Positions 1 to 30,032 of a DNA stretch of 30,032 bases are shown here, in pieces. The position numbers and the translations under genes are program-made. Below the pieces are notes generated by a model that was not told where the DNA came from, searched no databases, and saw only the letters and a program-made list of their open reading frames with translations. Each line of letters opens with the position of its first letter. Within the stretch, counting starts at the first letter, position 1. The stretch comes from a virus, in the IMG/VR virus record IMGVR_UViG_3300018080_000453, positions 1 through 30,032 of that record. One strand, 5' to 3'.

Positions 1-2
1 CT

Positions 3-206
3 ACTATAACTGAGACTATAACAAAAACTATAACTCCTACTATAACTGAAACTATAACAGAAACTATAACTCCTACTATAACTGAAACTATAACTGAGAC
101 TATAACAGAAACTATAACTCCTACTATAACTGAGACTATAACAAAAACTATAACTCCTACTATAACTGAAACTATAACAGAAACTATAACTCCTACTATA
201 ACTCCT
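3..206 (+). repeat. 12-bp in-frame tandem repeat (17 units, T-I-T-x)
   Basis: Seventeen contiguous units of consensus ACTATAACWNNN encode T-I-T-x. The fourth codon varies among GAG/GAA, AAA and CCT. There is a higher-order period of 120 bp (ten units): bases 1-83 are identical to 121-203. The array may extend left of the window. Confidence 0.95.
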
Positions 207-284
207 ACAGCTACTGCAGTTCCAACTTTAGAAGGACCAGGAGATGCGTATCCGCATATATTAAGAATGTGGTATTGGCAATAA
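3..284 (+). CDS. C-terminal end of a Thr/Ile-rich repeat protein (5' part outside window)
   Basis: An open frame runs in from the left edge and ends at TAA 282-284. It reads 17 tetrapeptides of the form T-I-T-x (x = E, K or P), followed by PTATAVPTLEGPG and the ending HILRMWYWQ. The start lies outside the window. Thr/Pro-rich repeats of this kind are usually flexible or beta-structured linkers in surface-exposed virion proteins. The aromatic C-terminal tail after the repeat could be an anchoring or capping segment. Its place just upstream of tail genes fits a virion component such as a head decoration or fibre, but that is inference. The catalytic or binding part is not visible, so no function is assigned. 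Confidence 0.7.
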   Translation, partial: TITETITKTITPTITETITETITPTITETITETITETITPTITETITKTITPTITETITETITPTITPTATAVPTLEGPGDAYPHILRMWYWQ

Positions 285-305
285 AATAAAAGGAGGTAGA
301 AAACA

Positions 306-668
306 ATGAGTGTAAATCAAAAGATTACAATTCAGTTAGAAGTTTACAATGGAGAAAACAAGAGGGTTGATTTTGAAAACAAGGTTTATGAAGTAGTTAT
401 TCAAGATGGAAAATTCCATGATGAATTTGACCTTGATAAAAGCACAGCAGATAAAGAAATTACATTCCCTGAAACAGCTCTTGATTTTCTTCTTATATGG
501 GTTAACGGCTCTATTAAGATGAGAATTAATGATATAGCCAATGATCAAATAGAGATCAAAGATTTTTATGCTGTATCTTCTGCTGGAATAAATAAGATTT
601 TTCTTACTAATGAAAGTGCAGATACAGACGTAAATGTTAAGTATTATCTAGCTAAGAAAACTACATAA
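306..668 (+). CDS. Hypothetical virion-region protein, beta-rich
   Basis: A 120-aa protein with a strong ribosome binding site (AGGAGG at 291-296) and ATG 306. The sequence alternates polar and hydrophobic residues (KITIQLEVYN, KVYEVVIQDG) and ends ADTDVNVKYYLAKKTT. This suggests a small beta-sandwich, with no signal peptide, membrane segment or cysteine. The segment LLIWVNGSIKMRIND resembles the beta-hairpins of small phage attachment modules. It is followed after 11 bases by the next gene and is probably co-transcribed with it. I do not recognise the family. A head-fibre or adaptor role is possible from context only. Confidence 0.8.
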   Translation: MSVNQKITIQLEVYNGENKRVDFENKVYEVVIQDGKFHDEFDLDKSTADKEITFPETALDFLLIWVNGSIKMRINDIANDQIEIKDFYAVSSAGINKIFLTNESADTDVNVKYYLAKKTT

Positions 669-679
669 GGAGGTTTGGT

Positions 680-1195
680 ATGGGACAACCTCTACCTGGA
701 CCAGATGCAGCTCCGTCTCCTGAACATAGCACTGGATATACGGAGAGACAATATGAGTTGCTTACAAAATGTAAAGCGGTAATTCCAAAATCGTTTTTAA
801 GAGAGGCTGATGATCCAAAGATTCTTTCATATATTCAACTTGTGGTTGATGATATAAATTATGTTCCACCACTAACTGATTATCTTGTTGAGAATATTCC
901 TCCTTTCTTTGATACAATAATTGTGTTAGGAGTTAATGCATACACATTATTATTTCAAATGCAGAAATGGTCTTTGGAAGATTTTACATATACAAACAAT
1001 GGATTAACTGTGACTTTAGACCGTGTGACTAAAATTAAAACTCCTTATGATGAATTTCTTAAGTTGTATATGGATAAGACTAAAGCAATTAAGAGAAATA
1101 GAATGTCTAAGATGGTTTTAGCTACTCCAAGAAATCAACATATGCTTGGTCAGTTCTTGAAAATTACTCTGGGTTCTGGATTTTCATGGAGGTAA
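680..1195 (+). CDS. Hypothetical protein, alpha/beta, conserved-looking neck/tail region gene
   Basis: A 171-aa protein, ATG 680 after AAGGAGG (667-673). The N-terminus is Pro-rich and probably disordered (GQPLPGPDAAPSPEHS). It is followed by a compact segment with PKSFLREADDPKILSYIQLVVDD and a hydrophobic stretch around IIVLGVNAYTLLFQMQ. The C-terminus contains a basic stretch (MDKTKAIKRNRMSKM). There is no catalytic motif or signal peptide. Position upstream of the tail genes suggests a structural or assembly protein of the head-tail junction, but I cannot place the family. Confidence 0.78.
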   Translation: MGQPLPGPDAAPSPEHSTGYTERQYELLTKCKAVIPKSFLREADDPKILSYIQLVVDDINYVPPLTDYLVENIPPFFDTIIVLGVNAYTLLFQMQKWSLEDFTYTNNGLTVTLDRVTKIKTPYDEFLKLYMDKTKAIKRNRMSKMVLATPRNQHMLGQFLKITLGSGFSWR

Positions 1196-1200
1196 AATTG

Positions 1201-1356
1201 ATGCCTATAGGAATTTATAAAAGAACAAAATTTCATAAAGATATAACATCTAAAACAATTAAAAATATTTCAAAGAAAATGATATCACAGTATGATATAC
1301 AATGGAATTTTATAAGAAATATATTTTCAAGGCTTAACGAAAATTGGGAGAATTAA
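1201..1356 (+). CDS. Small basic hypothetical protein (51 aa)
   Basis: A 51-aa reading frame begins MPIGIYKRTKFHKD and ends at TAA 1354-1356, immediately before the next ATG (1357). A GGAGG ribosome binding site at 1189-1193 lies inside the end of the upstream gene, spaced about 7 bases from ATG 1201. The frame exactly fills the gap between its neighbours, which supports it being real. The product is Lys/Ile-rich and probably helical, with no recognised domain. Confidence 0.65.
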   Translation: MPIGIYKRTKFHKDITSKTIKNISKKMISQYDIQWNFIRNIFSRLNENWEN

Positions 1357-1638
1357 ATGGAAATAATAAGTAAAGAAGACAGATTAAAAAAACTGCGAAG
1401 ATGTATGATAAGTGCAAAAAGACATTTTCATTATTATTATGATCATATGATTGTCGCAGAGGCTTTAATAGAGGCTGGATTTGCAGAAGCTTTATTGAAT
1501 AATCCTTTTATTAGGAATGCTATAAGTTTATTAGCTCCATTTGTATCTAACAGAAAAATAAAAGAAGCATTAAAACTTCTTGAAGAAGGAATTAAAGAAG
1601 AAGGGGAAAAACATGCTAAAAAAACTGGTTGGGTATAG
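1357..1638 (+). CDS. Hypothetical helical protein (93 aa)
   Basis: A 93-aa protein whose ATG abuts the previous stop; GGGAG at about 1347 can act as its ribosome binding site. It is mainly helical: a basic N-terminus (KEDRLKKLRRCMISAKRHFHYYYDHM), a hydrophobic middle (IRNAISLLAPFV) and a charged C-terminal helix (KEALKLLEEGIKEEGEKHAKK). The His/Tyr cluster HFHYYYDH is distinctive but matches no motif I know. The single moderately hydrophobic stretch is too short for a sure membrane helix. Function unknown. Confidence 0.72.
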   Translation: MEIISKEDRLKKLRRCMISAKRHFHYYYDHMIVAEALIEAGFAEALLNNPFIRNAISLLAPFVSNRKIKEALKLLEEGIKEEGEKHAKKTGWV

Positions 1639-1650
1639 GAGGTGATTTAA

Positions 1651-1980
1651 ATGTCTAAAGATAAACCTAATGTAGTATCAACAGCAATTAGTAATGCAGT
1701 TGATAAAACTGTTGAAATTACTCAAAAAGCTCAACAAATAGTTTTACCTGGGTCTGGTAGAAGGAAAATGTTTTTATGTATTATTGGTGTTGGATGCTTG
1801 ACTTATTTAATTGAAAAGATGATAGCAAAAGGAAACATGGATACGGTAATAATTTGGAGTGTATGTTGTTTAGCAGGCATCATAGCATTCTTTTTTGGAT
1901 TTAATATTTTTGGAGATCATCTTGGAGAAATTATAGCAGAAAAATTCTTTGGAAAAGGAAAGAAGAATAAAAATGGCTGA
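1651..1980 (+). CDS. Small membrane protein with two transmembrane helices
   Basis: A 109-aa protein, ATG 1651 behind AGGAGGTGA. A polar N-terminus of about 40 residues is followed by two hydrophobic helices, KMFLCIIGVGCLTYLIEKM (about 44-62) and VIIWSVCCLAGIIAFFFGF (about 72-90), and a Lys-rich tail (FFGKGKKNKNG). Two helices and a positive C-terminus are holin-like. The gene sits far from the other lysis candidates, though, so an accessory membrane role is equally possible. Its last codons overlap the start of the next gene. Confidence 0.78.
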   Translation: MSKDKPNVVSTAISNAVDKTVEITQKAQQIVLPGSGRRKMFLCIIGVGCLTYLIEKMIAKGNMDTVIIWSVCCLAGIIAFFFGFNIFGDHLGEIIAEKFFGKGKKNKNG

Positions 1981-2998
1981 TGAATTCAAAATAATTATAG
2001 ATCTTACAAAGAATATAGATCCTGATTCTACAATAGAATATGACCCTATTTATGGAGGAATTTATAAAGGGGCTTATAATGGTGTTAAAGTATCATGGAT
2101 ACCAGCTACTGACATAGGATTAGAAGGATATAACGTTTATATTGGATTATCTGAACTTCAGAAATATAAAGTAAATAAAGATAGTCTTATAACAGCTGCT
2201 GAATTAGAATTTGCTCTTCCATTATTTCCTAAAGATATTATATTTTATTTTTGGATAGGAAAAGTAGTTAATGGAATAGAGACTATAATGAACGAAGAGC
2301 CTTATACTACTTATAAATCTCATGAAGATAAGGTTTTTGATTCAAATATAAACCCAATAGAAATAAGTGAAACATATCCAGCTTCAGAAAATATAAATTG
2401 GCAGATGGGTCTTTTAAAAGATAGGATGCTTGATGATGCAAGGTTTCAATTACAAAATAGTGGAGTAGATTGTGATGTATATAAAAGAAGGTGGGGAACA
2501 CACAAGCCTTTTGGAATTCCGTGTGCCTGCACTGAAAGTGTTGTAAGAGACGAAGATGACCCTAATTATCAGGAAAAAACTGATCCAGACTTTCAAGGAA
2601 GAGATAAATGCCCATTGTGTTTTGGAACAGGAATAATAGGAGGATTTTACCCACCTATAAGGATTAAGATAAATTTTAATTTAACTCCTCCAAAAAGTAA
2701 AGAGTTAGTTCCATATGGTTTAAAAGTCACACAACTATATGATGCTTGGACAACAAGAGACCCAAAATTAAGATCAGAAGATCTTATAGTAAGAACAAGT
2801 GATGGAGATAGATTTATTTTAGGAGCTGATGTAGCAAGGCCTCCTTTCAGAGGAGTTGATATATTTCAAACATTTACATTAATATTATTGAGGCAAGAAG
2901 ATATAAGGCAGCTTGTATCTTTAGAAAACATAAATGCAGCATTAGCAAAATTACAAGATCCAAGTTATAATACATTAAATAATACTAACGAATTGTGA
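1973..2998 (+). CDS. Virion-associated protein with FN3-like N-terminus and zinc-ribbon-like Cys cluster
   Basis: I place the start at ATG 1973 (MADEFKII), giving 341 aa and an 8-base overlap with the upstream gene; a TTG at 1949 is possible but lacks a well-spaced ribosome binding site. Residues about 15-110 look like a fibronectin type III fold (GVKVSWIPATD, LEGYNVYIG, DIIFYFWIG). A later segment holds cysteines C167, C184, C186, C213 and C216. The last pair is in CPLCFGTG, the CxxCxGxG pattern of zinc ribbons and DnaJ-type zinc modules. The rest is beta-rich (IRIKINFNLTPP, DRFILGADVARPPFRG). The family is unknown to me; a neck or baseplate-side structural protein is likely from context. 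Confidence 0.8.
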   Translation: MADEFKIIIDLTKNIDPDSTIEYDPIYGGIYKGAYNGVKVSWIPATDIGLEGYNVYIGLSELQKYKVNKDSLITAAELEFALPLFPKDIIFYFWIGKVVNGIETIMNEEPYTTYKSHEDKVFDSNINPIEISETYPASENINWQMGLLKDRMLDDARFQLQNSGVDCDVYKRRWGTHKPFGIPCACTESVVRDEDDPNYQEKTDPDFQGRDKCPLCFGTGIIGGFYPPIRIKINFNLTPPKSKELVPYGLKVTQLYDAWTTRDPKLRSEDLIVRTSDGDRFILGADVARPPFRGVDIFQTFTLILLRQEDIRQLVSLENINAALAKLQDPSYNTLNNTNEL

Positions 2999-3005
2999 GG
3001 ATAAG

Positions 3006-4841
3006 ATGGACGGAGCTTATATATCACCTACAAATGAAGTATACAAAGTTGGAGATGATCATTTAGAATGGCTTTACAAAAATATTGATGAAGTAAAGCC
3101 TTATATTTCAGAATATTTATATGAACAAATAAATTCAGCTAAAAATTTTAAACAAGCTTCAGATAATGTTGTAGATGCTGAAATAGAATTATTGAGCGAT
3201 GGCTGGTCTTGGATAAGAGATTTTGGAAAAATAATTGGAATAACAACACATAAAAATTCTGACTTAGCTTTTATTCAAGATTTAATTTCTCCATATATAG
3301 AAGAGAAGAAAAAAATAGATATAAGTGATTATGACACTAAAGAAAATTGGATAGTAATACCTGATATGATTTTAAAAGATGGCATAGCTATTATTATGGA
3401 AAAATATGAAAGGGGAGTATATGCTATGGAAGCAAAATTTGAAGTAAAACCAATACAGATTAAGAGGCAAGATGAATCTGTTTATGAAACTTTATCTGTA
3501 GTTGAGTTTAACGATGGGCATAGTCATATAATTTCTGATGATAATTGTTGGTTAATTGTAAACGGCGGAGGGACATCAAAATATATTTTTGATGAAGCTA
3601 TGGGAGTATTAAGATTTCTTCCTGATAAACCTAGTGAATATCAACCTTTACAAAAAGCTTTGTTTAGTTATATAGGATATTCTGAAGAAGAAGCAAATTT
3701 TTTAATATCAAAAGGAATTACATTAGAAGAAGCAAAGAAAACTAAATATCCTAAAAAAGGATTTATACCAAGAGAAATGCCTTATGCTCTTCCAAAAGAA
3801 GAGAGAAAGAAAGCTGAGAAATATTGGCCAAAAGGATCTAAAAAAGAAATATTAGTAATTCATTCAGAAAAAGAAAAAAAAATATCTTCCAAAAATACAA
3901 ATTATGAGACTCAAGCATATTGGATTGACCCAAATAATAAAATTTATGATTTGTTGTCAGGGAGTCACATAAGTTGGGTTTTTGATAATAAAAAGTTGGT
4001 ATTATCTTTTATTCCAGATTCTGAAATTATAAAAAATATAAAAAGTGAAGAGCCTAAAAATGAACAAGAGATTATAGATGAATTAATTAATAATGGTTTT
4101 ATACGAGTACTGTTTCATAAGGGTGAAGTTAATTTGGAATATGCTGACCTTACTAATAGTGTAGAGATTGTTGAAGATTTGATAATAAAAAATAAACCTA
4201 AAAGAATTATTATTGAAGATGTGGGGAGTATAAGTTGGGAAAAATTTAAAGATAACAATTTTAAAATTAAAGCTAAAAATGAAAAACATAAATATGGTTG
4301 TATGATGGTTTATATGCCAAAAGAAATAGCGGATATAATAAGAAAATATGCTAAAGAGAATATAAGTAAAAATCAAGTTTTTGATGGGGATGATGCTCCA
4401 GGAAAAGGAGGATATCAGCAAGATATTCATACTACGGTAAAATTTGGATTATTTGAAAAAGATCCTTCAAAATTAGTTGATCATATTAAACCATGTAAAG
4501 CAAAATTAGGACCTATTAAAAAGTTTGCCGATCCAAAAAAGCCTTATGATGTTGTAGTATGTAATATAGATTCTCCTGAACTTTATGAAATGAATTATAA
4601 TATATGTGATAATTTTGATAATGTTCAGACATATAAGTATGATCCTCACGTCACTCTTGCTTATGTAAAGAAAGGTGAATGTGAAAATCTTATAGGTAAT
4701 TTTGTCTTTCCAGAAGAGGGTATGGGACAAGAGAAACAAATTAGTCTTAAAGATTTTTATTATTCTACTCAAGATGGAAAGAAATTTAATATTGATGCTG
4801 AAACTAAGGAGATAATTGATGGAAAAGATGACGAAGATTGA
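3006..4841 (+). CDS. Multidomain protein: duplicated phage domain plus C-terminal 2H phosphoesterase domain
   Basis: A 611-aa protein. Two copies of one domain are visible. Copy one (about 3-115) starts AYISPTNEVYKVGDDHLEWL and continues LLSDGWSWIRDFG. Copy two (about 302-410) starts AYWIDPNNKIYDLLSGSHISW and continues LINNGFIRVLFHKGE. This domain resembles an unnamed domain often seen in phage proteins, with a pattern like W-I-x-P-x-G-K then G-W-I-R-I-R. The C-terminal part (about 455-600) carries H475-T-T-V and H548-V-T-L, the paired HxT motifs of the 2H/LigT phosphoesterase superfamily, which act on 2',3'-cyclic or 2'-5' phosphodiester bonds. The substrate is unknown. The middle (about 230-285) is Lys/Glu-rich. 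It might be packaged with the virion or act on cell nucleotides. Confidence 0.85.
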   Translation: MDGAYISPTNEVYKVGDDHLEWLYKNIDEVKPYISEYLYEQINSAKNFKQASDNVVDAEIELLSDGWSWIRDFGKIIGITTHKNSDLAFIQDLISPYIEEKKKIDISDYDTKENWIVIPDMILKDGIAIIMEKYERGVYAMEAKFEVKPIQIKRQDESVYETLSVVEFNDGHSHIISDDNCWLIVNGGGTSKYIFDEAMGVLRFLPDKPSEYQPLQKALFSYIGYSEEEANFLISKGITLEEAKKTKYPKKGFIPREMPYALPKEERKKAEKYWPKGSKKEILVIHSEKEKKISSKNTNYETQAYWIDPNNKIYDLLSGSHISWVFDNKKLVLSFIPDSEIIKNIKSEEPKNEQEIIDELINNGFIRVLFHKGEVNLEYADLTNSVEIVEDLIIKNKPKRIIIEDVGSISWEKFKDNNFKIKAKNEKHKYGCMMVYMPKEIADIIRKYAKENISKNQVFDGDDAPGKGGYQQDIHTTVKFGLFEKDPSKLVDHIKPCKAKLGPIKKFADPKKPYDVVVCNIDSPELYEMNYNICDNFDNVQTYKYDPHVTLAYVKKGECENLIGNFVFPEEGMGQEKQISLKDFYYSTQDGKKFNIDAETKEIIDGKDDED

Positions 4842-5109
4842 AGTGAATCCTGACACAAAGATAAAAGATTTAAATCCAATTCTTATAGATGGTATTAAAT
4901 CAGGCAAATCAACAGATGAAATTATGAAAATATTTAATGTTCATGGAACTGAATGTGAAATATATAGTAGAGTAGTAGGGTTTTTTAGACCAGTTAAAAT
5001 GTGGAATGCAGGAAAGCAAGAAGAATATAAAGATCGAGTTGAGTTTGACCCGAAAATATTTCTAAAGGAGGTAAAACAAAAATGCCAGCACCGTTACAGG
5101 GGCAAATAA
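4819..5109 (+). CDS. Mini-protein resembling the glycyl-radical C-terminus of anaerobic ribonucleotide reductase (NrdD)
   Basis: ATG 4819 is chosen because AAGGAG (4806-4811) lies 7 bases upstream; a TTG at 4816 is less likely. The 96-aa product overlaps the upstream gene by 23 bases. Residues about 53-82 read IYSRVVGFFRPV then WNAGKQEEYKDR, closely recalling the end of class III NrdD, where the radical glycine sits in an RV-x-GY context followed by W-N-x-GK-x-E-x-K-x-R. The CxxC zinc pairs that precede this loop in NrdD are absent; only single cysteines remain. It may be a detached or repurposed fragment. Similarity is judged by memory of the family, so the call is tentative. Confidence 0.6.
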   Translation: MEKMTKIEVNPDTKIKDLNPILIDGIKSGKSTDEIMKIFNVHGTECEIYSRVVGFFRPVKMWNAGKQEEYKDRVEFDPKIFLKEVKQKCQHRYRGK

Positions 5110-5336
5110 AAGCTGATATTGAAGCAGCTCTTATTGCTAAAGGGTTTACTGAAAAAGAGATTAAAGAAGATGGTACAACTATAGATACAGGAAGATTGCA
5201 CCCAGATCAGTTAAAATTTGTAGAAGCTATATCAGAAGGAATACATAATTCATGGACTAAATGGCAAGCAACTCAGTCAGTGACTGTGATAGGAGTTCAA
5301 GTTGGGTCAGGAGTAGCTGGAGGAACATTACCATAG
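5082..5336 (+). CDS. Small structural-type protein (84 aa)
   Basis: An 84-aa protein, ATG 5082 after AAAGGAGG (5066-5073), overlapping the upstream gene by 28 bases. A helical N-terminal two-thirds (IKADIEAALIAKGFTEKEI, LHPDQLKFVEAISEGI) leads to a Gly/Val/Ser-rich end (VTVIGVQVGSGVAGGTLP). Short phage proteins with a helix plus this kind of glycine-rich tail occur among head-tail and tail genes. I do not recognise a specific family. Its place directly before tail completion and sheath genes suggests a virion or assembly role. Confidence 0.75.
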   Translation: MPAPLQGQIKADIEAALIAKGFTEKEIKEDGTTIDTGRLHPDQLKFVEAISEGIHNSWTKWQATQSVTVIGVQVGSGVAGGTLP

Positions 5337-5377
5337 ATTAGTTATATATCTATATTATATAAAGGAGAATAAAGTAA

Positions 5378-5992
5378 ATGTTGCAGAGCAATATACAATA
5401 CGTATTTTTTTATTCTAATTATATAAAGAAAGCATTTACAAGAGCATTAAGAGCCGCTTTTGAAGATGAGAATGTTGTTCCTCCACAATATCGCTTCAGT
5501 AGGAAGCATACAGATAGACAAATTTTTATTTGGAGAGATTATCCAAGAAGAAATTTAAGATTTCCACAAATTGTTGTGACAACACACGCTGGAGATCTTT
5601 CAATGACTTATGTTGGAGAAGAGTATTCAAATAAAATTGAAGAAAATCCAGAAAGAATTGAAGGACCAACAACAGCACCTGGATATTTGTTTAGTGGATT
5701 CTTAAAAATAAATGTTGAAATTGAAGTAGTTTGTAAATCTTTAAGAGACATTGAAAATATATTTGATCTAACAGCGTTCTTTGTAAGGCATGTATTTAGA
5801 AAAAACTTTTATGAAAATAATATAGCTTACACTGATATTAGCCAAACTGGACAAATGTTTGAAGATGGACTTTATAAAAATAAGTTAATGATAAATGTCC
5901 ATACTGAGTATAATAATATAGTTCCAGAAAGTTTATATGAAACAATAAATAAAGTTTTTGTTGGAATAACTCCAGTAACGAGTTTTGAATAG
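5378..5992 (+). CDS. Putative tail completion / tail terminator protein
   Basis: A 204-aa protein, ATG 5378 behind AAAGGAG. Mixed alpha/beta: a basic N-terminal helix (YIKKAFTRALRAAF), a core with RQIFIWRDYPRRNLRFPQIVVTTHAGDLSM, then beta strands (FLKINVEIEVVCKS) and a helix (IENIFDLTAFFVRHVFRKNF). The alternation of strands and helices and the size fit tail terminator or connector proteins, which cap the tail and bind the neck. In related contractile phages such a gene lies just before the sheath gene, as here. The assignment rests on position and fold impression, not on a diagnostic motif. Confidence 0.65.
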   Translation: MLQSNIQYVFFYSNYIKKAFTRALRAAFEDENVVPPQYRFSRKHTDRQIFIWRDYPRRNLRFPQIVVTTHAGDLSMTYVGEEYSNKIEENPERIEGPTTAPGYLFSGFLKINVEIEVVCKSLRDIENIFDLTAFFVRHVFRKNFYENNIAYTDISQTGQMFEDGLYKNKLMINVHTEYNNIVPESLYETINKVFVGITPVTSFE

Positions 5993-6000
5993 GAGATAAA

Positions 6001-6237
6001 ATGTATAAGTTAAAAAACAAAACATCGATGCCACTTGCAATACAAGGTAATACAGTGATGGGAAAAGGAACTTTAATAATTAAAATAATAGATCCACAAA
6101 TTGATGATTTAATGCAAAGTGGTATTGTAAAAGTTGTGACATTGAAAGAAGCAAGAAGGCAAGAAAAAAAGAAAGAAGAAACTAAAGAAGATAAAAAAGA
6201 TAAAAAGAAAGATGATAAAAAAGATAACATAATTTAA
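6001..6237 (+). CDS. Small protein with highly charged Lys/Glu/Asp tail, upstream of sheath
   Basis: A 78-aa protein, ATG 6001 with GGAGAT just upstream. Residues 1-50 form a small beta-rich domain (LAIQGNTVMGKGTLIIKIID). Residues about 50-76 are almost only K, E, D and R and are probably disordered or a single charged helix. Similar small genes precede sheath genes in other myoviruses, sometimes as assembly helpers, but I cannot name the family. The strong AAGGAGG for the sheath gene overlaps its stop region. Confidence 0.72.
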   Translation: MYKLKNKTSMPLAIQGNTVMGKGTLIIKIIDPQIDDLMQSGIVKVVTLKEARRQEKKKEETKEDKKDKKKDDKKDNII

Positions 6238-6251
6238 GGAGGTAATTTAAA

Positions 6252-8114
6252 ATGATGTCATTTACAAGCTACTACATAAAGCCGGGAATTTATATCAAAG
6301 TTCAGAATGTTCCAGCACCTAATGTATCACCAGGCCTTTTTATTCCTATATTTGTTGGGTTAGGAAGAAAAGATTTTGATGTTCAGACTGGTGTTGTCAG
6401 AAGCGCAGCTGCTTATGATGTATTAACTGATGAGAAAGAAGTTTTTAAGATTCTGGCTATTATTGATCAAAATGGAATTCAATATATTAATGGAACTGAT
6501 TATCAATTAACAGAATCAGCTGGAGAATTTAGAGTTGATTGGAGTGTAAAAGCAACATTAACTGGAACAGTAGCTGAAACGTTTGCTATTGTTCTTTCAA
6601 CAAATGATACTCTTAAAATAAATATTGATGGAACTGAAAAAACCGTAACATTAAGTGTTGGAGCAACTCAAACTGCTGCCAATATAGTATCTGATATAAA
6701 TACAGCTTTTGCTCCAGCAACTCCTGCTTCAGATGCTGGTGGTTATGTAAAACTTACTGGTGATATTATTGAAGTAAAACAAGCAAATGCTAATACCACA
6801 ATAGGATTCCCAGCTGATTATAAAATTGCAACTAAAGAACCTCTTCTTAACGAAGCATATACTGTCACATACAGTATTTCAAAAGAAACTGCAGACTATA
6901 AATTAAAATTATTTTCAAGACTTGAAGATGTATATGCAGAATATGGAACTCCAGAAGAAGCAACTGAGCTTGAAAGTGGAATAGCAACTGGTGGGACAAA
7001 TTCTACAATAGTTGACACAGCAGCAACATTTATAACAGACGGAATAGTTCCTGGAAATTATGTTAAAATTACTTCAGGAACTGGAGCCGGCCAAATAAGA
7101 ATAGTAAAAGAAGTTACGGCAGAAGATACTTTAACTGTTTACCCTAATTGGGGAACTAATCCTGATGCAACCTCAGTTTATTCAATAACAGATATTGCAG
7201 ATAATACAATATCAATAGCATGTAATATTGCAAATACTCATGGGGCTCAAGTGTTTATGTGTTCACAATCGCCTAATGATATTGTTGATGATGATAATTT
7301 TAGAGCAGCTATTAATGCAACAGAAGATAAAGTAGATGGATTCCAAGGATGGAATTTAGTTTATCTTAAAGGTGTTGATAAGAATGATGGTATAGTTGCT
7401 TATATAGAAAATTATTTAACCAAAATGAATGAACCTCTTCAGCAGCAAGAAAGAATGGCTTTACTTGGAGTTAAGGCTTCAACAACTAATTACACTGATG
7501 TAGTGCAACTTACATCAGGAATTAAGAACGCAAGAGTTGGAGTTGTAGCAAATCCATGGGCAACATTTAATGGAATGACTCTTGATGGAAGTTTTTTAGC
7601 AGCTGCGATATCTGGGATAATATGTAATCCTAATTATGATTCAGGTGAACCTATCTCAGGAAAAACATTGTTATTTGATTATATTGAAGATCCTTATACT
7701 GACTTTGAAAAGCGAGTTCTTGGAGCAAATGGATCTATCATAATAGAATTACAAGGAACAGAAAACAAGATTATACATTATCTCTCAACAAAGACTGATG
7801 ATATAATTGATTCAGAGCTTAAGGTTATAAAGCAAACAGACGATATTCAGAAAACAGTAAGAGATCAGCTTAGCGTTGCTTTAGTGAACGTAAGAAACTC
7901 AGGTAAAGTTGTTGAATCAATGGCAGCTTCGTTTATACAAATGATAATGGCAACTAAGGTAGATCTTACTTCTATAGAAGATTGGAATGCTGATTCTCTT
8001 GAAGTTAAAAGAAATCCTGCTGAACCAAGAGAGTTACAGATACAGTTTGAATATAAGCCAATGTTTGATGTTAATTGGATAACAGTTAAATTTGGAGCGA
8101 CAATAAACATATAA
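6252..8114 (+). CDS. Contractile tail sheath protein
   Basis: A 620-aa protein behind AAGGAGG (6236-6242). The N-terminus (YYIKPGIYIKVQNVPAP) and C-terminus (RELQIQFEYKPMFDVNWITVKFGATIN) are typical of contractile sheath subunits, whose termini form the inter-subunit strand mesh and whose C-terminal domain packs on the tube. The core includes LVYLKGVDKNDGIVAYIENYL and LLGVKASTTNYTDV. Between about 70 and 320 the chain carries extra beta modules. One segment (about 115-190) resembles a flagellar hook-type motif (INIDGTEKTVTLSVGATQT) and lies inside a second module bounded by NGTDYQL and NEAYTVTYSI. A third (about 238-315) contains TSGTGAGQIRIVKEV. These are probably surface decorations. Confidence 0.93.
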   Translation: MMSFTSYYIKPGIYIKVQNVPAPNVSPGLFIPIFVGLGRKDFDVQTGVVRSAAAYDVLTDEKEVFKILAIIDQNGIQYINGTDYQLTESAGEFRVDWSVKATLTGTVAETFAIVLSTNDTLKINIDGTEKTVTLSVGATQTAANIVSDINTAFAPATPASDAGGYVKLTGDIIEVKQANANTTIGFPADYKIATKEPLLNEAYTVTYSISKETADYKLKLFSRLEDVYAEYGTPEEATELESGIATGGTNSTIVDTAATFITDGIVPGNYVKITSGTGAGQIRIVKEVTAEDTLTVYPNWGTNPDATSVYSITDIADNTISIACNIANTHGAQVFMCSQSPNDIVDDDNFRAAINATEDKVDGFQGWNLVYLKGVDKNDGIVAYIENYLTKMNEPLQQQERMALLGVKASTTNYTDVVQLTSGIKNARVGVVANPWATFNGMTLDGSFLAAAISGIICNPNYDSGEPISGKTLLFDYIEDPYTDFEKRVLGANGSIIIELQGTENKIIHYLSTKTDDIIDSELKVIKQTDDIQKTVRDQLSVALVNVRNSGKVVESMAASFIQMIMATKVDLTSIEDWNADSLEVKRNPAEPRELQIQFEYKPMFDVNWITVKFGATINI

Positions 8115-8135
8115 GAATAAAAGGAGGATTTTATT

Positions 8136-8663
8136 ATGGCAAAACAAACATTTACGGTCCCTTATTCACAAGGAAGATTAAAACCATACATAGGAATTTT
8201 CATGAGTCCAGGAGGATACGACGGGACCCAGGAGCTTGACTCAGCAACTCTCTTTAGTGTTCCTGTAATTGAAGTAGGTAATATAAGAAAGTTTACATAT
8301 TCAAATCCAAGGCCTGGTGGCGGAAAATATAGGGTGTTTAATCAAAAACAATTAGGAAGAATGAAAGAAGCTTATCCTGGTCTTCCAGATTATTCATTGA
8401 CATTAGAATCTGTGGTATACTACAAAGAAACATTATTTGAAGCTCTGAATTTTGGAGCAGCTGATGTAGGATATCAAGATAAACCTCTTATAGTTCAAAT
8501 CAGACAAATGGCTCCCGGAAATATACCAGAAAGGATATGGCTCTTTTGGAGCTGTTGGTATACCGAGAACCCCTACGATTTTGAAGCAAATCCCACTGAC
8601 ATGCTTGAAGTGCAAACGATTGAATTGTTAACTGCTGGAGTGTATGAAGGAAAAGCCGCTTAA
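8136..8663 (+). CDS. Tail tube protein
   Basis: A 175-aa protein, ATG 8136 after AAGGAGG, directly following the sheath gene, the standard order for sheath and tube. It is beta-rich with few helices (SVPVIEVGNIRKFTYSNPRPGGG, YSLTLESVVYYKETLFEALNF, ERIWLFWSCWYTENPYDFEA, MLEVQTIELLTAGVYEG). The layout of a beta barrel with a helix after the SLTLE strand fits the tube fold shared with Hcp. It should polymerise into the inner tube through which DNA passes. Base composition at the 5' end (GGAGGATACGACGGGACCCAG) is locally less AT-rich than its neighbours. Confidence 0.85.
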   Translation: MAKQTFTVPYSQGRLKPYIGIFMSPGGYDGTQELDSATLFSVPVIEVGNIRKFTYSNPRPGGGKYRVFNQKQLGRMKEAYPGLPDYSLTLESVVYYKETLFEALNFGAADVGYQDKPLIVQIRQMAPGNIPERIWLFWSCWYTENPYDFEANPTDMLEVQTIELLTAGVYEGKAA

Positions 8664-8697
8664 GCAATATTGATATTGAAAATAGAGAGGAATAGAG

Positions 8698-9294
8698 ATG
8701 GCACTAGAGAATAACTTCAAAATACCGTCAACTCAAATTAGATTATCTCAGTCTGTAGAATTTAGTGGGTATATATATCCTCAAATTATTTCTACATTAG
8801 GAGATATAGCGTCTCTTGCTTTGCAGTTTACTCGTCTTACTCCATTAGCTGGCATTACAAAAGTTGTAAAGAAAATTAAAAGACCAATAACAGTAAGAAA
8901 ATTTCTTGGAAAATTTATGTATGATGGATATCAATCTGTTCCTCTTGGAATTGAAGTAAATCTTGATTTAGATAGAGCTGTTTTTTATCAAGATAAAAAT
9001 GAGCTTGATATAATTCTTCAACTTAATGCTGATGGAACAATAAAGCAGTTTATGCCTTTTATGATAATTGAAACAAGAAAAGATCCTAAAGGAAATCAAA
9101 CTAATACTGTATTTGTAGATTGCTGGATAAATAGTGAATCATATACTTATCAACTTGAAGGAGATTTAAAAGTAGTAAATACTTTGAGTATTACAGCAGC
9201 AAGGCTTTCTGATAAAATTGATTTTGCAAAAATACCAAGTTCTTTATTACCATCAACAACAGAAATAACGAGGCAATTAAATAGCCCGATTTGA
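8698..9294 (+). CDS. Second tube-like / tail structural protein
   Basis: A 198-aa protein, ATG 8698 after GAGAGGA. It is beta-rich: VEFSGYIYPQIISTL, a basic middle (VVKKIKRPITVRKFLGKF), GIEVNLDLDRAVFYQDKNELDIILQLN, and TVFVDCWINSESYTYQLEGDLKVVNTLSITAARLSD. The pattern of long strands, including GDLKVVNTLSITAAR near the C-terminus, resembles tube-family proteins such as tube initiators or a minor tube subunit. It lies between the tube gene and the chaperone genes. Sequence alone does not separate a tube paralogue from a baseplate-tube adaptor. Confidence 0.7.
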   Translation: MALENNFKIPSTQIRLSQSVEFSGYIYPQIISTLGDIASLALQFTRLTPLAGITKVVKKIKRPITVRKFLGKFMYDGYQSVPLGIEVNLDLDRAVFYQDKNELDIILQLNADGTIKQFMPFMIIETRKDPKGNQTNTVFVDCWINSESYTYQLEGDLKVVNTLSITAARLSDKIDFAKIPSSLLPSTTEITRQLNSPI

Positions 9295-9315
9295 AAATGA
9301 AAAGGAGGAAGATAA

Positions 9316-9846
9316 ATGGGACCAGAAGATGAAAAGAAAAGCGAAAAAGAAGTGAAAGGACCAGAAAGAGCAAAAACACCGCCAGCTCCACCAGCCCAAC
9401 CTTTATCCGGAGCAGAATCACAAGCACCACCATCTGGAGGGATTACTGTTGAACAAGAACCAGAATTAGAACCACAAAATCTTGAAGAGCTTATTGGGAT
9501 TAGAAAAATAGCTCAAGGCAAAAAAGTTTTTTCAATCAAGGTTGACAAAGATGTTGAAATTGTTATGAAAGAAATAACACAGAATCAGTTAATTGAAATT
9601 GACAATGTTCTTATTTTGAAAAAGATTGCAGTAGATTCTCCAAGTTATTTTAATGAGTTAAAGCTTCATAAACTTGGGTATTCAATTATTGCAATTAAAT
9701 TCAAAGGCAGAGAACTTCCAGTAAAGGGAACTGATCAAGTAATTGAATGGCTAAGAGGAGAAGGTGAAGGTGTAATGTCAGCATTATATTTGTCTTATGA
9801 TACTGAGATTAGTAAAATCTTTGCTCAAATTGAAAAAAAAAGCTAG
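9316..9846 (+). CDS. Tail assembly chaperone, short form (gpG-like)
   Basis: A 176-aa protein, ATG 9316 after AAAGGAGGA. The N-terminal about 50 residues are low complexity and Pro-rich (KTPPAPPAQPLSGAES). The folded part (about 55-175) includes VEIVMKEITQNQLIEID and ELPVKGTDQVIEWLRGEGEG. It ends at TAG just after a run of nine A. Position immediately before the tape measure, together with the downstream open frame reachable by -1 slippage, identifies it as the G component of the G/GT chaperone pair. That pair coats the tape measure protein and recruits tube subunits. The family is too divergent to recognise by sequence alone. Confidence 0.85.
   Translation: MGPEDEKKSEKEVKGPERAKTPPAPPAQPLSGAESQAPPSGGITVEQEPELEPQNLEELIGIRKIAQGKKVFSIKVDKDVEIVMKEITQNQLIEIDNVLILKKIAVDSPSYFNELKLHKLGYSIIAIKFKGRELPVKGTDQVIEWLRGEGEGVMSALYLSYDTEISKIFAQIEKKS
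9833..9841 (+). promoter_or_regulatory. -1 programmed frameshift slippery run (A9)
   Basis: Nine A follow G9832. In the frame of the short chaperone the codons are GAA AAA AAA AGC TAG, so A-AAA-AAA (9834-9840) is a perfect -1 slippery heptamer two codons before the stop. After slipping, the ribosome reads AAG CTA GCG and continues to TAA 10122-10124. No convincing downstream pseudoknot was identified by eye. Confidence 0.85.
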
Positions 9847-10124
9847 CGGTTAATGGTTTAAGTAGAGGGTTATGGTCTATCATTAAAACTGTAGGTGTTC
9901 TTCCAAGTAATCCTGATTTTGCAAATTTAGCTGATTCACAAATATTATGGATGCAAACTCATATGCTTATTGATGAAGAAGAGCAATTAGCTGCTTTAAA
10001 AGGGAATAACAAAAAAGGAACAGCTATAGAACAAGAAGTTGATCTTAGTCCAGAAGAACAAATGCAGCTTGCAGAACAAAAGATAGAAGAAATAAAGGAA
10101 CAAATGAAGGAGTCTAATAAATAA
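9840..10124 (+). CDS. Tail assembly chaperone, frameshift extension (gpT-like part of GT)
   Basis: This 94-codon open frame has no credible own start or ribosome binding site. It is reached by -1 slippage from the upstream chaperone, giving a GT fusion of about 269 aa. The translated piece begins KLAVNGLSRGLWSII and has a hydrophobic first half, then a Gln/Glu-rich helix (LSPEEQMQLAEQKIEEIKEQ). Its TAA overlaps the ATG of the tape measure gene (TAATG at 10122-10126), as expected for coupled translation. In lambda-like and contractile phages the T segment binds tube subunits while G binds the tape measure. Confidence 0.85.
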   Translation, partial: KLAVNGLSRGLWSIIKTVGVLPSNPDFANLADSQILWMQTHMLIDEEEQLAALKGNNKKGTAIEQEVDLSPEEQMQLAEQKIEEIKEQMKESNK

Positions 10125-11959
10125 TGGCTGGTCCAGAAGAAGAAAAAATACAAGCATCTATAGAAGCTGATAAATTAAATATAAAATTTAAGTCATTAGC
10201 TGCTGTTTTGGGTAACATTGAAAAAACAACATTGTCAGCTCTTGCAAAGAAGTTTATAGAGTTTGAAAAAGTAGCTAAAGAAAAAATGAATGCTACTGTA
10301 AGAACTGAACAAAAAACATTAACAGCGGCACAAGCTTTATTTGGCAAAAGAATGCAAGTTCAATCAGTAGCAAATCAACTTCTTCAAAAAGAATATACAA
10401 ATTTCAACATTGCGAGACGAGAACAAGAAGTAAAATTTTTAAATGATCTTTTAGCAACTAATGCTGTTGCTGATAAAAAACTATTGCAATCTCATATAAG
10501 AAGAAAAAATGTAGAACTTGAATTAGAAAAATTAAAAGTAGCTAAGATCAGAGCCGAAGAAGAAGGATTCTTATCAATGATGTCAGTAAGATGGAGACAA
10601 GGAGTCACGCATGTAGGAGAATTCATGATAAGAACATTTGGCAAGGGTGGAAAGATCGCAGGAGCTTTATTAGGAATGTCAGGAATAGTTGGCGGAGCAA
10701 TGTTAGCTTTTACTTTGTTAATGAAAGCAATGGATTATATGGGAGAACGAGTAAAAACTACAACTAAAGGAATGCTTTTAAGCGGTGGGTTGATTAGTAA
10801 AAGCTATGCAGGAATAGCAGCAGTTGCTACAGAAGTTTCTGGAGAATTTATAACATTTAATCAAATTGGTATGACAGTTAAAAAAGCTCAGGAATTATAT
10901 AATGAAGGTTTATCAGAAGGATTGATGTCATTAACATTATATACTGAAGCGCAAAATAATCATATTGACATAATGAAAATGACAGCAAGACAACAAATAA
11001 ATTTGAATAAACTTTCAATTGTATATTCTAAAGAATTAGGAACTATCGCTCAAGCTATATTTTTAAATACAAAAGATGCTGCAAAATTTTATCAATTAGC
11101 AAAAAATTATCACATTACTTTAGGAGCTGGATTTAAGAACTTAGCTGCAGGAATTGGTCAATGGGCGATAAGCTTAAAGCTTGACACAGAAATAGTGTTT
11201 GATACTTTAAACGCTATGGGAGAACAAATAAGGTTTACTGGAAAAGGAATAGAAGATACATTGCATACGTTTGTTCCTTTTGTTGAAATGATAAGCCAAG
11301 TTGGAGAAAAATCTAAAATGTCAAGAGATGATATACAAGAATTGATAAAAACATTTACTCAAGTAGGAAAATCAGTAGATCCATTTTTATATATGGCTAC
11401 TCAAGATTGGCAAGGTAAAGTTGGAGAAGGTTTAATGAAAACTTTTGAAGTTTCGCCATGGGAAAAATTCTTAGGGGTTATGGGAAAATTTCAAGAACAA
11501 ACTGATGATTGGCTTGGAGCTATGATGCTTCAGTTTCCTGAATTACAATCAGCTAAAGGAGCAACTCTATTAAAAACATTAGAAGCTGCAAAAGCAAGAG
11601 GACCTGAAGAAATATCTAAATTAAGAGGGATGACTACACAAGAATTGGCTCAATATATGTTAGAACAAGGCCATGCAACAACTGAGGAAGTAGCAAAATC
11701 AGGAGCAGCTTTAATGGCTTATGGAAGCACACAAGATAAAATAGCAGATTATGTTGAAAGAATATTTCAAGCTTTTATATCATTTACAGTAAAGTTTTTT
11801 AATTCAAGACTAATGAAATTGGGTGGAGCTGGTGATGCTGCAGCAGAAATGATGAAATTAAAAGGTGATGTTAATTCAATAACTAAAAAAGGATTTAGCA
11901 CTTCTGATATAGCATTAGCAGCTGGATTTAGCTCTAGTGGAAGACCACCTGGAATGTAA
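10124..11959 (+). CDS. Tape measure protein
   Basis: A 611-aa protein that starts inside the stop of the frameshifted chaperone frame. The N-terminal about 160 residues are helical and charged with coiled-coil character (VEFEKVAKEKMNATVR-like heptads, RRKNVELELEKLKVAKIRAEE). A hydrophobic Gly/Ala-rich stretch follows (about 173-205, KIAGALLGMSGIVGGAMLAF), as in other tape measure proteins that insert into the membrane during ejection. The remainder is Ala-rich helical. Length sets tail length; at roughly 0.15 nm per residue the whole chain would correspond to about 90 nm. It is short for a myovirus of this complexity, and no lysozyme or peptidase domain is visible in it. Confidence 0.88.
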   Translation: MAGPEEEKIQASIEADKLNIKFKSLAAVLGNIEKTTLSALAKKFIEFEKVAKEKMNATVRTEQKTLTAAQALFGKRMQVQSVANQLLQKEYTNFNIARREQEVKFLNDLLATNAVADKKLLQSHIRRKNVELELEKLKVAKIRAEEEGFLSMMSVRWRQGVTHVGEFMIRTFGKGGKIAGALLGMSGIVGGAMLAFTLLMKAMDYMGERVKTTTKGMLLSGGLISKSYAGIAAVATEVSGEFITFNQIGMTVKKAQELYNEGLSEGLMSLTLYTEAQNNHIDIMKMTARQQINLNKLSIVYSKELGTIAQAIFLNTKDAAKFYQLAKNYHITLGAGFKNLAAGIGQWAISLKLDTEIVFDTLNAMGEQIRFTGKGIEDTLHTFVPFVEMISQVGEKSKMSRDDIQELIKTFTQVGKSVDPFLYMATQDWQGKVGEGLMKTFEVSPWEKFLGVMGKFQEQTDDWLGAMMLQFPELQSAKGATLLKTLEAAKARGPEEISKLRGMTTQELAQYMLEQGHATTEEVAKSGAALMAYGSTQDKIADYVERIFQAFISFTVKFFNSRLMKLGGAGDAAAEMMKLKGDVNSITKKGFSTSDIALAAGFSSSGRPPGM

Positions 11960-11971
11960 GGAGGAACTTAG

Positions 11972-12652
11972 ATGGCTATTGTAGTAAAGAATAAATTTAT
12001 TTATTTATCTCCAGTTATAGACGAAGTAGTTACTCAGACTGATATAAATAAAAAGAAAGCTGAAGAGCCTGTGAGGCCTAATTTATCTACTACAGATCCT
12101 GGATTTGTCCAATCTCAAAGACAATGGCAAGCAGCACATCATACATGGGAAGAAGAGCTTAAAGAATTAGAAAGAGGGTTAGTTAATCCTATAGGGATAG
12201 AGCAAGAGCCTGTAAAATTCTTTGCTAAAAATATTGATATTGGAATTTCAATAGGAACAGCAGAAGCACTTGGTCTTCAATCTGCAAAACTTCAATCATG
12301 GTATATCCAGCCTATTGATGTAGGTATTTCTGGTGATTCATATATTCCTGAAAATATTCTTTTAGATAGAGATAATATTGTGACAAATATATATAGTAAA
12401 ATAACAGAATTCTTTTCTGAAAAGTTTTTTGATTTTCATGCTAATCCAAGATGGAGATTAGTAATTGAAAATGGGTTAACTGGATTAGCAGAATATGAAG
12501 GAGTTATAAGTAAATTTGATATTAAAGAAACCGTAGACAACCCTTATTTATTTACTTATGATTTAAAATTTAAAGGAAAACCAACATCAGCGGAAATAGT
12601 AAAAGAAGGGAAAGATGATTTTTTATCAGATTTGAGGGGATTAAATGTTTAA
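11972..12652 (+). CDS. Baseplate hub adaptor candidate (gp53/XkdP position)
   Basis: A 226-aa protein, ATG 11972 after GGAGGA, between tape measure and hub, where contractile phages keep a LysM or adaptor protein joining hub and tape measure. A charged helical insert (about 25-70, RQWQAAHHTWEEELKELERG) precedes a beta-rich core (NIDIGISIGTAEALGL, WYIQPIDVGISGDSYIP). The C-terminal segment WRLVIENGLTGLAEYEGVI then NPYLFTYDLKFKG resembles ligand-barrel segments of hub-associated proteins. A clear LysM motif is not visible. It overlaps the hub gene by 8 bases. Confidence 0.62.
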   Translation: MAIVVKNKFIYLSPVIDEVVTQTDINKKKAEEPVRPNLSTTDPGFVQSQRQWQAAHHTWEEELKELERGLVNPIGIEQEPVKFFAKNIDIGISIGTAEALGLQSAKLQSWYIQPIDVGISGDSYIPENILLDRDNIVTNIYSKITEFFSEKFFDFHANPRWRLVIENGLTGLAEYEGVISKFDIKETVDNPYLFTYDLKFKGKPTSAEIVKEGKDDFLSDLRGLNV

Positions 12653-15600
12653 ATTAACACGCTATAGATTGCGTTGTTCAGATGCTACATTATTGAACGC
12701 TTTAAGATATGATTTTAAAGAATATATTAACGCGTTAAACAATGACAAATTTACTGAAGTATATTGGAGAAAAGCAGTAGAATTAAAACAGCAAGACTTT
12801 TTTGCAATGTATAATAAAAAAATAAAAGATCTTCTTATGGCTGTAAACAATGAAATAAGAAAAACTAATAGTTCTGGGCAATTAAGCTCTAGTGCAATAA
12901 ACGCAAGAGCAACAGCTTTAGATAGTGATAATTTTGAACCAATAAATAATTTTAATCAAGGATTTTTTATAAATATAGAAGATATGAGCGATGATTTTCA
13001 AGATTTTGCAGTAGAACTAAAGATAAAAGATATTGTTCAAGCAGCATCTCTTATATTTAAAAATCCAAGACAAGATATACAAGAAAATGATTTGTTTGAA
13101 ATACAAGAAAATGGTAAAATAATATTTCTAGGGTTTGTGACTAATAATGAAAATCAAGTTGGCTATGGAGAATTTGATAATACAAGTGCTACTTTATTAA
13201 ATGTTGGAAAGATGTATTCATTAGCAAGAATTACAATAAAAAGATCTTTTGCAAATTATGCTCTTGATGGAAGAGATCTTATATTTCCTAACGTTCCAGT
13301 TCTTAAAGATATATTTAATAATAAAAATACTTTTGAGATTATTGAAGCAATCATGAAAAATTATTTTTATGCTAAAAAAGAACAAATTGATAGAGATTCT
13401 TTTAAATATATATTTGATGACGCAGATTTGCAAGAGATAAAATCTCTTAATATTAACTTTACAATGCTTTATACTTTGTATCTTTATTATAAGATTATGA
13501 ATCCAAAATTTATTATAGCTCAAGTAGCTCAAGGCCAACATAAAACTTATAATATACTTGTTAATAAAAGCTTTCAAATATTTGAACCAGAGTTTAAAAC
13601 AGTATCAGACATTTTAGGAGAAGTAGTCAATGGATCTATGTATGATATGTTCGTAGATTATGCTGGGACTCTTGTAGTAAGACCACCTTTATATAATTAT
13701 CTTGGTCAAATAACAGAGCTGTCTAATGTAGCAACTGATGAAACAGGAGTAGTAGTTTCAGGAAGAGATGATGATGATTTTATTATAAACAACATTTTAA
13801 GAAGAAATATTTCAGAGAACAATACAGATCTTGAAATAAGAACAGATGCTTACTTTAGTTGGAACTTCTTTGGAGCCATTCAAAATAAATATATTCCAGG
13901 ATTTTATGAAGATCTTAATGCGTTGCTTAAATTTGGATTTAGAAATGCACCTCCTTATGCTAATCCAAACGCAATGAATTGGAAAACAGCTTCTATTCTT
14001 GCTGCTATTATGAATCATATTATAAACAATGGATCAAGAAATATAAATATTGAAACAGTGGCTGATAGAAACTTTCAATTAGGAAGATTGTATTTTCTTC
14101 AACCACTACAACAAGTAGGATATCTGATTAAAATAGAGAAAAAAATAGAACAAGGAACTTATGTAAGGTTTGTTTTAACATTTACTTTTTTAAGAAATGT
14201 AGAGTTTCTTAATGTTGGCGCAGCAAACCAAACACTCATGACAGACATAAAAGCTGATGATTGGGGAGGGGCCACACAGCGTAGTAAGGATTTTCTTTAT
14301 GATCTTTATAATATTTATACTAAATTTGGGTTGTTTGGTATTTTCAATAGGAACACTGAGATAACTGTTGGTGAATTTAATACAAAAAAGAAAGCAGAAA
14401 TACAAAAATTTAAGAATGAAATAATAGGACCTAATGGCCCTAAGTTCAATAAAATTGCTGCATTTAAAGTTATGCCTTCAATATTAGATCTTATTGAATT
14501 GATTTATTCAGATCCAGAAACAAAAAACGCTGTTAAAGAAAAAATTGAAACAGCAAGAACAAGTGATTTTCCTGGCAAAGCATTAAACGATGGAAAGAAT
14601 TTAATTTATTTTAGTTTTAAGTCTAAATTACAAGCGTTTTTTGATACAAAAATAAAAGGTCAAGGCGCTGATCAAGATTATAGTTTTACTAATGATAAAG
14701 AAGGATATTTGACTTCAACAGAAACTCCTTTTTTAGTTGATCCTGCTACAAACAAAGATTATCTTGAAGTATATTTATCAGAGTTTAATCAAAAACTTAA
14801 GACAGCTGGCAAGATAAAAACAAGATTTGATAATTATCAAAGAAACATGAAGTTTGCAGTGACGACATCTGCTAACATAAGCATTAACTCAGTAAGATTC
14901 AGAACAATAAACACACCTTTTCTTTATGAGAATTTAAGAGATATAACACAAAAGCTGTTTAATAGAATAGCAGAAGCTGATGCTGAGATGAAAGAGAAAG
15001 ATAGTGTTGAAAGAAAAAATACAGGATCGGCTGATTATTTCCCTTATGCTTATGATCAGTTTGAGGATTTTAATGCTATAAAAAATAATACAAGAAATAG
15101 TTGGGCAGAACTAAAAGGCAATTTGAATAAAGGATCAGTTTTAAAATGGAATGGATCTACTTTTTCAAATAAATTTTTTACAATAGATTTTGGAGTAAAG
15201 TATTTTCCTAAAGGTCAATTACTATATTTACCTCAATATGGAGCAAGAACAGTTTACGATATTATTGGTGATGGGAATTTATCAAATTCAAAAGATTTGA
15301 TTTTATTAAGTTCAATAGCTTTTAGTCCTGATTGGTATTTTACTTCACCTGCTTTTAATTTAAATATGGAAACTTTAGTAAGATCAAACAGAGCTTTAGT
15401 GACATTAGATGAAAGAAGTAGATCCCAACTTAAAAACCAAGAATCACAAATGGATCAAATTATGGAAGGAATTTTATTAACACAACATAATGAAGGAAGA
15501 GCTATTGACATAATAATTCCTATTCCTGGAGTGGGGTATGTAATGATGGATTATCCAGGAAGCTATGGTTTAACTACAGCAGGATATACTTATATAGAAA

Positions 15601-15767
15601 ATGTTTTTTCAAGATACTTTAATGAATTTATAAATATAGTGAATAGGAGAACAACAGTAAAATATACAAAAAACTCTACAAGCTTTGGAGTTTATAATTA
15701 TCATTTGGGAGTAGATAATACACAATATTTAAATCCTTCTAGCGAAGTATTTAGGGAGGCAGTATGA
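12645..15767 (+). CDS. Large baseplate hub protein with C-terminal M15-type peptidase-like domain
   Basis: A 1040-aa protein, ATG 12645 after GAGGGG within the previous gene. The N-terminal half has hub-like beta segments (DDFQDFAVELKIKDIVQAAS, NDLFEIQENGKIIFLGFV), consistent with a gp27/gpD-type hub that holds the spike. The last about 130 residues contain H948-NEGRAI-D955 in TQHNEGRAIDIIIP. This matches the S-x-H-x2-G-x-A-x-D zinc motif of M15 D-Ala-D-Ala peptidases, including phage endolysins. A further histidine at about 1020 (YNYHLGVD) could be the third ligand. The domain would cut cell-wall peptides during infection. Position 2 of the motif is unusual and the usual catalytic Glu near the last His is not evident, so it may be inactive. 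Confidence 0.8.
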   Translation: MFKLTRYRLRCSDATLLNALRYDFKEYINALNNDKFTEVYWRKAVELKQQDFFAMYNKKIKDLLMAVNNEIRKTNSSGQLSSSAINARATALDSDNFEPINNFNQGFFINIEDMSDDFQDFAVELKIKDIVQAASLIFKNPRQDIQENDLFEIQENGKIIFLGFVTNNENQVGYGEFDNTSATLLNVGKMYSLARITIKRSFANYALDGRDLIFPNVPVLKDIFNNKNTFEIIEAIMKNYFYAKKEQIDRDSFKYIFDDADLQEIKSLNINFTMLYTLYLYYKIMNPKFIIAQVAQGQHKTYNILVNKSFQIFEPEFKTVSDILGEVVNGSMYDMFVDYAGTLVVRPPLYNYLGQITELSNVATDETGVVVSGRDDDDFIINNILRRNISENNTDLEIRTDAYFSWNFFGAIQNKYIPGFYEDLNALLKFGFRNAPPYANPNAMNWKTASILAAIMNHIINNGSRNINIETVADRNFQLGRLYFLQPLQQVGYLIKIEKKIEQGTYVRFVLTFTFLRNVEFLNVGAANQTLMTDIKADDWGGATQRSKDFLYDLYNIYTKFGLFGIFNRNTEITVGEFNTKKKAEIQKFKNEIIGPNGPKFNKIAAFKVMPSILDLIELIYSDPETKNAVKEKIETARTSDFPGKALNDGKNLIYFSFKSKLQAFFDTKIKGQGADQDYSFTNDKEGYLTSTETPFLVDPATNKDYLEVYLSEFNQKLKTAGKIKTRFDNYQRNMKFAVTTSANISINSVRFRTINTPFLYENLRDITQKLFNRIAEADAEMKEKDSVERKNTGSADYFPYAYDQFEDFNAIKNNTRNSWAELKGNLNKGSVLKWNGSTFSNKFFTIDFGVKYFPKGQLLYLPQYGARTVYDIIGDGNLSNSKDLILLSSIAFSPDWYFTSPAFNLNMETLVRSNRALVTLDERSRSQLKNQESQMDQIMEGILLTQHNEGRAIDIIIPIPGVGYVMMDYPGSYGLTTAGYTYIENVFSRYFNEFINIVNRRTTVKYTKNSTSFGVYNYHLGVDNTQYLNPSSEVFREAV

Positions 15768-16474
15768 ATATTCGTTTAGCTGAAATTATATCATTAAATG
15801 AAGCAGATAATAAAGTTCAAATAAAAGATCTTTATAATCGTGGGGCTATATTTGATGTATCTTTAGATAACAAAGTGACATGGCAAGAAATGCCATTAGT
15901 AGGAAACATATGTGTTTATATGAATATTGCTGATAAGATTGTAAGAATAATAAAAATATGGGATTCAACAAATATAGATTTAAGAAGAAAAGATCAACAG
16001 CCATTAAAGGCTGGTGAATTGCAGATACAGAATATAAATGGTCAATACATTTATTTGGATAATAACGGAAATATAAAGCTGGTTGATTCAACAATGCTTA
16101 ATGAATTTAAATTGACATTAGATGGAATATTTAGTAAAGTGAAAACATTTGATGTAGAAACTTATGATGGAGTTAAAATTACTGTAGATAAAGATATTGT
16201 TATTTCAAGAACAGGTGGAGAAGAAGTAGAAGAAGGAGAAGATCCTAATTTCATAACTACTATAAATGATGATGGAGTAAATATAAAAAACAAAGATTCA
16301 GAAGTAATAATTACTCCTGATGGAACAGTAGAAATAAAAGCATCAAAAGAAATAAAATTAGGTAATGTTCTTTTTGGAGACATAGTGACAGCTGGTTTTA
16401 ATGGGACTTGGAAAATCTGCCCATTTACTGGAAGTCCTATTGTTGGTAGTGTAAAATGTAAGGCGGAGAAATGA
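15764..16474 (+). CDS. Baseplate spike / puncturing protein (gpV-like)
   Basis: A 236-aa protein overlapping the hub gene by 4 bases (ATGA). The N-terminal about 90 residues look like an OB-fold (RLAEIISLNEADNKVQIKD, VTWQEMPLVGNICVYMNIADKIVRIIKIWD), as in gpV and gp5 spike proteins. Then comes a repetitive beta segment (QYIYLDNNGNIKLVDST, VIITPDGTVEIKASKEIKLGN) typical of trimeric spike beta-helices. The C-terminus CPFTGSPIVGSVKCKAEK has two cysteines. A tip closed by metal or a PAAR-type cap is not evident. The product should sit under the hub and pierce the envelope. Confidence 0.85.
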   Translation: MNIRLAEIISLNEADNKVQIKDLYNRGAIFDVSLDNKVTWQEMPLVGNICVYMNIADKIVRIIKIWDSTNIDLRRKDQQPLKAGELQIQNINGQYIYLDNNGNIKLVDSTMLNEFKLTLDGIFSKVKTFDVETYDGVKITVDKDIVISRTGGEEVEEGEDPNFITTINDDGVNIKNKDSEVIITPDGTVEIKASKEIKLGNVLFGDIVTAGFNGTWKICPFTGSPIVGSVKCKAEK

Positions 16475-16475
16475 T

Positions 16476-16991
16476 ATGGCAAATAATTTAGGCAATATAT
16501 CAGATCTTAATAATTTTTCTGCAACAGAAGGAAAATTATCTGATACACAACAGGAAAAAGTAGATGAACTTACAACAGTAGTTTCTGATACTTTAGGAAC
16601 TACAGATATACAAAATTTAAAACTATTATTGCAAGATGTAATAAATATAATGATGCAGAATAAAGAAAATTTAAGGAAAGGGTTGGAGTATACAAATCTT
16701 TCAAAGAATATAATTGAAGAAGAGCTATCTGAAATAGAACAAGATGATACTTTGCAAAAATTATATGATTATCGAAACGAAGCTTTAGGATCTGATTTTA
16801 TTGAAGTGCTTAATATATCATCTACGCAGTTTACTGATTTCTTTAATCAAGTGACAGAATTGCAGTATAGATTGAATGTATTAAGTTATAAAATTGTATT
16901 TTTTGAAGAGCAAATAAAAAGTATAGATAATAAAATTACAATAGTCAATAATTATATTATAGCTTTAGATAATGCTGGAGGAACTATATAA
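16476..16991 (+). CDS. Coiled-coil baseplate-region protein, function unknown
   Basis: A 171-aa protein, ATG 16476 behind GGCGGAG, 1 base after the spike gene. It is almost entirely helical, acidic and rich in Gln/Asn/Ile with heptad-like periodicity (LKLLLQDVINIMMQNKENLRK, LQYRLNVLSYKIVFFEEQIKSI). It has no transmembrane segment and no cysteine. Its stop overlaps the ATG of the endonuclease gene (TAATG). Placement between spike and gp25-like wedge suggests a baseplate component or assembly factor. I do not recognise the family. Confidence 0.78.
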   Translation: MANNLGNISDLNNFSATEGKLSDTQQEKVDELTTVVSDTLGTTDIQNLKLLLQDVINIMMQNKENLRKGLEYTNLSKNIIEEELSEIEQDDTLQKLYDYRNEALGSDFIEVLNISSTQFTDFFNQVTELQYRLNVLSYKIVFFEEQIKSIDNKITIVNNYIIALDNAGGTI

Positions 16992-17695
16992 TGAAGGAAG
17001 AAACTAAAGAAAAAATAAGACAAACTCTTTTAGGAAGAAAGCAACCAAAAGAGACCATAGAAAAAAGAAGAAAAAAACTTATAGGAAATAAACACAAATC
17101 ACATAAGCCTATTTCTGAAGAATCACGAAAAAGATATAGTATTGCTAGTAAAAAAAGAATAAAAGAGCAAGGTCATCCAATGCAAGGAAAACATCATTCT
17201 TTTGAGGCAAAAATTAAAATAGGAAAGAGTTCTGAAGGAAGAAGTTTTATAAACAGAAAACCTTTTTCTGAAAAAACTAAACAAAAACTTTCAAAAATTA
17301 CTACTGAAAATTATTTAAATGGAAAAATGGAATTTCCAAAAAAAAGATATAGAAGTGGAAAAAGAAAAGATTTATGGAATATTTATTTTAGAACAGGTTT
17401 TGAAGCTAATTTTGCAAGGATTTTAAAGTATTTAGAAATTGAATTTCAATACGAAAAGAAAGTTTTTAGATTAAGTAATAGGAGGAGGTATATTGCAGAT
17501 TTTTATTTGCCTAAAATAGATAAATATTATGAATTGAAAGGATATCCTTATAATGCTAATGAAAATAAATATATGCTTTTTAAAAAAGATTATCCAAATA
17601 TTGATTGGGTATTTTTAAGACAAGATTCTATTGAATGGAAAAGATTAAATAAATATTTCAAAAATAAAATTAAAGAATGGGAGACAAAAAGTTGA
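16991..17695 (+). CDS. Free-standing homing endonuclease, NUMOD3 plus PD-(D/E)xK-type core (copy 1)
   Basis: A 234-aa basic protein. The N-terminal half has NUMOD3-like DNA-binding motifs (EETKEKIRQTLLGRKQPKETIEK, SFEAKIKIGKSSEG, SEKTKQKLSK). The C-terminal half carries E138 in GFEANFARILKYLEI, D170 in YIADFYLPK and E181-L-K183 in YYELKGY. This is the E...D...ExK arrangement of PD-(D/E)xK nucleases. The gene lies between two baseplate genes and uses a GGAGG (16978-16982) inside the upstream gene. Such enzymes cut alleles lacking the gene and spread by repair. It overlaps the next gene. Codon use is even richer in AAA/AGA than its neighbours, as expected for a mobile gene. Confidence 0.88.
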   Translation: MKEETKEKIRQTLLGRKQPKETIEKRRKKLIGNKHKSHKPISEESRKRYSIASKKRIKEQGHPMQGKHHSFEAKIKIGKSSEGRSFINRKPFSEKTKQKLSKITTENYLNGKMEFPKKRYRSGKRKDLWNIYFRTGFEANFARILKYLEIEFQYEKKVFRLSNRRRYIADFYLPKIDKYYELKGYPYNANENKYMLFKKDYPNIDWVFLRQDSIEWKRLNKYFKNKIKEWETKS

Positions 17696-18111
17696 GTAAA
17701 GATTTTAAGTTTTTAGGATCAGAGAGAGGAGATTTTTACGCTACGTTTAATGACATTGTCATTTACGACAATGATATTGCATTAGTTGATGGTCATCAGA
17801 AGATTCAACAAGATGTTGTAAAATTTTTATATGTTCTAGTTGGAACACTTCCTTTATTTCCTAAATATGGAACTAACCTTCCAAACTTATTAAATAGAAG
17901 GAATAGAGAACTTTTAATACAAGATCTTCAAAAACAAATAAGAAGAGGGTTGGCATATGTAAAAGAAAAAAATAAAAATGATAATGTTAATATTGATAAA
18001 CTTATGACACTAAGAATAAATGAGCTTACAAGGACAATTGATATAGATATAGTCATACTTCTTACTGATAAGCAAGTATTGACAATACAATTTAAACGCG
18101 GAGAGCAATAA
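17692..18111 (+). CDS. Baseplate wedge protein, gp25-like
   Basis: The gene product matches the T4 gp25 / Mu gp46-type family: SERGDFYATFNDIVIYDNDIALVDGHQKIQQDVVKFL, then LPLFPKYGTNLPNLL, and a C-terminal beta segment (LTRTIDIDIVILLTDKQVLTIQF). I favour TTG 17692 (139 aa). It has GGGAG 8 bases upstream and overlaps the endonuclease stop as TTGA. An in-frame ATG at 17677 would add MGDKK but has no good ribosome binding site. The protein forms part of the inner wedge that triggers sheath contraction. The non-ATG start may be a result of the endonuclease insertion upstream. Confidence 0.85.
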   Translation: MSKDFKFLGSERGDFYATFNDIVIYDNDIALVDGHQKIQQDVVKFLYVLVGTLPLFPKYGTNLPNLLNRRNRELLIQDLQKQIRRGLAYVKEKNKNDNVNIDKLMTLRINELTRTIDIDIVILLTDKQVLTIQFKRGEQ

Positions 18112-18196
18112 TGAAAACAAGTTTTTGGAAAGGAAAAATATAGTAAAATTATTATAACAAAATTCCCAATTGGGAAAAAACAAGGGGTGAACAATA
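18112..18196 (+). other. Short intergenic gap with a 14-bp perfect palindrome
   Basis: An 85-base gap between wedge genes, unusual in this tightly packed operon. It contains TTCCCAATTGGGAA (18162-18175), a perfect palindrome able to form a 5-bp stem with an AATT loop. It is followed by an A-rich run and the GGGGTGA ribosome binding site of the next gene. No gene is seen apart from a 10-codon frame starting at 18111. Confidence 0.6.
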
Positions 18197-19687
18197 ATGA
18201 CTTCTGTAGAAGAAATTTATAAAGAAATGAAACAAATATTATTTTCTATAAGAACTGATATAGCAGTTAATCCAGGAACTGTGACATCAGATTCTGTATT
18301 AAGTCCTGTCTCTTATATAATGTATAAAGAAAGAGTTAACCTTGAATTTGTTTTTGCAATGCAAGCTTTAGCTCTTATAAGAGAATTATTATTAAATCAA
18401 ACTGCTCTTGAAGAAATAGCAAATATAAGAAATATTACTATTGATGAATTAAAAGATGTGATAAGCGATTTCTTAGATAAAATAGGAGAAAACTATGGAG
18501 TTTTTAGAGACCCTCAAACAACAGCAACAGGATTTGAATTTTTTGGAAGGATAGATCCTCTTACATCTAATATTACTATCCCTTTAGGAACTGAAGTAAA
18601 AACATTAGATGAAAAATATTATAAAACTACAGCTGATGTGACAATGTTTGTAACAGGAAGCTATTATGATCCTGAATCAAATTTATATATAATTCAAGCT
18701 CCAATAGAAGCTTCCTCAGATGGAATAGAAGGAAATACAGCAATTGGAACAATAACATCATTGATTACAGCTATAGCTGGGATTACATCTGTATTTAACA
18801 AAGAGAACGTTGAAAATGGTAAAGATGAAGAATCAGATTTAGATTTTATTGATAGGCTACAAGCAGTTTTATCTGGACACAATTATGGAACAAAAGTAGG
18901 ATATAAAAGAATGGTACTTGATAATTTTTCAAATGTTAAAGATGTTTATGTAGCAGGACCAGGTGATGCTTTAATGATAAGAGATCAAGGATTTAGTGGG
19001 ATGTTAGATCTTTGGATATTACTTGATGATGATAATAAAAGAACTCAAGTATCTCAGTTTGTAAATGCTTATAATATAAAACATGGAGTATATGATGGAG
19101 TTTTATTAGATTATAACCCTACATATTCTGATGGGCTAATAGTAGATCCTACAACAGTAGGTGTAATGAATAAAGATACTACTAGTGGAATATTTAATAG
19201 TTTTGCTGAAAGAAGCTATGTTTGGTTTAATCAACTTCCAGTTCCTCCTGGACTTTCATTTACTATTGAATATGAATATGATGATCAAATAGAAGAAATA
19301 CAAAATTTTGTAAATTTAGATGATAACGCAATTTTAGGAACAATAAAAGATAAAGCATACGCTTTTAGATTTACTGTTCTTGTAAGAAAAGCTATAAGAA
19401 AAAATATAAATATAGGAGCAACAATAACTGTATTATCTGGGTTTGATGCAAATACAGTAATAGCTGATACTCAAAACAATATTCTTAATTATATAAATGC
19501 ATTAAAGTTAGGAGATCCTTTAGCACAATCGGATATTATTAACGTTATTGAAGACACAGCTGGAGTAAATTTTGTCCAACTTCCGTTATCAACATTTAAT
19601 TTTGTAGGATCAAGCGGAGAAGTTGATTTGCTTGAGGTTAAATCAAATGAATATATAAGAGGATTGAATATTATTATAGGAGTATAA
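18197..19687 (+). CDS. Baseplate wedge protein, gp6 / J family
   Basis: A 496-aa protein, ATG 18197 after GGGGTGA. It has the hallmarks of the baseplate J/gp47/gp6 family: an N-terminal helical region (ERVNLEFVFAMQALALI), the beta segment FFGRIDPLTSNITIPLGTEV, APIEASSDGIEGNTAIGTI followed by ITSVFNKENVENGKDEESDLDFIDR, and a C-terminal helical region (TVIADTQNNILNYINALKLGDPL). In that family the G-x-x-G-N and N-x-x-x-x-x-G-x-D-x-E-S-D segments are conserved. Wedge subunits surround the hub and are attached to the sheath and fibres. About 500 residues is typical or slightly long. Confidence 0.9.
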   Translation: MTSVEEIYKEMKQILFSIRTDIAVNPGTVTSDSVLSPVSYIMYKERVNLEFVFAMQALALIRELLLNQTALEEIANIRNITIDELKDVISDFLDKIGENYGVFRDPQTTATGFEFFGRIDPLTSNITIPLGTEVKTLDEKYYKTTADVTMFVTGSYYDPESNLYIIQAPIEASSDGIEGNTAIGTITSLITAIAGITSVFNKENVENGKDEESDLDFIDRLQAVLSGHNYGTKVGYKRMVLDNFSNVKDVYVAGPGDALMIRDQGFSGMLDLWILLDDDNKRTQVSQFVNAYNIKHGVYDGVLLDYNPTYSDGLIVDPTTVGVMNKDTTSGIFNSFAERSYVWFNQLPVPPGLSFTIEYEYDDQIEEIQNFVNLDDNAILGTIKDKAYAFRFTVLVRKAIRKNINIGATITVLSGFDANTVIADTQNNILNYINALKLGDPLAQSDIINVIEDTAGVNFVQLPLSTFNFVGSSGEVDLLEVKSNEYIRGLNIIIGV

Positions 19688-19690
19688 TCA

Positions 19691-21133
19691 ATGGGTATGT
19701 TTGCTTTTGACGGAAATAATCGTATATTTTTAGATATGATAGCTCAACTTCCAGATGGGCTTGTGTATTTTAAAGAATCAAATGTGGTTCCTATAACAAA
19801 AGAAATTGCATTTATAGAATTTTTTAATGATTATAACCCTGGTGAAGATGTAGAAGTATATTTAGATGATGAATTATATTCAACTGTTAAAACTCTTCCT
19901 GATAGAACTATATATGCTAAGATAGAATCTCCTAGGAGCACTATTGTTTTTGATGTAAAAGATTCTTCTGGGAATATAAGAAAAGTAACAGAAACAATAG
20001 GAAGAAGGTTTTTAATAAAAACAAAAATACGAGGAAAGATTTTTAGAGAAGAAGAATACATATCACAAAATTTATATAGTTTTTTCGTAATGCTTTCAAA
20101 AGCATTTAATGTAGATTATGTAGAGATATTTAAAATGTTTGGGAATCTTTATAATAAATATCTTCAAGATAATCTTTTATATCCAAAAATAGGATGGTTT
20201 TTTGGATATTCAATACCTTATGGGTGGTCAATAGATGATTATAGGAAGACGTTGACAGGTCCAAATTATGATATCACAGCACAATTTATCAATTCAATGA
20301 CAATACAATCAGTAAAAGAAATTGTAAAAGCTTTTACTGGTCAATATCCTGATATTTTATCTCATAGAGAAGTTGACGGATGGGTATTGCAAGATGATAA
20401 TGTAGTTCAAAATTGGGTATGGCCAGATTATTGGCTTAATGGAGATATATTAGGCACTCAAAATGGTATAGCTGGGTTTAACGTTGATACACTTACTTTT
20501 AATTTTAAAATAGATACTACAACAGTCAACGTGATATTTTCAGGAACAGATCCTATTCCTATAAATGATATAATAGATCAAATAAATACAGCAGCTGGAG
20601 AAAAAATAGCACATCTGCGAGATTTATCCACAGCAGGATTAAGGATCCAATTATTAGGAAAATATATTGAAATATTAGCTGGAACATCTAATTCAATATT
20701 TGGATTTACAACAGCAGATAAAGCTGGGGTTGTAGAAGACGCTGACAACAAACAGATAGTTCTTTATAGTGGACAGTTTGAGAATTTTAAAGTCACGATG
20801 ACTGTAAAAAATTCATTGAAACAAATAACAGAAGAAGCAATAAGAGGATTCTCAACTAAAGATAAATTGAGGCATCGTTGGATTGACACTGTAACATCTA
20901 TTACTGGAATAACAGGGTCTCCAACTTATGTGGCTGGGGTGGATTATCAATTAGTTGAAGATCCAATAAGTAGCGGCGAATATTATATAGAGTGGCTTGG
21001 CGGTGGTAGCAGTCCTGCTACAAATGATAGGTATTTAGTTATATATAAATATTATATAAAAGACGAACTAGAAAACATCATAGAACAAGTAAAACCAGCA
21101 CTTATTCGAATCAACTATGAATATGAGGCGTAA
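19691..21133 (+). CDS. Baseplate wedge / tail protein in gp7/I position, with embedded modules
   Basis: A 480-aa protein, ATG 19691 with AGGAGT in the end of the upstream gene. Residues 1-110 are beta-rich, about 120-240 helical (NLYSFFVMLSKAFNVDYVEIFKMF). Then come modules also found in the sheath: a hook-type motif (about 269-345, TVNVIFSGTDPIPINDIIDQINTAA ending NSIFGFTTADKAG) and a DYQL module (about 410-460, GVDYQLVEDPISSGEYYIEWLGGG). Its position after the J-like gene is where tail protein I or gp7-type wedge genes lie. The core family is not one I can name with certainty. Trp-rich WVWPDYWLNGD is notable. Confidence 0.75.
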   Translation: MGMFAFDGNNRIFLDMIAQLPDGLVYFKESNVVPITKEIAFIEFFNDYNPGEDVEVYLDDELYSTVKTLPDRTIYAKIESPRSTIVFDVKDSSGNIRKVTETIGRRFLIKTKIRGKIFREEEYISQNLYSFFVMLSKAFNVDYVEIFKMFGNLYNKYLQDNLLYPKIGWFFGYSIPYGWSIDDYRKTLTGPNYDITAQFINSMTIQSVKEIVKAFTGQYPDILSHREVDGWVLQDDNVVQNWVWPDYWLNGDILGTQNGIAGFNVDTLTFNFKIDTTTVNVIFSGTDPIPINDIIDQINTAAGEKIAHLRDLSTAGLRIQLLGKYIEILAGTSNSIFGFTTADKAGVVEDADNKQIVLYSGQFENFKVTMTVKNSLKQITEEAIRGFSTKDKLRHRWIDTVTSITGITGSPTYVAGVDYQLVEDPISSGEYYIEWLGGGSSPATNDRYLVIYKYYIKDELENIIEQVKPALIRINYEYEA

Positions 21134-21135
21134 TT

Positions 21136-21525
21136 ATGGCGAAACCTAAGGCACCTACGAATTTTTATATAAATAGATATCCAACTTTTAATGTTTTAGT
21201 TTGGAATTCAGTTGTAAAAGATTTAGATCAAAACTATACTAGAATTTTAGCTTATAATATTTATAGAACTCAGAATCCAGCAGGAAAAGATTGGGTGCCA
21301 TTAAAAACTTGGACATTAGCAGATCCTAATAACTATAATGATCCTCATATAGAATGGATTGATTTTAGTCCAGGAGAGTTTTTATACAGAGTATGTGCAG
21401 TTAATGCAGAAGGCGAAGGAGATTGTGCTATAAGTTATGGAATTATAGGTGAAGGTGGACTTCCAATAATTCCAACACCCTGTTTGTGGGATGTAGGGCT
21501 TTTTGATCAGTGTTTGTGGGGTTAG
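21136..21525 (+). CDS. FN3-domain tail protein, C-terminus truncated by endonuclease insertion
   Basis: A 129-aa protein, ATG 21136 after GAGGCG. It is essentially one fibronectin type III domain: KAPTNFYINRYPTFNVLVWNS, ILAYNIYRTQNPAGKDW, and FLYRVCAVNAEGEGD. The tail is IPTPCLWDVGLFDQCLWG. The stop TAG 21523-21525 lies directly at the junction with the endonuclease gene. Codons stranded after that gene (22235-22270) read QDQGKWDECLWG and repeat the CLWG ending, so the original protein was probably about 12 residues longer. FN3 domains in tail proteins bind cell-surface polysaccharide or join fibres. Confidence 0.85.
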   Translation: MAKPKAPTNFYINRYPTFNVLVWNSVVKDLDQNYTRILAYNIYRTQNPAGKDWVPLKTWTLADPNNYNDPHIEWIDFSPGEFLYRVCAVNAEGEGDCAISYGIIGEGGLPIIPTPCLWDVGLFDQCLWG

Positions 21526-21534
21526 GAGAAAAAA

Positions 21535-22233
21535 ATGGAAAATGGAACTAAACAAAAAGAGAAATCAAAGAAAAAAATATCAGAATCTTTGAAAGGAAAA
21601 AATAAAGGGAAAATTCCTTGGAATAAAGGATTGACAAAAGAAGCAGATGATAGAATTAAAAATTATGCAAAAAAAATAAGTAAAGGGAATACTGGAAAAA
21701 TTCGCTCTCAAGATGTTAAGAATAGAATAAGTAATACTCTTACAGGTAGAAAAATTTCAAAAGAAATTATACAAAAAATGTCTAAAGCTCTAAAAGGAAA
21801 AAATAAAGGAAAAATACCCTGGAATAAAGGAAAAAAAATGAATAAAGAATATTGTAGAATTCATGCAGAAGCTTCTTTAAAATCTGCACATAAAAATAAA
21901 AATGATTTTTATAGAAAAGATCTAGGTCATAGATGTAGAAGTAAAATAGAAGCTAATTTTGCAAGATTTTTAAAATGGTTAGAAGTTGAATATATTTATG
22001 AATATAAAACTTTTATATTAAAAGATGGGAGATATTATACACCAGATTTTTATTTATCTCAATTAGATATGTATATAGAATTAAAAGGATATATGTATAG
22101 AGATAGTGAAAATAGAATTAAAATATTTAAAGAAAGTTATCCAAATATAAAATTTAATTTACTAATGCAAAATTCAAAAGAATGGAAAAGTGTAGAAAAA
22201 TATAAAGATAAAGTTTTTAATTGGGAAAATTAA
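21535..22233 (+). CDS. Free-standing homing endonuclease, NUMOD3 plus PD-(D/E)xK-type core (copy 2)
   Basis: A 232-aa basic protein with its own AGGAG before ATG 21535. It has two nearly identical NUMOD3-like motifs (each with LKGKNKGKIPWNKG, at about 19-32 and 84-97) separated by related repeats. The C-terminal core has E139 in SKIEANFARFLKWLEVEY, D171 in YTPDFYLSQ and E182-L-K184 in YIELKGY. The spacings E to D (32) and D to E (11) are the same as in the copy at 16991, so the two are paralogues. It has inserted within the end of the FN3 gene. Codon use is very AAA/AGA-rich. Confidence 0.9.
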   Translation: MENGTKQKEKSKKKISESLKGKNKGKIPWNKGLTKEADDRIKNYAKKISKGNTGKIRSQDVKNRISNTLTGRKISKEIIQKMSKALKGKNKGKIPWNKGKKMNKEYCRIHAEASLKSAHKNKNDFYRKDLGHRCRSKIEANFARFLKWLEVEYIYEYKTFILKDGRYYTPDFYLSQLDMYIELKGYMYRDSENRIKIFKESYPNIKFNLLMQNSKEWKSVEKYKDKVFNWEN

Positions 22234-22234
22234 A

Positions 22235-22273
22235 CAGGATCAAGGAAAATGGGATGAATGTTTATGGGGATAA
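22235..22273 (+). pseudogene. Stranded 3' end of the FN3 gene (insertion scar)
   Basis: In-frame codons CAG to GGA then TAA (22271-22273) read QDQGKWDECLWG-stop. The ending WDECLWG mirrors FDQCLWG at the C-terminus of the FN3 gene product upstream of the endonuclease gene. No ribosome binding site or start precedes it. It is best read as the original 3' end of that gene, displaced by the insertion. Confidence 0.65.
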
Positions 22274-22299
22274 ATTAAATAATTTAAGGAGGCTTTACA

Positions 22300-23136
22300 A
22301 TGAATAGAATAAAAGATATTTTAGAAGCTTTAGAAAAGAACGAAGGCAAAGTAGTAGAAATTGCTAATGAACTTTCGAAAGAAGGACAAGTAAATGCTTT
22401 TAAAGTTTTTAAGAAAATTAAAGGAGAAATCAAAGTAGAAGATTCATTTAAGGTAATCTATGGCCGAAAGATAAGAGAAATAATTTCAAAGAAAAAAAAG
22501 AAAAGTGATGGTAAGCCAGGAAGATCTTTAAAAGAATGGATTGCTGATCTTAAAAAACAGGATGCTCCAAAGAAAGTTATAGATCAATTTAAAGCTATTC
22601 ATGATAGTGTAATAAAAGATGGTGGTGATGAAGAGCATGCAATGAGAGCGGCTATTGATAAACTTCCTAAGAAATATATTAAAAAACCTACTGAAGTTCA
22701 TGGCCCTAAGAAAAAGAAATATCCTCTTTCTGAAAGCCTTGAAGAAGATATTTTTAAGATGCTTCTTGAAGGTAAAACGGAAGATCAAATCAGAGAAAAA
22801 TATAAAGATGAACTTGATGAATTTTTTATTGAAGCAACTCATATATCTGTTGATGAGTTTATGAAAAATTTTAAATGTGCTTATCCGGATATGGAAATTC
22901 CTGAAGAAGATCTTAAATTAACGTTTGATGCAATATATCCAGAACTAGAAGAAAAATCAGAAAAACCAGAAGAAATAACTATTTGTGAAGTAGTAAAAGC
23001 TGTATATGATAAATTAAAAGGTAAGACAAAGAAAAAAGGCCCTGGTGGCCATGAACCTGATGGCTCAGGTCCTCCAGAACATGGAAGAGGGATGGGACCA
23101 GGAGAAGGAAAAGGCGACGGATCTGGATTAGAATAA
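22300..23136 (+). CDS. Lys-rich hypothetical protein with Gly/Pro-rich tail
   Basis: A 278-aa protein, ATG 22300 after AAGGAGG. It is highly charged and helical with a basic middle (RKIREIISKKKKKSDGKPGRSL) and the segment KKVIDQFKAIHDSVIKDGGDEEHAMRAAIDKLPKKY. The last is reminiscent of small ChaB-type helical domains, but this is weak. A second helical block (LEEDIFKMLLEGKTEDQI) precedes an acidic segment. The last about 30 residues are Gly/Pro-rich and disordered (GPGGHEPDGSGPPEHGRG). No catalytic residues are visible. Location between baseplate and fibre genes suggests a virion or assembly protein. Confidence 0.78.
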   Translation: MNRIKDILEALEKNEGKVVEIANELSKEGQVNAFKVFKKIKGEIKVEDSFKVIYGRKIREIISKKKKKSDGKPGRSLKEWIADLKKQDAPKKVIDQFKAIHDSVIKDGGDEEHAMRAAIDKLPKKYIKKPTEVHGPKKKKYPLSESLEEDIFKMLLEGKTEDQIREKYKDELDEFFIEATHISVDEFMKNFKCAYPDMEIPEEDLKLTFDAIYPELEEKSEKPEEITICEVVKAVYDKLKGKTKKKGPGGHEPDGSGPPEHGRGMGPGEGKGDGSGLE

Positions 23137-23150
23137 AGAGAGGTTAAACA

Positions 23151-23465
23151 ATGGCAAACTTGAAAGATACTTTTATTCCATTAACTATTATTTTGAGTTC
23201 TGAAATAAATCAAAACTTTTCAAGGCTTAATGAACAAGATAAGTTTAATAAAAATCTTACATCTCAAATTGATGGTATTGTCAAGCAATTTACCACTCCT
23301 GATAATTATGAAGATGGAAGTTTGCGTGTATATCTTGACGGAATAAGACAAACAATAGTGACAGATTACACTGAAGATGGAGATAATATTCATTTTACGT
23401 TTACATCTGCAACAGCTCCAGTAATAGGACAATCATTAGTGGTTGATTATCGTCGTAAATATTAA
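23151..23465 (+). CDS. Small fibre-type protein with one beta module
   Basis: A 104-aa protein, ATG 23151 after AGAGAGG. The N-terminus (LKDTFIPLTIILSSEINQNFSRLNE) is of the kind that starts many fibre proteins. Residues about 50-104 form a module LRVYLDGIRQ, DYTEDGDNIHFTFTSA, GQSLVVDYRRKY, which also appears in the protein at 26118. It sits just before the large fibre gene and may link fibre to baseplate or form a short fibre itself. No chaperone features are visible. Confidence 0.75.
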   Translation: MANLKDTFIPLTIILSSEINQNFSRLNEQDKFNKNLTSQIDGIVKQFTTPDNYEDGSLRVYLDGIRQTIVTDYTEDGDNIHFTFTSATAPVIGQSLVVDYRRKY

Positions 23466-23476
23466 AGGAGATAAAA

Positions 23477-25783
23477 ATGAAAAGGTATTCTTTTTTTAAC
23501 GCACAGCGTGTAAATGTTGAAGATATGAATTTTATTAATATGAATTCTAATGAAAACATAAGAGAAGCTATAGGGCTGCATTTGACATCTGGAATTATAA
23601 GAGCAGCTGAATCATTGACTTTAGGTGAATTACAAAAGAAAATTCAATTTCCTACATTTACACAAAACGCAAGTGATACAGGAAAATTAGATATTCTTTT
23701 AACTGCAGGATATATTATAGTTGGATTAAATAAAAAAGGATATCCAGTTATAATTCAAGCTAATGAAACATGGCAAACAGCTGATCCTAATAAAAGTTCA
23801 GGAAATTATGCAATTCCTTTTTCTGGCGATGGAACATATTATATTTGGATGGATTATTATGAAACAACAGACACAAGTGTTTCAAGAACAAATAAATATG
23901 CAATTCCATTTAATCCTTTAAAAGATGATGGATATATAATTGTAGTTGATACAGCTGGCCCTACTATTCCTCCTTCATCAAATCCAGATGCTATATATTT
24001 AGGTGAAGTAGTTGTAGCAGGTGGTATAGTAGATCCTGGTCAATTTGATCAAACTACAAGCATAGCTTTTGCTGGAATAAAACCTCAAAATATATTTGTA
24101 GAAATAGATGAATCAAATAAAACTCCAGTATATGAAGATGGAAAAACAGTAGGATTAGATGAACATATAAATGCAATTGGAGAATATCCAGTATCTCCAG
24201 ATAATCCTCATGGAATTCATCCTAATGATATAAAAGCTATTGATGCTATAAAATTTTCTCAAAATGGGCCTTCTTCTTCAGATAAAATTAACTTAATGAA
24301 AAATGGACTTTTAAGTTTAAATGATCAAGATCAAAAAATATCAAGTAGTCCAACGCCTGAAATAATAAATGTTCCTCCTACACAATGGTATGTTGAATTA
24401 CCAGCTCCATTAACTGGTTGGAACTTTGTATATAATGGAAGAGTTTATAGTTATGATGCTGGAGAACTTCATAATGTTGATAGTGTAGATAATAAAGTAA
24501 AAGTTTATTTTACTCCAGGATCAGACGCTGAAGGTTGGTATTTAATATATGCAGATATTGCAAATCCTGGTGATGAATTTCTTACATTACAAAAAACATT
24601 TTATGCTGGCGTTCCTTTTTATAATAATGAAAGTGAAACAAGAATTTTATTTGGTTGGGTATTTTGGAAAAATACAAGTCCAACAATACAACTTCAAACT
24701 AATGAAAGAAACACATCTCCAATAAACGGAACAAAAATTTTTCCAACTCCTAGTTTAGGATCATTTAATGATGAAAGGTTTACTAATGCAAACGTTAAAA
24801 GATATTCAACTCAAGTTGGTAAAAATATATTTCCAAATGGTGGATTTAAATATGGTGCTCCAATAATAAATGGAAAAATAAACGGAGTTATGACTATAAC
24901 AGGAGCAAATTATAGTGTATATTCAACTCCTTTTGGTTCTTTTCAAAAAAGATTAAAAGTTGATAATATAACTTCAGGAGCAACAATAGTCATAACTATA
25001 CCTGCAAATATAAATATTGATTCTAATACAATTTTTAATTTTAGTTGTTCAGCAACGCAACAACTTCCAGGCGGAGGGTATATGCGCTTATCTGTTAGTG
25101 GAATGAATTATGATATTCCAGATTATCAATCAACCGAACAGAAAATATTAGCAGATTGGATAGGAAGCTCTGTAATAACAATAACGTTTTTTAATACAAC
25201 AACTGATTCATCTAATTACGTAGTATTTGATAATTTTCAAATATTAAAAACAAAAAACTATCAGCCTAATAATTTAGTAGATGATACTGTCACAGGAGAT
25301 ATTTTTCATGATGCTAGTAGTGTTCCAGAAAAAAGAACAGAGATAACAACAATTCCTTTGAACCAAACTATAATGAGATATTTAGGAATTTATACTTCTT
25401 TGAAACAATTTTCTGCTGGTACTGGAACTGCTGATCATGCTTTTAATTATGATGGTTGGTGGACAGGAAAAGGAATGGATATAAATCCTGCTACTGATTT
25501 TAATAATATTGAAATAATGTTAGTTCAAGGACAAATAGATTATAATGCATCAGATAATAGATATACAGGATATTATCATTTTCCTGAATGGAACGTGACG
25601 CACAAGCTTATAGGTTGTATATTTTTTGCAATGGAACCAAATTCTATAGGAACTGATTATATATCATTATTTTCAAGATTAGACCCTACTCCTAAAAAAA
25701 TATATGTAGCAGCAACAAAAGCTGGTGATTTTAGTGCAGAAGATTGTAGAATATTTGGAATAGTATTCTGGAAGAGGTTATAA
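23477..25783 (+). CDS. Tail fibre / receptor-binding protein with CBM-like domain
   Basis: A 768-aa protein, ATG 23477 after AAAGGAG. The N-terminal part (MKRYSFFNAQRVNVEDMNFINMN) recalls phage fibres whose first about 150 residues attach to the baseplate. The motif DNPHGIHPNDIKAID (about 236-250) is also typical of fibres. Residues about 450-595 (NIFPNGGFKYGAP ... VVFDNFQILK) have the layout of a carbohydrate-binding beta-sandwich of the CBM4/9-like type, beginning N-x-F-x-N-G-G-F. The C-terminal domain (about 600-768) holds TADHAFNYDGWWTGKGMD and SLFSRLDPTPKKIYVAATKAGDF, probably the receptor-binding tip. No glycosidase triad or deacetylase motif is evident. Confidence 0.83.
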   Translation: MKRYSFFNAQRVNVEDMNFINMNSNENIREAIGLHLTSGIIRAAESLTLGELQKKIQFPTFTQNASDTGKLDILLTAGYIIVGLNKKGYPVIIQANETWQTADPNKSSGNYAIPFSGDGTYYIWMDYYETTDTSVSRTNKYAIPFNPLKDDGYIIVVDTAGPTIPPSSNPDAIYLGEVVVAGGIVDPGQFDQTTSIAFAGIKPQNIFVEIDESNKTPVYEDGKTVGLDEHINAIGEYPVSPDNPHGIHPNDIKAIDAIKFSQNGPSSSDKINLMKNGLLSLNDQDQKISSSPTPEIINVPPTQWYVELPAPLTGWNFVYNGRVYSYDAGELHNVDSVDNKVKVYFTPGSDAEGWYLIYADIANPGDEFLTLQKTFYAGVPFYNNESETRILFGWVFWKNTSPTIQLQTNERNTSPINGTKIFPTPSLGSFNDERFTNANVKRYSTQVGKNIFPNGGFKYGAPIINGKINGVMTITGANYSVYSTPFGSFQKRLKVDNITSGATIVITIPANINIDSNTIFNFSCSATQQLPGGGYMRLSVSGMNYDIPDYQSTEQKILADWIGSSVITITFFNTTTDSSNYVVFDNFQILKTKNYQPNNLVDDTVTGDIFHDASSVPEKRTEITTIPLNQTIMRYLGIYTSLKQFSAGTGTADHAFNYDGWWTGKGMDINPATDFNNIEIMLVQGQIDYNASDNRYTGYYHFPEWNVTHKLIGCIFFAMEPNSIGTDYISLFSRLDPTPKKIYVAATKAGDFSAEDCRIFGIVFWKRL

Positions 25784-25785
25784 TT

Positions 25786-26106
25786 ATGCCATCACCTACT
25801 TATAATTTTAATTGGATAGTTACAGATGAAATAGTTCCAAAAGGAAATATTAAAGAAACAAGAGATATAGCTATAAATTTTGATAATGTAGCAGAAATGA
25901 CTTTTAGCGAGATAGAACCAGAATATATAAATCCTGGTCCTCCTCCAGATCCTCCTGTTTCAGTAGGATTATATTATCAATTAGTTATTAAATATACAGA
26001 TTCACATACTGAAATATATAAAGCAGGTGAATCTTCAGCGAATGCAACAGCATTGCAAAATTTATATAATGCTTTTAAAACTTATGATCCTAATCCAAGT
26101 CCTTAG
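25786..26106 (+). CDS. Small hypothetical protein next to fibre gene
   Basis: A 106-aa protein, ATG 25786 after AAGAGG within 2 bases of the fibre stop. Two halves are joined by a Pro-rich linker (NPGPPPDPPVSV). The first half is beta (NFNWIVTDEIVPKGN, RDIAINFDNVAEMTFSEI) and the second is YYQLVIKYTDSHTEIYKAGE with a helix (SSANATALQNLYNAFKTY). Tight coupling to the fibre gene suggests a fibre chaperone or a small adhesin, but no family is recognised. Confidence 0.75.
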   Translation: MPSPTYNFNWIVTDEIVPKGNIKETRDIAINFDNVAEMTFSEIEPEYINPGPPPDPPVSVGLYYQLVIKYTDSHTEIYKAGESSANATALQNLYNAFKTYDPNPSP

Positions 26107-26117
26107 GAGGAAGTAAA

Positions 26118-26555
26118 ATGGCTACAAAAAAGATAAGAATACAAGATATGATTGATAATAGTATAGGAAGTTCTCAAATTATAGATGGATCTATTAAACT
26201 TCCTGAAATAAAAATAGTAGGTGGAGTTGATAATGTATCAGGAGCTACATTATCATATGATGGAGTATCTCCAACGCCTACAATAAAACAATTTGTAGAT
26301 GCTTTAGTATTATCAACAGACTATGTTCAAGATAAACATTATAGTGATGGAGTTAAAGTAGCGTTTCAAACTCCAGGAAATAGAATGATTGATATAATAG
26401 CTCCTATTTTCATTACTTTTAATGGACAAGTTCAAGAAGATGGTCAAGATTTTAATATAACAACTACAGTTAATCCAAATGATACTATTACTTTTACATA
26501 TACACCAGAAGCAGGTGGTCATGAAATATTAGCATTCTATCAAGTATCACCATAA
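26118..26555 (+). CDS. Small fibre-type protein with repeat-linked beta module
   Basis: A 145-aa protein, ATG 26118 after AGGAGG. The N-terminus KIRIQDMIDNSIGSSQIIDGSIKLPEI has the D-x-x-I-x-x-S-x-I-x-D-G-x-I pattern of phage fibre shaft segments. The C-terminal module (about 85-143) reads PIFITFNGQVQEDGQDFNIT, NDTITFTYTPEAGGHEILAFYQ. It is the same module as in the 104-aa protein at 23151 and similar in layout to parts of the sheath and wedge. A short adhesin or fibre tip protein is likely. Confidence 0.78.
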   Translation: MATKKIRIQDMIDNSIGSSQIIDGSIKLPEIKIVGGVDNVSGATLSYDGVSPTPTIKQFVDALVLSTDYVQDKHYSDGVKVAFQTPGNRMIDIIAPIFITFNGQVQEDGQDFNITTTVNPNDTITFTYTPEAGGHEILAFYQVSP

Positions 26556-26565
26556 GGAGAAATAA

Positions 26566-27024
26566 ATGCCAAAGAAAAAGAATGAAATTGATATCACTAA
26601 GGTGATACTAGATTTTTCAAAGAACATAGCTAGAATATCACAGACTCAGATACACTTCAAAGATATATTAAGCACTCTTGTTGATATGGCTCAAAAGACT
26701 GATACTAACATGCAAGTAATGAATCAAAAGTATAAGCAAATAAGAGGTTGTTTAGAAGATCTTGAAAAACCTATAAATGAAATAAACAAGAATATAAATA
26801 TTTTAATGACTCAACTTGATTATAAAGAAAGAACTGAACTAGTAAAAGGAAAATTTAGTGCTGGCAAAATAATAGCTGGTTTATTAGTAGCTATAAAAGC
26901 ATTTTTTATGAATTCAAGATATATATTAGCAATATTAGTAATTATATTAGCAATAACTGCATGGTTATTAGGAGCTAACAAAGAGAAGATAGGACAATGG
27001 ATGTTAGAACACTTACCTTTTTAG
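26566..27024 (+). CDS. Membrane protein with N-terminal coiled coil, holin candidate
   Basis: A 152-aa protein, ATG 26566 after AAGGAG. Residues 1-95 are helical with coiled-coil character (KYKQIRGCLEDLEKPINEINK). Residues about 102-120 (GKIIAGLLVAIKAFFM) and 122-140 (RYILAILVIILAITAWLLG) are hydrophobic, separated by NS-R, followed by a polar end (ANKEKIGQWMLEHLPF). Location after the fibre genes and upstream of a lipase fits a lysis cassette. Holins usually have a shorter cytosolic part, so a membrane-anchored superinfection or envelope protein is an alternative. Confidence 0.72.
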   Translation: MPKKKNEIDITKVILDFSKNIARISQTQIHFKDILSTLVDMAQKTDTNMQVMNQKYKQIRGCLEDLEKPINEINKNINILMTQLDYKERTELVKGKFSAGKIIAGLLVAIKAFFMNSRYILAILVIILAITAWLLGANKEKIGQWMLEHLPF

Positions 27025-27035
27025 GAGATGAGAAG

Positions 27036-27209
27036 ATGAGACAAAATGGCAATGCTTTAAAAAAGCCTGATGTGATGGAACAAATACAAGAAATACAACA
27101 ACAAACTACTACTAATTTAAGAGAAACTTTGAATTTGAAAAAAATTGCAAAAAAAGTTAAAACTAAAATGTTTAGAAATGGTATTAAAATTAAAAAAGGA
27201 GATGATTAA
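27036..27209 (+). CDS. Small basic hypothetical protein (57 aa)
   Basis: I take ATG 27036, which follows GGAG (27024-27027) with normal spacing; an in-frame ATG at 26997 lies inside the upstream gene and has no ribosome binding site. The product is 57 aa, begins MRQNGNALKKPDVME, has a Gln-rich helix (QIQEIQQQTTTNLRE) and a Lys-rich tail (KKIAKKVKTKMFRNG). Function unknown; probably co-translated with the membrane protein and lipase genes around it. Confidence 0.62.
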   Translation: MRQNGNALKKPDVMEQIQEIQQQTTTNLRETLNLKKIAKKVKTKMFRNGIKIKKGDD

Positions 27210-27210
27210 A

Positions 27211-28314
27211 ATGGGAAAATTTTTATGGTGGGGAGAAGATGATAAGAAAAAAATTGATTTTAAACTAATAACGAAAGAATGTAAACCTATTGATTTCGTA
27301 ATTGAACCATTTGCTTTTTTTCTAGCAGGTGGTGGAGCAAACGGAAGAGATCAAGCTGGAAGACTAATTGCTTTAGCACAAAAAGGAGTCTTTGAACAAT
27401 GTAAGTTTATAGCAGGAACTTCAATTGGTGGTTTAAATACTGGAGTGTTCTGTAAATTTGGTAGTGTAATAAAAGATGCGGCACCAGAAATTCCTCAACC
27501 ATGGATGACAGCTAAAGAAATATGGGAAGGAATAAAGACAAATGCAGATGTTTATAAAGGAGGTATGGGAAGCATATTTGATAACATTAGACTAGCAGCT
27601 GGTTTTACATTTGGAGCTAAAGCAATATTAGATAGAACACCAACCAGAAAATTATTACAAGGTATTTTTGGAGATATAACTCTTGAAGAATTAGCAAAAA
27701 TAAACAACACTCATATAGTTATTACTACTATGGATCTTAATACTCAAAAAGCAGTATTTTTTAGTAGTTTTGATCCAGAATTAAAACATTATAAAGTATG
27801 GGAAGTTCTTATGGCAACATCAGGAATTCCTGGGGTATTCGAAGCTACACCAATTAAAATGCCTGATGAAAACATCCATTGGTTTGTTGATGGTGGAGTA
27901 GCAGCGAACAATCCTTTCTTAACAATGACAGCTTATAATAAAGCATTTCCAAATAAACCAATTAAAAAAGCTATTGTTGTTTTTTGTTATCCTGACGACT
28001 TTACAGATATTGGAATTTCAATAGAAGCACCTAAAAAGCAAAAGAGTTTTGAAAAATTTAGAGATGCTCTTATTGGAACTATACCAGCAATGATGAATGG
28101 TCAAGAACAAATGGCTGAGATCACTATTGAAGCAGCAGTAAACAAACTTGATTATGATATTTTAGCATTATATCCAGATAAAGTATTGGGAGATGCTTTA
28201 GATTTTGGAAACGAAAAGCTATTACAGCATGGGTATGATGAAACTGTTGAAGGTAAGGGTTATAGTTATAAAGACAAAGCTGAAATAAATATAATAGATT
28301 TTTTAAAACGATAG
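27211..28314 (+). CDS. Patatin-like phospholipase
   Basis: ATG 27211 after AAAGGAG gives 367 aa (an upstream in-frame ATG at 27145 lies within the previous gene). The patatin features are clear: the oxyanion motif GGGANG (40-45), the nucleophile elbow GTSIGG with S71, and the dyad motif DGG at D227 in WFVDGGVAANNPF. The ending includes a long helical C-terminal part. Patatins hydrolyse acyl ester bonds of phospholipids through a Ser-Asp dyad. No signal peptide or membrane segment is visible, so it acts in the cytosol or on the inner leaflet. It stands next to a holin candidate, so a role in lysis or membrane damage is plausible. A role in virion release or in a virion-delivered enzyme cannot be excluded. 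Confidence 0.88.
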   Translation: MGKFLWWGEDDKKKIDFKLITKECKPIDFVIEPFAFFLAGGGANGRDQAGRLIALAQKGVFEQCKFIAGTSIGGLNTGVFCKFGSVIKDAAPEIPQPWMTAKEIWEGIKTNADVYKGGMGSIFDNIRLAAGFTFGAKAILDRTPTRKLLQGIFGDITLEELAKINNTHIVITTMDLNTQKAVFFSSFDPELKHYKVWEVLMATSGIPGVFEATPIKMPDENIHWFVDGGVAANNPFLTMTAYNKAFPNKPIKKAIVVFCYPDDFTDIGISIEAPKKQKSFEKFRDALIGTIPAMMNGQEQMAEITIEAAVNKLDYDILALYPDKVLGDALDFGNEKLLQHGYDETVEGKGYSYKDKAEINIIDFLKR

Positions 28315-28323
28315 GAGGTTAAT

Positions 28324-28494
28324 ATGAAGAAAACTAAAAAGCTTAAAGGAATTGATTATTTGGGAAAAGAAGAAAAAAAACAAAGAAGAAGAAAATGGAC
28401 TAATGAAGATCGTAAAGCCAACTCAAAATACGCTGAACACCATATCGGAAATAATATCAATAATTTCTTTAATGCAATAGAAGCAAGCTTATGA
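28324..28494 (+). CDS. Small basic hypothetical protein (56 aa)
   Basis: A 56-codon frame begins MKKTKKLKGIDYLGKEE at ATG 28324, after AGGAGG (28314-28319), and ends at TGA 28492-28494. It is very basic in the first half (EEKKQRRRKWTNEDRK) and less so at the end (NNINNFFNAIEASL). A nucleic-acid binding role is possible, but no family is recognised. It is the last gene of the tight operon. Confidence 0.65.
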   Translation: MKKTKKLKGIDYLGKEEKKQRRRKWTNEDRKANSKYAEHHIGNNINNFFNAIEASL

Positions 28495-28608
28495 GTGACT
28501 ATTCTGTGACATGTCAGGATCATCCAGAGTGACGTGGCTTCATTATAATAAAGCATCATATATAATTTCACATTATTATTTGTAAAATGAGAGGCGGACA
28601 CCAGAGAG
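28495..28608 (+). promoter_or_regulatory. Possible regulatory gap at module boundary
   Basis: The longest gene-free stretch in the first 28.6 kb (114 bases). It holds GTGAC three times (28495, 28506, 28529), the perfect palindrome TGACATGTCA (28507-28516), and two TATAAT-like hexamers (28544-28549 and 28561-28566). No good -35 hexamer is in place, so a sigma70 promoter is not certain. The feature is offered as a candidate operator/promoter region only. Confidence 0.35.
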
Positions 28609-28803
28609 ATGAATATGGTTTTAAAAAACTTAATATCCTATAAGATGTCTAAGAATTTTAGTAATAATAATAACTTGTTAACTCTACTTAATCTTTTATT
28701 TAATTCTCTATACTTATTAGAAAATAGAAAAATATTGTATACTATATTGTTTATTAAAATGAGTATACTGTATGTAGATATAAATACTAATAGGGGATTA
28801 TAA
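28609..28803 (+). CDS. Doubtful small hydrophobic ORF
   Basis: A 64-codon frame, Asn/Leu/Ile-rich (NNNNLLTLLNLLFNSLYLL), with a weak ribosome binding site (AGAGAG). Its TAA overlaps the next ATG (TAATG at 28801-28805), the arrangement seen at other real junctions here. The composition is what random AT-rich DNA would give, so it may not be expressed. Confidence 0.3.
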   Translation: MNMVLKNLISYKMSKNFSNNNNLLTLLNLLFNSLYLLENRKILYTILFIKMSILYVDINTNRGL

Positions 28804-29117
28804 TGCTGATAAAGAAAGAGGATATATATAAAAAATTCGGAGTTGACGTCGATAAATTATACGCGAAATGTGCAGGTATTTCTTTAGTTGGTATAATCAG
28901 TGATTATGATAAGACTTTAAAAATAGAAAGAGGAATGCTTTGCCTTCGAATTAAAAGTGTCAAATTAGTAAATCCAAAATTCTTAAGACTTCCAAATTTT
29001 CATTGTGCAAAATTCATTCAAGTAAAATCTGATGAATTTACAGAAGAAGAATATATTTCTTATTATTTTAAAGAAATGAGTCAGATAGAAAAAGAGACAG
29101 CTGAAACGATTTTATAA
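28803..29117 (+). CDS. Hypothetical protein (104 aa)
   Basis: A 104-aa protein, ATG 28803 after AGGGGA. It is mixed alpha/beta: MLIKKEDIYKKFGVDVDKLYAKC, then strands GISLVGIISDYDKTLKIERG and MLCLRIKSVKLVNPKF, and an acidic helical end (DEFTEEEYISYYFKEMSQIEKE). Codon use is normal and the ribosome binding site well placed. It is not part of the virion operon and may belong to a regulatory or nucleotide-related module. No family recognised. Confidence 0.72.
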   Translation: MLIKKEDIYKKFGVDVDKLYAKCAGISLVGIISDYDKTLKIERGMLCLRIKSVKLVNPKFLRLPNFHCAKFIQVKSDEFTEEEYISYYFKEMSQIEKETAETIL

Positions 29118-29124
29118 GATATAC

Positions 29125-29210
29125 GGGGAGCAGACTCTCCAAAAGCCCTTTACCGCTTATCCCACTAAGTAATATAGGGCCTACCGATGAGCTGCTCCTT
29201 TTGGAGGCTA
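29125..29210 (+). promoter_or_regulatory. Structured RNA element with competing stems at a ribosome binding site
   Basis: GGAGCAG (29127-29133) pairs with CTGCTCC (29192-29198). CTCCAAAAG (29137-29145) pairs with CTTTTGGAG (29198-29206), which contains most of the GGAGG (29203-29207) ahead of a 22-codon frame at 29214. The two pairings share base 29198 and are poorly compatible as a pseudoknot, because only 3 bases link their 5' strands, so they look like alternatives. Inside lie GCCCT/AGGGC (29145-29149 with 29176-29180) and CTTA/TAAG (29156-29159 with 29166-29169). The first stem is followed by TTTT, so termination is a further possibility. Confidence 0.5.
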
Positions 29211-29213
29211 AAA

Positions 29214-29282
29214 ATGAAAGTAAAGACGAAAAAATACAAAAAATATATAGAGATACATTTTACAGATACTTTTAATAAATGA
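29214..29282 (+). CDS. Possible 22-codon leader-type ORF
   Basis: ATG 29214 follows GGAGG (29203-29207) with 6-base spacing and runs to TGA 29280-29282. The translation is MKVKTKKYKKYIEIHFTDTF followed by NK. The ribosome binding site is the one that the upstream structured element could hide. Its small size makes it uncertain, but the placement invites a leader-peptide reading. Confidence 0.3.
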   Translation: MKVKTKKYKKYIEIHFTDTFNK

Positions 29283-29314
29283 TAAGTGTCCATTAAGGGA
29301 TAAGGAGGAGTGAT

Positions 29315-29665
29315 ATGATTAAAAATTTAACAGAACAACAAGAAAAAAAGATAGAAATTTATCGTAACAAGGGGCATAAAATAGGATTAGATATATCACC
29401 TATGGATAAAGAAAAAGCAAAACAGCAATTAAGCGATATGTATGAATGGGCAGGATATAAAAAACCACGTTTTTATTTTATGGATAGTCCTTATGGTTCA
29501 AATATTTTTATTAATTTTATTAAAAAGTGTGCAAAAGAAAATAATGATAACATCAGGGATAACATCAGGGATAACATCAGGGATAACATCGAGGCTAACA
29601 TCAGTGATAACATCAGGGATAACATCGAGGATAACATCGAGGATAACATCGAGGCTAACATCTAG
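29315..29665 (+). CDS. DUF6745-like protein, N-terminal part ending at an amber codon inside a repeat
   Basis: ATG 29315 follows GGAGGAG. The N-terminal about 77 residues (NKGHKIGLDISPMDKEKAK, MYEWAGYKKPRFYFMDSPYGSN) match the pattern of the phage/bacterial DUF6745 family, which has the form I-G-L-S-T-x-P-x-D-R-x-x-A then Y-x-x-x-G-x-x-x-P. A tetrapeptide repeat D-N-I-x / A-N-I-x then starts at residue 78. In the family I know the corresponding region carries comparable D-Q-V-x type repeats. TAG at 29663-29665 ends the frame in unit 10, but the same frame stays open to the end of the window. Full-length product is expected to continue (see the next entry). The function of the family is unknown to me. 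Confidence 0.75.
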   Translation: MIKNLTEQQEKKIEIYRNKGHKIGLDISPMDKEKAKQQLSDMYEWAGYKKPRFYFMDSPYGSNIFINFIKKCAKENNDNIRDNIRDNIRDNIEANISDNIRDNIEDNIEDNIEANI

Positions 29666-29809
29666 GATAACATCAGTGATAACATCGAGGCTAACATCAG
29701 TGATAACATCGGGGCTAACATCAGGGATAACATCAGGGATAACATCGAGGCTAACATCAGTGATAACATCAGGGATAACATCGAGGATAACATCGAGGAT
29801 AACATCTGG
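29546..29809 (+). repeat. 12-bp in-frame tandem repeat, 22 units
   Basis: Twenty-two contiguous units of consensus GMTAACATCNNN, encoding D-N-I-x or A-N-I-x with x = R, E, S, G or W, and a stop in unit 10. Within a unit only base 2 (A or C) and the fourth codon vary; ten units carry AGG or GAG as neighbours of the same type. All other reading frames are also open, which produces shadow ORFs on both strands. Confidence 0.95.
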
Positions 29810-30032
29810 GATAACAAAATGCAATATAATTGGTTTATCTACGGTTACTCACAAAACGAGATACATTGGATTATGTATTATAAATATTTTATCGAACAAT
29901 TTCCAGAATTAAAATGGAACAAAAACGCAGTTAAAGGTTTAGATATTATGTATGACATAGCCTGTAATTGCGGTTGGTGGATACCTTTTAAAAATTTTGT
30001 TGTAATATCTGAGAAACCAACAGAAATTAATA
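29666..30032 (+). pseudogene. Continuation of the DUF6745-like gene after the amber codon (3' end outside window)
   Basis: The frame of the gene at 29315 resumes directly after TAG with 12 more repeat units, then NKMQYNWFIYGYSQNEIHWI, YYKYFIEQFPELKWNK, IACNCGWWIPFKNF and VVISEKPTEIN up to the window edge. This is the expected C-terminal half of the family, which has the pattern W-x-x-F-Y-x-x-F then W-x-x-x-x-F-x-x-V-x-I-S-x-x-P-x-x-I. A separate start is possible at ATG 29819 but has no ribosome binding site. Whether the gene is broken, read through, or has a sequencing error cannot be told from the sequence. Confidence 0.7.

Follow-up and report, generated by a model that had tools for sequence, protein, structure and literature searches.

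Does the gap between two genes near the end of a phage record encode an RNA switch, or a hairpin with a different role? A sequence-only reading of positions 29125–29210 had proposed two mutually exclusive stems, the second of which hides the ribosome binding site of a short downstream frame while the first frees it. The locus was examined using a combination of energy folding, shuffled and simulated controls, and searches for relatives and known RNA classes.

Genomic Setting and Sequence Elements

The window analyzed is the whole virus record IMGVR_UViG_3300018080_000453 (30,032 nt), and its source is an uncultured tailed phage. The record carries a run of tail genes, and nearly all of its genes are tightly packed on the plus strand. 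A baseplate J protein gene is found at 18197, and the sheath-like protein at 6252 has distant similarity to Bacillus phage G. A patatin-like phospholipase gene (27145–28314; Pfam E 1.1e-20) lies at the end of the tail-gene run. Two endonuclease-like genes (16991–17695 and 21535–22233) are located between tail genes; both weakly match phage endonuclease I and the second contains a NUMOD3 motif, which suggests that they may be free-standing homing endonucleases.

The element is located near the end of the record, in a gap of 96 bases (29118–29213) between a 104-aa gene and a 22-codon frame. The predicted hairpin fills nearly all of this gap, with the upstream stop codon 7 bases 5' of its first paired base. 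The G+C content of the gap is 0.48, as opposed to 0.21–0.33 in the other gaps and 30% in the genome. Translation reading through the upstream stop codon would end 16 codons on, within the hairpin. The longest gap in the window is a 308-base stretch without long open frames (28495–28802), which folds no better than its shuffles. Downstream of the 22-codon frame is an open frame (29315–30032) with a weak match to DUF6745 in its C-terminal part (E 1.7e-5, below the Pfam cut-off) and a 12-bp coding repeat in about 22 copies (29546–29816). One in-frame TAG (29663–29665) lies inside this array; as other genes of the window end normally at TAG, this one is apparently interrupted or truncated. At the opposite end of the record (1–203) lies another 12-bp tandem array, with about 17 copies of ACTATAACTGAA. 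The features of the locus are as follows.

28803–29117, plus strand: upstream gene, 104 aa, no known family; stop codon 29115–29117
29125–29200, plus strand: whole hairpin, minimum-energy fold with the SD open, from energy folding
29127–29133, plus strand: stem 1, 5' strand GGAGCAG, from sequence
29192–29198, plus strand: stem 1, 3' strand CTGCTCC, whose CTCC (29195–29198) is also the anti-SD of a local alternative hairpin
29137–29145, plus strand: stem 2, 5' strand CTCCAAAAG, the SD-hiding strand of the sequence-only reading
29198–29206, plus strand: stem 2, 3' strand CTTTTGGAG
29203–29207, plus strand: ribosome binding site GGAGG, 6 bases before the ATG
29125–29140, plus strand: alternative local hairpin HA, GGGGAG-CAGA-CUCUCC, from folding
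29190–29209, plus strand: alternative local hairpin HB, AGC-UG-CUCC-UUUU-GGAGGCU, in which the ribosome binding site would be hidden
29214–29282, plus strand: 22-codon open frame MKVKTKKYKKYIEIHFTDTFNK, no family found

The sequence elements described beforehand are all present: the 7-bp stem 1, the 9-bp stem 2, the TTTT that follows stem 1 (29199–29202), and the GGAGG of the frame starting at 29214. Base 29198 is common to both stems. The pair of TACCG motifs proposed as an inner element is also found (29151–29155 and 29182–29186), both copies in or beside internal loops of the predicted hairpin; TACCG occurs at 8561 and 8723 as well and is therefore not special to the element.

Predicted Fold and Its Stability

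The minimum-energy fold contains about 26 pairs in total. The basal stem (29125–29133/29192–29200) is followed by a short second stem with single-base bulges (29135–29139 with 29186–29191), a 5x5 internal loop (CAAAA/CUACC), and apical stems (29145–29159/29166–29180) closed by the hexaloop UCCCAC. The branched inner region that had been described was not recovered, as the predicted core is one unbranched, rod-like hairpin.

This hairpin has the lowest energy of all 90-nt windows in the record on either strand (-31.5 kcal/mol on the plus strand and -36.0 on the minus strand). The corresponding z scores against dinucleotide shuffles are -3.2 and about -3 to -4.2, and none of 200 shuffles was as stable as the native hairpin. 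When 48 sequences of 30 kb with the same length and base statistics as the record were simulated (one strand each), three contained a 90-nt window at or below -31.5 kcal/mol and none reached -36. None of the other eight intergenic gaps has a z below -1.3, so that a significant fold is confined to 29118–29213. The hairpin thus probably exceeds chance, to a moderate degree, although picking the best one out of 30 kb confers some advantage. Because its arms are nearly palindromic, the reverse complement folds equally well or better.

Relatives and Known RNA Classes

The expectation that the element would match no known class was borne out, as Rfam gave no match at the gathering score and only chance matches, no riboswitch among them, at E up to 10. 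No match was found to a plain terminator or to a tRNA-like relic, the two identities that had been set against the switch proposal. No tRNA matched among the Rfam results at E up to 10, ARAGORN called none at default settings, and its relaxed runs gave, among the calls listed, only scattered low-quality ones. As far as tested, the span of 72 nt and a minus-strand CTCATCGGTAG that resembles a D arm are coincidental.

No homologues of the element were found in viral, phage, plasmid or genome collections. DNA similarity searches with the element returned no relatives, and DNA patterns built for it found none in viral contigs. Four window proteins or parts of them, used as queries, found no relatives in viral contigs; in phage records the same queries reached only tail proteins with distant similarity, those of Bacillus phage G among them. 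A covariance model built from the single sequence gave nothing in any of three large phages, where the best E was 2. Seven contigs with a common 16-mer are chance matches, unrelated by the covariance model. Eight genome contigs contain both short stems; the rest of the element is missing from them, and they are likewise unrelated by the covariance model and look like chance.

A Proposed Intercistronic Hairpin in Phage mRNA

The explanation we favor, tentatively, is that the element is a constitutive intercistronic hairpin in phage mRNA, serving as a spacer and protective 3' end and as an RNase III-type processing site with the downstream start accessible. In the best predicted fold, the CUCC that is able to hide the GGAGG would be locked away, leaving the ribosome site open and the downstream start accessible. 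The hairpin may act as a constitutive spacer and a protective 3' end for the upstream message. A long stem with an internal loop just before the next gene could also provide a double-stranded site for RNase III-type processing. In phage T7, RNase III sites are placed before genes. RNase III signals lie between genes and have some 20 base pairs or more, in most cases broken up by an internal loop; the element has 26 pairs, a 5x5 internal loop and a position between two genes, a layout that is necessary and not sufficient for such a signal.

The mRNA-hairpin assignment is consistent with this position, with the strongest fold of the record, with the G+C of 0.48, and with the low cost of opening the ribosome site. 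Against it, the minus strand folds better (-36.0 kcal/mol), which is not predicted by a plus-strand mRNA element, and no homologue was found that could show conservation or covariation. An accompanying role as a terminator is weak, with only 4 T after the stem.

Alternative Structures at the Ribosome Binding Site

Two rather different switches can be drawn at this site. In the first, GGAG and CTCC are each present twice, and therefore two local hairpins can form instead of the long one. In this arrangement the ON state is the basal stem, which holds the CUCC at 29195–29198, and the OFF state is HA plus HB (29125–29130/29135–29140 and 29190–29198/29203–29209), in which HB pairs the whole ribosome site (GGAGGCU). 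A ligand, protein or ribosome acting on the 5' strand would decide between the two. The OFF state folds at -28.1 kcal/mol, 3.4 above the ON state at -31.5, and a path search between them found a saddle at -15.2, a barrier of about 13–16 kcal/mol. HA is also able to form before the long stem is complete. However, the open and hidden states lie within 3.4 kcal/mol of each other in 43% of shuffles that keep the ribosome site. None of 500 such shuffles reached the -31.5 of the open state, while the stability of the hidden state was matched in 4.6%. On average the shuffles favor the hidden site (-21.9 versus -18.0 for the open site), and the native order is the reverse. As modeled, it is the stability of the open state and not of the hidden state that appears exceptional, which speaks for a hairpin that would keep the site open.

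Opening the ribosome site costs about 0.5–1 kcal/mol in the full transcript. Blocking the bases to 29130 or beyond from pairing raises this cost from about 0.9 to 4.8 kcal/mol, a point in favor of this switch, but the cost is still 1.4–1.6 kcal/mol when the bases to about 29127 are unpaired. Given the size of its footprint, a ribosome that terminates at 29117 is expected to reach no farther than about 29127, which leaves control by upstream translation only marginally possible. In addition, no homologues of this switch were found, and its controlled product would be a 22-codon frame without assigned meaning. HA plus HB would be the reasonable form for a switch, if there is any, according to the folding models; taken together, we consider a translational switch with these partners unlikely. 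Its fullest version, a new phage-borne translational switch in which a ligand, or ribosomes translating the upstream gene, would choose between the basal stem and HA plus HB to control the 22-codon leader and the gene behind it, appears quite unlikely.

The second switch is the one originally proposed, with stem 1 against the 9-bp stem 2. The 9-bp match is locally rare, as a complement of at least 9 nt to the GGAG region appeared in 80 of 20,000 local shuffles (0.4%), and across the window's 35 start sites no complement is longer; the next longest has 6. Because 35 sites were looked at, this rarity is weak evidence. Stem 2 also forms the best fold once everything up to 29135 is barred from pairing. 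However, the best fold with stem 2 imposed is -19.6 kcal/mol versus -31.5 with stem 1, a penalty of 12 kcal/mol, and stem 1 is complete on transcription of 29198, while stem 2 needs bases up to 29206; stem 2 is thus at a disadvantage in both energy and time. The claim of an RNA switch holds in one part, that of a structured RNA element beside a ribosome binding site, and fails in the balance between the two stems, and the switch exactly as first written is hardly credible. By estimate, there is steric room for stem 1 and a shortened stem 2 (CUCC/GGAG) to form a pseudoknot, which must break the CUCUC/GAUGAG helix and is not favored.

Less Likely Readings: Palindromic DNA, Minus-Strand RNA and Termination

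The near-palindromic arms also allow the element to be viewed as a 72-bp imperfect inverted repeat that acts as DNA or is read from the other strand. Candidates include a site of protein binding or recombination, a small mobile hairpin, and a non-coding RNA off the other strand. Several observations point in this direction: the element's own model gives its reverse complement 25.3 bits, folding is stronger on the minus strand (z about -3 to -4.2), the composition of the element is foreign to the genome, and of the five transition mismatches between the two arms, as read from the sequence, four can pair as G-U on the minus strand alone. The four-against-one G-U count is not significant, however, and promoter-like sites are no commoner than chance. 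The fold as DNA is weak (z -1.5), and neither the window nor the collections searched yielded another copy. This group of readings, palindromic DNA or minus-strand RNA, has a small chance of being correct.

A weak intrinsic terminator for the 104-aa gene is very unlikely: the basal stem does begin 7 bases past the stop codon, with TTTT behind stem 1, but a scan for short-loop stems followed by at least 5 T in 8 found none, the stem is broken by loops, and the 4 T are followed by GGAGG, with the ribosome site directly behind.

Comparison with Known Systems

So far the element is represented by one sequence, with one good hairpin in it. As a processing or stability hairpin, it would be unremarkable in the design of a phage operon; should relatives turn out to conserve a two-state fold, they would make it a novel regulatory RNA from large tailed phages of a poorly known group. 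The element resembles intrinsic terminators in having a G+C-rich stem just past a stop codon, followed by T, and differs from them in its 4 T, its large interrupted stem, and the absence of a scan call. As in pseudoknotted translational riboswitches of the preQ1 and SAM-II kinds, a strand within a loop (29137–29140) is complementary to bases of the ribosome binding site (29203–29206). In contrast to these riboswitches, the element has no Rfam match and no ligand-linked gene nearby, and nested folds that include this pairing are all far less stable than the one predicted here. The T7 signal R1.1 is cut once, into fragments of 47 and 13 nt (PMC4858673). The candidate element shows no sequence relation to R1.1 and the other T7-type RNase III signals, and its predicted internal loop is a symmetric 5x5; like these signals, however, it is a long imperfect hairpin with an internal loop, located between genes and directly before a ribosome binding site.
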